This document shows, piece after piece, positions 1 through 64,000 of a DNA stretch of 64,000 nt. The stretch covers positions 124,001 through 188,000 of the forward strand of contig JAJFGB010000009.1 of assembly GCA_021776335.1 (NCBI GenBank), given 5' to 3'. The stretch comes from Hyphococcus sp. Its GTDB lineage: Bacteria; Pseudomonadota; Alphaproteobacteria; Caulobacterales; Parvularculaceae. Every line of letters begins with the position of its first letter. The first letter of the stretch is position 1. The position numbers and the translations under genes are program-made. Under the pieces are notes generated by a model, which saw only the letters and a list, made by a program, of their open reading frames with translations, was not told the DNA's origin and did no database searches.

Positions 1-26
1 ACTCCGTGGGCATTTTTGGGGGTTCC

Positions 27-1169
27 ATGAAGTCGTTTTTCCAACGCGCTTGCTTGCGAGTGCGATCGTTCGGATTCCTGTTGACGCTGATTGTGTTATC
101 GGCATGCGCGCAAATTCCTGATCAAATGCAGATCGACACCGGTAACGATCCGTTCAATGCGGACAAGGATGTCCGGTTCCGCACCACTTATTATTTCAGG
201 GTCTATGATTATTGTTATGACGCAGATACGACGACCGCGCTGCGGCCGCAGACAGACTCTCTTTATCGTTTTGTGATGACGGGCAAGGCAAACGCCTATG
301 CCAACAAAGTCCGGTTTGAATCCGGCACGCTCCTCGCAAGCGAGATTGACCCTTTTGGCGCCACCATCGAGCGCGACGATGAGACCAATCGCGTGCGATT
401 TGTTTCTCAAAAAGAAGTCGAAGATACGGCCATTCGAAATCAGGGCTTTGCTGAAATCGACAGGCTCTTGGACCTGCGTGCGCGATTGGCGAAAATGAGC
501 GGCGCCAATGGGGAACAGGCAGTCAATAGCGACGTTACGGTAGTGATCGACCAAAAAATCAAAGAGATTTTAGACGCGGGCGTGTTCGTCGGCCGGGCAA
601 GAGATACTGGCAATGACAGCAGCAGCGGGAGCAGTGAGGCATCGTCGGCCGAAAATTGTCCCCCTGGTACGCAAACTCAGCGCGGGTTTCAAATTATGGG
701 GCCGCAAGGCGTCAAAACATATAATCAGGAAGACCGGCTGATTATGGCGATGACGTCAGACGCGTCACCCTTGATCGCCAGCCTCGAAGAAGTCTCCGGT
801 CGCATGTTGAAAGCTGAGGAAAAGAAATTTTCGTCCGATGCAGCATTGCTTGCGCTCATCAAAGAACAGCTGCGCGTCAGCGAACTTAACGGCATGGTGC
901 TGAGTGCTGGCGATGATTTCAAACCAAAGGATTTGGTGAAGGAAATACAAACACGCCTGGTCGAAGGTGACGATCAGGATGCGTTGGAGGCAGCAAAAGC
1001 AAAACTTCCGGATCCGGCCCCGCCAACGCCGAATCCTGTGTCGGCGCCAGCGCCAGCCCCTGCGCCAGCTCCAAACTCCACGCCAGCGCCAAACCCGTCC
1101 CCAGCGCCAGCTCCGATCCCCGTGCCGGCGCCTTCAGTCGAAACACCAACTGAAGCTGAGGGATCATAA
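27..1169 (+). CDS. Lipoprotein of unknown function with Pro/Ala-rich C-terminus
   Basis: Predicted 380-residue lipoprotein. I chose the ATG at 27 over the in-frame GTG at 6 because it gives a compact lipoprotein signal: basic start, hydrophobic core, and lipobox LSAC with Cys27 as the lipidated residue. A run of Gs lies just upstream as ribosome binding site. The mature part begins with a hydrophilic region, then a conserved-looking stretch rich in Tyr, Phe and Arg (around residues 45-65). The last ~50 residues are a Pro-Ala-Pro repeat, probably an extended linker. I recognise no enzymatic domain. The stop is followed after one base by the next lipoprotein gene, so the two are very likely co-transcribed with the downstream membrane phospholipase. 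Confidence 0.75.
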   Translation: MKSFFQRACLRVRSFGFLLTLIVLSACAQIPDQMQIDTGNDPFNADKDVRFRTTYYFRVYDYCYDADTTTALRPQTDSLYRFVMTGKANAYANKVRFESGTLLASEIDPFGATIERDDETNRVRFVSQKEVEDTAIRNQGFAEIDRLLDLRARLAKMSGANGEQAVNSDVTVVIDQKIKEILDAGVFVGRARDTGNDSSSGSSEASSAENCPPGTQTQRGFQIMGPQGVKTYNQEDRLIMAMTSDASPLIASLEEVSGRMLKAEEKKFSSDAALLALIKEQLRVSELNGMVLSAGDDFKPKDLVKEIQTRLVEGDDQDALEAAKAKLPDPAPPTPNPVSAPAPAPAPAPNSTPAPNPSPAPAPIPVPAPSVETPTEAEGS

Positions 1170-1170
1170 A

Positions 1171-4100
1171 ATGAATTTGTTCCGAACCCTTTTTCGCCTC
1201 TGTATTTGCGTGCTCATGCCGTTCGGTCTTTTGATTGGTTGCAACAGTTCAAGCTTTTTGTCCGGCGCGTCGTCTATGCGCATCGAAGTCGATGTTTACA
1301 AAGGGCCGCTTGCCAACACCAAAACAATTCAAGAGGGTCAACTCGACGCTTTGGTTAAGACGGCTGTGCCGGGGCTGCGCGATATAGATGGTCAGCTGGT
1401 TGCCTCGATGTGCCGTATTGGCTGCGTGCAGCGCAATGAGCCGCCGCAGTTCAATTTTGATGCATATGTGTTGCCGCTGAGCCGAAATGAGTGGGGTAGG
1501 CAGGGCAATATCACACCCTCGGGCAGTTTCTCCCCCTCCAAGTATGACAGGTCTATTGATCCTCTCCCCGACAACGCGGCGTTCAGGAGTTTTACGCCAA
1601 GCGTTGCGCAATGTGAGCGGATCAATATTCCACAACGGCGCGCGCTGAAATATGGGGCCTGGTTCGGAAAGACATATCAGCCAGAAGTGAGAAGCAGTGA
1701 CGATGATCGAAACCTCGCAGAGAGCGCCGGGGCGCTGCACGCGGACTTTCCGGTCAGCGTAAAGCGCAGGAACCCGACGCCCGGAGAAATCGAAGCGCAA
1801 ATCGCCAGTAATCGCAGAAACACCCAAAGCAGTTGGGCGCGGTTTCCGGAAACAAACGATAACGCACGCCATGTTTGTCCGTCATATATTCGCATGCGCA
1901 CCCAGGCGGTGGGCATGCGAATGCAATTCGCCGCTGCGTGGACCAATATAGAAAAATTTGGCGATATAGTTGACCAGACTGATGCAATTGCTTCCATCGA
2001 AACCACATTGCTTGATGATTTTGCGACCCGGCAATCTGCGATATGTCGCGCGGAAAAAGACTCAGCGAACCGAACCGAATGCAAAAACCTGTTGCACAAG
2101 TTTGAGCAGGAATTGAAAGCGTTCAAGTCAACGCAGACCTCCTGGGTCGCGTTCATAGACGGATATGATGCGATTTCAGAAGTGCGTGACGCATCGGATT
2201 TTAACGCGATTTCACAGGTTGCATTTTTAGACGGGATTGAAACTCTGATTGAAAACGGCGACCTCATGCGTGAGGCTGCGGCATCGGCTCTAAAAGCGCT
2301 CACTGCGATTAAGGCATCCACCGAACATCGAACGGAAGTCACGTCTTTCGCGCGGGGGTTGAATGAAGCTGCAAATAACCTTGAAGCATTGGACGGGGCG
2401 CCAGCGACGGAGAAAATACTGGCGCTGCTGCAGACGGTAAATGACGATGAAAAACCTCCGAAGGCGCCGATCTCCGCTGAAAACGCTGCGGCGTGGTTAG
2501 CGTTGATCGACGCGGTAACAACAGAAGAAGAGAAATTTACAGCCGCTGCGACTAAGCTGAGCGCCGCTGTGACCGCGGCGGCGACAATTTACAACGCCGC
2601 CGCGAGAGGAGAGCTTGAAGCCTATATTGCCGCCAATGGCGATATTATAAAATTTCCGGAACTCGTCCGTGCTGGCAAGAACGCCGCCTTTATGCAAGCC
2701 CAATTGACGCGAATGCGGGACATTCGTTCTCCACTGAATACTCTCGCGAGCGTTTCCGCGCATCAGCACGATCTTTCAACGAACCTTGAGAGTCAGCGAG
2801 CGGCGATACTCAAATTAGATTTTGCAAAACCGCCCAGTGATCAGAAACCGGAAATCGACGTCCTCGAGAAAATAACCGATAAAACATTGAGCGGTCTTCG
2901 ATTTGCCAAACAAAAATATTGGGCGAGTGACACTGACGTTATTGATCCAATTCTGTCGGCGGAAACATCGCTAAAGGCGCTGCTGTTACAGATTAAGGGC
3001 CGCACTGACTGGAAAGACGATAACAAGGACTACGCACAAGAATTGAAAACGCTGACGGGACGAATAAGTGCGGCGTCGCTGCCGGCAAACATTATTGATG
3101 CGGAAACAGCCAAAGCGTTCGCCGGTAAAGTGGGTGCTATGAGCAAGCTGATTAGTGACGACACCTCACTCGACGACATAGAGTCAATGTTTGGCGCAAA
3201 AGGCCGCTATGAGCATGTGGCGAAAGTCACTGCGGAATTGAGAAATGTCGCCAAAAAGGTTAGCGTCAACGGACTTGCATCCTCAGAGAAAAAGCCAGCT
3301 CAGCAGCTTGCCGGGGCGATGTCGGCGTTAAAAGCCCAAAAGACGCTGATTGTCGAGACGCAGAAAGCTTTGCGCGAAAGCCTCAATTTTGCGCGCAGCC
3401 GGCAGGCCGCTCACAATCGGGTCTCCTATAAAACTATTGCCGGGTTAGCGGCTGGGTTTCGTATCATCGCAACCGCTATTTCATTTCAGATCGCTTCTGT
3501 TGATCCGGATGAAACACGATTGCGCATTGATCTTGCCAAGGCAGCGAATTTGTCGGCGGAGCTGGCAAATCAGTTCACCGCGCGCGCCAACGCGCTAGAG
3601 CTTCAGGAAACGGCGGACAGGCGTCAGCTGCCAACCAGCCAGTATCTGCGCGATACGCAGCCGACGGCCTTTCTTGATATGTACAATTGGCTTGAAGCGG
3701 CGACTGACGATAGCGGCCGTACCCCCCAAGATCGCATCAGCATCGCCAAGCGTCTTTTTGAAAACGACAATTGGGCGCGTATCAACGAGGTTTATGCTTC
3801 GGGCGCCGGCGATACGACGATGGCTTTTATCCGCGATGAGATCGGTAACTGGAATCTAAAATCCTTTGAAAACGATCCATCAGCGCTGACCGCGGCCTAT
3901 AGCCGACTTACCGGCGAACTTCTGGAGCGGGCGATCACGCTTGCAGGTGATGCAACGACCGGCGGCAGTGTTTCGACCGTCTCGTCATTGATGAAAGCGG
4001 CACAAGACTCACAATCGGGCACTGCTGTATCCGATGTGCAGACGGGCGTTTTGATCGATGCGGTTGATCTGGAAGGTTTTCGCAGAGAACTTTACGTGTC

Positions 4101-4266
4101 GTTGGAGGAGCTCCAGCGGGATCTGTCAGATCCAGTACCTGAAGGGCAGGAAGAAGCGGAAAGAACTGATGCCAAACGGAAAGTGAAAAACATTATCAAA
4201 CGATATGAGGATTTGATCGATGCGATCGGCACTGTCGCTGCCGCAGGTGCGGAGAACAAGGAGTGA
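1171..4266 (+). CDS. Large Ala-rich helical lipoprotein of unknown function
   Basis: Predicted 1031-residue lipoprotein. The reading frame is open further upstream, but the ATG at 1171 lies one base after the previous stop and starts a clear lipoprotein signal with lipobox LIGC (Cys24). The upstream extension would instead be an Arg/Gln-rich out-of-frame copy of the preceding gene's proline tract. The protein is mostly Ala/Glu/Lys/Asp-rich and looks helical throughout, without recognisable catalytic motifs. It could be a scaffold or partner of the membrane patatin encoded 47 bases downstream. This role is inferred only from gene order. Confidence 0.75.
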   Translation: MNLFRTLFRLCICVLMPFGLLIGCNSSSFLSGASSMRIEVDVYKGPLANTKTIQEGQLDALVKTAVPGLRDIDGQLVASMCRIGCVQRNEPPQFNFDAYVLPLSRNEWGRQGNITPSGSFSPSKYDRSIDPLPDNAAFRSFTPSVAQCERINIPQRRALKYGAWFGKTYQPEVRSSDDDRNLAESAGALHADFPVSVKRRNPTPGEIEAQIASNRRNTQSSWARFPETNDNARHVCPSYIRMRTQAVGMRMQFAAAWTNIEKFGDIVDQTDAIASIETTLLDDFATRQSAICRAEKDSANRTECKNLLHKFEQELKAFKSTQTSWVAFIDGYDAISEVRDASDFNAISQVAFLDGIETLIENGDLMREAAASALKALTAIKASTEHRTEVTSFARGLNEAANNLEALDGAPATEKILALLQTVNDDEKPPKAPISAENAAAWLALIDAVTTEEEKFTAAATKLSAAVTAAATIYNAAARGELEAYIAANGDIIKFPELVRAGKNAAFMQAQLTRMRDIRSPLNTLASVSAHQHDLSTNLESQRAAILKLDFAKPPSDQKPEIDVLEKITDKTLSGLRFAKQKYWASDTDVIDPILSAETSLKALLLQIKGRTDWKDDNKDYAQELKTLTGRISAASLPANIIDAETAKAFAGKVGAMSKLISDDTSLDDIESMFGAKGRYEHVAKVTAELRNVAKKVSVNGLASSEKKPAQQLAGAMSALKAQKTLIVETQKALRESLNFARSRQAAHNRVSYKTIAGLAAGFRIIATAISFQIASVDPDETRLRIDLAKAANLSAELANQFTARANALELQETADRRQLPTSQYLRDTQPTAFLDMYNWLEAATDDSGRTPQDRISIAKRLFENDNWARINEVYASGAGDTTMAFIRDEIGNWNLKSFENDPSALTAAYSRLTGELLERAITLAGDATTGGSVSTVSSLMKAAQDSQSGTAVSDVQTGVLIDAVDLEGFRRELYVSLEELQRDLSDPVPEGQEEAERTDAKRKVKNIIKRYEDLIDAIGTVAAAGAENKE

Positions 4267-4312
4267 TTTCTGCCGTACTCATAGGTGTTGTGTGGGGCGG
4301 GAACGTTCAGTC

Positions 4313-6943
4313 ATGAGCGATCGGTATATGGATAGTACGCGTACGAGATTTCAAAACGCCTGGCGTGACGAAGTGGAATTCCTCGAGGCTGAACACAAAA
4401 GGACTTTGATCAAAAGGCATCACGCGCAGAGGATATCAAATCAAAGCGCCAAATGTAGTGATGGCAATCGTTCTCAGGATAAAAAGCGCAAGAAAGGCTA
4501 TGCGAAGGAAAAACGAACCGCGGGGTTAGCGCTTTCCGGCGGCGGTATCCGGGCCGCGTCATTTTCTATTGGCGTAATGCAGTCTCTGAACAAGAAGAAG
4601 AAAGGCGAAGACCGGTCTTTGCTGGATGAGGTTGATTATCTGTCCACGGTATCTGGTGGCGGATATGCAGGCGCCGCACTGACATGGTTTAGAAATATTG
4701 CAAGCCAGAACGGGAAAACCGGTCGCAGCACCGAGCTTAACAAGAAGACGCTGGCACGGTTTAGCCGTTTTCCAGCTTCTGATTATTCACAAAATGGCAA
4801 AGGCGGCAAGCTGATACTAGACTTCATTCGGTATCGGAAAAATCACCTCACACCGACGGTCATGCTGAACTTCACATCTTTGTTGGCAGTGGTGCTGCGC
4901 ACCGTTCTGATCTCCTGGCCAATTTTTCTTGCCGGGATTATAGGCGTGCTCTTTTTGATCTATGGCGCTTCGCATGCTGTGGGACATTGGCTTACCGATG
5001 AAGAAAAGGAACCCTTTGACGTCATTCTGAATTCAACCCATCCGCCTATATACGACAATATAGAACTCATGGTCATAGATTGGCTAACGCCGGATGCGAC
5101 AGTCGCGGCTAAGCCAGATATTGATATCAAAGCAGAAGGTCTGAAGAGTTCTTCCAGTTTTGAGATATGGTTTCATGAGAAAGGGACGAGAAGCCCGGAG
5201 CTGAAATGCCAAAAGACTCGAATTGAAAAAGACACCGCCACCTGCGCTGTCAATAAAATTGATCTTATTCACAACGCATTGAAAGGCGAACCGCGAATTT
5301 TGCTCGCGCGGTTTTTCATGTCTGGCGTTTTCATGTTGGGCATTGTCAGTATAGCGTTGAGTTTTCTGTTTTTGACCCTCAGTCGCACCGGCCGGCACTG
5401 GGGTCAGCATTATGTTTATCGACGGAACAGCCAGAAAGTCCTGGGCGCTTCAATCAGTCTCATGGTTGTGTTTTTTGCATTATGGGCGATTGCATATATT
5501 TCCGGAGCAGGCCTCACCAGCCGAATGGGCCCGCTGATTTGGGGCGTTCTCACTGGCAATATTGTCGGCGCATTTAGTTTTAAGTCGCTATTGGAGGGGG
5601 CGGCGAAGAACGTACAATTGCGAAGCAAATTGATTATTATCGCGATTTCGATTGTTCTCTTGCTGGCAAATATTCTTCTTGCCATGGACCTGTTCAAATA
5701 TCTGATTGATGAATGGAAAATTCCGATCGCGAGAAAAGGCATTGCGGATTACATGCCATTCGTTTTTTTTGTTCTATTTATCGCCGCTGGGCTGCGCGCA
5801 AATTTGAACTATGTATCGCTCAATCGTATGTATCGGGACCGTTTGATGGAGGCGTTTCTGCCTGATCCCAAATCCGTGCTCGGGGAAGTCTACGCGGAGC
5901 GGGCGCAATTTGCCGACGGTGGATTTTTAAAAGACATGGCGCAGCGTCCTTACCCATTGATCAATACGAATATTGTGTTGAGCAGCTCGATAAAATCAAA
6001 AGAGCGCGGCCGTAGCGGCGATAGTTTCATTTTGTCACCGTTTTACTGCGGCAGCCGTGCGACCGGCTATCGATCGACAACGACATTTGCGACGGCGCGC
6101 GCCGATGGCGAAGGTGGCATGACACTGGCGACTGCTATGGCGATATCCGGCGCAGCAATTAGTCCGCGGGTGGGGCCGGGGGGCTGGGACACACCGATCA
6201 ACAATCCGATCATTTCATCGATGATGTCCTATTATAATCTGCGGCTTGGTTGCTGGGTGTCTAATCCCAACAAAGTAAAGCAGGGCCACGTGCCAACATT
6301 TTATCAAGAGGGACTTTACGGTCTGTTGAATATCGGATTTGACGAAAAAGCCGAAATGGTTGAGCTAACCGATGGCGGCCATTTCGAGAATATGGGTCTT
6401 TACGAACTTCTTCAGCGTAGAACCGATCTCATTATTTTAGCGGATGCTTCTGCAGATGGCGATTTTAATTTTAAAGACCTTGGGATCGCCATTGAGCGCA
6501 TTCGCGTGGATCAAGGAGTGAGTATTCGGTTTGATTGTGACGGCTGGGATTTGGCGCATTTAATGCCAGATTCAGCCAAAAACCCCAGCCACTATTCGAA
6601 GCGATACAAGCTAGCTGAGCGCGGTTTTGCGATCGCCAATATCTATTACCCCAAAGCGGAAAATCATCTTGGCGAACCGGTTGCAAAAAAAACAGGCCGC
6701 TTGATTTATTTAAAGCCGGTCATGACGCGAGGATTGCCCGGCGATCTCTACGGATACAAAGGCGCCTATGATGTATTTCCAGTGCAGCCGATTTCTGATC
6801 AGATGTTTGATGAATCGCAGTTCGAAGCCTATCGCGAACTCGGCTATCAGGTTACAGAGGCGATGAAAGAGGCTGAACCAAACTACCACCCAACCCTCCA
6901 GTCTGAGATTGGGGCGTTCCTTAATAAATCGGACAGCACTTGA
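4313..6943 (+). CDS. Patatin-like phospholipase with integral membrane insert
   Basis: Predicted 876-residue patatin-family lipid acyl hydrolase. The oxyanion-hole motif GGGIR is at residues 76-80, the nucleophile region STVSGGGY gives Ser114, and the catalytic Asp is in TDGGHFENMG (Asp687), so the Ser-Asp dyad is intact. Between the two halves lie about six hydrophobic segments (roughly residues 180-215, 325-350, 378-400, 405-425, 440-465 and 478-500), so the catalytic domain is split by a membrane region. The start at 4313 has GGGCGGGAA upstream. The frame is open to 4220, but that would overlap the previous gene. The substrate is unknown. The two lipoproteins upstream suggest an envelope function. 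Confidence 0.82.
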   Translation: MSDRYMDSTRTRFQNAWRDEVEFLEAEHKRTLIKRHHAQRISNQSAKCSDGNRSQDKKRKKGYAKEKRTAGLALSGGGIRAASFSIGVMQSLNKKKKGEDRSLLDEVDYLSTVSGGGYAGAALTWFRNIASQNGKTGRSTELNKKTLARFSRFPASDYSQNGKGGKLILDFIRYRKNHLTPTVMLNFTSLLAVVLRTVLISWPIFLAGIIGVLFLIYGASHAVGHWLTDEEKEPFDVILNSTHPPIYDNIELMVIDWLTPDATVAAKPDIDIKAEGLKSSSSFEIWFHEKGTRSPELKCQKTRIEKDTATCAVNKIDLIHNALKGEPRILLARFFMSGVFMLGIVSIALSFLFLTLSRTGRHWGQHYVYRRNSQKVLGASISLMVVFFALWAIAYISGAGLTSRMGPLIWGVLTGNIVGAFSFKSLLEGAAKNVQLRSKLIIIAISIVLLLANILLAMDLFKYLIDEWKIPIARKGIADYMPFVFFVLFIAAGLRANLNYVSLNRMYRDRLMEAFLPDPKSVLGEVYAERAQFADGGFLKDMAQRPYPLINTNIVLSSSIKSKERGRSGDSFILSPFYCGSRATGYRSTTTFATARADGEGGMTLATAMAISGAAISPRVGPGGWDTPINNPIISSMMSYYNLRLGCWVSNPNKVKQGHVPTFYQEGLYGLLNIGFDEKAEMVELTDGGHFENMGLYELLQRRTDLIILADASADGDFNFKDLGIAIERIRVDQGVSIRFDCDGWDLAHLMPDSAKNPSHYSKRYKLAERGFAIANIYYPKAENHLGEPVAKKTGRLIYLKPVMTRGLPGDLYGYKGAYDVFPVQPISDQMFDESQFEAYRELGYQVTEAMKEAEPNYHPTLQSEIGAFLNKSDST

Positions 6944-7000
6944 ACCAACAATGAAGCTGACTGGAAAAGCGTTGCTACGATTCTTCAACTTAAACAAAAT

Positions 7001-8107
7001 TCAGAATTTCACCGAAAGACTCACCGCGCCAAAGCGATGGCGATCCAGCTGTTCTTCGAACTCTCTCGTCCGCACAATATATGTGTACGCGATCTGAACG
7101 CTGCGAAACTGCGCCACCAAACCGGTTTGGAAATCACCGACAAGCGTTTTACTGGTCACGCTCGGGTCATTGTCGCGAAAAAGGCTGCCATCGAGAAAAA
7201 TGTCATGGGCGACAGCGCGTGCTTCGGCGCCGAAGAACACATACCAGCCAAATGGTCGTCGCGGCGAAAAATATCCGCTGCCGGCAAGCGAGGGCCGGAC
7301 GCGCGGCGGGCCATAGTCGCTCGGCAAATCCGGACCAATGCGGAGAGTAATACCAAGTCGCGCATGGGTCCTTATGTTGCCCAAAGAAGCGCCAAAACTT
7401 GGTGTAATGTCGGCCATGACCGCCGGTTTATCAACGATTAAACGATCCCGGAGTTTTCGGTCATAGGAGAGAACGACGCCAAATTCGTCATCAATTTGAT
7501 TGTCCCACCCAAGGGCAGGGTCAACGCCAATAAGGCTGTGCCAGTTGTTCTGTACAAATTCGCCGCCGGCGCTCGGCCCGACCACGCCTGCCTGAATGGT
7601 CAATTGATCAACGGTGTCGTCGCGCTCGATTGCTGCTGAATATTCTGCGTATAGCCACGCGGCATATGGGTGTTGATCGGAAAGAGGCGCGGTTACATCC
7701 GTGTCCCTGGGCGTGAAAATGGAATGGCCAAGGGCGAACCCACGCCTGATGACAGCGTCGTCGCCAGCACGCAGCACATTTTGCGCAATCACATCCGCGA
7801 AGCCGCGCGGTTGTTTGGGGCCGGTGAAATAAGCAATGCGTACGCCGTTTGTATAATTCTGGTCGGTCTGGGCGAAATAATCATTCTCCCAAACAAAACT
7901 CCAGGTGCCGCGCTCGTCCTGTGCGGCCTGACTTGTTTCGCCGTCCGTTTGGGCGCGCGCTGCGTCTATATTCAGTGCGAGCAAGGTGATTGCGACCGGA
8001 AACACAGACCTCCATGCCCGGCCCGGGTTGATCGGGCGTTGCAGTCGTTCTTTCTGCTGACGCGAAGGCTTCAATGCTGAGGTAAGGGGTTTGGTTTGTA
8101 AGGTCAT
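7001..8107 (-). CDS. LpxR-like lipid A 3'-O-deacylase (DUF2219), outer-membrane barrel
   Basis: Predicted 368-residue outer-membrane beta-barrel of the LpxR/DUF2219 family. In Salmonella LpxR, these enzymes remove the 3'-acyloxyacyl chain of lipid A. Visible family features are the N-terminal ENDYF...D..YTNG motif (Asn75-Asp76 correspond to the LpxR active-site Asn-Asp), a downstream NNWHSLIG motif with the candidate catalytic His190, and a terminal Phe typical of barrel insertion. A signal peptide ends near AARA (residue 52), after an unusually long basic N-region. The start codon overlaps the stop of the upstream glucosidase gene in an ATGA, so the two are translationally coupled. Lipid A deacylation itself is inferred from the family. 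Confidence 0.8.
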   Translation of the reverse strand: MTLQTKPLTSALKPSRQQKERLQRPINPGRAWRSVFPVAITLLALNIDAARAQTDGETSQAAQDERGTWSFVWENDYFAQTDQNYTNGVRIAYFTGPKQPRGFADVIAQNVLRAGDDAVIRRGFALGHSIFTPRDTDVTAPLSDQHPYAAWLYAEYSAAIERDDTVDQLTIQAGVVGPSAGGEFVQNNWHSLIGVDPALGWDNQIDDEFGVVLSYDRKLRDRLIVDKPAVMADITPSFGASLGNIRTHARLGITLRIGPDLPSDYGPPRVRPSLAGSGYFSPRRPFGWYVFFGAEARAVAHDIFLDGSLFRDNDPSVTSKTLVGDFQTGLVAQFRSVQIAYTYIVRTREFEEQLDRHRFGAVSLSVKF

Positions 8108-9783
8108 CTATGTTCCGCAATGTAGCCGGTTGCCGGGGCCAGGCTATCCGGAATTTTGTCGCCTGCGCCGGCGCCACCAATATTCGTTATTGCAATGATG
8201 CGCCACTGATTGATGTCAGGCTGCACAAATTTTTCCTGTGTATCGGACGGATTAAAGACACACAAAATATCGGCGCCGTCATAATGCCGGGTGAAGGCAA
8301 TGATGTTTTCCGACGAAGGCTGGAAATTCACATCACCAAGACGCAGTACCGGGTGATCCCCGCGCATTTTCAACAGATGCCGCATAAAATGCAAAAAGGA
8401 ATTCGCATTCTTTTCCTGACGATCAATGGCGCAATCAAAATGGCGGGGGTCAACGGGAAGCCATGGCTCCATTGAAGAAAAGCCTGCAAATGGTTTGTCC
8501 GCATTCCATGGGATGGGTGTTCTGGCGCCATCGCGCCCGAGGGTTTCAGGCCAGTTTTTGATTGCTTCGGGGTCCTGTAATTTCTCAAACGGCACATCAG
8601 CCTGCTCCAGCCCCAGCTCCTCGCCCTGATAGATGAAAATATTACCGCGCAGGCTCACGAGCAGCAGCGCAATAAATTTTGCATATTCCTCTCTCGCTAT
8701 TTTATTTGACCAGCGACTGACCGCGCGTGGCGCGTCATGATTGGAAAATGCCCAGGACGGCCAACCATCATCATTGGCCCAATTCTGGCTGGCGCGCCTG
8801 ATGAGCTCAGCACTCAGCGTGTCCGCATAAAGATAGTCGAAGCTGTAAGCGGAGTTGAGGCGCTGTTTTCCTTCAGTGAAGGTTTTCATTTCACCGAAAG
8901 TGTCGAAACCGCCGATTTCCGCAACTGTAAATACGTCGCCGAATTCATCGGTAACCGCGCGAATGCGCTCAAGGAATTTTGGAATATCAACGTGGGATCG
9001 ACTGAAGCGGTGTTCCTGAAAATCATAAGACCGGGTCGGCGGGCGTGCGAATTCTTGCGTCGGCGGATTATCGCGCAGCTCGGGATCGTGCATTGCGAAA
9101 TTGATGGCGTCGAGCCGAAAGCCGTCAACACCGCGTTTGAGCCAGAAACGCGCAACATCAAGCAGGGCGTTTTGAACGTCCATATTGTGAAGGTTCAAAT
9201 CGGGCTGCGAATGCAAGAAATTGTGGAGATAATATTGGCGACGGTTGCTGTCCCATTTCCATGCGGGGCCGCCAAAGACCGATTGCCAGTTATTCGGCGG
9301 CGTACCATCCGGTTTTGGATCCGCCCAGACATACCAGTCCGCGCGGCGATTCGTCCGATCAATCCGGCTCTCCTGAAACCAGTGATGTTGATCCGAAGTA
9401 TGCGAATAGACTTGGTCAATAATGACTTTCAGTTTCAGGCCATGGGCTTTGTCGATCAATTCATCGAGATCACTTAGGGCGCCAAATAGCGGATCCACAT
9501 CGCGATAGTCGGAAACGTCATAACCAAAGTCATCCATGGGTGATTTAAAAAAGGGAGAGAGCCACACGGCGTCGACGCCGAGGGAGGCGACATGATCAAG
9601 GCCTTCTATACAGCCACGCAAATCCCCGACGCCGTCTCCGTCTGTGTCCAGAAAACTGCGCGGATAGATTTGATAGATAGCGGCGCCCCGCCACCACGGC
9701 ATGGAGGATCGCTTGGCATTTCGATGCCTATCGGCCTTGTCTCCGCCGCCGGGATTGCTTGTTGGTGACTTTTTAGGCGCCAT
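8104..9783 (-). CDS. GH13 alpha-glucosidase / oligo-1,6-glucosidase-like
   Basis: Predicted 559-residue cytoplasmic glycoside hydrolase of family GH13. The barrel opens with AIYQIYPRSF. The nucleophile is Asp225 (GFRLDAINF), the acid/base Glu289 (VAEIGG), and the transition-state Asp350 (FSNHD). The QPDLNLHN motif (193-200) is typical of the oligo-1,6-glucosidase/alpha-glucosidase subgroup. It would release glucose from malto- or isomalto-oligosaccharides. The divergent neighbour is glucokinase, which would phosphorylate that glucose. The start at 9783 gives a 27-residue N-terminal extension. Met28 (9702) is the position where most family members begin, but no Shine-Dalgarno precedes it. Confidence 0.9.
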   Translation of the reverse strand: MAPKKSPTSNPGGGDKADRHRNAKRSSMPWWRGAAIYQIYPRSFLDTDGDGVGDLRGCIEGLDHVASLGVDAVWLSPFFKSPMDDFGYDVSDYRDVDPLFGALSDLDELIDKAHGLKLKVIIDQVYSHTSDQHHWFQESRIDRTNRRADWYVWADPKPDGTPPNNWQSVFGGPAWKWDSNRRQYYLHNFLHSQPDLNLHNMDVQNALLDVARFWLKRGVDGFRLDAINFAMHDPELRDNPPTQEFARPPTRSYDFQEHRFSRSHVDIPKFLERIRAVTDEFGDVFTVAEIGGFDTFGEMKTFTEGKQRLNSAYSFDYLYADTLSAELIRRASQNWANDDGWPSWAFSNHDAPRAVSRWSNKIAREEYAKFIALLLVSLRGNIFIYQGEELGLEQADVPFEKLQDPEAIKNWPETLGRDGARTPIPWNADKPFAGFSSMEPWLPVDPRHFDCAIDRQEKNANSFLHFMRHLLKMRGDHPVLRLGDVNFQPSSENIIAFTRHYDGADILCVFNPSDTQEKFVQPDINQWRIIAITNIGGAGAGDKIPDSLAPATGYIAEHR

Positions 9784-9840
9784 GGGTCATGTTTAGCCTT
9801 GGTCGTCGGGATTTCAATCAATGAAATGAACAGGGGCAAG

Positions 9841-10818
9841 ATGGCGTCGCAGTCGGTTTTAGTTGCAGATATTGGCGGTACTCATGCCAGGTTTGCTATC
9901 GCAAGTCTCAACCGCGATGAGATAGCCTTGGGGGATATTCATAAATTTCGCATTGAGGACTTTGCTTCCATTGACGAGGCCATCAATGCATATCTTGGCT
10001 CAATTGAAATGCGACCTGATATTGGCTGTTTTGCAGTGGCGGCGCCGGTCGATCAGGCGGAAATCATCTTTACAAATTCAAACTGGCGGTTTCGATACGA
10101 TGAATTGCAGTCATCGCTTTCGTTAAAGCGGTTTCATGTAGTCAATGATTTCTATGCGCTCGCCGCCGGGGTTGCCTGTTTGCCGGACGACGCGCTCGAA
10201 AAAATAAAGCCTGGCGCCGGCGACCCCGCTGCGCCGTTGTTAGTGATTGGCCCTGGTACGGGGCTGGGGCAAGCCTTCGTAGCGCCGACATCGGCGGGGC
10301 TTCGGATTGTTTCGACCCAAGGCGGGCATGTAGGGTTTGCGCCTGCGACAGATGAAGAAGTGGAACTCTTGAGGTTCATGCTTAAAAAACACCGCCGGGT
10401 CAGCGTAGAGCGCCTTTTGTCCGGTGAGGGCCTCACCAATATTTATGATGCCATTGGCGCGTTGACGGAAACGCAACAACCCATATTGCTGCCAAGGGAA
10501 ATTACCGCTGCGGCGCGCGATGGATCGTCGGTAAATGCGGAGAAAGCTGTTTCGCTATTTTTCGAAATATTGGGCCGTACGGTTGGAGACGCTGTATTGT
10601 CCACCGGCGCCCGTGGCGGCGTTGTTTTGGCGGGGGGTATTCTCCCCAGAAATCGTGATCTCTTCCTCAAAAGCAATTTCACTGATTGCTTCCTCGATAA
10701 GGGCCGTATGCGCTCTTATGTGGAGGATGTCCCGGTTAGGTTGGTGATCAATGACGAGGCGGCGCTTTTAGGCGCCGCTCATATCATGAATAGCGAACTT
10801 GATAGCGCCGGAAAATGA
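9841..10818 (+). CDS. glk: Glucokinase
   Basis: Predicted 325-residue glucokinase of the bacterial Glk (ROK-independent) family, converting glucose plus ATP to glucose 6-phosphate. The phosphate loop is DIGGTHARFA (residues 10-19). Sugar-binding elements NDFYALAAG and GPGTGLGQA follow, then GGHVGFAP and the C-terminal nucleotide motif VLAGGILPR. The ATG at 9841 is preferred over in-frame starts at 9799 and 9826 because AGGGGCAAG lies directly before it. It is divergent from the GH13 glucosidase, with about 57 bases between the start codons in which both promoters must lie. Confidence 0.93.
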   Translation: MASQSVLVADIGGTHARFAIASLNRDEIALGDIHKFRIEDFASIDEAINAYLGSIEMRPDIGCFAVAAPVDQAEIIFTNSNWRFRYDELQSSLSLKRFHVVNDFYALAAGVACLPDDALEKIKPGAGDPAAPLLVIGPGTGLGQAFVAPTSAGLRIVSTQGGHVGFAPATDEEVELLRFMLKKHRRVSVERLLSGEGLTNIYDAIGALTETQQPILLPREITAAARDGSSVNAEKAVSLFFEILGRTVGDAVLSTGARGGVVLAGGILPRNRDLFLKSNFTDCFLDKGRMRSYVEDVPVRLVINDEAALLGAAHIMNSELDSAGK

Positions 10819-11173
10819 ATGTGCAACTTTTTTTGTAAGGACCAATTTTCCGTCCCAACATTGAGTGCGGCGGTGGTGGTATTTTGTAGTTTTGAAATAA
10901 CGTCTGTATACCGCATGAATTTCCGGGCGGCGTAGTAAAACCCAAACAGGTCACAGCATTGTACATGTCGGTTTTTCTGCAAAAATGGAATACCGCACCA
11001 GTGATTGCAAAATGGCAGCAGAGTTCGTGGATACTGCTGTGAAATAGCACAATCATCTAAGGCGATCTGTTTTCTTCGCTTTTGCACACAAAATGATGTT
11101 GCGTTGCAGCAAAAGCCTTTTTACCGTCCAAGCCGAATCTATTGCGGCAACGGAGATTACTATCCCCGAGAAA
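10819..11173. other. Intergenic region between glk and gltD
   Basis: This 355-base stretch has no convincing gene. It begins with a T7 run after the glk stop, without a good hairpin before it. It then holds an imperfect stem candidate (CAGCAG at 11016 / CTGCTG at 11034) and a CTTTTGC...GCAAAAG inverted repeat around 11085-11115. The gltD promoter must be here, but I cannot assign -35/-10 boxes or an NtrC or Lrp operator with confidence. Confidence 0.5.
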
Positions 11174-12601
11174 ATGCTGAAATTTGTCTCGCATGACCGC
11201 GAGACGCCGACAAAAAAAGATCCCGGCGCGCGGCGTCGGGAGTTCGGCGAAATATATGCAAAATTTGCAGACGACCACGCGACCGCACAGGCCGCGCGAT
11301 GCAGCCAATGCGGTATACCGTTTTGTCAAAATCACTGTCCGCTCGAAAATGATATTCCGGACTGGTTACGCCTTGTTGCCGAAGGTCGTCTGAAAGATGC
11401 CTATGAGGTTTCTTCGGCGACCAACAACATGCCGGAAATATGCGGCAGGATATGTCCGCAAGACCGGCTTTGCGAAGGTTCATGCGTAATTGAACAATCA
11501 GGACACGGCACGGTGACGATCGGCGCTGTTGAACAATATATCACCGAAACCGCATGGGAGGAGGGATGGGTAATGCCGGTCCGTCCCGTTATTGAGCGTC
11601 CACAGTCGGTCGGAATCATTGGCGCCGGTCCGGCAGGGCTTGCCGCCGCCGAGGAACTCCGCAAACTTGGATTTCAAACGCAAGTTTACGATCGGCATGA
11701 CCGCGTAGGCGGTCTTCTTCTTTATGGCATTCCAAATTTCAAACTCGAAAAAGAAATTGTGAAGCGACGCACTCAATATCTTGAAAAGAGCGGCGTAAGA
11801 TTCTTTCTAAACTTTGAAGTGGGTCGTGATGCTGCGCTTGGTGAGCTTCGCGCCAAACATGACGCGGTGCTGATCGCAACCGGCGTTTATAAAGCGCGTG
11901 AACTGGCCTGTCCCGGCATCGGCAATCGCGGCGTCATCGCAGCGCTCGGCTATTTGACGGCCTCGAACCGCAAGGGCCTTGGCGATCAGGTTCCGGCATT
12001 TGAAAATGGCGATTTGAATGCGGTGGGTAAAAATGTCGTGGTGATTGGCGGTGGCGATACAGCGATGGACTGTGTCAGAACTGCTGTGCGGCAAGGCGCC
12101 AAATCCGTGACATGCCTTTACCGGCGTGATCGCGCCAATATGCCAGGCTCTGCGCGAGAGGTCGCGAATGCAGAAGAAGAAGGTGTCATTTTCGAATGGC
12201 TGGCGGCGCCGAAAGCGATATTGGGCGCCTCTGATAAAACAACAGGCGTGCGTGTGGCGCGTATGAAGCTCGGTGATGCGGATGCATCCGGACGCCGTGC
12301 GCCAGAGGAAGTTTCAAGCGCTGACTTCGACATCGCGGCGGATATCGTCATCAAGGCGTTGGGATTTGAACCTGAGGCGATACCGCAGTTGTTTGGCGTG
12401 CCGGATTTGAAATTGACGACGCGCGGCACATTGCATGTTGATCCCGCGACAATGGAAACGAGCTTGCCGGGCGTTTACGCGGCTGGGGATATTGTCCGCG
12501 GCGCCTCGCTGGTTGTCTGGGGCATAAAGGACGGCCGCGAAGCGGCGGCGGCAATCACAGAAAAACTTTTCGCCGCGCCGCCGCGCGCCGCTGCTGAATA
12601 G
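11174..12601 (+). CDS. gltD: Glutamate synthase [NADPH] small subunit
   Basis: Predicted 475-residue beta subunit of glutamate synthase. It takes electrons from NADPH via FAD and passes them through iron-sulfur clusters to the large subunit. The N-terminal cluster cysteines are in CSQCGIPFCQNHCPL and CGRICPQDRLCEGSC. Two Rossmann motifs follow: GIIGAGPAGLAAAEEL (FAD) and VVVIGGGDTAMDCVRTA (NADPH). The C-terminal GVYAAGDIVRGASLVVWG is the FAD-binding ending. The frame is open to 11093, but the ATG at 11174 (MLKFVSHDRE) gives the usual family length. It lies 18 bases before gltB, so the order is gltD-gltB. Confidence 0.95.
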   Translation: MLKFVSHDRETPTKKDPGARRREFGEIYAKFADDHATAQAARCSQCGIPFCQNHCPLENDIPDWLRLVAEGRLKDAYEVSSATNNMPEICGRICPQDRLCEGSCVIEQSGHGTVTIGAVEQYITETAWEEGWVMPVRPVIERPQSVGIIGAGPAGLAAAEELRKLGFQTQVYDRHDRVGGLLLYGIPNFKLEKEIVKRRTQYLEKSGVRFFLNFEVGRDAALGELRAKHDAVLIATGVYKARELACPGIGNRGVIAALGYLTASNRKGLGDQVPAFENGDLNAVGKNVVVIGGGDTAMDCVRTAVRQGAKSVTCLYRRDRANMPGSAREVANAEEEGVIFEWLAAPKAILGASDKTTGVRVARMKLGDADASGRRAPEEVSSADFDIAADIVIKALGFEPEAIPQLFGVPDLKLTTRGTLHVDPATMETSLPGVYAAGDIVRGASLVVWGIKDGREAAAAITEKLFAAPPRAAAE

Positions 12602-12619
12602 CAAACGCAAGAACCAATC

Positions 12620-15600
12620 ATGACTGATTTTATCTCCGCCTATCAAAACTGCCGTGCTGCTTTGGTTGCCGCAAATGCCTATGACCCTGCATCCGAGCAT
12701 GATGCGTGCGGCGTCGGTCTTGTTGCGGCGCTTGACGCCAAGCCGCGCCGCGAGATCGTGGAGATGGCGATTGAGGCGTTAAAAGCCGTCTGGCATCGCG
12801 GCGCCGTTGATGCGGATGGCAAAACCGGCGATGGCGCCGGCATTCGCCTGAATGTGCCGCAGGAACTGTTCCGTAAATTTGTGGCGCGCACGGGTCATCA
12901 TGTGGGCGACGAAGATATCTGCGTCGGCATGGTGTTTTTGCCGCGTGTCAATTTTGCAGCTCAAGACGCGGCGCGCTCAATTGTGGAAACAGAAATCCTT
13001 CGTCGGGGCTTTTATATCTATGGCTGGCGACAGGCGCCGGTGCAGGCTCGTTGTCTCGGCGAAAAAGCCAATGCGACACGGCCTGAAATAGAGCAGGTTC
13101 TGTTTTGCGATCCAAAAGGACGTGCGCCGGAAGAACTTGACCGGATTCTTTACCTCGTGCGGAGACGTATTGAAAAGCGTGCGCGCGAGGCCGGTCTGCA
13201 CGAACTTTACGTTTGCTCTCTTTCTTCTCAGGATATTGTCTACAAAGGGATGTTTTTGGCGCAGGACATCGATAATTTTTATACTGATCTGAAAGATAAG
13301 CAGTTCATCTCACGCGTCGCGATTTTTCATCAACGCTATTCAACAAATACCTTTCCAGAATGGCGTTTGGCACAGCCTTTCCGCATGCTCGCCCATAATG
13401 GTGAGATCAATACGCTGAAAGGCAATATCAATTGGATGAAAAGCCATGAAATTCGGATGACGTCGGAGATCTTTGGCGATGACGGCGAGGATATCAAACC
13501 TGTAATCCAGCCCGGCTCTTCGGATTCAGCGGCCCTCGACCAGACATTTGAACTAATCGTGCGCGCCGGTCGATCAACGCCCATGGCAAAAGCGTTGCTG
13601 ATTCCGGAAGCGTGGTCAAAACGAGCCGCCGTCATGCCGGCGAAATGGCGTGCGCTTTATGAATATTGCAATGCCGTGATGGAACCCTGGGACGGGCCGG
13701 CGGCGATCGCCGCCTATGACGGGCGTTGGGCGATCGCCGGGCTTGATCGCAGCGGGTTAAGGCCGTTGCGTTATGCGATCACTGAAGACGGCGTTCTTGC
13801 GGTTGGTTCTGAAACCGGCATGTGTCCGCTTGATGGGCGCAAGATCAAAAAACGCGGTGCGCTGGAACCAGGGCGCATGATCGCTGTTGATATGGCTGAG
13901 GCGAAGTTTTACGGACCGGACGAGATTCTTGATCAAATCGCCGATAAACATCCCTATACAGAGTGGCTTGAAAACATTGTCGAACTGGAGGGGATGATCG
14001 GGCCGGGCCCGGAAGACCGTCTGTTTTCCGGCGAAGAAATGACCCGCCGTCAGGCGGCAACCGGCTATGATCTGGAAGCGCTTGATCTGATTTTACGCCC
14101 CATGGCCGAGGGCGCAAAGGAGGCCGTCGGCTCTATGGGCGATGACACGCCCATCGCCGTTTTATCAGAGCGATATCGACCTTTGTCACATTATTTCAGG
14201 CAAAATTTCAGCCAGGTGACTAACCCGCCGATGGATCCATTGCGTGAAGCGGGGGTCATGAGCCTAAAAACCCGATTTAAAAACCTCGGCAATATTCTTG
14301 TGGCCGACAAGACGCAGACTGATGTTTTCGTGTTGGAAAGCCCGGTGCTCACCAATGGCATGTTTGCACGGCTCAGCAACTATCTGGACCAGCAAGTTGC
14401 GGAGATCGATTGCACATATGATTTCCAGGCGATCAATAATAATGGTGAAGCATTGCGCGATGCGCTCAATCGCATTCGAGAGGATGCGGTTAAAGCGATT
14501 GAGGATGGCGCCGGGCAGATCATCCTTACTGATGAACATCAGGGTGTTGGCCGCATCGCTGTTCCCATGATCCTCGCTGTAGGCGGCGTCCACGCGCATT
14601 TAATTGCGGCAGGTAAGCGCTCCTATTGTTCGATCATCGTTCGTTCAGCGGAATGTGTTGATGCGCATTATATGGCGGTGCTTGTTGGTGTCGGCGCCAC
14701 TGCAGTTAACCCATATCTCGCATTTGACAGCCTCGCGGCGGCGCATAATCGCGGCGATTATGGTAAACTCACGCTTGGTCAATGCGTTTATAATTATAAA
14801 TGCGCCCTCGAAGCCGGGCTGTTCAAGATTATCTCGAAAATGGGCATTTCGGTAATTTCGAGTTATCGCGGCGGGTGTAATTTTGAGGCGCTGGGCCTGT
14901 CGCGCATGCTGGTCGAAGAATTCTTTCCCGGCATGACCAGCCGTATTTCCGGCATTGGCCTTGCGGGGCTTGAAAGAAAAACTGCGGAGCTTCACGTTAA
15001 AGCATGGGAGAGCGCCGCGCCGCGCCTGCCGGTCGGCGGGTTTTATCGCCAACGCAGCAGAGGTGAACATCATATTCTTGAAGCGGCGCTGATCAGTGAT
15101 TTGCAACAAGCGGTGCGCGAAGATGATTATGACGGATATAAGCGCTATTCCGATGCATTAAAAAGTCAGCCTCCGTCGCAGCTCCGGGATTTATTGGCTG
15201 TAAGGTCGAGCGTAGCGTCGATCAGCGTTGATCAGGTGGAAAACGCTGATGATATTCGCCGCCGTTTTGTAACGCCCGGCATGTCACTCGGCGCGCTGTC
15301 GCCGGAGGCCCATGGGACACTCAATATTGCGATGAATCGGATCGGCGCGAAGTCGGTTTCCGGTGAGGGTGGTGAGGATCCGGCGCGCTATCTCTCTTTG
15401 CCGAATGGCGACAATGCGAACTCGGCCATCAAACAGATTGCATCAGGTCGGTTCGGCGTGACGGCTGAATATCTCAACCAGTGCCGTGAGATTGAGATTA
15501 AAGTAGCGCAAGGCGCCAAGCCTGGCGAGGGCGGTCAGCTGCCTGGTTTTAAAGTGACGGAATTTATCGCGCGCATGCGCCACGCGACGCCGGGGGTGAC

Positions 15601-17128
15601 GCTCATTTCGCCGCCGCCGCATCATGATATCTATTCTATCGAGGACCTTGCGCAGCTCATTTATGATTTAAAGCAAATCAATCCTGATGCGCGCGTCTGT
15701 GTAAAGCTTGTTTCGGCCTCTGGTATCGGCGCCATCGCCGCGGGGGTCGCAAAAGCGCGCGCTGATACGATTTTGATTTCCGGCAATGTGGGCGGCACGG
15801 GCGCCAGCGCACAGACATCAATAAAATTCGCAGGGGCGCCATGGGAGCTTGGTCTTTCCGAAGCGCATCAAGTATTAACGCTTAACAATCTTCGCGGCAG
15901 CGTGACGCTTAGAACTGATGGCGGTATCCGGACCGGCCGCGATGTCGTGATCGCTGCAATGCTCGGCGCTGAGGAATATGGGATCGGTACTATATCGTTG
16001 GTTGCCATGGGATGTCTGATGGTGCGCCAGTGCCATTCAAATACATGTCCGGTCGGCATTTGCACGCAAGAGGAAGATTTACGCCAGCGGTTTCACGGCG
16101 CTGCCGATCACGTGGTCAATCTGATGAGTTTTATCGCTGAGGAAACCCGGGAAGTGCTTGCATCCATTGGCGCATGCTCGCTTGAAGATGTGATCGGGCG
16201 CGCAGATCTTCTCGATCAGGTCTCGCGCGGCGCCGCGCATCTTGATGACCTCGATCTCAACCCAATCCTGACGCGCGTTGACGCCGGTGAACGCCCGGCG
16301 CGATCAACGCGCAAGGGGCGAACGGAGGTCAGCGATACAATTGATCAAAACATCTGGCCGGCGCTAACACCATTTTTTGAACGTTGCGAAAAGCTACAGC
16401 TGTCGCGGTCGGTAAAAAATACAGACCGAGCCATCGGCGCACGCATTTCATCGGAAATCGTGCGGCGCTTTAAACCGGGCGACCTAGCGGAGGATCATCT
16501 GACACTGCGGTTGAAGGGATCAGCCGGACAATCGCTTGGGGCATTTTCGGCCCGTGGGTTGAAGATTATTGTTGATGGCGACGCCAATGATTATGTTGGC
16601 AAGGGTCTTTCCGGCGCGATCATTGTCGTTCGGCCCGAGAAGGACAATTGGAATTCCGGCGACGCGATCATTGGCAATACGTGCCTTTATGGCGCTACCG
16701 CCGGCGCGCTCTTCGCAGCGGGCCGCGCGGGCGGCCGATTTGCTGTGCGTAATTCCGGCGCGCTTACAGTAATCGAGGGCTGCTCGGCTAATGGATGCGA
16801 ATATATGACCGGCGGCGTCGCGGTGATCCTTGGTTCTGTTGGCGCCAACTTTGCTGCCGGTATGACCGGTGGGCAGGCGTTTGTCTTTGATGAGGCGGGG
16901 GACTTTGAAGATTACGTCAATCCGGACAGCGTTGCGCTCCATCGTTTCGATACGGAAGACGAAGAGACATGCAGAAAGCTGATTGAGCGTCATGCTGCGG
17001 CGACGCGATCGCAAAAGGCGCGACGGCTCCTTGATGATTGGGCGCATATGCGCTCAAAGTTCTGGGTGGTGACGCCTTTGGAAACCATCAACAGGGCAGG
17101 GATTGCCGACGCCGCCAAATCAGCGTGA
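12620..17128 (+). CDS. gltB: Glutamate synthase [NADPH] large subunit
   Basis: Predicted 1502-residue alpha subunit. It makes two glutamates from glutamine and 2-oxoglutarate. A short propeptide precedes Cys30 (EHDACGVGL), which becomes the N-terminal nucleophile of the class-II amidotransferase domain. The central domain and FMN-binding synthase barrel follow (EGGEDPARY, PGEGGQLPG, SGNVGGTGAS). The 3Fe-4S cysteines are in CLMVRQCHSNTCPVGIC. The C-terminal GXGXG beta-helix domain is complete. Together with gltD it supplies the amino donor for the biosynthetic genes downstream. Confidence 0.97.
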   Translation: MTDFISAYQNCRAALVAANAYDPASEHDACGVGLVAALDAKPRREIVEMAIEALKAVWHRGAVDADGKTGDGAGIRLNVPQELFRKFVARTGHHVGDEDICVGMVFLPRVNFAAQDAARSIVETEILRRGFYIYGWRQAPVQARCLGEKANATRPEIEQVLFCDPKGRAPEELDRILYLVRRRIEKRAREAGLHELYVCSLSSQDIVYKGMFLAQDIDNFYTDLKDKQFISRVAIFHQRYSTNTFPEWRLAQPFRMLAHNGEINTLKGNINWMKSHEIRMTSEIFGDDGEDIKPVIQPGSSDSAALDQTFELIVRAGRSTPMAKALLIPEAWSKRAAVMPAKWRALYEYCNAVMEPWDGPAAIAAYDGRWAIAGLDRSGLRPLRYAITEDGVLAVGSETGMCPLDGRKIKKRGALEPGRMIAVDMAEAKFYGPDEILDQIADKHPYTEWLENIVELEGMIGPGPEDRLFSGEEMTRRQAATGYDLEALDLILRPMAEGAKEAVGSMGDDTPIAVLSERYRPLSHYFRQNFSQVTNPPMDPLREAGVMSLKTRFKNLGNILVADKTQTDVFVLESPVLTNGMFARLSNYLDQQVAEIDCTYDFQAINNNGEALRDALNRIREDAVKAIEDGAGQIILTDEHQGVGRIAVPMILAVGGVHAHLIAAGKRSYCSIIVRSAECVDAHYMAVLVGVGATAVNPYLAFDSLAAAHNRGDYGKLTLGQCVYNYKCALEAGLFKIISKMGISVISSYRGGCNFEALGLSRMLVEEFFPGMTSRISGIGLAGLERKTAELHVKAWESAAPRLPVGGFYRQRSRGEHHILEAALISDLQQAVREDDYDGYKRYSDALKSQPPSQLRDLLAVRSSVASISVDQVENADDIRRRFVTPGMSLGALSPEAHGTLNIAMNRIGAKSVSGEGGEDPARYLSLPNGDNANSAIKQIASGRFGVTAEYLNQCREIEIKVAQGAKPGEGGQLPGFKVTEFIARMRHATPGVTLISPPPHHDIYSIEDLAQLIYDLKQINPDARVCVKLVSASGIGAIAAGVAKARADTILISGNVGGTGASAQTSIKFAGAPWELGLSEAHQVLTLNNLRGSVTLRTDGGIRTGRDVVIAAMLGAEEYGIGTISLVAMGCLMVRQCHSNTCPVGICTQEEDLRQRFHGAADHVVNLMSFIAEETREVLASIGACSLEDVIGRADLLDQVSRGAAHLDDLDLNPILTRVDAGERPARSTRKGRTEVSDTIDQNIWPALTPFFERCEKLQLSRSVKNTDRAIGARISSEIVRRFKPGDLAEDHLTLRLKGSAGQSLGAFSARGLKIIVDGDANDYVGKGLSGAIIVVRPEKDNWNSGDAIIGNTCLYGATAGALFAAGRAGGRFAVRNSGALTVIEGCSANGCEYMTGGVAVILGSVGANFAAGMTGGQAFVFDEAGDFEDYVNPDSVALHRFDTEDEETCRKLIERHAAATRSQKARRLLDDWAHMRSKFWVVTPLETINRAGIADAAKSA

Positions 17129-17173
17129 GCTTCTAACGGCGGTTTCCGGAATCCTTTGCAGTAAATTTACATC

Positions 17174-18352
17174 ATGTCGAACACCGAAGACTTTTATCGT
17201 ATTCAAAAGCTGCCTCCTTATGTTTTTGAAGAGGTCAACACGCTGAAATCGTCGCTGCGCAAAGCGGGGCGCGACATTATTGATCTCGGCATGGGCAATC
17301 CTGACATGCCGACGCCGGACCATATTGTCGACAAGCTGATTGAGACGGTGCGCAAGCCGCGCACCCATGGCTATTCTGCATCAAAAGGCATTATTGGTCT
17401 GCGCCGCGCCATGGCGCGCTATTATGAGCGCCGGTTTGGCGTTGCGCTTGATCCGGAAAAAGAAGTCATTGCGACGCTGGGGTCAAAGGAAGGGTTTGCT
17501 AATCTGGCGCAGGCCATTACTGCGCCTGGCGATGTGATATTGTCGCCAAACCCGGCTTATCCAATACATGCCTATGGGTTTATCATCGCCGGCGGCGTTA
17601 TCGCCCCGACACCAGCGCACAGCCCGGAACAATACCTTACAAGCGTCAGTGAGGCGATCAAAACCTCGCATATGAAGCCGCGCGCGATGGTGCTGAACTA
17701 TCCGTCTAACCCGACGGCGCAAACGGTGACGCTTGATTTTTACAAGGACGCTGTGGCGCTGGCGAAAAAGCATGACATTCTTATTCTCTCCGACCTTGCC
17801 TATGCGGAAATTTATTTTGGAGATCCGCCGCCTTCGATTTTGCAGATAAACGGCGCCAAAGACATTGCTGTTGAGGTCAATTCCCTTTCCAAAACCTTCG
17901 CAATGGCGGGCTGGCGGGTTGGCATGGCGGTCGGTAATGAACGGATGATTAAAGCGCTGGGACGGGTGAAATCATACCTCGACTATGGCGCCTTTACGCC
18001 GATCCAGGTCGCGGCGGCAGCGGCGCTCGATGGACCTGAAGACTGCATAGACGAGATGCGGCAAACTTATCGTGGACGGCGTGACGTCATGGTTGAGCAT
18101 TTCGGTAAGGCGGGCTGGGAGATTCCTGTGCCTGATGCGTCGATGTTTGCCTGGGCGCCGATTCCCGAACAGTTCCGCGAGACCGGTTCCGTCGAATTCG
18201 CCAAACGGTTGATGAATGACGCAGATGTCGCTGTGGCGCCTGGTATTGGCTTTGGTGAATTTGGCGAAGGCTTTGTCCGTATCGGGCTGGTGGAAAACCA
18301 GCAGCGTATTCGTCAGGCGGCCCGCAACATCAAAAAGCTTCTTCGAAGCTAG
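17174..18352 (+). CDS. Class I PLP aminotransferase (AlaC/aspartate type)
   Basis: Predicted 392-residue fold-type I aminotransferase. PLP-contact residues are visible: Asn179 in NYPSNPTA, Asp207 and Tyr210 in LSDLAYAE, and the Schiff-base Lys240 in NSLSKTFAMAGWRVG. The sequence style (PPYVFEEVN..., DLGMGNPDMPTP) is that of the group annotated as AlaC glutamate-pyruvate aminotransferase or LL-diaminopimelate/aspartate aminotransferase. Substrate cannot be decided from sequence alone. It follows gltB after 45 bases, so it may share the transcript and use the glutamate made there. It ends just before the SAM-riboswitch leader. Confidence 0.85.
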   Translation: MSNTEDFYRIQKLPPYVFEEVNTLKSSLRKAGRDIIDLGMGNPDMPTPDHIVDKLIETVRKPRTHGYSASKGIIGLRRAMARYYERRFGVALDPEKEVIATLGSKEGFANLAQAITAPGDVILSPNPAYPIHAYGFIIAGGVIAPTPAHSPEQYLTSVSEAIKTSHMKPRAMVLNYPSNPTAQTVTLDFYKDAVALAKKHDILILSDLAYAEIYFGDPPPSILQINGAKDIAVEVNSLSKTFAMAGWRVGMAVGNERMIKALGRVKSYLDYGAFTPIQVAAAAALDGPEDCIDEMRQTYRGRRDVMVEHFGKAGWEIPVPDASMFAWAPIPEQFRETGSVEFAKRLMNDADVAVAPGIGFGEFGEGFVRIGLVENQQRIRQAARNIKKLLRS

Positions 18353-18475
18353 GGCCGCCCATCGCAGGCAAATTCACTATCCGACAGGGAATCTAACGGC
18401 CTGTCGAGTTTAGCTACAGACCAACTCATTCGGAGCAGGATCGGGCGCCGATTTGCATATTCTTGAAAATATCGG

Positions 18476-18503
18476 TTGACGATTTCGCATCTGCGAATAT
18501 AGT
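18476..18503 (+). promoter_or_regulatory. Sigma-70-type promoter of the met operon
   Basis: TTGACG (18476-18481) and TATAGT (18498-18503) are separated by 16 bases. The predicted transcript start near 18510 falls a few bases before the first strand of the SAM-I aptamer at 18513, as expected for a riboswitch leader. Confidence 0.7.
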
Positions 18504-18512
18504 GCCCGGCAA

Positions 18513-18682
18513 CTCATCAAGACCAGCTGAGGGATAGGCCCGTTGAAGCTGGGGCAACCGCCGAGAAGCAAGACCTGCTTTTAGGAAAGGTGCCAATTCC
18601 TTCGAGACGTCAATGTTCGTTATTTGGCCGTTTCGAGAGATGAGTCGGACGAATGCTATTTGAAGGGCAAAGCCCCGTCCGA
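18513..18682 (+). ncRNA. SAM-I (S-box) riboswitch with expression platform
   Basis: All core elements of the SAM-I aptamer can be read. P1 is CTCATC (18513-18518) with GATGAG (18639-18644). P2 is CCAGCT (18523-18528) with AGCTGG (18547-18552). Conserved internal strings are GAGGGA (18529), GGCCC (18537), GGCAACC (18553-18559) and GGTGCCAATTCC (18589-18600). Directly after P1 lies a potential hairpin, TCGGAC (18645-18650) with GTCCGA (18677-18682), with an inner GGGC/GCCC pair. It is followed by only three Ts, so whether it acts as terminator is uncertain. It should switch off the downstream metX-metB-aspartokinase/homoserine dehydrogenase genes when S-adenosylmethionine is plentiful. Confidence 0.93.
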
Positions 18683-18738
18683 TTTGGTCTCTGTGAATAC
18701 CTTGTTGAGCGACGAGACGCGTGATGCAGGGATTTTAC

Positions 18739-19734
18739 ATGACTAAAGCTCAGCAAAATGCTCCAACGGAACCGCATTGTCGGTATTCTGACTGTCAGGA
18801 TATCAGCGTGCTTTTGCCACGTGATTTCGAGCTTGAAAGCGGAGAGCGGCTTCAGCGCCCAGAGCTGCGTGTGCGTCTTTATGGTGATCGCGCGCAACCT
18901 TTAGTCGCCGCACTTGGCGGCATTTCCAGCGGCCGAAAAGTGGCTGACGCTGGCGACGGACGAGGCTGGTGGCGCGATATTGTCGGCGCGGGCCAATCTA
19001 TCGATCTAAATCAATTTTGCGTACTTGGTTTTGACTTTCTGCCAAATTCCCAAGAGACCGCGCGGACGATCACGACGCTTGATCAGGCGAAGGCGCTCGC
19101 TATTGCGCTTCAGGTGCTTGAACTCAAAAAGCTACGATGTTTTGTCGGCGCTTCTTATGGCGGCATGGTTGCGCTGGCCTTTGCTGCGCAATATCCCGAT
19201 CTCGTAGAGCAATTATGCGTCATTTCCGCTGCGGATCGCGCGCATCCGGCCGCGACTGCTGTACGGGGCATTCAGAGGCGAATCCTGAATTTTGCGGTGG
19301 AGAGCGGCAATCCGGAAGTCGGCGTGGCGTTAGCGCGTCAACTCGCGATGACAACTTATCGAACGCCTGATGAGTTTTCCGAACGGTTCAATGGCACACC
19401 GGGGGCAGCTGCAGGAGATGCTTACGATGTGTGCGAATATCTGATTGCGCGCGGCGCTGCATTCGACATGGATGCTGCACGTTATTTAACGCTTTCAGAT
19501 TCAATCGACCGTCATCATGTCGCTCCGGAAAATATCCGGTCCGATACAACACTGATATCCAGCCTGAGCGATCAACTCGTGCCGCCAGCTGATCTGCGAC
19601 GCCTTGCGTCAATAGTTCCGGCCTTGGTGGCTTTGCACGAAATTCAATCTCACTTTGGCCATGATGCGTTTTTGAAAGAAGCAAAAACCATTGGCCCATT
19701 AATCAAAAGTTGCATTAGGGAGAATAACACATGA
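18739..19734 (+). CDS. metX: Homoserine O-acyltransferase, MetX-type alpha/beta hydrolase
   Basis: Predicted 331-residue enzyme activating homoserine as its O-acetyl or O-succinyl ester, the first committed step of methionine synthesis. The alpha/beta-hydrolase triad is visible: Ser139 in VGASYGGM, Asp278 in SLSDQLVPP, and His308 in FGHDAFL. The ATG at 18739 is preferred over 18724 because AGGGA lies at the right distance. MetX-fold enzymes can use acetyl- or succinyl-CoA, and I cannot tell which applies here. It is the first gene after the SAM-I riboswitch and overlaps metB by four bases (ATGA). Confidence 0.88.
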   Translation: MTKAQQNAPTEPHCRYSDCQDISVLLPRDFELESGERLQRPELRVRLYGDRAQPLVAALGGISSGRKVADAGDGRGWWRDIVGAGQSIDLNQFCVLGFDFLPNSQETARTITTLDQAKALAIALQVLELKKLRCFVGASYGGMVALAFAAQYPDLVEQLCVISAADRAHPAATAVRGIQRRILNFAVESGNPEVGVALARQLAMTTYRTPDEFSERFNGTPGAAAGDAYDVCEYLIARGAAFDMDAARYLTLSDSIDRHHVAPENIRSDTTLISSLSDQLVPPADLRRLASIVPALVALHEIQSHFGHDAFLKEAKTIGPLIKSCIRENNT

Positions 19735-20942
19735 GCCGTTCGCGAAACCTTGAAACGATTTGTGCTGCGGCCGGGGTCGGAGTTGACGATGCCCATAATT
19801 CCGTCGCGCCGCCGCTGCATCTTTCTGCAAATTATGCCTGGAATGATCCCTGCGAGAAGCCACAATATGATTATTCTCGCTCCGGGAATCCAACACGCAG
19901 CCAGCTGGAAGAAGCGCTTTGTGCGCTCGAAGGCGCCGAAAAGGGTGTCGTAACAGCATCTGGAATGGCGGCGCTTGATCTTGTCTTGTGTCTTGTCTCG
20001 CCTGGTGAACTCGTTTTGGCGCCGCATGATTGTTATGGCGGCACCCATCGGTTGCTGACAGCGCGTGCCAAGCGCGGTCAATTCGATGTCGCTTTTGTCG
20101 ATCAATCTAATCCGGAAACACTAAGCGCGGCGTTCGCCCGCGCGCCGAAACTGGTGCTTATTGAAACGCCGAGCAACCCGCTATTGCGCATTACCGATAT
20201 TGGCGCCTGCGTCGCGCTCGCCAAGAAGGCTGGCGCCATCACTGTCGCAGACAACACGTTTCTGTCACCGGCGCTGCAGCGTCCTCTGGAACTTGGTTGT
20301 GATATTGTCGTTCATTCAACGACAAAATTTATCAATGGTCACAGCGATGTAGTTGGTGGGGCGGTACTCGCACGCGACGCGAGTATCGGCGAGGAGCTGG
20401 CCTGGTGGGCGAATTGCACAGGTGTTACCGGCGCCCCGTTTGATAGTTTTCTTACGCTGCGGGGATTGCGCACGCTTTTCCCCCGCATCGAACGTCAGCA
20501 ACAAACTGCACAGACCGTGGTTGATGCTTTGGTGGCGGATGACCGCGTGGAAACGGTCTTTTATCCGGGGCTTGCTTCACATCCTGGCCACGATATCGCT
20601 CGTGCGCAACAAAAGGGCTTTGGTCCGATGTTCAGTGTGGAATTCAAAGAGGGCGTTGATGTGTTGCAATTACTTCGCGCTACCGAAATCTTCACGATAG
20701 CTGAATCGCTGGGCGGATTTGAAAGCTTAATTTGCGTGCCGGCAGCGATGACCCATGCATCGATGAGCGCAGAAGCGCGGCAGATTGCAGGCATATCTGA
20801 AGGGCTTGTGCGGTTTTCTGTTGGGTTGGAACATGAAGACGACTTGCTTCGCGATATTTCCCACGCGCTTGACAGCGCATCCATTACGACAAGTGACAAC
20901 GTATCTCTATTTCCAAAACAGGCGGCAAAACAATGTGTCTAG
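19731..20942 (+). CDS. metB: Cystathionine gamma-synthase / O-acylhomoserine lyase
   Basis: Predicted 403-residue Cys/Met-metabolism PLP enzyme. It replaces the acyl group of O-acylhomoserine with cysteine (cystathionine) or sulfide. The PLP lysine is Lys199 in HSTTKFINGHSD. The phosphate-binding partner motif YSRSGNPT is at residues 48-55, and ETPSNPLLRI and DNTFLSPALQRP match cystathionine gamma-synthases. Choice of cysteine versus sulfide cannot be read from sequence. It is translationally coupled to metX and overlaps the next gene by ten bases, placing all three under the SAM-I riboswitch. Confidence 0.9.
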   Translation: MSRSRNLETICAAAGVGVDDAHNSVAPPLHLSANYAWNDPCEKPQYDYSRSGNPTRSQLEEALCALEGAEKGVVTASGMAALDLVLCLVSPGELVLAPHDCYGGTHRLLTARAKRGQFDVAFVDQSNPETLSAAFARAPKLVLIETPSNPLLRITDIGACVALAKKAGAITVADNTFLSPALQRPLELGCDIVVHSTTKFINGHSDVVGGAVLARDASIGEELAWWANCTGVTGAPFDSFLTLRGLRTLFPRIERQQQTAQTVVDALVADDRVETVFYPGLASHPGHDIARAQQKGFGPMFSVEFKEGVDVLQLLRATEIFTIAESLGGFESLICVPAAMTHASMSAEARQIAGISEGLVRFSVGLEHEDDLLRDISHALDSASITTSDNVSLFPKQAAKQCV

Positions 20943-22702
20943 ATGTTGTTGATATGTCGGCGCCTTTACCAAAAGCAGGCGCGGATGAGCCGGTCTCAGC
21001 GACGTCCGGTCCCATCGTCTTAAAATTTGGTTCGTCCGTGCTTCAGGATGTGTCCAATCTGAAAGATGTCGTCACAGAGATCTACCGATACACCCGGCTT
21101 GGGCGAAAGGTTGTTGCGGTTGTATCGGCTTTTGCCGGTGAAACGGACAAATTATATGCTGAAGCTGCCGCACTCGGCGCGTCAGGCCTGTCCCGGCATG
21201 CGCCGAGGCTGATCGCCCTTGGCGAGGACCGTTCGGCAGCGCTTCTCGCGATTGCATGTGATGCATCAGGGCTGGACGCACGGATCGCTGGTGCGCGCCA
21301 ATTATCGCTGTGCGCAGGAGGTCCCGTCGACGACGCCCATCCGCAATCGATTGATGCCGTTGCGTTGAAACAGGCGCTGGCGGAACATGATGTCGTCATT
21401 GTGCCCGGGTTCGTCGCAATTGGCGCCTCTGGTGAGCCGGTGTTATTGGGCCGCGGCGGGACTGACTTGACCGCTGTCTGCGTTGCGCATGCATTAAATC
21501 TCGGTGAGGTGTTCCTGATAAAGGACGTTGACGGCGTTTACGATCGTGACCCTGCTGTCGCTGGACCCGCTGCAAAGCGTTTTCGCTTCCTGGATTGGTC
21601 AGCGGCCCGGGATGTTGCTGGAAAACTATTGCAACCAAAGTCCATTGACTTCGCGGCGGCCTGCAATGTGGCGATCAATGTGCGGCGCCTCGGCGCCGCT
21701 GAAGGGACACGCGTTGCCGCGCGAAGTGACGAGCCGGTCGCTGCACTATCCAAAAGCCCCTTAAATGTCAGCGTTGCCGGTCTTGGTGTTATTGGCGCCG
21801 GCGCCGCTTTGCGGGTCCTGGACAATAACATTGATTATTCCTTTGACGGAGCGCTCGTGCGTACGCCGGCAAAACTGCGCAGCGATGAATTCGCCGGATA
21901 TACGCTACATGGTGATCTGAATGCGTTTCTTCGTTCAAAACCAGATATCATTCTTGATGCATTGCCGTCGGAAGATGCCGGAAAGGCCTTGATCGAAAAC
22001 GCATTGTCTCAAGGTGTCAGCATTGTATCCGCAAACAAACAAGCGGTTGCGGGATCGGTTGAAAAATTTCATGCGCTTGCGGCCGCAAATGGCGCTGCGT
22101 TCTATTACAGCGCATCCGTCGGCGGCGGCGCGCCTATGGTGGAAACCCTGCGCAGCGCAGTCGCCGTGGGGCGCGTTAAATCCGTGACCGCAATTCTAAA
22201 TGGCACGGTCAACTTCATATTATCCGCGATGAGGAATGGTGAAACCTTCGACAGTGCCGTTCGCCAGGCGCAGGAGGCTGGATTTGCTGAGCCGGATCCT
22301 TCAGCAGATTTATCGGGAGAAGATGCTAAAGCGAAAATATCAATTCTGTGCTTTGAGGCATTTGGCCGCGAGCCGGATCCCGACAATATTGCGGTCGAGG
22401 CGTTAACACAAAGGCTGGCGGAAAAAATAGCACAAAGTGGTGAGGCATGGAAGCAATTGGCGACATTCTGTGAAACGCCGGAAGGCGGCATTGCAGCCAG
22501 CGTCACCTATAAGCCGATTGGCGATGATCCGCTTTTTAGCGACACGCTTGGGGAGAGTAATGCAATGCGTGTTGCCATCGACGGTGGGCGGCAGTTCGAG
22601 TGTCGCGGCAAAGGGGCCGGCCGCCGGCCGACGGTAGAAAGCCTGCTTGCAGAGCTTAACGATTATCGGCGATCTCTTCCGATTACCGATAATTTTAATT
22701 GA
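20933..22702 (+). CDS. Aspartokinase-like/homoserine dehydrogenase fusion lacking ACT domain
   Basis: Predicted 589-residue fusion. Residues ~28-265 are an amino-acid-kinase domain: Lys31 in VLKFGSSVL, GFVAIGASGEPVLLGRGGTD, and a KDVDGVYDRDP nucleotide loop. Residues ~277-589 are a homoserine dehydrogenase: GLGVIGAG at 283-290, catalytic Lys369 in SANKQAV, GGGAPMVETL, and DPSADLSGEDAKAK. ThrA and MetL are about 810-820 residues because of regulatory ACT domains between these parts; here the two domains abut with no room for them. The start at 20933 overlaps metB. The SAM-controlled operon suggests a methionine-dedicated supply of homoserine. Confidence 0.88.
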   Translation: MCLDVVDMSAPLPKAGADEPVSATSGPIVLKFGSSVLQDVSNLKDVVTEIYRYTRLGRKVVAVVSAFAGETDKLYAEAAALGASGLSRHAPRLIALGEDRSAALLAIACDASGLDARIAGARQLSLCAGGPVDDAHPQSIDAVALKQALAEHDVVIVPGFVAIGASGEPVLLGRGGTDLTAVCVAHALNLGEVFLIKDVDGVYDRDPAVAGPAAKRFRFLDWSAARDVAGKLLQPKSIDFAAACNVAINVRRLGAAEGTRVAARSDEPVAALSKSPLNVSVAGLGVIGAGAALRVLDNNIDYSFDGALVRTPAKLRSDEFAGYTLHGDLNAFLRSKPDIILDALPSEDAGKALIENALSQGVSIVSANKQAVAGSVEKFHALAAANGAAFYYSASVGGGAPMVETLRSAVAVGRVKSVTAILNGTVNFILSAMRNGETFDSAVRQAQEAGFAEPDPSADLSGEDAKAKISILCFEAFGREPDPDNIAVEALTQRLAEKIAQSGEAWKQLATFCETPEGGIAASVTYKPIGDDPLFSDTLGESNAMRVAIDGGRQFECRGKGAGRRPTVESLLAELNDYRRSLPITDNFN

Positions 22703-22734
22703 TTGCTGCGACGCGGCTTTTATAGCTAATCCTC

Positions 22735-23880
22735 ATGTCTTTGCATTCATCATCTCCGGCAGCTGAAACTCTGCGCTCATCAAACCGCCTTGTGATCAAA
22801 GCGGGATCGGCAATTCTCTGTGGTGAGCAGGGCGAGGCGAATGCCGAGTGGTTATCGTCGGTCGCAACCGATATAGCGATGCTGCGCGGCAAGGGCGTTG
22901 AAGTCGTCATTGTGACCTCTGGCGCCATTGCATTGGGCCGCGAAAGGCTCGGCTTGACGGGCGCCTTGCGGCTTGAGGAAAAACAAGCGGCGTCGGCAGC
23001 GGGGCAGGTTAAACTGGCCGAAGCCTGGCAGGCAGCGATGGCGCCTCACGACATTAAAGTCGCACAAGTTTTGCTGACGATGCAGGATACAGAAGAGCGC
23101 CGCCGCTACCTGAATGCGCGATCGACAATCAGGACACTGCTCGATCTTGGCGCATTGCCGCTCGTCAATGAAAATGACACCGTTGCTACAAGTGAGATAC
23201 GCTATGGCGACAATGATCGGCTGGCGGCGCATACAGCGCAGATCGCCGGCGCCGACGCGTTGATGATATTATCCGATATTGACGGGCTCTATACGGTCGA
23301 CCCACGCATCAATGATAATGCTGAACATATTGGCGTTGTCGAGGTGATTACGTCGGAGATTGTCAATTCTGCGTCAGGCCCAAACAGCGCTGGCGGCGTC
23401 GGATCAGGCGGTATGGCGACAAAAATTGCGGCAGCGAAAATTGCCGGCGCTAATGGATGTGCAACGATTATTGCAGCGGGCAATTGCGCACGCCCGGTCA
23501 AAGCGGTTTTGGATGGTGCGCGCGCGACCTTGTTCCGTCCGTCAAACAACAAGGAAAATGCACGGCGTCAGTGGATTGCCGGGCGGATCAAGTCAGCGGG
23601 CGCCATTAGTATCGATCAGGGCGCTGCCGACGCCATCCGGCGCGGCGCGAGTTTGTTGCCGGCTGGCGTCACTGCAATTGATGGCAATTTTCGACGCGGA
23701 GATGCGGTGAGTGTCGTCAGTGCAACTAAAGAGATAATTGGGCAGGGATTATCGGCGTATGACGCGGTCGATATTAAAAAGGTAATGGGCTTGTCTTCCG
23801 ACGCGGCGGAACAAGCGCTTGGCTATCGTCGTCGGCCGGCGGTCATCGAGCGCAATGACCTTGTGCTTCAGGCGGAATGA
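22735..23880 (+). CDS. proB: Glutamate 5-kinase with PUA domain
   Basis: Predicted 381-residue enzyme catalysing the first step of proline synthesis, ATP-dependent phosphorylation of glutamate. The kinase domain shows LVIKAGSAIL, VTSGAIALGRERL, NENDTVAT and the GVGSGGMATKIAAAKIA loop. A C-terminal PUA domain (from about residue 285) is present, as in most bacterial ProB. The gene starts 32 bases after the homoserine dehydrogenase fusion and is followed by proA after 15 bases. Confidence 0.95.
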   Translation: MSLHSSSPAAETLRSSNRLVIKAGSAILCGEQGEANAEWLSSVATDIAMLRGKGVEVVIVTSGAIALGRERLGLTGALRLEEKQAASAAGQVKLAEAWQAAMAPHDIKVAQVLLTMQDTEERRRYLNARSTIRTLLDLGALPLVNENDTVATSEIRYGDNDRLAAHTAQIAGADALMILSDIDGLYTVDPRINDNAEHIGVVEVITSEIVNSASGPNSAGGVGSGGMATKIAAAKIAGANGCATIIAAGNCARPVKAVLDGARATLFRPSNNKENARRQWIAGRIKSAGAISIDQGAADAIRRGASLLPAGVTAIDGNFRRGDAVSVVSATKEIIGQGLSAYDAVDIKKVMGLSSDAAEQALGYRRRPAVIERNDLVLQAE

Positions 23881-23895
23881 CGTGGAAATGATGCG

Positions 23896-25170
23896 ATGAA
23901 CAGGGATAGCTCAATCAACGCCGTGATGGCCGCTATGGGGGGGCGTGCGCGCGATGCTGCGCGGGCTATGGCGTCGGCGCCGCCAGAACAGAAAAATGCT
24001 GCATTGCTTTTTGCCGCCGACCATATTGATCAGCGCCAGGCGGAAATCCTGGCGGTTAATTCAGAGGAACTGGAAATCGCGAACGCGCGCGGCGTATCAC
24101 CTTCATTCATTGATCGCATGACCTTAACGCCTGCGCGCATTGCGGAGATTTCATTGGCGTTACGTAACATTGCATTGCTTGAAGATCCGGTCGGAAAACT
24201 GATCAACAAATGGACGCGCCCGAATGGGCTTCAGATTGAACGCGTACGCACACCCATTGGCGTCATCGCACTAATCTATGAAAGCCGTCCCAATGTGACG
24301 ATTGATGCTGGTGCTATCTGCCTTAAAGCTGGTAACGCAGCAATTCTGCGGGGCGGGTCAGAATGTATTAAAACATCGAAGGTGCTTTTTGACTGTCTTG
24401 CTGACGCTTTGTTGCAGGGTGGGCTTCCCGAACATGCAGTGCAGTTTGTGGAGACGACGGATCGCGCAGCGGTCGGAGAAATATTAGCAGGACTTGATGG
24501 ACAGGTTGATCTTATCATTCCGCGCGGCGGCAAGTCGCTCGTTGCACGGGTGCAGTCTGATGCGCGTGCGCCAGTTCTCAGCCATCTCGATGGTATTTGT
24601 CATGTCTATATTGATCGCGACGCCGCCCCTGAAAAAGCAATCGATATCATTGTGAATTCGAAAATGCGCCGTACTGGCGTTTGTGGTGCGGCAGAAACTC
24701 TTTTGGTTGATCACGCAATCGTCGAGAATATCTGGCCGCAACTATCGAAATCACTGCGTGATGCAGGCTGTGAAATTCGCGGTGATGAGGCAATTCGAGA
24801 AATTGACCCTGCTGTTATCGCGGCGACAGAAGAAGATTGGCGAACGGAATATTTGGCGCCAGTTCTTTCTACAGCGGTTGTTGAAGGGGTTGCAGGCGCT
24901 ATCGCGCATATTGCGCGATACTCTTCTCATCATACAGAAGCGATTGTGACCGAAAACGATGAGACCGCACGTCGTTTTCTTACGGGCGTCGACAGTGCGA
25001 TCTTGTTGCACAACGCCTCGACGCAATTTGCCGACGGCGGAGAGTTCGGGCTCGGTGCGGAGATAGGGATTGCCACCGGTCGCCTTCATGCTCGCGGACC
25101 CGTCGGGGTTGAGGAATTGACCTCTTACAAGAATATTGTGCGGGGCGTTGGTCAGGTTCGGCCGGGGTGA
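23896..25170 (+). CDS. proA: Gamma-glutamyl phosphate reductase
   Basis: Predicted 424-residue NADPH-dependent reductase making glutamate 5-semialdehyde. The aldehyde-dehydrogenase-type nucleophile is Cys263 in RRTGVCGAAETLL. IGVIALIYESRPNVT and LRGGSECIKTS are the characteristic cofactor-binding strings, and the ending RGPVGVEELTSYKNIVRG is typical of ProA. It forms an operon with proB. No obg or nadD gene, often nearby in other alphaproteobacteria, is adjacent. Confidence 0.96.
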   Translation: MNRDSSINAVMAAMGGRARDAARAMASAPPEQKNAALLFAADHIDQRQAEILAVNSEELEIANARGVSPSFIDRMTLTPARIAEISLALRNIALLEDPVGKLINKWTRPNGLQIERVRTPIGVIALIYESRPNVTIDAGAICLKAGNAAILRGGSECIKTSKVLFDCLADALLQGGLPEHAVQFVETTDRAAVGEILAGLDGQVDLIIPRGGKSLVARVQSDARAPVLSHLDGICHVYIDRDAAPEKAIDIIVNSKMRRTGVCGAAETLLVDHAIVENIWPQLSKSLRDAGCEIRGDEAIREIDPAVIAATEEDWRTEYLAPVLSTAVVEGVAGAIAHIARYSSHHTEAIVTENDETARRFLTGVDSAILLHNASTQFADGGEFGLGAEIGIATGRLHARGPVGVEELTSYKNIVRGVGQVRPG

Positions 25171-25247
25171 GAGATTGGTGCACTGGCGAACAGATTAGAT
25201 ATATATGCTATAATATCGCAATAATATGCTCAATTAAGAGGTTAATC

Positions 25248-25280
25248 ATGCAAATTCTCAAACGTCATCTTGTCTTTTAA
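25248..25280 (+). CDS. Possible 10-residue leader peptide MQILKRHLVF
   Basis: ATG at 25248 is preceded by TTAAGAGG at good spacing and encodes MQILKRHLVF then TAA. It lies in the AT-rich ilv leader region, downstream of a TATAAT-like sequence at 25209-25214. Four of its ten residues are Ile, Leu or Val, so it might be a sensing or ribosome-loading peptide for the ilv attenuator, or simply a chance ORF. Confidence 0.3.
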   Translation: MQILKRHLVF

Positions 25281-25345
25281 CCAAATCCAATCTACGCGCT
25301 TATTTGCGTCGCAACAAATGCGGCGCTGAAACCGGAATAGAACAG

Positions 25346-25492
25346 ATGCAGTCCTTGTTTGACGCAGCAATGGCCCGAGAGGTTGCGCCGTTTATCGGCG
25401 GTCAGCTGGCAGCCGTTCTACTCCCCCTCCTTCTGGTGGTGATCCTCCTTATTAGCCCCAGTAGGGGAGTGGCCTTGGAGCCCGCGCGCTAA
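25346..25492 (+). CDS. ilv leader peptide (Leu/Val/Ile-rich attenuation peptide)
   Basis: A 48-residue ORF whose C-terminal half contains VLLPLLLVVILLI: 7 Leu, 3 Val and 2 Ile in 13 residues (25414-25452). This is the hallmark of a branched-chain amino-acid attenuation peptide. The ATG at 25346 has GGAA eight bases upstream; an internal ATG at 25370 would give 40 residues. The stop at 25490-25492 lies just before the intrinsic terminator that precedes ilvD. Ribosome stalling at these codons when charged Leu, Val or Ile tRNA is scarce would free the antiterminator. Confidence 0.85.
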   Translation: MQSLFDAAMAREVAPFIGGQLAAVLLPLLLVVILLISPSRGVALEPAR

Positions 25493-25544
25493 GAAAGCGA
25501 CACGGACCTTCAGACCCCGCTCCCGACTGGAAGCGGGTTTTTTT
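25420..25544 (+). terminator. ilv attenuator: antiterminator and intrinsic terminator
   Basis: The terminator stem is CCCGCT (25516-25521) with AGCGGG (25532-25537), followed by seven Ts (25538-25544). A competing antiterminator is GGGAGTGG (25465-25472) with CCGCTCCC (25517-25524), eight pairs with one G-U. The protector pairing is ACTCCCC (25420-25426, within the Leu codons) with GGGGAGT (25464-25470). These give the 1:2, 2:3 and 3:4 pairings of a classical attenuator. Confidence 0.85.
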
Positions 25545-25573
25545 GTGTTCGAAACGGCAGCTGGAAAAAACGA

Positions 25574-27253
25574 ATGAGTGATACGAGGCAAAAAAGATCT
25601 GACGCGATAACCAAGGGACCGGCAAAGGCGCCGGCGCGGGCGATGTTGCGCGCCGCGGGTTATGACGACAAGGATTTCGCCCAGCCAATGATCGCGGTGG
25701 TCAACACCTGGTCCACTGTAACGCCATGCAACATGCATCTAGCCGATCTTGCTGAACCAGTACGCGAGGGCGTGCGCGCCGGCGGCGCCACGCCGATCGA
25801 CTTCAACACCATTGTCGTTTCCGACGGCATCACAATGGGCGGCGAAGGCATGCGCGCATCGCTGATTTCGCGTGAAGTTATCGCTGATTCCATTGAGCTT
25901 GCGGTGCGCGGACATTCCCTTGATGCCGCGATCATCATGGTCGGATGTGACAAGACCTTACCGGCCGCAGCGATGGCGCTGGCGCGCATGGATATTCCAG
26001 GTGTGATTTTCTATGGCGGCACGATCATGCCGGGCCGTTGCAAAGGTCGCGACCTTTCTATTCAAGATGTTTTCGAAGCCGTTGGCGCCCATGCCAGCGG
26101 CGATATTTCTGACGCTGAACTTGACGAAATAGAACGTCATGCTTGTCCCGGCGCTGGCGCTTGCGGCGGCCAGTTTACTGCGAACACCATGGCGATGGCG
26201 CTGACTTTCCTGGGCCTGGCGCCCATGGGGGCCGGAGATCCGCCGGCAATTGACGGCGCCAAAGCCGACGAAGCCGAACGATGCGGCAAGCTGGTTGCAG
26301 ACCTTGTTCAGCGTGGTACGACGGCGCGGGCTTTTGTCACTGAGGCGTCGTTGCGCAATGCGGCGACAGCGGTGGTTGCAAGCGGCGGGTCAACCAATGC
26401 AGTGCTGCATTTTGCGGCGATCGCTGCGGAAGCGGGTGTGCCGTTTTCGATTGATCTGTTTGACGAGCTTTCTCGCATCACGCCAGTGATTACGGATTTA
26501 AAACCGGGTGGCCAGTTTCTCGCCAAAGACCTTTTTGAGGCAGGCGGCATGGCGTTATTCGGCAAGCGTTTGATGGATGCCGGCCGTCTGAGTGATGCGC
26601 CAACTGTGAGTGGGCAAACACTTTTTGAGGAATTGAGCGCCGCAGTTGAAACGCCTGGACAAAAAGTGGTGCGCAGCGTCGATGCGCCCATAAAGAAAAC
26701 CGGTGGTTTACGCGTTCTCTATGGTGACATGGCGCCGGAAGGCGCCGTTCTGAAAACCGCTGGTTACAGCGATGGGTCATTCGAAGGACGGGCCCGTGTC
26801 TTCGACGGTGAAGAGGCTGCGTTTAAAGCTGTTTCGCAAAATGACATCAAAGAAGGCGATGTTGTTGTTATCCGCTATGAGGGCCCGAAGGGCGGACCAG
26901 GCATGCGTGAAATGCTGGCGGTTACCGCTGCGGTCGCAGGGCAAGGTTTAGCCGGTAAAGTTGCGCTGATAACTGACGGCCGGTTTTCAGGTGCGTCCCA
27001 CGGTTTTGTTATTGGGCATGTGGCGCCGGAGGCTGCTAATGGCGGGCCGATTGCGCTGATAAAAGATGGCGATGTCATTCGCATTAATGCGGAAGACCGG
27101 CGCATTGATGCAGATATAGACTGGACGGCGCGGCGGGCGGCATTCAAGCCGCGCGCGCCAAATCGCATGGGCGGCGCCTTCGATAAATATGCAAAGCTTG
27201 TTTCTTCAGCGTCAAAAGGCGCTGTCACTATCACTCACGATACAGATCAGTAA
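25574..27253 (+). CDS. ilvD: Dihydroxy-acid dehydratase
   Basis: Predicted 559-residue iron-sulfur dehydratase. It converts 2,3-dihydroxy-3-methylbutanoate and its ethyl homologue to the 2-keto acids of valine and isoleucine. Candidate cluster ligands are Cys52 (TPCNMH), Cys125 (VGCDKTLP) and Cys197 (PGAGACGG). [14 protein letters not shown] near the C-terminus is the family signature. It is the first structural gene after the ilv attenuator and is followed by ilvC after 11 bases. Confidence 0.96.
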
Positions 27254-27264
27254 GGAAAGTAACG

Positions 27265-28275
27265 ATGAAAGTTTACACAGACAACGACGCCAACCCAGCC
27301 GCCCTCAAGGAAGGCCCTGTGGCTATTATTGGTTATGGCAGCCAGGGACGCGCACATGCGCTGAACCTCAAAAACTCCGGTTGCGAAGTCATCGTTGGCG
27401 TGCGCAAGGGCGGTCCCGGCGCGGCAAAAGCCACTACTGACGGGCTGGAAATCGCAAGCGTCAAAGACGCCGCTCATGCGGCCAAGGTCATTGCATTGCT
27501 GACGCCGGATATGAGCCATGAAGCGCTCTACAAGGAAGAAATCGCACCTGCCATGAGCGACGGCGATGCGCTTTCGTTCGCACATGGCTTTTCGATTTTG
27601 TACGGGCGGGTTGAGCCGCCGAAAAATATCGATGTCATTATGGTGGCGCCGAAGGGTCCCGGCGATCTCGTGCGCCGTGAATATGAGCGTGGCCGCGGCG
27701 TGCCGTGCCTCTTTGCTGTCCATCAGGACGCGACCGGGCGGGCCAAAGAGCGAGCGCTTTCTTATGCAAGCTTGATCGGCGGCACCACGGCGGGCGCCCT
27801 GGAGACAACTTTTAAAGAAGAAACGGAAACGGATCTTTTCGGCGAACAGGCAGTGTTGTGCGGCGGCGCCACGGAGCTGGTGCTGGCCGGATTTGAGACG
27901 CTGACCGAAGCCGGATATCGCCCGGAGATCGCTTATTATGAATGTCTTCATGAGCTAAAGCTCATTGTTGACCTTCTTTATGAGGGCGGGCTGGCGAAAA
28001 TGCATGAATTCATTTCTGAAACAGCAATTTATGGCGACCTTGTTTCGGGCCCGCGCGTCATCAATGACGAAACGCGCCAACGCATGCGTGAAGTCCTGAC
28101 AGATATTCAGTCCGGCGCTTTCGCAAGAGAATGGGTCCTGGAAAACCAAGCCGGCAAGCCTCGTTATGGCAAACTGCTGGAAGCGGACCTCAATCACCCG
28201 ATTGAGAAAACCGGTAAGGAATTACGTGAACGTATGGCGTGGCTGCAATCCGGCGCCAATACCAAAGAGGGTTGA
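27265..28275 (+). CDS. ilvC: Ketol-acid reductoisomerase (class I)
   Basis: Predicted 336-residue class I enzyme reducing and rearranging acetolactate or acetohydroxybutyrate. The nucleotide-binding glycine motif is in [15 protein letters not shown]. Metal-binding acidic residues are in [10 protein letters not shown] and [13 protein letters not shown]. The cofactor-specificity loop reads [11 protein letters not shown]; the Ser/Thr residues that usually contact the 2'-phosphate of NADPH in this loop appear replaced by Gly and Pro. The spacing between ilvD and ilvB implies one operon. Confidence 0.96.
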
Positions 28276-28283
28276 TACCAACC

Positions 28284-30089
28284 ATGACTGGGCAAGTCCT
28301 GCAGGATAAAAAAGCGACCAAAACGGTTTTGACAGAGAAAAAGCCGGGCGCTGAACTGTTACTCGATGCGCTGGAAGAGCAGGGCGTCGAGGTTATTTTC
28401 GGTTATCCCGGCGGCGCAGTGTTGCCCATTTATGACGCCATCTTCAAACGCAATACGATCCGGCATGTGATGGTGCGCCATGAGCAGGGCGCTGTGCATG
28501 CCGCAGAGGGCTATGCACGGTCTACTGGCAAAGTCGGCGTTGTGCTCGTTACGTCAGGGCCCGGCGCGACCAATGCTGTCACGGGATTAGCCGACGCGCT
28601 GCTCGATTCTATTCCGGTTGTGTGCATTACCGGGCAGGTGGCGAGGGCGCTAATCGGCACCGATGCTTTTCAGGAATGCGACACGATTGGTATTACGCGG
28701 TCATGTACCAAGCACAATTATTTGGTGGAGTCGCCGCAAAAATTACCGACGCTGGTGCATGAGGCATTTCATATCGCGCGCAATGGGCGTCCTGGTCCTG
28801 TACTGATCGATATTCCAAAAGATGTGCAGTTCGAAGAGGCGCACTACACGCCTCGTGATGAGGCGCGAAAACGCAATTGCATTGTGCTGCCTGAAATTAG
28901 AGATACACAAATCGAGACGGCGGTCGATTTGATGCGCCAGGCGCGCCGGCCAGTATTTTATACCGGCGGCGGCGTTATTAATGCGGGGCCCGTCGCCAGC
29001 GAAACATTGCGGGCGTTGGCGCGCGACACAGGGTTCCCGGTGACGTCAACCTTGATGGGCTTGGGCGCTTTTCCGGCTTCGGATCCTCAGTGGCTCGGCA
29101 TGCTCGGCATGCATGGCAGCGTTGAGGCGAACAGCGTCATGCATGATTGCGATGTGATGATTGCGATTGGTGCACGGTTTGATGATCGGATCACGGGTCG
29201 TTTGGATGCGTTCTCGCCAAATTCCCGAAAAATCCATATCGACATCGATCGATCATCGATCAACAAAAATGTTCGTATCGATTTGGGTATTGTCGGAGAC
29301 GCGGGCGCTATAATGGAGGCGCTGCTTGCCGAATGGCGCAAGCGTGAGGCGCAGGAAAAATCGGATCGAGATCGCATTCGGGCATGGTGGACGCAGATTG
29401 GCAAATGGCGCGCAACGAAATCGTTTTGTTACGACGCGAGTGACCAATTCATCAAACCGCAATATGCGATAGAGCGGCTCTATCAACTGACGCGCGACAA
29501 GGATGTCTATGTGACGACTGAAGTCGGCCAGCATCAAATGTGGGCGGCGCAGTATTTTCATTTTGACGACCCCAATCGCTGGATGACTTCTGGCGGTCTC
29601 GGAACGATGGGTTACGGGTTGCCGGCGGCGTTGGGCGTTCAGGCTGCGCATCCTGATGCACTGGTTATCGATATTGCAGGGGATGCGTCGGTGCAGATGA
29701 CGATGCAGGAAATGTCCACAGCAGTGCAGCATGATTTGCCGATCAAGATTTTTATCGTCAACAATGCCTATCTCGGTATGGTTCGCCAGTGGCAGGAATT
29801 GTTACATGGCGGACGCTATTCTCATTCCTATTCGGATAGTCTGCCGGACTTTGTCAAACTGGCCGAGGCCTATGGCGGCGTCGGTTTGCGCGCCACGAAG
29901 CCGCAAGAACTCGACGCGAAGATTGAGGAAATGATCAGCGTCAATAAGCCGGTATTATTCGATTGCGTCGTGACACAGGAAGAAAATGTCTTCCCGATGA
30001 TCCCTTCCGGCGCCGCTCACAATGAAATGCTGCTGGGTGGGACCGTAACCGGTGATGAAATCAGCGATGCCGGAAAGGCGTTGGTCTGA
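28284..30089 (+). CDS. ilvB: Acetolactate synthase large (catalytic) subunit
   Basis: Predicted 601-residue thiamine-diphosphate enzyme making acetolactate and acetohydroxybutyrate. The catalytic Glu67 is in VRHEQGAVHAAEGYAR. The ThDP/Mg motif is IAGDASVQMTMQE followed by IVNNAYLGMVRQWQE. The FAD-binding middle domain is present. The ATG at 28284 is chosen over an in-frame start at 28239, which would overlap ilvC. The stop overlaps the ilvN start (TGATG), coupling the two subunits. Confidence 0.96.
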   Translation: MTGQVLQDKKATKTVLTEKKPGAELLLDALEEQGVEVIFGYPGGAVLPIYDAIFKRNTIRHVMVRHEQGAVHAAEGYARSTGKVGVVLVTSGPGATNAVTGLADALLDSIPVVCITGQVARALIGTDAFQECDTIGITRSCTKHNYLVESPQKLPTLVHEAFHIARNGRPGPVLIDIPKDVQFEEAHYTPRDEARKRNCIVLPEIRDTQIETAVDLMRQARRPVFYTGGGVINAGPVASETLRALARDTGFPVTSTLMGLGAFPASDPQWLGMLGMHGSVEANSVMHDCDVMIAIGARFDDRITGRLDAFSPNSRKIHIDIDRSSINKNVRIDLGIVGDAGAIMEALLAEWRKREAQEKSDRDRIRAWWTQIGKWRATKSFCYDASDQFIKPQYAIERLYQLTRDKDVYVTTEVGQHQMWAAQYFHFDDPNRWMTSGGLGTMGYGLPAALGVQAAHPDALVIDIAGDASVQMTMQEMSTAVQHDLPIKIFIVNNAYLGMVRQWQELLHGGRYSHSYSDSLPDFVKLAEAYGGVGLRATKPQELDAKIEEMISVNKPVLFDCVVTQEENVFPMIPSGAAHNEMLLGGTVTGDEISDAGKALV

Positions 30090-30640
30090 TGCATTCAAAA
30101 ACTCAATCCCAATCTGTTTATCCGGTGACACCTGATGAGGGCGCGGCAGCGGAGGCTATTCTCGCTGTCATTGTCGACAATGAGCCTGGCGTATTGTCTC
30201 GCGTTGTCGGGATGATTTCTGCGCGCGGCTACAATATTGAAAGCCTTACGGTTGCCGAGACAGACGTCGAAAAACATACGTCACGCATTACAGTTGTGAC
30301 CAATGGCACGCCGGCAAAAATTGAGCAGATCAAGGCGCAGCTGGGCCGCTTGGTGCCGGTGCGCCGCGTTATCGATGTGACAGCAGAAACTGAAGCGTTG
30401 GAGCGAGAGCTTGCTCTGGTTAAGGTTGTCAGCAGTGGCGACCAACGTGTTGAAGCGATGCGTCTTGCGGACATCTTTCGCGCGCGAGCCTTGGATGCGA
30501 CCCAGACTTCGTTTGTTTTTGAAGTCACGGGTACGCGTGAAAAAATCAATGCCTTTATCGAACTTATGAAACCGCTTGGCTTAACAGAAACCTCGCGCAC
30601 AGGTGTTCTTTCAATTCGACGCGGCGTGGAAAGTGATTAG
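30089..30640 (+). CDS. ilvN: Acetolactate synthase small (regulatory) subunit
   Basis: Predicted 183-residue regulatory subunit. The N-terminal ACT domain (AVIVDNEPGVLSRVVGMI, RGYNIESLTVAETD) binds valine in characterised homologues, and a second C-terminal regulatory domain follows (LALVKVVS..., GTREKINAFIELMKP). The length fits the IlvH-type long small subunit. It starts on the last base of the ilvB stop codon. Confidence 0.95.
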   Translation: MHSKTQSQSVYPVTPDEGAAAEAILAVIVDNEPGVLSRVVGMISARGYNIESLTVAETDVEKHTSRITVVTNGTPAKIEQIKAQLGRLVPVRRVIDVTAETEALERELALVKVVSSGDQRVEAMRLADIFRARALDATQTSFVFEVTGTREKINAFIELMKPLGLTETSRTGVLSIRRGVESD

Positions 30641-30656
30641 TAGCATGCGATGTAAA

Positions 30657-30734
30657 ATGTACCGGTTCATGATTGATCTTGACCTCCTCCTCCTTATCAC
30701 CGCGCGGCGAGAATCGCCGCGCGCTGGAAGCTGA
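30657..30734 (+). CDS. leuA leader peptide (Leu-rich)
   Basis: A short ORF with ATGs at 30657 and 30669 (in frame), encoding MYRFMIDLDLLLLITARRESPRAGS, 25 residues. It contains DLLLLI: four consecutive Leu codons CTC CTC CTC CTT. Leu-rich peptides ending in an Arg-Arg stretch are a familiar form of leuA leader in alphaproteobacteria. No strong Shine-Dalgarno precedes either ATG. The ORF ends 31 bases before the leuA start, and its 3' part forms a perfect hairpin. Confidence 0.75.
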   Translation: MYRFMIDLDLLLLITARRESPRAGS

Positions 30735-30755
30735 AAAAGATAAGGTAAAAAAGGA
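30691..30755 (+). promoter_or_regulatory. leuA leader RNA: hairpin and RBS-pairing element
   Basis: CGCGCGGCG (30701-30709) and CGCCGCGCG (30715-30723) form a perfect nine-base-pair hairpin with loop AGAAT. No T-run follows, so it is not an ordinary terminator. The leader's Leu/Ile codons CCTTATC (30692-30698) are fully complementary to GATAAGG (30739-30745), and TCCTT (30691-30695) is complementary to the leuA ribosome binding site AAGGA (30751-30755). Stalling on the Leu codons would keep the ribosome binding site free. Confidence 0.6.
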
Positions 30756-30764
30756 TCATTGATT

Positions 30765-32336
30765 ATGACGACGCAGACCGACGACACCCATGTGAAAATT
30801 TTCGACACAACCTTGCGCGATGGCGAGCAGGCGCCGGGTTTTTCAATGTCAACCGATGCAAAGCTTGTCGTCGCAAGGGCGCTGCAGGCGATGAATGTTG
30901 ATATTATCGAGGCGGGTTTTGCTGCCGCATCGCCCGGCGATACAGCTGCGGTTCGGGCGGTGGCGGAGGAAATCGAAGGGCCGGTGATTTGTTCTCTCTC
31001 ACGATTGAATGAGGGCGATATCGAAGCCTCCGCCCGTGCGATCGAGCCAGCGGCGAAAAAGCGAATTCACACTTTCATCGGCACCAGTCCAACGCATCGC
31101 GAAGCTAAACTGAAACTCACTAAAGATGAGATCTTGAAACGTATCTCCGAAACGGTTCGTTTTGCGCGCTCGGCTTGTGACGACATTGAATTTTCGCCGG
31201 AGGATGCGATCCGTACGGAGCGCGAATATTTGTTGGAGGCCGTACAGGCCGCGATTGAGGCCGGGGCGACCACGATCAATATCCCCGATACCGTCGGGTA
31301 CACCACGCCGGAAGAAATAACCGCCCTGTTTAGGCACCTTAAAAAGTACACGCCCGGCGCCGATCAGGTCATATTCAGTGTCCACTGCCATGATGATTTA
31401 GGGATGGCTGTCGCCAATAGCCTCGCAGCGGTGCGTGGCGGTGCGCGCCAGATTGAATGCGCAATCAACGGCATTGGTGAGCGTGCAGGCAATTGTTCGA
31501 CGGAAGAGGCGGTGATGGCGTTGGCGACACGCCGGGATTTCTTTGGCCTGGATACTCAAATTGAAACGACCAAGCTCTTTTCGGCAAGCGTCGCGTTGTC
31601 CCGGGTCACCCATAACCCGATCCCACGCAACAAAGCCATCGTTGGCAAGAATGCATTTGCCCATGAAGCGGGCATTCACCAGCACGGGGTTCTTGCAGAC
31701 AAGCGGACTTACGAAATAATGGATGCTGAATCGGTGGGAATGCCGTCTAACGCCATCGTCCTTGGTAAGCATTCCGGCAAACATGCTTTGGCGGCGCGCA
31801 TACAAGCGCTCGGATTCAGCGTGGCGAAACAAAAGATTGAGGATATATTTCCTGACTTTAAACGCCTCGCCGATACTTGCCGCGAAGTTACTGACGCTGA
31901 TCTCGTCAAATTGGTCACCGGCAACGCCCGTGTTGACGGGCGCGCCGGTCCGTGGCGCATGCGTCGGACGGAGTTGCGCGCTGACGTTGAAGACGGCACG
32001 CGTCCCTATGCACGCATCACCATGGAACATGATAATGGCGATCGACGCACCGTCGCGCACGATGGCGACGGGCCCATTGACGCCGCATTTTCTGCGGTTT
32101 GCGCCCTCACTGACGTGCCGGGGCGTATCAGCGTGCTTGACCTCCACCATGTGGCGTCAGAAGGCATTGTGCGTGCCGAAGTCGTGGTTGAGGTCGATGG
32201 CCGGTTTTTTACCGGCAATGCTCAGGAAGTAGATATTGCTGATGCTGCGGTTGCCGCCTTTGTCGCGGCTATCAATCAGGCAGCGGCATTGCGGGCAAAC
32301 GCGCCTGTGAAGGAAGAATTGGCGACCGCGCAATGA
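30765..32336 (+). CDS. leuA: 2-isopropylmalate synthase
   Basis: Predicted 523-residue enzyme condensing 2-ketoisovalerate with acetyl-CoA, the first leucine-specific step. The catalytic barrel starts [17 protein letters not shown], and the metal-binding HxH is in [15 protein letters not shown]. The linker contains [16 protein letters not shown]. The C-terminal regulatory domain that binds leucine is present from about residue 390. The ATG at 30765 has AAGGA nine bases before it. The stop overlaps leuC in an ATGA. Confidence 0.95.
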
Positions 32337-33760
32337 GCAACGCGGAAGACAAACCGCTGTCGCTTTTTGAAAAGCTATGGCGACGACATGTTGTTGTCGC
32401 AGAGGACAGCGAGCGTCCGGCTGTTATTTATATAGATTTGCATCTCATACATGAAGTGACGTCGCCGCAGGCTTTTGATGTTCTGGCGGGAAAGGAGCTT
32501 CGCGTGCGTCGCCCGGATTTGACTTTCGCGACGCTTGATCATTCGACGCCAACACTCCCGGCCGACGACAAAGGCGTATATCCCTACGCGACTCCGGCGG
32601 CGGCGGCGCAAGTTGACACGTTGATCCATAATTGCCGCGAGCATGATATTCCATTGCTGGGGCTAGATGACCCAAGGCGCGGGATTGTACACGTTATCGG
32701 GCCGGAACTTGGGCTCACCCAACCTGGCAAAACAATCGTGTGTGGCGACAGTCACACGTCAACGCATGGTGCTTTTGGAGCCCTGGCTTTCGGTATCGGG
32801 ACAACGGAAGTTGGTCATGTGCTGGCGACCCAGTGCGTATTGCAACGTAGACCCAAATCCATGCGTGTAACTTTCACTGGCGTATTGTCACCCGGCGTTA
32901 GTGCGAAAGATATGGCGCTGGCGATGATTGCGGATGTGGGCGCTGATGGCGGACAGGGTTATGCGATAGAATTCGCCGGGCAAGCAGTTGAAAACCTTTC
33001 CATGGAAGGGCGCATGACCCTTTGCAATATGTCGATTGAGGCCGGCGCCCGATTTGGCATGATTGCGCCGGATGCGACGACATTTGAATGGCTTGAAGGC
33101 AGGGAGCAGGCGCCGTCGGGGGATAAATGGGATACATGTGTTGCCGACTGGAGCACATTGCCCAGCGAGCAGGATGCAGTATTCGACAAGGAAGTGCGCA
33201 TCGATGCGTCTGCGATCCCGCCGATGATTACCTATGGTGTGTCGCCGGATGCTGCCGCGGCAGTTGACGGGCGCGCGCCGCGACCGGTAAGCGATGCTGA
33301 AAAGCACGCATCGGAGTATATGAAGTTTGAAGCCGACCAACCGTTTTCAGCCGCCAGTGTTGATCGCGTGTTTATCGGCAGTTGCACTAACTCACGTTTA
33401 TCGGACTTACGTGAGGCAGCGAACATAATGCGCAATCGAAAAGTGAAAGAGGGCGTCATCGTTCTTGTGGTGCCAGGCTCGGAGACCATTCGCGCAGCGG
33501 CAGAAGCTGAGAACCTTCACAAAATATTTCTAAAAGCCGGCGCCGAATGGCGACGGTCGGGTTGCTCGATGTGCATTGCAATGAACGGCGACCAGGGCGC
33601 ACCGGGCGAACTGGTTGTTTCCACCTCAAACAGAAATTTTATCGGACGCCAGGGCAGGGGCGTTCGCACGGTTCTCGCAAGCCCGGCGACGGCCGCTGCA
33701 TCGGCCATTGAGGGGCGAATTGCAGACCCGCGCCCCTATCTTGCAGTGGCGGGAAGGTGA
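32333..33760 (+). CDS. leuC: 3-isopropylmalate dehydratase large subunit
   Basis: Predicted 475-residue aconitase-family subunit isomerising 2- to 3-isopropylmalate. The 4Fe-4S cysteines are in FIGSCTNSRLSDL and GCSMCIAMN. Substrate and cluster surroundings such as VCGDSHTSTHGAFGALAFGIGTTEV match LeuC. The start overlaps leuA and the stop overlaps the leuD GTG start by four bases, so the subunits are translationally coupled. Confidence 0.96.
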   Translation: MSNAEDKPLSLFEKLWRRHVVVAEDSERPAVIYIDLHLIHEVTSPQAFDVLAGKELRVRRPDLTFATLDHSTPTLPADDKGVYPYATPAAAAQVDTLIHNCREHDIPLLGLDDPRRGIVHVIGPELGLTQPGKTIVCGDSHTSTHGAFGALAFGIGTTEVGHVLATQCVLQRRPKSMRVTFTGVLSPGVSAKDMALAMIADVGADGGQGYAIEFAGQAVENLSMEGRMTLCNMSIEAGARFGMIAPDATTFEWLEGREQAPSGDKWDTCVADWSTLPSEQDAVFDKEVRIDASAIPPMITYGVSPDAAAAVDGRAPRPVSDAEKHASEYMKFEADQPFSAASVDRVFIGSCTNSRLSDLREAANIMRNRKVKEGVIVLVVPGSETIRAAAEAENLHKIFLKAGAEWRRSGCSMCIAMNGDQGAPGELVVSTSNRNFIGRQGRGVRTVLASPATAAASAIEGRIADPRPYLAVAGR

Positions 33761-34350
33761 AGCCTGTGTCTGTAGAGCCCTTTCGCAAATTAACATCGCG
33801 CACAATCGTATTGTCTGAAGATAATATCGATACGGATCAGATTATTCCAGCGCGTTTTCTCACGACCACCGAACGGTCTGGCCTGGGCAAAGCCGCTTTC
33901 TACGACTGGCGTTATGACGACGCCGGTCGGCCACGAAATCAAAGCCCTTTAAGTCTTGTTGAACAAGGCGGTCACTCAATTTTGGTGGCGGGAAGTAATT
34001 TTGGATGCGGATCCTCACGAGAGCATGCGCCATGGGCGTTGGTCGATCTTGGTGTTCAAGCGGTAATCAGCTCGGATATTGCCGATATTTTCAAAAGCAA
34101 TGCACTCAAGAATGGATTGTTGCCTGTTGAGGTCGATAGCAAAACCCATCGCCAATTATTGAATTCGCCGGGCGAGGAAGTGACCATTGATCTTGAATCT
34201 CAAACGGTGCGATTTGCCGAGGGGGAGTGGCAAGCAGTGTTTGAAGTAGACAGCTTTGCCCGCTATTGCCTGCTTGAAGGCGTCGATCCGCTTGGTTTTA
34301 TTATGCAACAATTGCCTCAGATTATGCAGTTTGAGAAGGGCCTGAAATGA
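33757..34350 (+). CDS. leuD: 3-isopropylmalate dehydratase small subunit
   Basis: Predicted 197-residue swivelling-domain subunit. DNIDTDQIIPARFL and VAGSNFGCGSSREHAPWAL are the LeuD signatures, the latter placing the conserved substrate loop. The start is GTG at 33757, overlapping the leuC stop (GTGA). The stop overlaps the leuB ATG (ATGA). Confidence 0.95.
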   Translation: MKPVSVEPFRKLTSRTIVLSEDNIDTDQIIPARFLTTTERSGLGKAAFYDWRYDDAGRPRNQSPLSLVEQGGHSILVAGSNFGCGSSREHAPWALVDLGVQAVISSDIADIFKSNALKNGLLPVEVDSKTHRQLLNSPGEEVTIDLESQTVRFAEGEWQAVFEVDSFARYCLLEGVDPLGFIMQQLPQIMQFEKGLK

Positions 34351-35390
34351 GCTTTGCAATCGCATTTTTGCCAGGCGATGGCGTCGGACCGGAAGTAGCG
34401 AGCGCCGCGCGTCAGATTATGGAACACACAGCGCGGCGTCATGAAATTTCGATTAGATTCGATGACTATTCGTTTGGCGGCGCTGCCATTGATCTATGCG
34501 GCGAACCATTTCCGCCCGCGACGAAAGAAGGCTGCGTTAATGCAGATGCCGTTTTTCTTGGCGCTGTTGGCGGGCCAAAATGGGAGGGCGGTGACATTCG
34601 CCCGGAGATGGGCCTTCTTGAGTTGCGCAAGCAGCTAGGATTGTTTGCCAATCTACGCCCCACACGGATAATGCCGGGACTGGACCACTTATCGCCATTG
34701 AGGGCTGACCGCGCAGCTGGTGTAGATCTGCTGATTGTGCGGGAATTGATTGGCGGATTGTATTTTGGCGCCCGCGAAGAAGGGACAGAAAAAGCAAGTG
34801 ATCAGTGCGTTTATACGCGCGAAGAGGTCGTCCGTGTTGCCCGTGTCGCGTTTGAAACGGCGAGATTACGTAGCGGTCGTGTGACTTCTGTCGACAAGGC
34901 AAATGTGCTGGCGACAAGCAGGCTTTGGCGGCGTGTTGTTACGCAATTGCAGGAGACGGAATATCCAGACATCATACTTGATCATATGTTGGTCGATGCG
35001 ATGGCCATGAAACTTATACAAGCGCCCTCGGATTTTGACGTCATTCTAACCGAAAATTTATTCGGTGATATTCTGAGCGACGAAGCCTCAGTGATCGCGG
35101 GTTCAATTGGGCTGGCGCCGTCTGCTTCGCTTGGGGAAAGCCGGGCCGGACTTTATGAACCCATCCATGGATCAGCACCCGATATTGCCGGCACAGATAG
35201 AGCAAACCCTGCCGGCGCTATCTTGAGCGGCGCCATGTTGTTTCGCCATAGCCTCGGCGCCGAAGAGGCGGCGTTGTCTATTGAGCAAGCGGTCGAGACC
35301 GCGTTGGGCAATGGCGATGGAACAGCGGATGTCAACGGGGCTGACGGATGTCGGTCTTTCACAGATAAAATTGCCGCGCTGATCCCATAA
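34347..35390 (+). CDS. leuB: 3-isopropylmalate dehydrogenase
   Basis: Predicted 347-residue NAD-dependent oxidative decarboxylase, third step of leucine synthesis. LPGDGVGPEV, the substrate-binding LRKQLGLFANLRPTR and VRELIGGLYFG, and the metal-binding DVILTENLFGDILSDEAS are all present. GLYEPIHGSAPDIAG is the NAD-binding ending. It is the last gene of a four-gene leu operon in which every junction overlaps by four bases. Confidence 0.96.
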   Translation: MSFAIAFLPGDGVGPEVASAARQIMEHTARRHEISIRFDDYSFGGAAIDLCGEPFPPATKEGCVNADAVFLGAVGGPKWEGGDIRPEMGLLELRKQLGLFANLRPTRIMPGLDHLSPLRADRAAGVDLLIVRELIGGLYFGAREEGTEKASDQCVYTREEVVRVARVAFETARLRSGRVTSVDKANVLATSRLWRRVVTQLQETEYPDIILDHMLVDAMAMKLIQAPSDFDVILTENLFGDILSDEASVIAGSIGLAPSASLGESRAGLYEPIHGSAPDIAGTDRANPAGAILSGAMLFRHSLGAEEAALSIEQAVETALGNGDGTADVNGADGCRSFTDKIAALIP

Positions 35391-35412
35391 GCGATCTGGT
35401 AAAACCCGCCTG

Positions 35413-35859
35413 TTACTCCATAATGTCTTCGTTCCAGAGCGTCGGATTTTCAGCAATAAACCGCGCCATCAATTCCATTGAAGCCGGGTGCGCAACATCA
35501 ATCACTTCAATGCCATGCTCACGCAGGAATTTCTCATTGCCGCCAAAATTTTGAGTATCGTTAATCACGACGCGCGGAATCTTGAACTGGACGATCGTGC
35601 CAGCGCACATCATGCATGGTGACAGGGATGTATATAACGTTGTGTCCCGGTAGGATTTTTGTCTGCCGGCATTTCTCAGGCAGTCCATTTCGCCATGGGC
35701 GATAGGATCACCCTTCTGTATGCGCTGATTGTGCCCGGTTGAAATCAGGCGCCCATCTTGCGCTAGTGCTGCACCAATAGGCAGGCCGCCAGCGTCAAAA
35801 CTATTCTTTGCTTCTTCAAACGCTTTGTCGATGAACTGATGATCCCATTCATTGAGCAT
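35413..35859 (-). CDS. Cytosine deaminase, yeast Fcy1-like (nucleoside deaminase fold)
   Basis: Predicted 148-residue zinc deaminase. Zinc and catalytic residues are in HGEMDCLRNAGR (His and Glu) and SPCMMCAG (two Cys). The whole chain resembles yeast cytosine deaminase, down to the ending ENPTLWNEDIME, which parallels the yeast ERPQDWFEDIGE. It would convert cytosine to uracil. The ATG at 35859 is preferred to 35865 because AGGA then has proper spacing. It is divergent from upp, whose product uses uracil, which supports the assignment. A tRNA-adenosine or guanine deaminase is less likely. Confidence 0.82.
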   Translation of the reverse strand: MLNEWDHQFIDKAFEEAKNSFDAGGLPIGAALAQDGRLISTGHNQRIQKGDPIAHGEMDCLRNAGRQKSYRDTTLYTSLSPCMMCAGTIVQFKIPRVVINDTQNFGGNEKFLREHGIEVIDVAHPASMELMARFIAENPTLWNEDIME

Positions 35860-35887
35860 GATCATATCCTGTTCGGCGGCAGACTAA

Positions 35888-35928
35888 CGTTGTCCCTGAT
35901 GGACAACGAAATCAGGATAACGGATAAC
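35888..35928. promoter_or_regulatory. Palindrome and tandem repeat between deaminase and upp genes
   Basis: CGTTGTCC (35888-35895) and GGACAACG (35901-35908) are a perfect inverted repeat around CTGAT. It is followed by two head-to-tail copies of GGATAAC (35915-35921 and 35922-35928). They lie in the 123-base divergent spacer and could be operator sites serving both genes. No factor can be named. Confidence 0.5.
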
Positions 35929-35982
35929 AACCGGAAATGTTAGAAGCATCGTCACGAAAAGCCATTGGCGAAAAGGGGAAAA

Positions 35983-36615
35983 ATGTCCCAAATGCTCACG
36001 ATCGTGGATCACCCGCTGATTCAGCACAAGCTCACAATTTTGCGCAACAAAGAGACGTCGATCATGCAATTTCGTCAGGTTTTGCGCGAGATTTCCTTCG
36101 TTCTTGGTTGCGAAGTGACAAAAGATCTGGTGCTTGGGGAGGTAGAGATCGAAACGCCGCTGGAGCGTGCGACTCTGCCTTATCTTGAAGGCAAAAAACT
36201 GTGCTTTGTGTCAATTTTGCGCGCTGGCAATGGTTTGTTGGACGGTGTTTTGGATCTTGTTCCGTCGGCGCGTGTTGGCCATATCGGTCTTTATCGCGAC
36301 CCTGAGACGCTTGAAGCTGTTCAGTATTATTTCAAGGCGCCGGATGCGCTGGGCGAGCGGCAGGTCATCATGGTCGACCCGATGCTGGCGACGGCGAACA
36401 CCGCGATCGCGGGCGCGAACCTGCTAAAGGGCAAGGGCGCAAAGCGGATCAAGTTCATGTGTCTGCTCGCCGCGCCGGAAGGCGTTAAGGCATTCAGTGA
36501 CGCGCATCCCGACATTCCCATCGTAACGGCGGCGCTCGACCGGAAACTCAACGAGCATGGCTACATTGTGCCGGGTCTTGGTGATGCCGGTGACCGAATG
36601 TACGGCACAAAATAG
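35983..36615 (+). CDS. upp: Uracil phosphoribosyltransferase
   Basis: Predicted 210-residue enzyme making UMP from uracil and PRPP. The PRPP loop reads [14 protein letters not shown]; the usual ATGG/ATGN sequence has Ala in place of the first Gly. [18 protein letters not shown] and the uracil-binding ending [16 protein letters not shown] are standard. The ATG at 35983 is chosen for the AGGGGAAAA before it rather than the in-frame ATG at 35965. It is divergent from the cytosine deaminase, completing a cytosine-to-UMP salvage path. Confidence 0.95.
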
Positions 36616-36656
36616 TATTTTTAGAAAAAACTATCTGCACCCTTGACTAAGGAGAG

Positions 36657-36689
36657 AGGGTGTTGCGCGATTAAATCGCACAACACCCT
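36657..36689. terminator. Long hairpin between convergent upp and tadG-like genes
   Basis: AGGGTGTTGCGCGAT (36657-36671) pairs with ATCGCACAACACCCT (36675-36689) over 15 positions with one mismatch and a three-base loop. It sits between the ends of two convergent genes, so it may end transcription in both directions, though no long T-run flanks it. Confidence 0.5.
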
Positions 36690-36705
36690 GAAGTTTGGTC
36701 GCACC

Positions 36706-38007
36706 CTATCGGACAAGTTGAATGCCGCCGCCGGCTAAGCCGCCAGCAGTGTGGCTTGCGCATTTGCGGTCAGGATCCGGAAGGTTGAGACCACTGTTCG
36801 AGTCAAATTGGGCTGTCTTCGCGATGAGGCGAAAACAAGTGGATCCCTGGGCCATTTGTGAGTTGCTATTTGAAACAAAGGTAGCGTTAGGAAAGTAAAG
36901 CGCGCCATCAACGGTCACTGCCGTGTTGCTGTCAAAGTTATGCACTTCTGTATTGTTTCGCGCTGAGAAGAAGAGAACACCTTTGTAGCGGCCTGTCGTT
37001 GCAGCTGTAAATTCGATAGTAGTGTTTGAGCCGAAAAAGATTTTCACACCCGGCGCAACAAAAATGAATATATCTGTACCCTTTACGACGGCATTACTGT
37101 CGACCTTGAATTCGCCGCTTTTGATAATATATTCGCCAGGCGCAAAAGTGACCACGGCGTTGCTTGTTATTTCAAGGCCGCTACAATATTTCCCGGGCTG
37201 TATCGTAACTGTGCCCGTGTCGATTTTATCAGGTCGTGCGTCGCATCCAGTTGTTGACGGTTCCGGCAAGGCGCCTAAAGGGTCGGCTAATTTACTGGCG
37301 CCGGTTTTTGGGGTGGGACCGATTGTCGAGTTACTTTTTTCTGCATAACCGCCGACTGTCGCGATATTTTGTGCGTCGATAACCGCGTTGCTGTCAGAAA
37401 CCAAGGCGTTGTTACTCTTCGAATTAACATGAATACCGCATGTTTTCATATCAAGTGTTGCATTCGACTTTACGTCAAGTGCGGGCGATGCGTTTGGGTC
37501 CAATACCACAAGGCAATTTGGCGATAGTGGAGCGCTCAGGATCGCTGATGCAGAGACGTTGATAGTGTTTTTACCAAAGAGCTTCATGAAATATGTTGGT
37601 AACCCGTTTCCTCTGGCGGTAGAAAGCCGCATTGTCATGCGCACCGAGGATTCATCGCCTCCAGCATTGAAGTTTGCCCCATCCCATTCGCCAAATTCAA
37701 TATCTGAGGCGCCCAGGACCGTTCCGTATTTTGCTGAAGGGTAATGCGCTTTGGCATATACGATTGCCCTTGCGGTGGTCGCAATTTTGTCAGGCATTTG
37801 TGAACCTGAAGACAAAGCGACGGTGTCAACAACGGTTTGCATGCGTTTTTGGGTTCGACGCATATTTCCTTCATCAATTGCAAAAGCAATCATGCCAAAC
37901 AAAACGAATATCGCTGCGACAAAAATCATCGTCACATTGCCGCGTTGGCAATCTTTGTACCTACGCAACGCATCGGAGAGCGAACTTATCATGATGAATT
38001 TTTTCAT
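36706..38007 (-). CDS. TadG-like Flp pilus/pseudopilin-associated protein with SNA repeats
   Basis: Predicted 433-residue protein with the TadE/TadG-type N-terminus: a cytoplasmic head, then a hydrophobic helix (about residues 24-44, VTMIFVAAIFVLFGMIAFAIDEGN) followed by an RRTQKRMQTVVDTVAL helix. No von Willebrand domain is seen. Instead, residues ~165-410 carry at least eight spaced Ser-Asn-Ala/Thr motifs (KSNAT, DSNAV, TSNAV, DSNAV, GSNTT, DSNTA, DSNSG) in beta-rich context, suggesting a repetitive beta-helix. The start overlaps the tadE-like stop (ATGA). No tad secretion ATPase genes are in the window. Confidence 0.75.
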   Translation of the reverse strand: MKKFIMISSLSDALRRYKDCQRGNVTMIFVAAIFVLFGMIAFAIDEGNMRRTQKRMQTVVDTVALSSGSQMPDKIATTARAIVYAKAHYPSAKYGTVLGASDIEFGEWDGANFNAGGDESSVRMTMRLSTARGNGLPTYFMKLFGKNTINVSASAILSAPLSPNCLVVLDPNASPALDVKSNATLDMKTCGIHVNSKSNNALVSDSNAVIDAQNIATVGGYAEKSNSTIGPTPKTGASKLADPLGALPEPSTTGCDARPDKIDTGTVTIQPGKYCSGLEITSNAVVTFAPGEYIIKSGEFKVDSNAVVKGTDIFIFVAPGVKIFFGSNTTIEFTAATTGRYKGVLFFSARNNTEVHNFDSNTAVTVDGALYFPNATFVSNSNSQMAQGSTCFRLIAKTAQFDSNSGLNLPDPDRKCASHTAGGLAGGGIQLVR

Positions 38008-38432
38008 AATGCGGTGTAGCTCCTCATTGTTAGATTCGCCGTCAAGCTGCTTGGCACGAATAAACTGAATGGGAGTTTTGCTTTTAGATCCGCATGCGTT
38101 AGCCCAATTGACACCACAGCATCGGGGTCGGTTGGATCGCCCTCCGTGGGCGGATCGACGTTGACAAAGGCGGTGATGCCGATACGGGCCAGGCTCTGCG
38201 TTTTCACAAACGTCTCAGCCTGGGTCTTATCAAGGTATCCGGCCGCGATGCCACGCGTTGCGTCAAAGACAATTTCGTCAAGTATAGATTGTGTGCGTAG
38301 AACAAGCGCACCCTGGATCATACCCAAAATCATGAGTAGGACCACTGGTGCAATCAACGCGAACTCGACAGCAGCGCTGCCGCGGCGGTCGCGCAAGTAA
38401 TCAAATAAGTTTCGCCATGCCAAAACGCGCAT
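38004..38432 (-). CDS. TadE-family pilus assembly protein
   Basis: Predicted 142-residue protein with the TadE signature near its start: RRGSAAVEFALIAPVVLLMILGMIQ (residues 16-40), i.e. a Glu five residues into the hydrophobic helix as in type IV pseudopilins. The rest is an exported domain. GGGGAG lies nine bases before the ATG. It is coupled to the TadG-like gene. Together they form a small TadE/TadG pair apart from a full tad locus. Confidence 0.85.
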   Translation of the reverse strand: MRVLAWRNLFDYLRDRRGSAAVEFALIAPVVLLMILGMIQGALVLRTQSILDEIVFDATRGIAAGYLDKTQAETFVKTQSLARIGITAFVNVDPPTEGDPTDPDAVVSIGLTHADLKAKLPFSLFVPSSLTANLTMRSYTAL

Positions 38433-38807
38433 AATACAAACTCCCCAACTCTGCTATTTCTTCGCAACAAAAGACTCATAAAAAGTTAATATGAGGACTT
38501 AATGAGCTATATTGCTGATAAAAAGAGCATAATCGGCTCAACGTGACACTTGGTTGGAAAGAAAATTTGGATCACATTGTCAAACTGGGCATGGAACGAT
38601 TTGTATTTGATGAGGTATCACGCAGGATTACTTGTGTAGAATTGGATAGGAAGCGGCCAAATCAGAGTAGGGGCTGACCAGGTTCAGGAAACTCATTCGC
38701 GTTTGTGGAATATCAAGGCTCACCAGAATACCGGCTTGCCCAAAATTCAACATTGCTGCAGATGCATGCGGGGGCATCGAACCCCGAGGGTTCGGTGCGA
38801 ATGCGTT
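38433..38807. other. Intergenic region between tadE and ccmE genes
   Basis: About 375 bases without a convincing gene. It must hold the tadE promoter on the minus strand. Two TTAA half-sites (38486-38502) are spaced by nine bases rather than the seven of CtrA boxes. Near the ccmE end, GCATCGAACCC (38774-38784) and GGGTTCGGTGC (38788-38798) form an 11-pair hairpin with one G-U, perhaps the ccmE terminator, but no T-run follows. Confidence 0.45.
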
Positions 38808-39242
38808 TCAGGAGCCGCCGTCGGTCTTGTTGACAATGCCGATCAGTTCCTTGGGTACATAATTTTCGTCATGTTTTGCAAGAATTGTGTCGGCGACAAA
38901 AATGCCGGTTGCATCCAGACGTCCTTGAGCGATGACGCCTTGCCCCTCGCGGAACAGATCGGGGCGAATGCCCGTATAGGAAACCATGATACGCTCGGCG
39001 CCGTCGGTAACAGCAAATGTCATCTCGGCGCCGTTTTCGTTTTCTATGCTGCCTTCTTCTACTAATCCGCCGAGGCGGATTTGCTGGCCCGGCTCGATTT
39101 TGGCGGCGAGTGCATCCGTTGGCGTGTAGAAGTAAGAGATATTTTTCTCTAGGGCGGAAAACACCAGAAAGGCCGCTCCAATGAGCAGAATGGAGCCGAC
39201 AGCGACATAGCCAATACGACGATTGCGGTGGGCGGGTTTCAT
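38808..39242 (-). CDS. ccmE: Cytochrome c maturation heme chaperone CcmE
   Basis: Predicted 144-residue membrane-anchored heme chaperone. An N-terminal transmembrane helix (about residues 11-30) is followed by an OB-fold periplasmic domain. The covalent heme-binding His124 is in LAKHDENYVPKEL, the family signature. It carries heme from CcmC to the CcmF/H ligation complex, which is not in this window. It lies on the opposite strand from ccmABCD, about 100 bases away, so the two transcripts are divergent. Confidence 0.95.
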   Translation of the reverse strand: MKPAHRNRRIGYVAVGSILLIGAAFLVFSALEKNISYFYTPTDALAAKIEPGQQIRLGGLVEEGSIENENGAEMTFAVTDGAERIMVSYTGIRPDLFREGQGVIAQGRLDATGIFVADTILAKHDENYVPKELIGIVNKTDGGS

Positions 39243-39343
39243 AGCTGATCATTAGCGGGTCTGACCCCGGGCTTCAAATGGCCGTTTCGCGCCTTTTGTC
39301 GCGGCGCAGTTGCGCTCTACAGGGAACTTGTAGGATAGGCTGA

Positions 39344-40018
39344 ATGCAGGCGGATCAGAGTATTCTGCCGGGAGACCGGATGGCGCGCTACAATCGAGAA
39401 ATTACCCTGCAAGCTGAAGATGCTGGATGCGATCGCGCTGGCGTCCCGATTGTGCGCGGCGTTTCCTTTACGTTGAAGCCTGGTGGCGCACTTCAGCTTT
39501 TCGGCGCCAACGGGTCTGGCAAAACGAGCCTTTTGTCACTTTTTGCCGGGCATATCCGTGCGGGGGCGGGCAGTTTGCGTTGGCGCGCCAGCAGCGGTGC
39601 AGAGCAAGAGTTTCCGTTCGACGACAGCGTTTTCTTTCTTGGTCACCAGGTGAGCATCAAATCATCGCTCACAGCAGAAGAAAACCTTCTCTTTTGGTCA
39701 AAGCTCTATTGCGGGGATAAAAGCGCCATCAGGGATCGCGTAGGGGTGGCTCTTGATCGCGTTGGCATGGGCGATTGCGGACGCCTGCGCGCGGGGCGCT
39801 TATCAGCGGGACAGCGCCGCCGGATTGACCTGGCGCGGGCGCTGCTGGCGCAGCGCGAAGTCTGGCTCATGGATGAGCCCGCTGCTGCCATTGACGCCGA
39901 CGGCGTTGGCATACTGCGCGGAATGATCTCGGATCATCTTGGTAGAGGAGGGATTGCGCTGATTGCAACGCATGATGAGTTGGGCGTGTCATCACGCAAA
40001 CTGGAGATTGGCACGTGA
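39344..40018 (+). CDS. ccmA: Heme exporter ATP-binding protein CcmA
   Basis: Predicted 224-residue ABC ATPase of the CcmAB complex that releases holo-CcmE. Walker A is GANGSGKTS, the signature is LSAGQRRRIDLARALL, Walker B is VWLMDEP, and a switch His is in ATHDE. An alternative ATG at 39380, preceded by GGGAG, would remove 12 residues and may be the true start. The stop overlaps the ccmB GTG by four bases. Confidence 0.93.
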   Translation: MQADQSILPGDRMARYNREITLQAEDAGCDRAGVPIVRGVSFTLKPGGALQLFGANGSGKTSLLSLFAGHIRAGAGSLRWRASSGAEQEFPFDDSVFFLGHQVSIKSSLTAEENLLFWSKLYCGDKSAIRDRVGVALDRVGMGDCGRLRAGRLSAGQRRRIDLARALLAQREVWLMDEPAAAIDADGVGILRGMISDHLGRGGIALIATHDELGVSSRKLEIGT

Positions 40019-40695
40019 AGGCAGCGAGACCTTTTGTGGAAGCAGTTTTTGCACGAGACCTTAAAATCGCTTTTCGCTCCGGTGGCGGATGGTTTTACGC
40101 CTTGTTCTTTTTTGTGGTGTTCGCGGCGCTCGCTGCAATTGCAATTGGGCCGGAATTATCCGCGCTTGCCGCCGCAGCGCCAGCAATCCTTTGGCTCGCG
40201 GCGGCGTTCGCGCTTCAATTTTCTGCAGCGGATATGTTTGAAAGCGATATTCGGGACGGCACGTTGCGTGCGCTCGCAGCAGAGCAGGCAAGTTTGTTTC
40301 CCTACTGGCTCGCGAAGGTTTTTCTGTTGGCAGCGGTCGCTGCAGCGCCCATCGCTGTTGCAGCGCCATTTGTGCTGGCCATGCTCGGTGTCGCGTTTGA
40401 GAAGTCATCTCAAGCGGTCATTTTGACAGTTCTTGGTTTTCCGCCGCTGATCATGGTGGCGATATTGACGGCGGCGTTGGTCTCCGGCTTGCGTGCAGGC
40501 GGCCTGCTGGCAACCATCATCGCAGCGCCTTTTGCTACGCCGGTTCTGGTCTTCGGCGTTAGCGCGACGAACATACTTTTTTCAAATGGCGTACTTTGGT
40601 CTTCTGAGACCTTGATTTTAGCGGCGCTTGGCTTGTTTATGACGGCGCTGACGCCGGCATTTGCCATCGTTGCGTTGCGACTCAGTCTTGAATAG
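40015..40695 (+). CDS. ccmB: Heme exporter membrane protein CcmB
   Basis: Predicted 226-residue integral membrane partner of CcmA with about six hydrophobic helices. Family strings include ARDLKIAFRSGG at the start and DIRDGTLRALAAEQASLFPYWLAK in the first loops. The start is GTG at 40015, overlapping ccmA (GTGA). It ends 19 bases before ccmC. Confidence 0.93.
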   Translation: MKAARPFVEAVFARDLKIAFRSGGGWFYALFFFVVFAALAAIAIGPELSALAAAAPAILWLAAAFALQFSAADMFESDIRDGTLRALAAEQASLFPYWLAKVFLLAAVAAAPIAVAAPFVLAMLGVAFEKSSQAVILTVLGFPPLIMVAILTAALVSGLRAGGLLATIIAAPFATPVLVFGVSATNILFSNGVLWSSETLILAALGLFMTALTPAFAIVALRLSLE

Positions 40696-40714
40696 GAAGA
40701 GGTCGACCCCGCAG

Positions 40715-41470
40715 ATGTTCAGTTATTTTTCCAACCCGGCAAACTTTGAAACCCTGGCGCGTCGCGTCGGGCCGATATCGTTCGGTGTATTTGTAATTTT
40801 TGCAGCTGTGGGTCTGTTGATGGGGCTTTTTTATTCGCCCGCAGATTATCAGCAAGGTCACAGCGTGCGCATTATGTATGTGCATGTGCCAGCCGCCTGG
40901 ATGGCGCTTGCCGCTTATTCCTTCATTGCAGGGATGAGTTTGGTTGCATTCATCTGGCGCCACAGTCTCGCTGATCTTGCGGCGCGCTCAGCAGCGCTTC
41001 CGGGCGCTGTCTTTACCGCGCTGGCGCTTTTTACCGGCGCGGTTTGGGGCAAGCCGACCTGGGGCGCCTGGTGGGTTTGGGATGCGCGCCTCACTTCGAT
41101 GTTGATTTTGCTGTTTATTTACTTCGGTTATATGGCGGTGTGGCAATCCGTTCAGGAGCCGGCCCGGGCGGCGCGATTTGCGCGCCTTCTGGCGCTTGTC
41201 GGGTTTATCAACATTCCGATTATTAAGTTCTCGGTCGATTGGTGGAACAGTTTGCACCAACCAGCCAGTATTTTGCGTCCCGACGGGCCGACCATTCATA
41301 TCAGCATGCTAATCCCGCTTTTTGCTATGCTGATTGCCTATACCGCGATTTTTGTGTGGCTCGTCTTTACAGGCGTTCGCACGGACATTGCCGAACAGAG
41401 ACAGGCCGCTCTGCAACGCCGCTCGCCAAGCCGTCCTGTTGCGTCATCAAATGTGGAGAAGGAGGCATGA
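40715..41470 (+). CDS. ccmC: Heme transporter/attachment protein CcmC
   Basis: Predicted 251-residue six-helix membrane protein that loads heme onto CcmE. The tryptophan-rich motif WGAWWVWDARLTS is present, flanked by the heme-ligand histidines in YVHVPAAW and SLHQPASI. The ATG at 40715 follows AGGAAGAGG at slightly long spacing; the frame is open to 40661. The stop overlaps the ccmD start (ATGA). Confidence 0.95.
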   Translation: MFSYFSNPANFETLARRVGPISFGVFVIFAAVGLLMGLFYSPADYQQGHSVRIMYVHVPAAWMALAAYSFIAGMSLVAFIWRHSLADLAARSAALPGAVFTALALFTGAVWGKPTWGAWWVWDARLTSMLILLFIYFGYMAVWQSVQEPARAARFARLLALVGFINIPIIKFSVDWWNSLHQPASILRPDGPTIHISMLIPLFAMLIAYTAIFVWLVFTGVRTDIAEQRQAALQRRSPSRPVASSNVEKEA

Positions 41471-41631
41471 TCGAGTTTTTTGAATTCGGGCGCCATGCAC
41501 CTTATATTTTTGCAGCTTATGGCTTTTCGATTTTGGCAATAGCTATTTTGATTCTCATCCGAAAAGATGAGTTGAAAAAAGCACTCGACGCCGAGCCTCG
41601 CCCCGAGAATGAGGAAAAGCAGGTCAAATGA
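41467..41631 (+). CDS. ccmD: Heme exporter small subunit CcmD
   Basis: A 54-residue protein: short N-terminal FFEFGRHAPYIFAAYGFS, one transmembrane helix, then a charged tail. This is the usual CcmD form, including the GRHAPYIFAAYG string. It stabilises the CcmABC-CcmE complex. The start overlaps ccmC by four bases. Confidence 0.92.
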   Translation: MIEFFEFGRHAPYIFAAYGFSILAIAILILIRKDELKKALDAEPRPENEEKQVK

Positions 41632-41667
41632 CTGGTGTTACAACCGGTAACTGCCATCGCTGTGGAG

Positions 41668-42492
41668 CTAGTTTGCAGCCTTTTTTGCGGCAGCGATTTT
41701 TTCCTGCAGCTCTTCCGGGCGAAAACCTGTCACGACGTCGACATACTCGCCATTGAGTGAGGCGACAATAAATGTCGGCGTGCCATCTGTGCCCAGTTGC
41801 GCTGCGATGTCGTGATTTGTTGAGATTGCAAAACCGATTTCACCGCTCTTGATCGCTGTTTCCATTTTCGCAACATTGAGGCCTTCACTGCGTGCGATGT
41901 CTTGTACGCGCTCTTTCGTGAGCACGCCGGATGCGTCCATCATCGCAAGGTGAAATTCAAGAAATTTCCCCTGATCGCGGGCGGCAAGCGACATTTCTGC
42001 GGCGTAGTCAGACTCATCGCGCAGGATCGGCAGCTCTCTTAGAACAACTTGTATCGATGCGTCGGACTTTGCCATTTCATTGACCATCCCTGCAGCGCGT
42101 TTGCAGAAACCGCAATGGTAATCATACATTTCAATGACAGCGACTTTTGCCTTTGATGGGTTTTTACCGCCGACGAAACTGGTCCTTGGATCAAGCAAGC
42201 GATCGAGATTTTCGGCTGCGAGCTGGCGTGCGCGCTCATCTGCGGCCATGCGTTGGCGGGCGCTGTATTCGTTCACCGCCTCGATGATGACTTCAGGGTT
42301 TTCCATCAGATAGGCGCGCACAATGTCGCCGATTTCTTCCTCTTCCAATTCAGAAAAGGAAGTGCTCAAATTTTCCCTCGGTGCTTTTGATTGCGTTTGC
42401 GCCTGCTGTGCGGAAGAAAAACCGACAACGGTTACACCCAATACAAACGCGCCAATAAGGGCTGCACCGATGGCGGCTTTCGTTTTGTTCAT
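41668..42492 (-). CDS. Exported DsbA-family thiol:disulfide oxidoreductase
   Basis: Predicted 274-residue periplasmic protein with a signal peptide (residues 1-28, ending near FSSA). A charged helical segment with DIVRAYLMENPEVIIEAV precedes the thioredoxin fold. The active site is Cys127-Gly-Phe-Cys130 in YDYHCGFCKRA, and the cis-Pro is Pro239 in GTDGTPTFIV. The helical N-terminus resembles the oligomerisation arm of ScsC-type isomerases, so disulfide isomerase activity is possible. It lies convergent to the ccm operon, where thiol chemistry is also needed. Confidence 0.88.
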   Translation of the reverse strand: MNKTKAAIGAALIGAFVLGVTVVGFSSAQQAQTQSKAPRENLSTSFSELEEEEIGDIVRAYLMENPEVIIEAVNEYSARQRMAADERARQLAAENLDRLLDPRTSFVGGKNPSKAKVAVIEMYDYHCGFCKRAAGMVNEMAKSDASIQVVLRELPILRDESDYAAEMSLAARDQGKFLEFHLAMMDASGVLTKERVQDIARSEGLNVAKMETAIKSGEIGFAISTNHDIAAQLGTDGTPTFIVASLNGEYVDVVTGFRPEELQEKIAAAKKAAN

Positions 42493-42558
42493 TTTTATAA
42501 CTCCTGAATCACTGTTGGCGCGACTTATCGCCTGCGCTGTTCAGTTCATTGACTGCGC

Positions 42559-44007
42559 TTATGTGTTTTCTTCTGGAATAGTCGGATCTGGTACATCCGG
42601 GCGGCTCGGCGGTGTTTCCGGGATTTGCCGCGGCGCTGGCGCGTCATCGTCGATACCGCTTGGCAATGCTGCTCCGCCGGTTTGTGATTGGGTCGCCAAC
42701 ACAATATCAGCGGCCTGTCGCCATTCCGGTGTGCCTTTTCTCAACCCAGCCATTGCGCGCCGCGCAAAAGCATTGGCATCGGGCTTCGCGCCGGCATGAT
42801 AGCGCGACTCCGCTGTCGCGAGATCTGCCATCGTGTCGTTTTCGAGACCGCCATAGGCGCGCGCCAGCTCATACCATCCAAAACCATTATCGGGTTCCAG
42901 CAGGAGCGCCCGTTTGAATTCCGTTACTGCCTCTTCAAAATTTTCCGGCGCGTCCATAGCGTTTAAGGCGCGGCCTAAGCCGATACGAAGGAGCGCGTTA
43001 TCGGATTTCAGTGCAATCGCTTTTTTATGAGGTTCGATCGACTCTTCGACTTTACCGAATTCGAACAGCATTTGCCCTTCAAGCTCATGAAAATAGGGGT
43101 TATCCGGCCTTGCCTCTGTCAGCGTTCGGATTTCAATCAGCGCTTTTTCGACCTGAGAGGTTCGATAATAAGCAACGGCGCGCGCATAATGCGCGGGATC
43201 AGACTGATCCGATAATGGATACCGTCGCAATGTCGCGTGGGGCTCTTCTAAGAATCCATGGATCTTCGCTTGAATAAACCGCAATCGCTCAATCTCTTCA
43301 GGACTATCCTCGACCTCGTAATAGGGCGACACTTCTGCGCGCTGTTGCAAAGCGGACAGGCGATCATTGGCGAGAGGGTGCGTTTGACGATAAGGGTTTA
43401 TCTGCCTGCCGCGAATGATCTGCGAATTTCGCACATTGCGCCACAGCTCAGTGGCGCCCTTGCTGGAATGACCGATGCGGTCGAGATAGGTGATTGACGA
43501 CTGGTCGGCCGTTGATTCCTGGCCACGACTGTATTTTAAAAAATTTGCTGTACCAATATTTTGGCCAAGGCCCAATATGCCAATGCCAGCTTCAGGTGCG
43601 CCTGCTGCCACCGCGCCTGCTGCGAGTATGAGACTCAAAAGCATCGGGCGCGACGCGCTGGCAATTGCCGCGTCTGTTCGTACCGAGTGCCCGCCGGCAA
43701 GGTGGCCCGCCTCATGGGCGATGACGCCTTCAATTTGATTGGGCGTTTCGGCGATCGTCAAGAGGCCGGAATTGACGCCCATATATCGTCCGCCGGCGAA
43801 TGCGTTAAGCGACTGGTCAGCGACGAGCAGGATTTGAATCGAGTCTTCGTTAAGCCCCGCCGCCCGAAAAATCGGCCGCGAATATTCGTCGAGAAATTCC
43901 TCAATTTCTGCGTCGCGCAGTAGTGAAATGCCGCGCGCCTGAGCGAGGGGCGTGCCGACGGTTGCCATCAGCACCGCAATAGAAAGGCAAAATTTCCGCA
44001 GTTTCAC
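42559..44007 (-). CDS. BepA-like M48 metalloprotease with TPR domain
   Basis: Predicted 482-residue periplasmic protease/chaperone. I chose the GTG at 44007 because TAAGGA lies eight bases before it and it opens a good signal peptide ending LAQA; the frame is open to 44121, but that adds 38 basic residues. The zinc site is HEAGH (98-102), with the third ligand in the later SRGQESTADQ helix. The second half consists of TPR-like repeats. In E. coli, BepA degrades or assists LptD and other outer-membrane proteins. The last 40 residues are Pro/Asp-rich. Confidence 0.9.
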   Translation of the reverse strand: MKLRKFCLSIAVLMATVGTPLAQARGISLLRDAEIEEFLDEYSRPIFRAAGLNEDSIQILLVADQSLNAFAGGRYMGVNSGLLTIAETPNQIEGVIAHEAGHLAGGHSVRTDAAIASASRPMLLSLILAAGAVAAGAPEAGIGILGLGQNIGTANFLKYSRGQESTADQSSITYLDRIGHSSKGATELWRNVRNSQIIRGRQINPYRQTHPLANDRLSALQQRAEVSPYYEVEDSPEEIERLRFIQAKIHGFLEEPHATLRRYPLSDQSDPAHYARAVAYYRTSQVEKALIEIRTLTEARPDNPYFHELEGQMLFEFGKVEESIEPHKKAIALKSDNALLRIGLGRALNAMDAPENFEEAVTEFKRALLLEPDNGFGWYELARAYGGLENDTMADLATAESRYHAGAKPDANAFARRAMAGLRKGTPEWRQAADIVLATQSQTGGAALPSGIDDDAPAPRQIPETPPSRPDVPDPTIPEENT

Positions 44008-44153
44008 GCGCCCAATCCTTACTTGCTCGGCCGGCAGTCTAGCTGCTGTTTGCGGCAATTTCGAGGTTGCCCGCGCCCGGCGCCGCGTTTGTGACCTTAG
44101 CGTGGTGATTTCGGCCAGCACGCATTATACGCGTCCTGGCCGGAATTCCGTCG

Positions 44154-46952
44154 CTATAGCCCCGTTGCGCGTTGCCACCAGCCCTTGCGGCTCGGTTTTT
44201 CGGCTTTTGAAGCCGGATCTGTATCTTCTGGCTCAGGCGCTGGCTGCCCCGAGACAACGACCGGCGGAGGCGTGTTCTCCGGGGCCGGGCTTTCGACAGG
44301 CTGGTCGGTTTTGGCGCCGTTGCCGCGCGTATCAGCATCGTCTTTGGGCTTGGTCTGTTCCAGCGCCACACTATCGGCCTCGGAATGGTTTGCGGCCGAT
44401 GATCCTTCGTCCTGACCGCCATCTGCCTTTTCGGCGTCGGACTGTGATTCCGCTTGGATGCCGTCCTGACTGGCGTCACCCTCGGTCTTACGGTTGCGGC
44501 GCCCGCCGCGGCGTCCCCGTCGGCGACGGCGTTTGGGTTTATCGCCGTCTTCTTCCTCACCGGCGGCGGCGTTTGTTTGTTCAGCTGAGGGTTGCTCGCT
44601 GACGTTTTCTTTTTCTTCGGCAGATTGATCGCCGTCGCTTTGTTCACGCGGCGCAGCGTCTTTGCGCCGCCGCCGTCGACGGCGTTTCTTGCGGCCGCCA
44701 TCTTCGTGATCTTCCTGTTTTTCTTCGCCTTCGACGCTGGCTTCTGGCTCTGCTTCGCTTTCAACGTCGTCCAGAACAATGGCGTCGGTTTGGTCTGCAC
44801 GAATGACGGTAGTTTCCTGTGTGCGCTCCCGCGGGGCGCCGCTCTTTTCGAGGTCGTAGACGTCGCCGGCCTTTTTGGGGTCCGCTAGAATTTCGATGGA
44901 AACGCCGTTGTCGTCTTCAATTCGTTTCAACCAGTCGCGGTTGTGATTGAGTACATAAAGGCTCACATCAAGCGAAGTATGTGCAACGATCAGGCCGACC
45001 TTGCCCGATATAGCTTCGCCTTCGATGGCGCGCAAAATACGAAGCGCGGCCATTTCGTGCGACCGGACAGCGCCCGCGCCGGAGCAGGTGGGGCAGGTGT
45101 GTGTCGTGCCGTCGACAATGCCGGAGCGTCGGCGTTGGCGCGAAAGTTCCAGCAGACCGAAATTTGAAATGCGGCCAACCTGAATGCGCGCGCGGTCCGA
45201 TTTGAGTCCGTCCTTAAGCGCTTTTTCGACTTTGCGATTGTTTCTGGACTCTTCCATGTCGATAAAATCGATCACGATGAGGCCGGCAAGGTCGCGCAAC
45301 CGGAATTGTCGGGCGGCTTCCTGAGCGGCCTCAATATTTGTTTTCAAAGCCGTCAATTCGATATTGCGCTCACGCGTTGACCGGCCAGAGTTAACGTCAA
45401 TAGCGATCAGCGCTTCGGTTTGATGGATGACGATATACCCGCCTGATTTTAGGCGAACTGTCGGCTGATACATGCCGTCCAGCTGTTCTTCGACACTATG
45501 TTTCAAAAAGATTGGCGCCCGGTCTTTGTAGGGCTGCACATTCTTGGCATGAGACGGCATCAGCATTTTCATGAAATCTTTGGCTTCACGATAGCCGGTT
45601 TCGCCCTCCACGAGTACGGTTGAAATGTCTTTGTCGTATAGGTCGCGGATCGCCCGTTTGATGAGGTTGGCTTCTTCGTAGATCAGACAAGGTGCGATGG
45701 ACTTTAAGGTCAGTGTTCTGATGTTTTCCCAAAGCCGCAAAAGATAATCATAATCTCGCTTGATCTCGATTTTTGTGCGCTTTGCGCCGGCAGTTCGGAT
45801 AATCAATCCCATGCCTTGCGGCACTTCAAGGCTGTCGACAACGCGGCGTAAACGCCGCCGGTCAGTTGCACTCGGAATCTTCCGTGAAATGCCGCCGCCA
45901 CGTGCAGTATTGGGCATGAGCACACAATATCGCCCTGCAAGCGACATATAGGTGGTTAAGGCTGCGCCTTTATTACCGCGTTCTTCTTTGACTGCCTGCA
46001 CCAGCAGAATTTGACGTCGTTTGATGACTTCCTGAATCTTGTAATTTCGCAAAAGGTTTGAGCGTTTGCGCTTGGCGTCTTTATACCGGTCAAAAAGTGC
46101 GTTGCGCGCGGCGCGGGCTGCCTTCGCGGCGCTCGTTTTTTCGTCATTGGCCGCGTCGCCTGACGTCTCGTCGGCGGCGCCATCGGCATCCGGGTCACCT
46201 TCATCACTGCCGACAGCAGCGTCTACATTCGTTTCGCTGCTTTCCGCCTCGACCCCGTCGTCGCTTTCCGGAGCGATGTCGATTGCCGGCTGCTCGTCAT
46301 CTGCCGAAGCTGCCTGATCTTGTCCGTTTCCGTCGTCATCATTATCAACGTCATCGGGCTTTTTCTGGTCGTCGCCAGCATCATTTTTGACGTCTTCTTC
46401 TTCGTCCTCTTCATCAGTTGCGTCATCTACACTGCCATCTACAGCGCCCGATTCGTCGTCAGCGTGTTCGTTCACAGCCTCGACTAATTCATCACCCTGC
46501 TTGGACGTATCATCGCTGTCGCTATCTGTCGCGCCATTGGGCTCGTCATTTTCTGCGGCTTCAAATCCGCGGCCATTTTCATCAAGCGGATCTTCGCCAT
46601 CTTGTTCAAATTCATCTTCGTCGCCGCGTTGTGACAGCTCAAGTTGTGCGGCGAGGTCGGCGACCTCCGCTTCGGCTTGTTGCAACAGTTCGCGGTCGGA
46701 TACCGGGATCTGATAATAATCTGGATGGATTTCGCTGAACGCCAGGAAACCGTGGCGATTGCCGCCATATTCGACAAATGCTGCCTGCAGAGAGGGTTCA
46801 ACGCGCGTAACGCGCGCCAGGTAGATATTGCCTCTAAGCGGTTTTCGCGCCTCGGATTCGAAGTCGAAGTCTTCGATTTTGCCATTGTCGAGCACGGCCA
46901 CGCGCACCTCTTCCGGGTGGGCCGCGTCGATCAGCATACTTTTTTTCGTCAT
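44154..46952 (-). CDS. rne: Ribonuclease E
   Basis: Predicted 932-residue endoribonuclease and degradosome scaffold. The catalytic metal-binding Asp519 (LIAIDVNSG) and Asp562 (IVIDFIDME) and the zinc-link Cys620/Cys623 (TCPTCSGAG) are present. The S1 domain is split by a ~220-residue insert (about residues 84-303) whose core, 109-272, is almost entirely acidic. The C-terminal tail has Arg-rich blocks and ends EKPSRKGWWQRATGL, matching the GWW element by which Caulobacter RNase E binds PNPase. The ATG at 46952 has GGAG upstream. Confidence 0.96.
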   Translation of the reverse strand: MTKKSMLIDAAHPEEVRVAVLDNGKIEDFDFESEARKPLRGNIYLARVTRVEPSLQAAFVEYGGNRHGFLAFSEIHPDYYQIPVSDRELLQQAEAEVADLAAQLELSQRGDEDEFEQDGEDPLDENGRGFEAAENDEPNGATDSDSDDTSKQGDELVEAVNEHADDESGAVDGSVDDATDEEDEEEDVKNDAGDDQKKPDDVDNDDDGNGQDQAASADDEQPAIDIAPESDDGVEAESSETNVDAAVGSDEGDPDADGAADETSGDAANDEKTSAAKAARAARNALFDRYKDAKRKRSNLLRNYKIQEVIKRRQILLVQAVKEERGNKGAALTTYMSLAGRYCVLMPNTARGGGISRKIPSATDRRRLRRVVDSLEVPQGMGLIIRTAGAKRTKIEIKRDYDYLLRLWENIRTLTLKSIAPCLIYEEANLIKRAIRDLYDKDISTVLVEGETGYREAKDFMKMLMPSHAKNVQPYKDRAPIFLKHSVEEQLDGMYQPTVRLKSGGYIVIHQTEALIAIDVNSGRSTRERNIELTALKTNIEAAQEAARQFRLRDLAGLIVIDFIDMEESRNNRKVEKALKDGLKSDRARIQVGRISNFGLLELSRQRRRSGIVDGTTHTCPTCSGAGAVRSHEMAALRILRAIEGEAISGKVGLIVAHTSLDVSLYVLNHNRDWLKRIEDDNGVSIEILADPKKAGDVYDLEKSGAPRERTQETTVIRADQTDAIVLDDVESEAEPEASVEGEEKQEDHEDGGRKKRRRRRRRKDAAPREQSDGDQSAEEKENVSEQPSAEQTNAAAGEEEDGDKPKRRRRRGRRGGRRNRKTEGDASQDGIQAESQSDAEKADGGQDEGSSAANHSEADSVALEQTKPKDDADTRGNGAKTDQPVESPAPENTPPPVVVSGQPAPEPEDTDPASKAEKPSRKGWWQRATGL

Positions 46953-47427
46953 TGGATATTGCTCCGCAATGCGAGGTCGGAGCCGCCGCATTGCCTGGGT
47001 TGGACCGCCGAAGCGCGCGCGCGACCGATGGGCTGTCCCCTTGCAGGGCAGCGTCGGATTTCATTTGCGCATCTTGCGTCATCGGCGAAAACTAATTTTC
47101 ATGCCGGGCTATAATCCGGCGGTTTATTGTTATGGCGCTGGGCGCCTGTTTTTTGCTCCTCGCAAGCCGGCGTGATGCCATATGCTGCGAGCCGGCCAAA
47201 GGAGCTGCCGGCGTTTATTCCGGGAAAAAGCGGACAAATTGGCGCTTTCCGGAAAATCTCAAATACAGGCGCTAAGGGTGTAAATCTCGTACAGCCTGCA
47301 ACTTCTGCCTGCGATGTTGCCCTAAAAAAGGCTTTTCGCAAGCAATTTCTGACCATGCATGAGCGCGTGGAAAAAGAAAACCCATAGAAGTGGGCGACTC
47401 AGTGTTGCATGCAAAAGTAGCTCAAAT

Positions 47428-47444
47428 GTTAACGTCGCGTTAAC
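47428..47444 (+). promoter_or_regulatory. CtrA-type binding box upstream of amiC
   Basis: GTTAACGTCGCGTTAAC contains TTAA-N7-TTAAC, the consensus of the cell-cycle regulator CtrA. It is also a perfect inverted repeat (GTTAACG/CGTTAAC). It lies about 86 bases before the amidase start, fitting control of a cell-separation enzyme by CtrA. Confidence 0.65.
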
Positions 47445-47466
47445 GTTATCGAAAAGAAGATTATTT

Positions 47467-47498
47467 GCGGGATTTTGTAACAAATCCGCATTTTTTTT
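47467..47498 (+). terminator. Terminator-like hairpin upstream of amiC
   Basis: GCGGGATTTTGT and ACAAATCCGC form a stem with two bulges, followed directly by eight Ts (47491-47498). It ends only 31 bases before the amiC start. It may end a short upstream transcript or attenuate amiC. Confidence 0.55.
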
Positions 47499-47529
47499 AA
47501 CTTTCCGGCGTATACGCGGCGGCGTATGG

Positions 47530-48828
47530 ATGGATTTGATGATAGTAAAAATACTCAAAAATGCGGGATATTCGGGTCTTCAGGCAGTTGTGGCCGGTTT
47601 TAGCCTGTTTGCCAGCGCCCAAGCGGCGGAACTCCTTGACGTTCGATTTGGGCCAAGCGGGGATACAACGCGGATCGTATTCGATCTGAGCGGCGCGACC
47701 GATTACACGATTTCCGGTGACGAAACTGGCGCGGGCCGGCTGATGGTCGATTTCGCTTCTTTGGCGACGAATAGTGGAGACCACAACTTCAAGCCAGGCA
47801 AAGGCCACATCCTGCGCTATGGCTTTGCTCAAGCGCCTCAATCTGGCGCCAGAGCCGTACTCGAGCTGAAGCAATCAGCCAAAATAAGCAAGATATTCAT
47901 GCTGGAGCCATCTGCCGGGGTCGCGAAGCACCGTCTGGTGATAGATCTGCAAACAGCCGATAAAAAAGACTTTCTGGCCAGTTTGCCTGGGCGTTACCCG
48001 GATCTTGCGGCAGTGATTGAACAAGCGACCGCAGAGACCTCACAGCCGGTGTTGGTCCTGCCGCCAACCCCAACGCAGAAAGAAGTTCGGGCAGAGCCGC
48101 TGGCGCTCCAGACCATTGTCATTGCCGCCGGCCATGGCGGCGCTGATCCTGGCGCCCAAGGCCAAAGCGGTACGTTCGAAAAAACAGTAACGCTGGCTGC
48201 CGCCTTGAAACTTGCCGAAATATTGGAAAAACGGGGACGTTATAAGGTCGTTTTGACGAGGAACGACGATTCGACCATCAGGCCGGATGCGCGTGAAACC
48301 CAAGCGCGGGAGGCAAACGCTGATCTTTTCATTGCCCTGCATGCGGATGCCATTGCCAATACAGTTGTGCGCGGCGCCTCCGTATACACGCTGTCTGATG
48401 CTGGCGCCGCGCGCTCTGCGACGCTGGCGAAAGCCCAGGGTGAATATGAGGTTTATGATCTGGACCTCGAGAAAGTTGGGCAAGAGCGGGGGCAGGATCT
48501 TGGCGACATTCTCTTGGATAAGGCGCAGGATTTTACCAGCACCGCATCGTCCAATTTTGCGGAAATGCTGATCGACAAGCTTGCGAAGAAAACGCCCATG
48601 CTGAACCGGTCTCATCGCAAAGGTGATTTGCGGGTGCTGCTGGCGCCGGATGTTCCAGCTGTTCTGATGGAAATGGCCTTTATTTCAAACGTCAAGGACG
48701 AGGCGAACCTCAATTCTCCGGCCTGGCGCAAACGCGCCATGACGGCCGTTGCTGACGCGATAGACCAGTATTTTGACGATCCAAGGTTGCAAAGGCAGGC
48801 GGCAAATACCGCAGGTGGGGCGCAATAA
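47530..48828 (+). CDS. amiC: N-acetylmuramoyl-L-alanine amidase, AmiC type
   Basis: Predicted 432-residue periplasmic murein amidase for daughter-cell separation. A signal peptide ends SAQA|AELLD. An AMIN domain follows, then a catalytic Amidase_3 domain starting at IVIAAGHGGADPG (zinc ligand His202). Further zinc ligands are the Glu in TFEKTVTLA and the His in IALHADA; the catalytic Glu is in VLMEMAFISN. The frame is open to 47359, but that would precede the hairpin and lacks a signal. ATGs at 47530 and 47539 are both possible. It is followed by mrcA on the same strand. Confidence 0.92.
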   Translation: MDLMIVKILKNAGYSGLQAVVAGFSLFASAQAAELLDVRFGPSGDTTRIVFDLSGATDYTISGDETGAGRLMVDFASLATNSGDHNFKPGKGHILRYGFAQAPQSGARAVLELKQSAKISKIFMLEPSAGVAKHRLVIDLQTADKKDFLASLPGRYPDLAAVIEQATAETSQPVLVLPPTPTQKEVRAEPLALQTIVIAAGHGGADPGAQGQSGTFEKTVTLAAALKLAEILEKRGRYKVVLTRNDDSTIRPDARETQAREANADLFIALHADAIANTVVRGASVYTLSDAGAARSATLAKAQGEYEVYDLDLEKVGQERGQDLGDILLDKAQDFTSTASSNFAEMLIDKLAKKTPMLNRSHRKGDLRVLLAPDVPAVLMEMAFISNVKDEANLNSPAWRKRAMTAVADAIDQYFDDPRLQRQAANTAGGAQ

Positions 48829-49008
48829 GCCAAAGCGTTACGAAATCGACATTTTGCGACGCCATTGCGCCTCGCTGTGGTCCAAATTATGCGCTAAACC
48901 GACAAGGCCATAGAGGGGCGTCTCATCGCTTTTCAGACGGCGCCAAGCTTTTCGAGAGAGCGAAAAGTGAAGAATTAACAGGGCGCCGCTTATGGGCGTG
49001 GCGTAGGA
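48829..49008 (+). other. amiC-mrcA spacer with small hairpin
   Basis: A 180-base spacer. CTTTTCG (48948-48954) and CGAAAAG (48961-48967) form a seven-pair hairpin with loop AGAGAG about 40 bases before mrcA, without a T-run. Nothing else is recognisable. Confidence 0.4.
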
Positions 49009-51849
49009 ATGATGACTGACGATAAGAACAAAGACGGACGGCCCGATCAGCGGTTGTCTTTTGGAGAAGATGAAGACGCGGCGAGAGAGCATGCGCCGGT
49101 TTCAGAAAACCTGGCCTCAGAAAATACTGAACAGGGCGATGCTGTTTCAAGCAACGCTGAGCACGGCAATTCTGCTGATGAATCTCCCATCGTTGACGCC
49201 ATCTCTGTGGAACACGAAACCGAAGTCCTCCTCCGCGAAGGAGATGTCGTGAAGGAAGAGCTTCTCGCGGCGCCAAAGCGGGCGCCGGCTGCGCCAGCGA
49301 TGCAGACCGCGAAATCAGACACCCGTAAAGGCGAGCGGGCTTTACCATTTATCTTTAAACTCGCCGGAATGGGTTTTGCCATTGCAGCGTTTGGCATAGT
49401 CGGCGCGGCTGGCTTTGCGGGATGGTATCTTAACAAACTCAATCAGGATCTGCCGGATTATTCTGCGCTGGCTGAATATGCGCCTGCGGTGACGACGCGC
49501 GTTTATGCGGGTGATGGGTCGCTTGTCGCGGAGTTTGCTCGGGAACGTCGCCTGTTTGTGCCGATCGAGTCGATTCCACATCATGTGAAATTCGCGTTCG
49601 TATCGGCCGAAGACAAATCCTTTTATGAGCACAATGGTCTCGACATCCGCGGAATCGTTCGTGCGCAGCTGTCGAATTTTACAAATATATTGCGCGGTCG
49701 ACGTCTTGAGGGCGGCTCGACGATAACCCAGCAGGTGGCCAAAAACTTCCTTCTTTCAAGCGAGCAAAAAATCGAGCGCAAAGTGAAAGAGATGCTGATC
49801 GCTCGGAAAATGGAGAGAGCGTTTACAAAAGACCATATTCTTGAACTTTACCTCAATGAGATTTATCTCGGCAACCGTTCCTATGGTGTTGCGGCGGCTG
49901 CACTCAATTATTTTGACAAACCCCTCAGTGAGCTGACGATTAACGAGGCGGGCTACTTGGCGGCGATCACCAAAGGGCCGAGTAACTACCATCCGATCAT
50001 TAATGAGGACCGCTCGTTAGAGCGGCGCGACTGGGTAATTGGGCGGCTGTTAGATGACGAACACATAACACAGGAAGAGGCCGATGAAGCGCGCGCCCGC
50101 CCGCTCGGCGCCTCCATAGCGCCGCCGCTTGGCGCCCGTGATTGGACCATGGAGTATTTTGCCGAAGAGGTGCGCAAGCAAATCGTCAGTCTGTATGGCG
50201 TCGAAGCGCTTTATGACGGTGGCCTGGCGGTCAGGACATCCGTTGATCCACGGCTGCAATTGGCGGCCGGCAATGCCTTGCGTCGGTGGCTGGTGGAATA
50301 TGATCAGCGTCATGGGTGGCGCGGGCCGCTGGGCACCGTTGAAATCGCTGAAGATTGGGCGGAGACATTTTCTGAGGATATAAAAGGGCTCTTCGACAAT
50401 CGCACACTGTCTGATGATCTGGCGCCGTGGCGCCCGGCGGTAGTGCTGTCTGTTAGTGACGCGGCGGCGCTCATCGGCTTTGCCGACGGAACCGAAGGCC
50501 TTATCGCACTCGAACAAATGGCGTGGGCGCGCGAATATATTTCGGCCAATGATCTGGGTGAAGAATTAACGTCGGTGACGTCGGCGCTGAACCCGGGCGA
50601 TGTCATTTATGTTGAGCAGGCCGTAAAGCTGCCCACAATTGGAGAAGATGGCGTCGAAGAAGCTGTTACTGGCGAACCAGTTGAGCTCGAGGGCGTCTAT
50701 GCGTTGCGGCAAGTACCGGCGGTGAATGGCGGCCTGATCGCGATTGATCCTCATACAGGCCGCGTGCTGGCGATGGTCGGTGGTTTTTCATTCCGGCTTT
50801 CAGAATTTAACCGCGCTATACAGGCGGAGCGTCAGCCCGGTTCAACATTCAAACCCTTCGTCTATTCTGTTGCGCTTGATAGTGGATATACACCGGCGTC
50901 GACCGTACTCGATGCGCCGTTTGTCGCGCCAGGCATCGACAGCTGGTACAAGCCCGGCAACTACATTGAGGGGCGTTGGTACGGCAACAGCACGCTTCGT
51001 CTGGGGGTTGAGCAGTCGCGAAACGCGATGACCGCACGGCTTGCGCAGGATCTCGGCATCGGGCGCATCATGGATTATGTGGAACGTTTCCATCTTTCTG
51101 ACAAATTACCGCGAGAGCTCGCGATTTCCCTTGGGGCGGGAGAAACCACATTGATGCGCATTACGGCGGCCTATTCAATATTCGTGAATGGCGGCAAACG
51201 CGTGGAGCCGGTGGTGATTGACAGGATCCAGGATCGCACTGGCAAAACCATTTATAAACGCGACGAGCGCGTATGTTTGACGTGCAATCCGTCGCAATGG
51301 TTGGGCCAGCCCGAACCACAGCTTGCTGATCTGCGTGAGCAGGTCGTTGATCCGCGTACTGCTTATCAGATTACGTCGATTCTTGAAGGTGTTGTTGTGC
51401 GCGGGACAGGCTCCGCGGTTCGTCGGGTCAGCAATAAGCCGCTGGCGGGAAAAACTGGTACGACAAACGATTATAAGGATGCCTGGTTTGTGGGTTTTGC
51501 GCCGGATTTGGCTGCGGGCGTCTATGTCGGCTTTGATATGCCGCAGACGCTTGGTCAAGGTGAAGCCGGCGGCAAGGTTGCCGCCCCGATCTTTGCGGAT
51601 TTTATGGTAGAGGCGCTGAAGGATTTGCCTGGCACGCCATTTCGTGTCCCGTCGGGCATCCGGCTTGTTCGCGTTAATGCCAAAACCGGCCGCCCGGCCG
51701 CGGCGGGCGACAGAAATGTCATCCTTGAGGCGTTCAAAGCCGACGATGTTATTGGCGGTGATCCCTCGCGGGAAGATTTGTTCCTGGATCCGTTGAGCGC
51801 AGCGCCGGTGGAAGAAGAGAACGAAGACAATCTCAACGGTCTTTACTAG
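49009..51849 (+). CDS. mrcA: Penicillin-binding protein 1A (bifunctional)
   Basis: Predicted 946-residue class A PBP. A ~110-residue acidic cytoplasmic tail precedes the membrane anchor (about 112-140). Glycosyltransferase Glu201 is in SAEDKSFYEHNG, with GGSTITQQVAKN following. Transpeptidase Ser612 is in QPGSTFKPFVY, SRNAMT is the second motif, and KTGTTNDYKDAWF the third. It polymerises and crosslinks peptidoglycan in the periplasm. ATGs at 49009 and 49012 are both possible. Its neighbour amiC hydrolyses the same polymer. Confidence 0.95.
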   Translation: MMTDDKNKDGRPDQRLSFGEDEDAAREHAPVSENLASENTEQGDAVSSNAEHGNSADESPIVDAISVEHETEVLLREGDVVKEELLAAPKRAPAAPAMQTAKSDTRKGERALPFIFKLAGMGFAIAAFGIVGAAGFAGWYLNKLNQDLPDYSALAEYAPAVTTRVYAGDGSLVAEFARERRLFVPIESIPHHVKFAFVSAEDKSFYEHNGLDIRGIVRAQLSNFTNILRGRRLEGGSTITQQVAKNFLLSSEQKIERKVKEMLIARKMERAFTKDHILELYLNEIYLGNRSYGVAAAALNYFDKPLSELTINEAGYLAAITKGPSNYHPIINEDRSLERRDWVIGRLLDDEHITQEEADEARARPLGASIAPPLGARDWTMEYFAEEVRKQIVSLYGVEALYDGGLAVRTSVDPRLQLAAGNALRRWLVEYDQRHGWRGPLGTVEIAEDWAETFSEDIKGLFDNRTLSDDLAPWRPAVVLSVSDAAALIGFADGTEGLIALEQMAWAREYISANDLGEELTSVTSALNPGDVIYVEQAVKLPTIGEDGVEEAVTGEPVELEGVYALRQVPAVNGGLIAIDPHTGRVLAMVGGFSFRLSEFNRAIQAERQPGSTFKPFVYSVALDSGYTPASTVLDAPFVAPGIDSWYKPGNYIEGRWYGNSTLRLGVEQSRNAMTARLAQDLGIGRIMDYVERFHLSDKLPRELAISLGAGETTLMRITAAYSIFVNGGKRVEPVVIDRIQDRTGKTIYKRDERVCLTCNPSQWLGQPEPQLADLREQVVDPRTAYQITSILEGVVVRGTGSAVRRVSNKPLAGKTGTTNDYKDAWFVGFAPDLAAGVYVGFDMPQTLGQGEAGGKVAAPIFADFMVEALKDLPGTPFRVPSGIRLVRVNAKTGRPAAAGDRNVILEAFKADDVIGGDPSREDLFLDPLSAAPVEEENEDNLNGLY

Positions 51850-51921
51850 CCAGCCGGCCATTCCCATAACAGTTTCAATGTTGGCGGCCATTGAGGCCGC
51901 TGATCTCGCAGGAGATATTGT

Positions 51922-53032
51922 ATGCGCGCCGAGATGGAAGCGATCGTCAATGAGACCAAGCAGTCGTTGGAACTGCTGAGGAGGCGTCTTTGACTGGGAT
52001 AAAGCGCAAAGAGAACTCGACGAATTAAACGCCCGCGCGGAAGACCCGAAACTTTGGGATGACCCAGGCGCGGCGCAGGCGCTGATGCAAAAGCGCAATG
52101 CGCTCGAGGCGCAGATGAACGCCATTGGTGGGACCGCGCAAGAGCTGGAAGAACTCGTTGAACTAGCGGAACTTGCCGCCGAAGAACGCGACGAAGCTAG
52201 CCTTGATGAAACGCAGGAGATGATAACAGCGCTGCGTGATCGCGCCGCCAAAGCCGAAATCGAGGCGCTTTTATCGGGCGAAGCCGACAGCAATGATTGT
52301 TTTGTCGAAATCCATCCGGGCGCCGGCGGCACGGAATCCAACGATTGGGCGGCGATGCTATTGCGCATGTATGTGCGCTGGGCGCAGCAGCGCGGCTATA
52401 AAGTCGATATCATCGAAGAACAGGCGGGTGACGAGGCGGGGATCAAATCCGCAACCATCCAGGTCAAAGGCCACAATGCCTATGGCTGGTTAAAGACCGA
52501 ATCCGGCGTTCACCGTCTGGTGCGCATTTCGCCATTCGATTCAAATGCCCGCCGCCACACGTCATTTGCGTCCGCCTGGATATATCCAGTGGTCGACGAC
52601 AATATCGAAATCGATATCAACGAAAGCGATTGCCGCATTGATACGTTTCGCGCATCAGGCGCTGGCGGCCAGCACGTCAACACAACTGATTCAGCAGTGC
52701 GCATTACGCACCTACCGACTGGATTTGTCGTGCAGTGTCAAAATGAACGTTCGCAACATAAAAACCGCGCCACTGCATGGACCATGCTGCGCGCGCGGCT
52801 CTATGAAGCGGAATTGCAAAAACGCGAAGAAGCCGCCGCCGCCACTGAAGCCGGTAAATCTGATATTGGCTGGGGGCATCAGATTCGGTCCTATGTGTTG
52901 CAGCCCTATCAGATGGTGAAAGATTTGCGCACGCAGGTTGAAAGTTCCGATCCAGACAAAGTGCTCGACGGCGATCTGGACAAGTTCATGAGCGCCTCGC
53001 TGGCGCAACGTGTGACCGGTGAGGGGGCGTAG
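51922..53032 (+). CDS. prfB: Peptide chain release factor 2 (programmed +1 frameshift)
   Basis: The first 23 codons run from ATG 51922 to CTT (51988-51990), followed in frame by TGA (51991-51993). A +1 shift continues GAC TGG GAT from 51992 and yields a 369-residue RF2. The frameshift signal is AGGAGG (51979-51984), three bases, then CTT TGA C, the same spacing as in E. coli prfB. The stop-codon recognition tripeptide SPF is in VRISPFDSN, and the catalytic GGQ is in [12 protein letters not shown]2 reads UGA and UAA; low RF2 favours the shift, so the gene self-regulates. Confidence 0.96.
51979..51994 (+). promoter_or_regulatory. prfB: prfB programmed frameshift site
   Basis: AGGAGGCGTCTTTGAC: an internal Shine-Dalgarno-like AGGAGG, a three-base spacer, and the slippery CTT followed by the in-frame UGA plus C. 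All elements known to drive +1 frameshifting in bacterial RF2 genes are present. Confidence 0.95.
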
Positions 53033-53044
53033 GCGGAGGAAACA

Positions 53045-54184
53045 ATGAGGTTTGATCGGCGGCAATTTGTAACTGCGGGCGCTAGCGCTCTTGTCTCCGG
53101 CTGCTCTTTAACCGGCGCCGCCGTTCGTCCGAATTTTGCGCAGTCGGCGCCGCTCGCGCCGTTAAATCTTTCGCCTGCAGATGTCGTGCGCGTAACGGTC
53201 TGCACGCGCCCTTTTCGAACCGCCGGACCGCGACTTGAGGCGGAAACGATCAACGACAAGTTGATCGTCCATAATTACGGTCATGGCGGATCAGGCTGGT
53301 CGCTCTCCTGGGGATGCGCTGCAGAAGCTGCGGCGCTCGCCCTGACCGATGGAGCGCAGCGTGTCGCCGTGGTCGGCGCCGGTGTTATGGGGCTGACAAC
53401 CGCTCTTCGGCTTGCCGAGAGTGGCGTCGCCGTGACGATCTATGCGAAAGAATTCCCGGCGGAGACGCGATCAGCGCGGGCGACAGGCGTCTGGTCGCCG
53501 AGCAGTCGTATTGGTCTTGCCGGATCTGTTGAGAGCAATTTCGAAGGTCGTTGGCAGGGATGGGCGCGCGCCTCTTACGCAACCCACCAGCATTTTGTCG
53601 GCGCGGTCGGCGAGCCGGTGGAATATCTGCCTCAATATGCGCTTTCCAGCGGATTAAATTCATCGCGAACGCCTGCGGAACACGACTATCTTCATCTCGA
53701 TGGTTTGGTGCGCAACATGGTTCCGCCTTTGTCGACACTCACTGCTAACACGCATCCTTTTCCGGTCGCGCGCGCCCGTAGCTGGCAGAGCATGACTTTC
53801 AATGTTGCGAGCTATATGAGCCGGCTGACGCGGGATTTTTTATTACGCGGCGGGCGAATGGTTCGCCGTGATTTTCCGGATCGTGCTGCAATCCTCGCTT
53901 TGCCGGAAACTGTTATTGTCAATTGTACCGGCTATGGCGCCAAAAGCCTTTGGGGCGACGAGAATCTTATGCCCGTCCGCGGACAGATCAACTGGATGGC
54001 GCCACAGCCGCGCGCACGCTACGGCCTTTATTACCGCAATGTCTTTGCGTTATCCCGTCGCGACGGGGTAATTGTTCAGTATTTGGGCCCGAATAATGAC
54101 TGGGGGCTCGGTGATGCAAGCGAAACCGCAGATCGGGAAGAGACGTCGAGTGCGCTCGCAACGCTTGCGCCGCTATTTTCCTGA
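53045..54184 (+). CDS. Circularly permuted D-amino-acid oxidase-like flavoprotein, exported
   Basis: Predicted 379-residue FAD oxidoreductase. The N-terminus combines a twin-arginine signal (DRRQFVTAG) with a lipobox-like LVSGC (Cys20). Residues 48-67 (VRVTVCTRPFRTAGPRLE...) and 74-91 (IVHNYGHGGSGWSLSWG) match the segment that closes ordinary D-amino-acid oxidases. The Rossmann motif VAVVGAGVMGLTTALRLAE (107-125), normally first, comes after. The chain then follows the usual order to NCTGYGAKSLWGDENLMPVRGQI and ends at the GPNNDWG...LAPLF region. Substrate is unknown. It has GGAGG upstream and follows prfB after 12 bases. Confidence 0.85.
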   Translation: MRFDRRQFVTAGASALVSGCSLTGAAVRPNFAQSAPLAPLNLSPADVVRVTVCTRPFRTAGPRLEAETINDKLIVHNYGHGGSGWSLSWGCAAEAAALALTDGAQRVAVVGAGVMGLTTALRLAESGVAVTIYAKEFPAETRSARATGVWSPSSRIGLAGSVESNFEGRWQGWARASYATHQHFVGAVGEPVEYLPQYALSSGLNSSRTPAEHDYLHLDGLVRNMVPPLSTLTANTHPFPVARARSWQSMTFNVASYMSRLTRDFLLRGGRMVRRDFPDRAAILALPETVIVNCTGYGAKSLWGDENLMPVRGQINWMAPQPRARYGLYYRNVFALSRRDGVIVQYLGPNNDWGLGDASETADREETSSALATLAPLFS

Positions 54185-54222
54185 TTGACGACATGCCTCG
54201 GGCGGCCGAGCAATAGCCTGCT

Positions 54223-54528
54223 TTATTTCTTCGCTCGCCTGTCTTCAAACGCAGCCATTTGCTCTGGCGTCGCCGGGGTTTGGTATTTTTCTTTCCATTC
54301 TACATACGGCATGCCGTAAATGCGCGTTCGTGCTTCGTCTTTCGTCATCTCGACGCCGTGTTCAGCCGCCGCTTCGCCCCGCCAGTTTGCGAGGCAGTTG
54401 CGGCAAAAGTCGGCGAGGATCATCAGATCGATATTTTGAACTTCTTTATGTTTGTCGAGATGAGAGAGCAGCCGACGGAACGTCGCCGCATCGAGTTTGT
54501 CGCGCATCTCGTCGCTAAGGTCAGTCAT
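54223..54528 (-). CDS. DUF1244 family protein
   Basis: Predicted 101-residue cytoplasmic protein of the DUF1244 (SMc04008-like) family, common in alphaproteobacteria and of unknown function. Recognisable strings are LSHLDKHKEVQNIDLMILADFCRNCLANWR and IYGMPYVEWKEKYQ. Two Cys lie close together (FCRNC), a possible metal site. AAGGA precedes the ATG. Confidence 0.9.
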   Translation of the reverse strand: MTDLSDEMRDKLDAATFRRLLSHLDKHKEVQNIDLMILADFCRNCLANWRGEAAAEHGVEMTKDEARTRIYGMPYVEWKEKYQTPATPEQMAAFEDRRAKK

Positions 54529-54751
54529 GGTGTTCTATCCTTGCATCACGTTGCTTGATAGACAGACATAACGTCTCTTCCTTTGTCCGTCTCGGGTTTA
54601 TCCATAGCAGGGGCGAGGGGCAGGGCATAGAAGACCAGTGACCAATAAACCTAAACCTGCGGCGGAGCGACGAGGGTTCGCCTGATAAATGCTTTTCCGG
54701 TCAGTTTTGCAGTCATATGTCTGCTTCTGGCCCTATGCAGGCAATAAACCC

Positions 54752-55495
54752 CTAGAACGGAAACAGAATATCGTAAAGCTGTTGGCCGTAGCGCGCCTGC
54801 TGCACATCCGTCAGCTGTCCGCGCCCGCCATAGGAGATGCGCGCTTCGGCGATCTGCGTGTGATTGATGCGGTTAGCGTTTGAAATGTCTTCAGGCCGGA
54901 TAATGCCAGTGACCGTCAGCTCACGCAGTTCAAAATTGACGCGCACTTCCTGCTTGCCGGCGACCACAAGATTACCATTGGGCAGGACCTGTGTGACGAT
55001 TGCGGCGATCGTCAGTTCCACATCTTCGCGCCTGTCAACGCTGCCTTCGCCGCGTGTTGTCGATTGCGACGACAGATCGACAAGCGGCGAGGGGCTCGCG
55101 CCGGTTGGCAGAAGATTTGTCAATGATTGTTCGAAGCCGCCAAAGGCGGGAACATCCGCTGCTTCGGCGTTCGTTCTGGTGCGTTCGGACTTGTTGTCGA
55201 GGCGCGCGCGGTCATCAATGTCGATAACAATCGTCACGATATCCCCGCGACGTCGCGCCCTTTGGTCCTTGAAAAAAGCCCGTGCGCCGGGACGCCACAG
55301 AGAATTTGACTGGCGAGGCTGCTCATAGGTTGCGGGCATCGGCAATGCTACTTCTCGCCCGCCATAAAGCGCGGCGGGGTTTTCTGTTGGCGCCATATCG
55401 GGCGCCTGGCCGATATCCTTGATGCGGCCAAACGAGGAGCAAGCGGACGCGGAGACAAGGGCGGTGATAAGAAGAATGCGCATCAGGAGATTCAT
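54752..55495 (-). CDS. flgH: Flagellar L-ring lipoprotein FlgH
   Basis: Predicted 247-residue outer-membrane L-ring protein with lipobox SASAC (Cys19). The family core includes SLWRPGARAFFKDQRARRRGDIVTIVI and GNLVVAGKQEVRVNFELRELTVTGIIRPEDI. It ends in Phe (LYDILFPF). It is the last gene of the flgF-flgG-flgA-flgH operon, three bases after flgA. The P-ring gene flgI, usually adjacent, is not in the window. Confidence 0.95.
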   Translation of the reverse strand: MNLLMRILLITALVSASACSSFGRIKDIGQAPDMAPTENPAALYGGREVALPMPATYEQPRQSNSLWRPGARAFFKDQRARRRGDIVTIVIDIDDRARLDNKSERTRTNAEAADVPAFGGFEQSLTNLLPTGASPSPLVDLSSQSTTRGEGSVDRREDVELTIAAIVTQVLPNGNLVVAGKQEVRVNFELRELTVTGIIRPEDISNANRINHTQIAEARISYGGRGQLTDVQQARYGQQLYDILFPF

Positions 55496-55498
55496 GGA

Positions 55499-56269
55499 TC
55501 AGCCTTCCAGTGTCGTATGCAGCGGGCGCGGCGAAGCAACGCGGGCGATATTTTCGCCGTCAACAACGGCCTTCAGAACGCGGTCGCTTTGAACATTGCG
55601 TACGGTGATGACATCACCGGCGCCGCCGGCGCCGAGCGCCACGCCCTGATGCGACAAGCGCAGCCCTTTGACGCCGTAGGTGAGCGTCACAAGCGCACCT
55701 TTCTTAATCAATACCGGCGTTTCGATATCAGATGCGCGCAGCGGCGTTTGCGCCCGTATCGGGCGACGCGCTTTCATGCCGATCAGATCATCGGCGTTGC
55801 GGACGAATTGGCTGGTGCGCGCACCAGCCGTTTCAACGAAGATGATATCCGTTTCCTGGATAATGCCGCCGCGATCAATCGGGTGAGCTAGAACTGGAAA
55901 AATTTCGGTGGTTTGGGCAAAGCCTGTAATGGCAGCCGGCGCGCCCTGCAATCGGATCACGAACCGCCCCGAACGTTCATTATAGCTGACAAAGGCGATG
56001 GCTATATCGCCGGTGGTTGCAAATTTCTGTTGTGGATCCTTGAGAACAATCTCAGCGCCTTGCGCCATGCCTTTTTCGGCCAGCGCTTGTTCGATATGAG
56101 GCAGGATATCTGTTGCTGTAAGGACAATGGGTTGAACAGGCTCCTGCGCGCGCGCTGCATTTGCGGTCATAACGGTCAGCAAAAACCACATGACGACGAG
56201 TAAATAGCCGATAAACCCCGGCGCACTGGTGCGCTTTTCAGAATGTCTCGATATTGGATGCTGCATCAT
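55499..56269 (-). CDS. flgA: Flagellar P-ring assembly chaperone FlgA
   Basis: Predicted 256-residue periplasmic chaperone for P-ring assembly. A signal segment (about residues 20-42) ends ARA|QEP. The SAF-type C-terminal domain shows VLAHPIDRGGIIQETDIIFV, IGMKARRPIRAQTPLRASDIE and a terminal KGLRLSHQGVALGAGGAGDVITVRN. It lies between flgG and flgH in the operon order familiar from alphaproteobacteria. Confidence 0.93.
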   Translation of the reverse strand: MMQHPISRHSEKRTSAPGFIGYLLVVMWFLLTVMTANAARAQEPVQPIVLTATDILPHIEQALAEKGMAQGAEIVLKDPQQKFATTGDIAIAFVSYNERSGRFVIRLQGAPAAITGFAQTTEIFPVLAHPIDRGGIIQETDIIFVETAGARTSQFVRNADDLIGMKARRPIRAQTPLRASDIETPVLIKKGALVTLTYGVKGLRLSHQGVALGAGGAGDVITVRNVQSDRVLKAVVDGENIARVASPRPLHTTLEG

Positions 56270-56292
56270 GTTCGTGTCACTTTACTGATTTT

Positions 56293-57081
56293 CTAGCTTC
56301 GTAGATTTGCGTTTGTCGCGAGCATCTGATCGGAGGTTTCGATCACCCGCGCATTCATTTCATAGGCGCGCTGGGCAGCGATCAACGCGGTGATTTCCTG
56401 CACCGGATCAACGTTTGATGTTTCGATGAAGCCTTGCAGAATGGCGCCAAAGCCTGTGTCGCCCGGGTTGCCGATGGTCGGCTCGCCGGACGCGGCTGTC
56501 TCGAGAAGCAAATTGTTGCCGATCGCTTCAAGCCCGGACTCGTTAAAGAATGTGGCGAGTTCGAGCTGACCGAGTTGCTGCAAATTTTGCTGCCCGGCAA
56601 TACGCGCTTCGACAATGCCGTCTTCGGAAATAGAGATATCGATCGCATCATCGGGAATGGTGATTCCTGGCGAGACTTCATGACCATCCTCGGTGACAAT
56701 CCCGCCTTCGCCGGAGATCGCGAGATTGCCGGCGCGCGAATAAGCGTCGCTCCCATCGGGCAACACAATCCGGAACAAGCCGCGTCCGGAAATCGCCAGG
56801 TCGAGATCATTGCCCGTTGCGGTGACACTGCCCTGTTCAATGATCCGATAGACCGAACCGGTTTTGACGCCAGTGCCAATCTGCACGCCGTTTGGGACGG
56901 CTGTGCCGGTTTCCGATGAAATGGCGCCTGGACGTTCCAGGGTTTGATACAAAAGATCCTGAAACTCGGCGCGCTGACGTTTATAGCCCACCGTATTCAG
57001 GTTCGCGATGTTGTTGGAGATAACCTCCACATTGCGCTGCTGGGCCAGCATGCCGGTGGCGGCGGTATTTAATGCGCTCAT
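56293..57081 (-). CDS. flgG: Flagellar distal rod protein FlgG
   Basis: Predicted 262-residue distal rod subunit. The N-terminal helix MSALNTAATGMLAQQRNVEVISNNIANLNT and the C-terminal helix SNVDPVQEITALIAAQRAYEMNARVIE are the paired ends of flagellar axial proteins. The FQDLLYQTL segment and total length fit FlgG rather than hook FlgE. It starts 18 bases after flgF. Confidence 0.96.
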   Translation of the reverse strand: MSALNTAATGMLAQQRNVEVISNNIANLNTVGYKRQRAEFQDLLYQTLERPGAISSETGTAVPNGVQIGTGVKTGSVYRIIEQGSVTATGNDLDLAISGRGLFRIVLPDGSDAYSRAGNLAISGEGGIVTEDGHEVSPGITIPDDAIDISISEDGIVEARIAGQQNLQQLGQLELATFFNESGLEAIGNNLLLETAASGEPTIGNPGDTGFGAILQGFIETSNVDPVQEITALIAAQRAYEMNARVIETSDQMLATNANLRS

Positions 57082-57099
57082 GGGTTATTGCTCCGTCAT

Positions 57100-57831
57100 T
57101 TAGGATTGTTGCGTAAGAGTTCGCACGGCGTTGCGGGCGAGGTCGCTGGATGTCTCAATAACTTTTGCGGCGCTCTCATAGGCGCGCAGGATTTCGATCA
57201 TTTCGGTCATGGCGGTGACCGGCGCTACATTCGAGATCTCTATAAATCCCTGGCGAATGACTGCATTTGCAGGGGTCAGCTCTTCGATCTCGGCGGCAAA
57301 CAAATTCGTTCCGATTTTTCGTAAAGACCGGATGTCTTCAACCTGGAAAACACCAAGCTTGGCGACAGGACGACCGGATTGCTGCAACTCGCCTTCGCGC
57401 GAAAGAAGGATTGGCCCCTCTTCCGGGTCGATCAATATTGCTGATCCGCTTTCATCAAGGATTTGCGCGCCATCACGGTTTACCAATTCACCAAAATCGT
57501 TAAGGCCAAAATGTCCGTCCCGTGTATACCGGATACCGGTATCGGTCTGAACGGCGAAAAAGCCATCCCCGTCAATCGCAAAGTCGAACGGCGCATAGGT
57601 GGTCTCAAGTCCGCCCGCTGAAAAATCCGTATATGAATCGGGATCATAAACGAGCGAAACAGTCGGATCGCCGCCACGGGGTGTTTCGATGAGCGAGACA
57701 TATTCACGGAAATTAACCCGCTCGGCTTTGAAGCCTGCCGTTGTCTGGTTCGCGATATTATTCGCGGCGACGTCGAGGGCGCGCGCCAGGACAATTTGGC
57801 GGGACAAACCGGCTGTTATGGCGTTTTCCAT
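57100..57831 (-). CDS. flgF: Flagellar basal-body rod protein FlgF
   Basis: Predicted 243-residue proximal rod protein. The ATG at 57831 (MENAITAGLSRQ) is chosen because FlgF homologues begin this way and GGAAG lies before it; in-frame ATGs at 57843 and 57855 would add 4 or 8 residues. The axial-protein motifs NNIANQTTAGFKAER and SNVAPVTAMTEMIEILRAYE are at the two ends. It is the first gene behind the sigma-54 promoter. Confidence 0.94.
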   Translation of the reverse strand: MENAITAGLSRQIVLARALDVAANNIANQTTAGFKAERVNFREYVSLIETPRGGDPTVSLVYDPDSYTDFSAGGLETTYAPFDFAIDGDGFFAVQTDTGIRYTRDGHFGLNDFGELVNRDGAQILDESGSAILIDPEEGPILLSREGELQQSGRPVAKLGVFQVEDIRSLRKIGTNLFAAEIEELTPANAVIRQGFIEISNVAPVTAMTEMIEILRAYESAAKVIETSSDLARNAVRTLTQQS

Positions 57832-57884
57832 GCTCACTTCCATTGACTGACGCATGAGGGAGGCCTTTGCGTCGATTTGTTAAC

Positions 57885-57899
57885 GCAATCGACGTGCCA
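57885..57899 (-). promoter_or_regulatory. Sigma-54 promoter of the flgFGAH operon
   Basis: On the minus strand the sequence is TGGCACGTCGATTGC, an exact TGGCACG-N4-TTGC sigma-54 core with the GG and GC dinucleotides ten bases apart. Transcription would start about 40 bases before flgF. This fits FlbD-type activation of flagellar genes in Caulobacter relatives. A possible upstream activator site is the palindrome TTGCC-G-GGCAA at 57959-57969. Confidence 0.88.
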
Positions 57900-58053
57900 G
57901 CATTAAGCCAAATAAAAACAATGACTTATGCTATATTGGACCAGGCAAAGGGAAAAAATTGCCGGGCAAAAACCGCCACAGCAACGGTCTTTTAACCGTG
58001 TTTGGCGCTCTATGGAGATCGTATTGAAGCTGACGTGAAACGGACGGCGTGAC

Positions 58054-58563
58054 ATGGCGCGAGAAACTGCGCTCTCGATGGGTTTGCATGGCGGGGTGCG
58101 TGTGCACACGCCCGGCAAGTATATTGTCTTGAGTCTGTTTGTGCCGGTCATGTTGGTGGCGCTCGGCGCCGGCATATGGCTCAACACCGTCAGCAATCGT
58201 TCAGCACTCGCGGCGCTCGAATATCGAAAATCAGAAAGCGGCATTGAGACAGCGTATTTCACGCTGCCTGAATTTCTTGTGGACCTTTCACCGGACCTCA
58301 ACGGGCGTACGGCTTATTTGAAAATGCGCGCGTCCATTGTTCTCAACGAAGAAGACGTCAAGGAAATCGCCATGACGATCAATGCGGCGCGTCCAGCCGT
58401 TTTGGAACGGCTTACATTTTTCATGCGTGAACTGCGTCCTGAGGATTTCCAGGGTTCCGAAGGAATGGCGCGCGTTAAGCGCGAGATGGTGCGCCGGATC
58501 AATATCGTAATTGCACCGGAACATGTCGGCGATGTCGTTATCGAAGAAATAGTAATTCAGTAG
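58054..58563 (+). CDS. fliL: Flagellar basal-body-associated protein FliL
   Basis: Predicted 169-residue single-pass inner-membrane protein that supports stator function. A cytoplasmic head is followed by a transmembrane helix (about residues 24-44) and a periplasmic FliL domain: FTLPEFLVDL, AYLKMRASIVL, and the terminal VIAPEHVGDVVIEEIVIQ. It opens the fliL-fliM-DUF6468-motE operon, divergent from flgF, with a 198-base spacer between them. Confidence 0.92.
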   Translation: MARETALSMGLHGGVRVHTPGKYIVLSLFVPVMLVALGAGIWLNTVSNRSALAALEYRKSESGIETAYFTLPEFLVDLSPDLNGRTAYLKMRASIVLNEEDVKEIAMTINAARPAVLERLTFFMRELRPEDFQGSEGMARVKREMVRRINIVIAPEHVGDVVIEEIVIQ

Positions 58564-58569
58564 GCCCTA

Positions 58570-59610
58570 ATGCCCAATTCAACAAACGAAGAGATTATTC
58601 CTGAAATACGATCTGCCGAAGAGGTGCAGTGGGCCGATGATCTTAATTCCGGGGACATCTCTGATATTCTTGGTTTCGATTTGTCATCGCAGAAAGGTGA
58701 TGACCGGTCCGGATTGCGGGTATTGATCAATTCAGCGCTGGTTTCTCATCGTCGGTTGCCGATGCTTGAGGTCATATTTGACAGAACCGCGCGTTTGATG
58801 ACCACCAATTTGCGCCAACTCACAAATGACAATGTTGAGGTGACGCTGGACGACATCAGTTCGACACGGTTTGGCGACTTCATCCACTCGATTTCCGGAC
58901 CTTCAATTGTTGGTGTAGTAAAGTCGCCGACGCTGGATAATTACTGTCTGATCGCAGTAGATTCGCAGCTCGTCTATTCGGTTGTGGATCTTTTGCTGGG
59001 CGGTCGGCGCAGCGGTGGTGTATTGGCCATTGAAGATCGAGATTTTACGCAGATAGAACTCGCCCTGATCGAACGGGTGATGACCCAGTTGATCGACGAT
59101 CTTAGCGCTGCTTTTGCGCCTGTTGCGGACGCGAATTTCATCCTGGACCGCATTGAAACGACGCCGCGCTTTGCTGCGATTGCGCAGGAAGCAAATGTTT
59201 GTTCTCTCGCCAAATTTCGCGTTGATATGGAAGATCGCGGCGGGCGGGTTGCGATCTTGATGCCGCATGCAACGCTGGAACCGGTTTACAAACTTTTATT
59301 GCGTGAATTCATTGGCGAGGCGAACGAGAGTGAGGCGGTCTGGCACGATCACTTGGCGGCGGAATTAAACGCTGCGACGCTTGATCTAAAAGTTGTGCTC
59401 GCTGAACGGGATATGGCGCTCGGAGAGATCGCTGATCTAACGCCGGGTCAAACCATTAGTTTCAACGCCGGAACAAAAACTATAGCGGAAATCCGAGCAG
59501 GCAAAACAGTTGTTGCACACGGCGCGGTTGGTCGGGCCGGCGAAAATATCGCTGTGCGCCTCATTGGCGGCGCCGAAAAGGTCACAAAAGAAACTGAGGA
59601 AGCGGCGTGA
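58570..59610 (+). CDS. fliM: Flagellar motor switch protein FliM
   Basis: Predicted 346-residue C-ring protein that receives the chemotaxis signal. The short CheY-P-binding element near the start reads SGDISDILGFD. The middle domain includes STRFGDFIHSI, SVVDLLLGGRRSG and ALIERVMTQLIDDL. The C-terminal SpoA domain has GEIADLTPGQTISF. The stop overlaps the next gene's GTG by four bases. FliG and FliN genes are not in the window. Confidence 0.94.
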   Translation: MPNSTNEEIIPEIRSAEEVQWADDLNSGDISDILGFDLSSQKGDDRSGLRVLINSALVSHRRLPMLEVIFDRTARLMTTNLRQLTNDNVEVTLDDISSTRFGDFIHSISGPSIVGVVKSPTLDNYCLIAVDSQLVYSVVDLLLGGRRSGGVLAIEDRDFTQIELALIERVMTQLIDDLSAAFAPVADANFILDRIETTPRFAAIAQEANVCSLAKFRVDMEDRGGRVAILMPHATLEPVYKLLLREFIGEANESEAVWHDHLAAELNAATLDLKVVLAERDMALGEIADLTPGQTISFNAGTKTIAEIRAGKTVVAHGAVGRAGENIAVRLIGGAEKVTKETEEAA

Positions 59611-59975
59611 ACGTCGAATTGATCATAGAAACGATCGTCATCGCATTGCTGATTTCCACATGCGGGTATTGCTATGTGCTGAGCCGGCGATTGCGGACTC
59701 TGCGCGGCGGCCAGGAAGAGTTGTTGACGCTTATTTCTCAATTTGACGATGCAAGCCGGCGCGCCGAGAAAAACCTCGCACTCATTCACACTAACAGTGC
59801 AACCGTCAATCAGGAGCTCACACAAGCAGCAGTTGGCGCCAATTCCCTGATCGACGAACTGTCAGTGATGGTGAATGCCGGCGACAATATTGCCTGCCGG
59901 ATCGAGGGCGCTGTCAATGAAGTGCGCGCCATTGGTCTCCAACGCGCCGCCAATGGGCAAAGGCGGGCGTCATGA
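59607..59975 (+). CDS. DUF6468-type flagellar-locus membrane protein
   Basis: Predicted 122-residue protein: one N-terminal transmembrane helix (about residues 5-25), then RRLRTLRGGQEELLTLISQFDDASRRAEKNLA and a helical tail. I associate this form with the DUF6468 family encoded after fliM in alphaproteobacteria; its function is unknown to me. The GTG start overlaps fliM and the stop overlaps motE (ATGA), so it is translated with them. Confidence 0.75.
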   Translation: MNVELIIETIVIALLISTCGYCYVLSRRLRTLRGGQEELLTLISQFDDASRRAEKNLALIHTNSATVNQELTQAAVGANSLIDELSVMVNAGDNIACRIEGAVNEVRAIGLQRAANGQRRAS

Positions 59976-60610
59976 AGGCTGCCGAGCGTACGCGAATATT
60001 TCCCGTTATTATGTTGGCGCTGGCGGTGTTTGCTGGGCTCAAACTCGCTAACGTCTGGATTGGTTTCAGCGAGGTTGAGGCGCAAACTGGCGCGCTGATC
60101 GATGTCGCCGCGAAAACATCGACAGACAGTGATGCAATGGCGCTGCGAGATGCGCCGCCACCGCCGACTTCGCCTGGTGAAGTAGAACGGCGCTTCCTTG
60201 AAAACCTTGCGGCGCGCCGCGCATCTCTTGAGCACCGCGCAAATGAATTGTCGGCCCGTGAAGCAGTCATTATCGCCGCAGAAAAGCGCCTTGACGAGAA
60301 GATCGCCGCTTTCGAAGCTGAACGTATCGCCCTGGCGACTTTGCGTGAGGAAAAAGATGCAGATGACAACGAGGAAATCGCTTCCATCGTTAGCGCCTAT
60401 GAGCGGATGAAGCCGAAAGACGCTGCGATCATCTTTAACGCGCTCGACGAAAGCATTCTTGTGCCGATCGCGGCCGGTATGCGCACGCAGGCCCTTTCAG
60501 GCGTTCTGGCTGAAATGGACCCGGATAATGCGCGTAGGCTGACGACGCTTCTCGCTGAACGCAATGGCGTTGGCGAACAAAACTCAGCATCCGCAGGCGG
60601 TGTTCAGTGA
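59972..60610 (+). CDS. motE: MotE-like flagellar protein
   Basis: Predicted 212-residue protein with an N-terminal transmembrane helix (about 9-28), a long coiled coil (residues ~68-130), and a C-terminal MgtE-N-like domain with SAYERMKPKDAAIIFNALDESILVPIAAGMR and LAEMDPDNARRLT. This matches the MotE family; in Sinorhizobium, MotE is a periplasmic chaperone for MotC. The stop overlaps the following TPR gene. Confidence 0.85.
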   Translation: MKAAERTRIFPVIMLALAVFAGLKLANVWIGFSEVEAQTGALIDVAAKTSTDSDAMALRDAPPPPTSPGEVERRFLENLAARRASLEHRANELSAREAVIIAAEKRLDEKIAAFEAERIALATLREEKDADDNEEIASIVSAYERMKPKDAAIIFNALDESILVPIAAGMRTQALSGVLAEMDPDNARRLTTLLAERNGVGEQNSASAGGVQ

Positions 60611-62532
60611 TGCGCCTCTTGGGTCGCTCATCGATCTCCGTCATTGCGGGCTTGTGTTTTGCGACGGGTATTTCCGCCCGGGCGTCTGAAACGGCGCCAG
60701 TTGAGACCGCAACAACACATCGTGTGTCCGAAGCCCTCGCGGCGCCCACGCCAAGGCTCGCACCGCGCCGATTGGCGCCCACAATTGATGTCGAGCCGGT
60801 CCAACTTGGCGTACTTCAGGGTGAGCTGCCTTTTTCAGAAGAAACATCTGGGCTGAGCCAGGAAACGCTCGTTATGGGCCGACTATCCCGAAATTTTCGG
60901 ATTGAACTAGAAACGCTCCGCGCTCAGGTGCGGTCACGCGGCTTCTTGTCCGTCGAGGAACGCTTGCAGACCGGGCGCGCGGTTGCGTCGCCGGAAAATC
61001 ACCTGGATGCCACGCTTCTTTTGGCAACGCTTTATATTGCCCACGACCTTCATGCTGAGGCCCTGTCAGCCATTGATGAGTTGGAGGGCGCGCATGAATA
61101 TCCAGACTTTGCACTGTTAAGCGGAATTTCCAGCTTCAAGATGGGTCGGTTCGAGGAAGCTGTTGAAATTCTTGGCGCCGATGTTTTGCGTGAGGATACC
61201 GAAGCACGTCGTTGGCGCGGTATCGCGAATGCCAGGCGAGGCGCTTATAAAGACGCCGCCGTCGATCTTATTGGGGCGCCTGCAGGCGTCCTGTCGTTTG
61301 AAGAAGGCACGGCCGCATTTTTCCTTGCGAAAGCGGAAACTGCGATGGCGCTCGAGGAATATGTCGTTGCGCGCGAAGCGCTAGATGGCTTACAGCGTTC
61401 GCCGCTCAATAATAATCAACGTGCCCAGCGCGCGTTGCTGGAAGCGCAATTGATGTTGGTGAACCAACGCACTGATCCTGCGCGTGAGGTTTTGCAGCAG
61501 CTGGTTCGTTCCGGGCCTGCACCCTTCGCTAACATGGCGGCGGTTGAATTGCTGGAAGATGGTTTCAACCATGGCACATTGGGTCCCGATCAGGCGGCAA
61601 GTCGAACCGATGCATTGATGCTGACCTGGCAAGGCGGGGCGTTCGAGCGGTGCGCGCTTGCGTTTGGCGCCGCGATGTATGAGGCGGCGGATGATGTGGG
61701 CGCAGCCTATCTGTTGCGCAGGCAAATTGCGGACCGTTTTCAGGGTTCAGACGCCAGCGCCGTTGCGGTGCAACAAATGCGTGATGGTCTTGCAACATTG
61801 CTGGAGCGAGGGGCGCTCTCGCCGCTCGACGCTGCACAGGTTTTTTATGAAAATGTAGACCTGGCGCCGCCAGGGCGGGAAGGCGACGATCTTATTCGCA
61901 GTGTCGCCGAAAAGCTCGTCGCTCTTGATCTCGTGGCGCAGGCGGCGGAGTTGCTGCACCATCAAACGTTTGAGCGCCTGCGCGGTGCGGATCGATCGCG
62001 TGTTGCGGCTGATTTGGCCCGACTTTATCTTACTGACGACAAGCCGGTTATGGCGTTACAGGTTTTGCGTTCAACGCGCTTGGCGCGATTACCAGCGGCG
62101 GTCAATGATCAACGCCGCTGGCTAGAGGCGAGGGCCTTAATCGGCACCGGCGACCAATTAGCTGCGTTGACGCTTTTAAAAAATGACACGAGCACGGAGG
62201 GCGCCAAGCTCAGCGGTGAAGTCTATTGGTCTCAGCAGCAATGGGTGTTGGCCGGCGATGCCTTTAGATTGGCGGCGGCGCTCCCAACAGAGATCGATGA
62301 GCAACTTAGTCGTGATCAAAGCGTATTGGTTCTGCGTGCTGCATCGGCCTATGGCCTTGCCAGCGCACGATCAGAGCTACGTAGTCTCGGTCGCAGTGTT
62401 TCAGGAAAGCTGGCTGATACCGATGCAAACCATCTTCTTGAGGGGCTCGCCTTTGGCGGCCTCGCGGACGATCCCGCAGAGTTTCGGGCTGCGTATCGTG
62501 CTTTTTTTGGCGATCCCGCAACCGCCAGTTAG
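60610..62532 (+). CDS. Exported TPR-repeat protein of the flagellar operon
   Basis: Predicted 640-residue secreted or periplasmic protein. The signal peptide ends near SARA (residue 25). After a Pro-rich linker the rest is helical with TPR-like repeats (for example LATLYIAHDLHAEALSAIDEL and LLSGISSFKMGRFEEAVEIL). No enzyme motif is seen. The ATG at 60610 shares a base with the motE stop (TGATG); a GTG one codon earlier is also possible. Co-translation with motE suggests a flagellar motor or envelope role, which is only inference. Confidence 0.75.
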   Translation: MRLLGRSSISVIAGLCFATGISARASETAPVETATTHRVSEALAAPTPRLAPRRLAPTIDVEPVQLGVLQGELPFSEETSGLSQETLVMGRLSRNFRIELETLRAQVRSRGFLSVEERLQTGRAVASPENHLDATLLLATLYIAHDLHAEALSAIDELEGAHEYPDFALLSGISSFKMGRFEEAVEILGADVLREDTEARRWRGIANARRGAYKDAAVDLIGAPAGVLSFEEGTAAFFLAKAETAMALEEYVVAREALDGLQRSPLNNNQRAQRALLEAQLMLVNQRTDPAREVLQQLVRSGPAPFANMAAVELLEDGFNHGTLGPDQAASRTDALMLTWQGGAFERCALAFGAAMYEAADDVGAAYLLRRQIADRFQGSDASAVAVQQMRDGLATLLERGALSPLDAAQVFYENVDLAPPGREGDDLIRSVAEKLVALDLVAQAAELLHHQTFERLRGADRSRVAADLARLYLTDDKPVMALQVLRSTRLARLPAAVNDQRRWLEARALIGTGDQLAALTLLKNDTSTEGAKLSGEVYWSQQQWVLAGDAFRLAAALPTEIDEQLSRDQSVLVLRAASAYGLASARSELRSLGRSVSGKLADTDANHLLEGLAFGGLADDPAEFRAAYRAFFGDPATAS

Positions 62533-62657
62533 GCGCCGCGCGAAAACTATGTGGCAGTTTATTACTGAACCGCGCCAGCATTGCCGACAGCATGAGCATC
62601 AGAGAAATTGATCCATCGTGTAAAGTGAAATGTTTCGCGCGCCGATCGCCGTTACAT

Positions 62658-64000
62658 TCAATCTTCAGCGACCGCGTCGGTTGCGGAATGGGGCGTGGGT
62701 TTTTCAACCACCGCGGCGCGGCGCGATTTTTTTCGCTTCCAGCCCTTTGGCCAGAAATGCGTCGGCATCATTTGATATTTACGCGTAAGGAAGTTCTTGT
62801 GGCGCTTTTTACGCAGCTTTGGTTTTGTGGCTTCTTTGTCCAGCACATCAACAAGATCACCCTGTGGGAGAGGGGCGGACATCAGATCCGTCAACTTTCC
62901 TGCGGGTAGCACAGCATCGATCTCGCTTGGCTCGGTCCCTGCGGGAATTGCGTCCTCATCAGCTTCGACTGTCGGCGCATCTGCCATATATGCTTCGAGC
63001 GCCGTCGGAGGTTCGGGCCGTCGTTGCGGCGAAGGCGCCGGCGTCGGTTCATCGTCGCGGAGAGCCGGGTTGCCGACCCGGATACCTGGTCGAAAATAGG
63101 CGCGCGCGGCGCCAACAGACATCGAAATCTTATCCAGCGGGTCTTTGGCGTCGGCTGCGTCCGGCGGAGGGACAGGCGCAGCCTTGGATGCGTCGGTTGT
63201 TGCTGCCGGATCTTCAGTTTTCCCGGCCGTTTTCTTGTGGCTCTCTGGATCGCTGGCGCTCGCTGGAGGCTCTGCAGGTTTTGCGTCTTTGGGTTTTGTC
63301 GCCGACGGTTTGGATTTGTTTTTGTCGCTGGTATCTTTGGCGGTCGCTGTTTTTTCTTTTACGACGGGTGGTAAGTCGAGCGTGCGATCAGGCGCCGCAG
63401 GTTCTGATGCGTCGGGTTTCTTTGCAGCGGACGCTGATTGAATTTCCGCGACCGAAGGTTTTTCTTCTTTGACTGGTGGTTTGACGGCAGCGTCAGGGAC
63501 CGGTGGGTCCCATGCTGCGGGTCCTGCATCACTCGGTTTGGATGCAACGGTTTCCGAAAGCGTTGGTTTTTCTTCATTGATTGGCGCAGCATCGGCGGCA
63601 GCCTCAAGGGCGCCGGGTTCTGATGAAGCTGCGCCAGGCGCTGGTGTTTGTGGTGCGGCAAGTTTTTCAGAGGTTTTGGATTTCTCTGCGGCTTCCAATT
63701 CGACGGATTCCGGTTCGGGCGTTGCAGTGTCGCTGCCGGCCGCAAATTCCTTGTTCAACTGCTCCTGCAAATCACGCGGCGCTCGCGCTGACGGAAATGC
63801 GTTTTCAGACGGAGGATTTGTTTGCTTTGCGTCCTCGGCTTTCCGCTTGGCATGCGCCATTTTTGCCTTGGCGCGTTCTATTGCAGCAGCCTTTCGCACG
63901 TCGCGCGCTTTGGCGCGCTTGGCGAGCGCCAGTGCCTTTGCTTTTTCGCGCGCCTTGGCTTTTTTGGCGTCATCTGAGGGAGCGCCTGCTTCTTTGATCC
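62658..64000 (-). CDS. Lys/Ala/Pro-rich low-complexity protein, 5' end beyond window
   Basis: An open frame on the minus strand with no stop up to the window edge, so the true start lies beyond 64000. The visible 447 residues begin with a highly charged coiled-coil-like stretch (repeats of KAKAREKAKALALAKRAKA type), then ~280 residues rich in Ala, Pro, Lys and Glu, probably disordered. The tail holds LTRKYQMMPTHFWPKGWKRKKSRR, the only segment with fold-like composition. The low-complexity section resembles linkers of envelope or DNA-binding proteins, but I recognise no family. It is convergent with the TPR gene. Confidence 0.6.
   Translation of the reverse strand, partial: IKEAGAPSDDAKKAKAREKAKALALAKRAKARDVRKAAAIERAKAKMAHAKRKAEDAKQTNPPSENAFPSARAPRDLQEQLNKEFAAGSDTATPEPESVELEAAEKSKTSEKLAAPQTPAPGAASSEPGALEAAADAAPINEEKPTLSETVASKPSDAGPAAWDPPVPDAAVKPPVKEEKPSVAEIQSASAAKKPDASEPAAPDRTLDLPPVVKEKTATAKDTSDKNKSKPSATKPKDAKPAEPPASASDPESHKKTAGKTEDPAATTDASKAAPVPPPDAADAKDPLDKISMSVGAARAYFRPGIRVGNPALRDDEPTPAPSPQRRPEPPTALEAYMADAPTVEADEDAIPAGTEPSEIDAVLPAGKLTDLMSAPLPQGDLVDVLDKEATKPKLRKKRHKNFLTRKYQMMPTHFWPKGWKRKKSRRAAVVEKPTPHSATDAVAED

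Follow-up and report, generated by a model that had tools for sequence, protein, structure and literature searches.

A D-amino-acid oxidase-like protein of circularly permuted chain order with a Tat/lipoprotein-type signal, from a widespread bacterial family

Introduction

D-Amino-acid oxidase (DAAO) is among the best studied flavoenzymes and has been engineered for biosensors, antibiotic chemistry and therapy. The closest described relatives of the protein analysed here are DAAO and D-aspartate oxidase (human DAAO, 2du8; Rasamsonia DAAO, 7ct4; human D-aspartate oxidase, 6rkf; Pfam PF01266), with which it shares the fold over residues 105–379, the GxGxxG motif, the carboxylate-binding arginine and the HNYGHGG loop. 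In contrast to these enzymes, it has a permuted chain order, carries a Tat/lipobox-type signal and lacks the active-site lid with its Tyr224, and in its clade Tyr228 is replaced. The nearest canonical sequences in our tree are actinobacterial DAAOs (Nocardia, Streptomyces and Tsukamurella plasmid genes). These have an HNYGHGG-type loop and an RP.R strand in common with the permuted proteins, but in those that we checked the loop is C-terminal and the Rossmann strand stands at the start of the chain. Two other groups are more distant: DadA belongs to the same Pfam superfamily and acts on D-amino acids, but differs in family and order and gives only a weak Rossmann match, and glycine oxidase ThiO and other GR2 flavoenzymes share the Rossmann/GR2 fold with weak matches, but have canonical order and a structural Z of 15–16 versus 20 for DAAO.

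The protein is encoded in a 64,000-nucleotide stretch of a Hyphococcus sp. contig (the window; Table 1), and a reading of its sequence alone had proposed that it is a circularly permuted, exported DAAO. Our own reading, to which we assign a probability of roughly 0.6, is that it is a natural circular permutant of the DAAO fold and a Tat-exported lipoprotein that would oxidise the alpha-amine of a small carboxylate outside the cytoplasm.

Table 1. Coordinates of the permuted gene, its signals and its upstream neighbour within the window
Feature	Position	Strand	Evidence
Gene for circularly permuted DAAO-like FAD protein, 379 aa	53045..54184	+	ORF; Pfam DAO 6.5e-28; orthologues 58–68% identical
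Shine-Dalgarno-like GGAGG	53035..53039	+	Sequence; 5 nt 5′ of ATG
Twin arginine R5-R6, Tat motif RRQFV	53057..53062	+	Sequence and relatives
Lipobox VSGC, candidate acylated Cys20	53093..53104	+	Sequence and relatives
Moved segment, residues 42–99 (DAAO ~271–329)	53168..53341	+	phmmer, profile, rotation scan, shuffles, AlphaFold2 model
Arg55, equivalent of human DAAO carboxylate-binding Arg283	53207..53209	+	Invariant in 99 aligned rows
HNYGHGG FAD loop, residues 76–82	53270..53290	+	Sequence, alignment
Rossmann-first core, residues 105–379 (DAAO 1–268)	53357..54181	+	VIA-align
Dinucleotide-binding GxGxxG, residues 111–116	53375..53392	+	Sequence, alignment
prfB (main-part frame), upstream gene, context only	52085..53032	+	Pfam PCRF, RF-1

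The segment that ends canonical DAAOs precedes the Rossmann motif

Profile searches place the protein in the DAAO superfamily and at the same time break it into pieces. Pfam DAO aligns residues 106–374 with positions 1–293 of its 353, plus a second, separate stretch. NCBIfam models give Rossmann matches only, all below threshold; among them the DadA model PRK00711 reaches 25.9 bits against a cut-off of 383, over the Rossmann part alone, which places the protein outside DadA. The Rossmann-first linear order of the DAAO family is not found here, and the segment that closes canonical chains, comprising the substrate-Arg strand, a beta hairpin, the FAD loop and a helix, lies N-terminal to the Rossmann GxGxxG. 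In phmmer searches of PDB chains, residues 42–98 match 315–371 of DAAO 7ct4 and residues 105–319 match 24–243 of the same chain; alignments of the same inverted order were obtained with 6rkf, 8hy5 and other DAAOs, and are sharpened by a 78-member profile of the family. Neither phmmer nor this profile found a solved structure of a permuted DAAO among PDB sequences.

We measured the rearrangement against a canonical-order profile built from six DAAOs (human, Tsukamurella, Nocardia, two from Streptomyces, and Burkholderia). The natural chain scores 104 bits over profile positions 2–190. When the chain, freed of its signal peptide, is opened at residue 104 and its original ends are linked, the score rises to 165 bits in a single alignment over positions 2–314 of 322, whereas none of 100 versions with a shuffled moved segment exceeds 105.6 bits. 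A scan of all cut points has its maximum at residue 104, and in 95 of 98 relatives the maximum likewise falls between HNYGHGG and GxGxxG, with a median gain of 48 bits; these scans were run without the signal peptide, because leaving it in split the alignment and made the scan uninformative. The Rossmann-to-end part stops at residue 379, equivalent to about residue 268 of DAAO, which is where the moved segment would begin. The sequence-only reading had described exactly this arrangement, with a displaced C-terminal segment followed by the rest in normal order, and it stands; only the bounds that it gave to the segment (48–91) were too narrow, since residues 42–99 take in the start of the strand and the whole of the helix. 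A short linker thus joins the old termini, and the break that created the new termini falls after the last core helix and before the substrate-Arg strand.

The predicted structure is consistent with a DAAO fold

An AlphaFold2 model made with 78 sequences has a pLDDT of 92 and a pTM of 0.87, with residues 41–100 at pLDDT 95–99, and the moved segment is predicted to form three strands (47–58, 63–69 and 72–78) and a helix (81–99). The 33 best Foldseek matches of the model are all DAAO or D-aspartate oxidase. The superposition that the sequence-only reading had called for succeeds for the core: VIA-align places residues 105–379 of the model on DAAO 1–268 with Z of 19–21 at 2.7–3.0 Å over ~248 residues. 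Because this is a sequential aligner, it is silent on the place of residues 42–99, which we assign from the sequence alignments.

Two further observations bear on how the segment might sit in the fold. Modelled alone, it falls to a low-confidence pLDDT of 69, which is what packing against the core would lead one to expect. Its nine best structural matches are still DAAO or D-aspartate oxidase, at weak E-values and partly driven by sequence. Covarying pairs (92–119, 94–122 and 96–123) point weakly to packing of the moved helix against the first Rossmann helix; the signal is weak because there are only ~79 effective sequences. Overall, the sequences establish the permuted order and its conservation, and the predicted structure strongly supports them.

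A conserved twin-arginine and lipobox signal

The N-terminus reads RRQFV...VSGC, in which a twin arginine is followed by a hydrophobic stretch and a lipobox cysteine, the pattern of a Tat lipoprotein signal. Both elements had been noticed before, and we find them conserved in relatives: 73 of 77 have RR near the N-terminus, 49 of 77 (about two thirds) have a lipobox-like site as well, and 93 of 98 have RRx followed by two hydrophobic-type residues. At 0.001, the Pfam TAT_signal model recognises only 2 of 78 members, so the case for export rests mainly on motif conservation. These motifs make a Tat/lipoprotein export signal a well supported prediction. In the literature searched, which leaves most subscription papers outside, we found no Tat-exported DAAO; an Asaia secretome includes a released ‘D-amino acid oxidase’ (PMC12502724) that we could not connect with the permuted family.

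The permuted order defines a large bacterial family

What had been treated as the oddity of a single gene belongs to a large family. Some 100 aligned relatives from Alphaproteobacteria, Acidobacteriota, Opitutaceae, Xanthomonadales and one actinomycete share the rearrangement, and the homologue search proposed earlier finds HNYGHGG N-terminal to GxGxxG in all 98 aligned relatives. A full-length permuted homologue is present in 16 genomes besides the window’s own (60 relatives examined), in 15 of 299 Pseudomonadota genomes (a sample that includes the window’s own) and in 8 of 99 Acidobacteriota genomes; two further Acidobacteriota genomes match residues 105–375 only, the pattern expected of canonical forms. 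Genome contigs hold at least 584 motif-bearing stretches that encode a relative; the best 80 of these were retrieved, and the remainder may include canonical DAAOs. The records examined annotate relatives only as ‘FAD-dependent oxidoreductase’, so an extracytoplasmic amine-oxidising activity may have been overlooked. In the literature searched, which omits most subscription papers, neither a permuted DAAO nor a permuted FAD oxidase turned up, and such an absence is no proof; the family is apparently both widespread among bacteria and undescribed.

An assembly artefact, chimera or decayed gene deserves almost no weight as an explanation. One relative, in Mesorhizobium, is indeed frameshifted, but the order is identical in every aligned relative across independent genomes, which rules out an artefact or frame error, and the reading frames are intact with a sensible start site. 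The frameshifted copy, from Mesorhizobium onobrychidis, is annotated as two genes; we considered and rejected a natural division into two genes at the old termini, as the lesion is a one-base frameshift inside GxGxxG and not at the junction.

In an unrooted tree of rotated sequences, in which the human and Burkholderia branches are long, the six canonical proteins all lie on one side of one branch (93/87); therefore, a single permutation event suffices. We take the permuted order to be the derived state, because other GR2 enzymes align in canonical order. The permuted proteins form three groups: A, the window’s clade, on a long stem of 1.64 changes per column; B, a second exported group that is not resolved as a single clade; and C, whose members have no signal peptide and come from rhizobial plasmids and Nonomuraea. 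We put at about even the odds that a large and so far unrecognised bacterial branch of the DAAO superfamily goes back to one ancient circular permutation, and that its main clade is an enzyme exported by Tat as a lipoprotein, with a remodelled active site and a new extracytoplasmic substrate. A natural permutant with its new termini beside the substrate-Arg strand would mean that the DAAO fold tolerates permutation, and it offers a ready scaffold. The family is widespread in environmental bacteria, and the role of an exported DAAO-like enzyme becomes testable.

A retained carboxylate site and a remodelled pocket

The FAD- and carboxylate-binding residues of DAAO are kept. GxGxxG is invariant in relatives, the DAO signature loop (PROSITE pattern) is present at residues 74–92 (IVHNYGHGGSGWSLSWGCA), and in an alignment with human DAAO the equivalents of R283 (the invariant R55), R286, R290 and HNYGHGG are invariant or nearly so. 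Since these arginines and the loop are retained, a carboxylate should still bind over the FAD.

The rest of the pocket differs. The lid with Tyr224 is deleted throughout the permuted family. The equivalent of Tyr228 remains Tyr in groups B and C but is mostly Ser, Asn, Gly or Leu in group A and Phe in the window protein, which thus has neither active-site tyrosine of the human enzyme. Group A also has conserved residues of its own (R142, R145, R155, N253 and Q345), the last an invariant Gln at the position of human Gly239. The name D-amino-acid oxidase, given on sequence alone, therefore suits the fold, the FAD loop and the substrate arginine but not the remainder of the active site, and plain DAAO specificity is doubtful because the lid tyrosine is absent in all members and the second is lost in the window’s clade.

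The loss of Tyr224, the replacement of Tyr228 and the long stem of group A mean that its substrate may differ from that of DAAO and may not be a D-amino acid. The same fold and permutation would then serve an N-substituted, peptide-terminal or non-amino-acid carboxylate in place of a free D-amino acid. The change of Gly239 to Gln, the clade-specific Arg and Asn residues, and peptidase and acylase genes near relatives in acetic acid bacteria also point this way; however, the carboxylate-binding Arg55 is invariant, and one tyrosine position varies among bacterial DAAOs too (PMC9844085). We regard such a substrate as a substantial possibility, short of even odds.

In our main reading, an exported permutant acting on an alpha-amine, the former C-terminal piece, in which the start of the helix faces the flavin, comes first and passes through the short linker into the Rossmann strand, and the new C-terminus marks the point where the old chain entered the moved piece. 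The protein would fold and bind FAD in the cytoplasm, leave it through Tat in the folded state and be anchored by a lipid on Cys20. Outside the cytoplasm, it would act on a small carboxylate, most probably a D-amino acid or a derivative of one, and oxidise its alpha-amine to an imine that would hydrolyse to a 2-oxo acid and ammonia, with O2 or a periplasmic cytochrome c as putative electron acceptor.

Gene neighbourhoods

Group C gives the clearest hint that amine-to-2-oxo-acid chemistry survives in the permuted fold. In four of four loci (Rhizobium, Bradyrhizobium, Mesorhizobium and Nonomuraea), the gene lies directly 5′ of a 2-oxo-acid decarboxylase gene. The product of the latter is a ThDP enzyme whose closest matches, under the NCBIfam cut-offs, are indolepyruvate/phenylpyruvate and pyruvate decarboxylases. 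The pair is most naturally read as a route in which a 2-oxo acid is formed by oxidation and then decarboxylated. The pair in Rhizobium and Bradyrhizobium is also preceded by a gene for an FAD-binding oxidase related to BagG/FevA2, and the set may be a small secondary-metabolite pathway.

The window’s clade has no conserved neighbours among the 64 and 67 scanned on its two sides. In erythrobacters, a cysteine-synthase-like PALP gene precedes the oxidase gene, and in part of the sister clade the gene lies near purA. In the group A acetic acid bacteria Kozakia, Gluconobacter and Acetobacter, neighbours include genes for DadA-like proteins (Kozakia and Gluconobacter), S12 hydrolases, penicillin acylase, S9/S15 peptidases, a TonB receptor and cytochrome c, the set varying among the three. 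Such clusters would suit the uptake and breakdown of a peptide or D-amino-acid compound, and those of Gluconobacter and Kozakia may form a periplasmic D-amino-acid-peptide route. The c-type cytochrome gene, directly 3′ in Kozakia and Acetobacter, together with the predicted export to the periplasm, raises the question of whether the enzyme is a dehydrogenase, its FAD reoxidised by periplasmic cytochrome c and not by O2. We think this less likely than not, because nearly all other loci have no adjacent cytochrome gene and the closest fold matches are oxidases.

The suggestion in the sequence-only reading of a role in peptidoglycan metabolism found no support. The protein would in that case strip D-amino acids freed from the cell’s own or foreign peptidoglycan, in keeping with its predicted export, with the S12 hydrolases near some relatives and with the position of its gene downstream of those for an amidase, PBP1A and prfB, all in one direction and the last at a distance of 12 bp. 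However, this amiC–mrcA–prfB stretch is a housekeeping one and is absent around the relatives examined, even within the genus, and we consider the role improbable. prfB itself (51922–53032, + strand) shows the programmed +1 frameshift typical of release factor 2 genes: AGGAGG is followed by CTTTGA, with the slippery site at 51988, and the reading frame continues beyond it. Downstream of the oxidase gene lies a convergent gene (54223–54528, − strand) that encodes a DUF1244 protein (Pfam PF06844).
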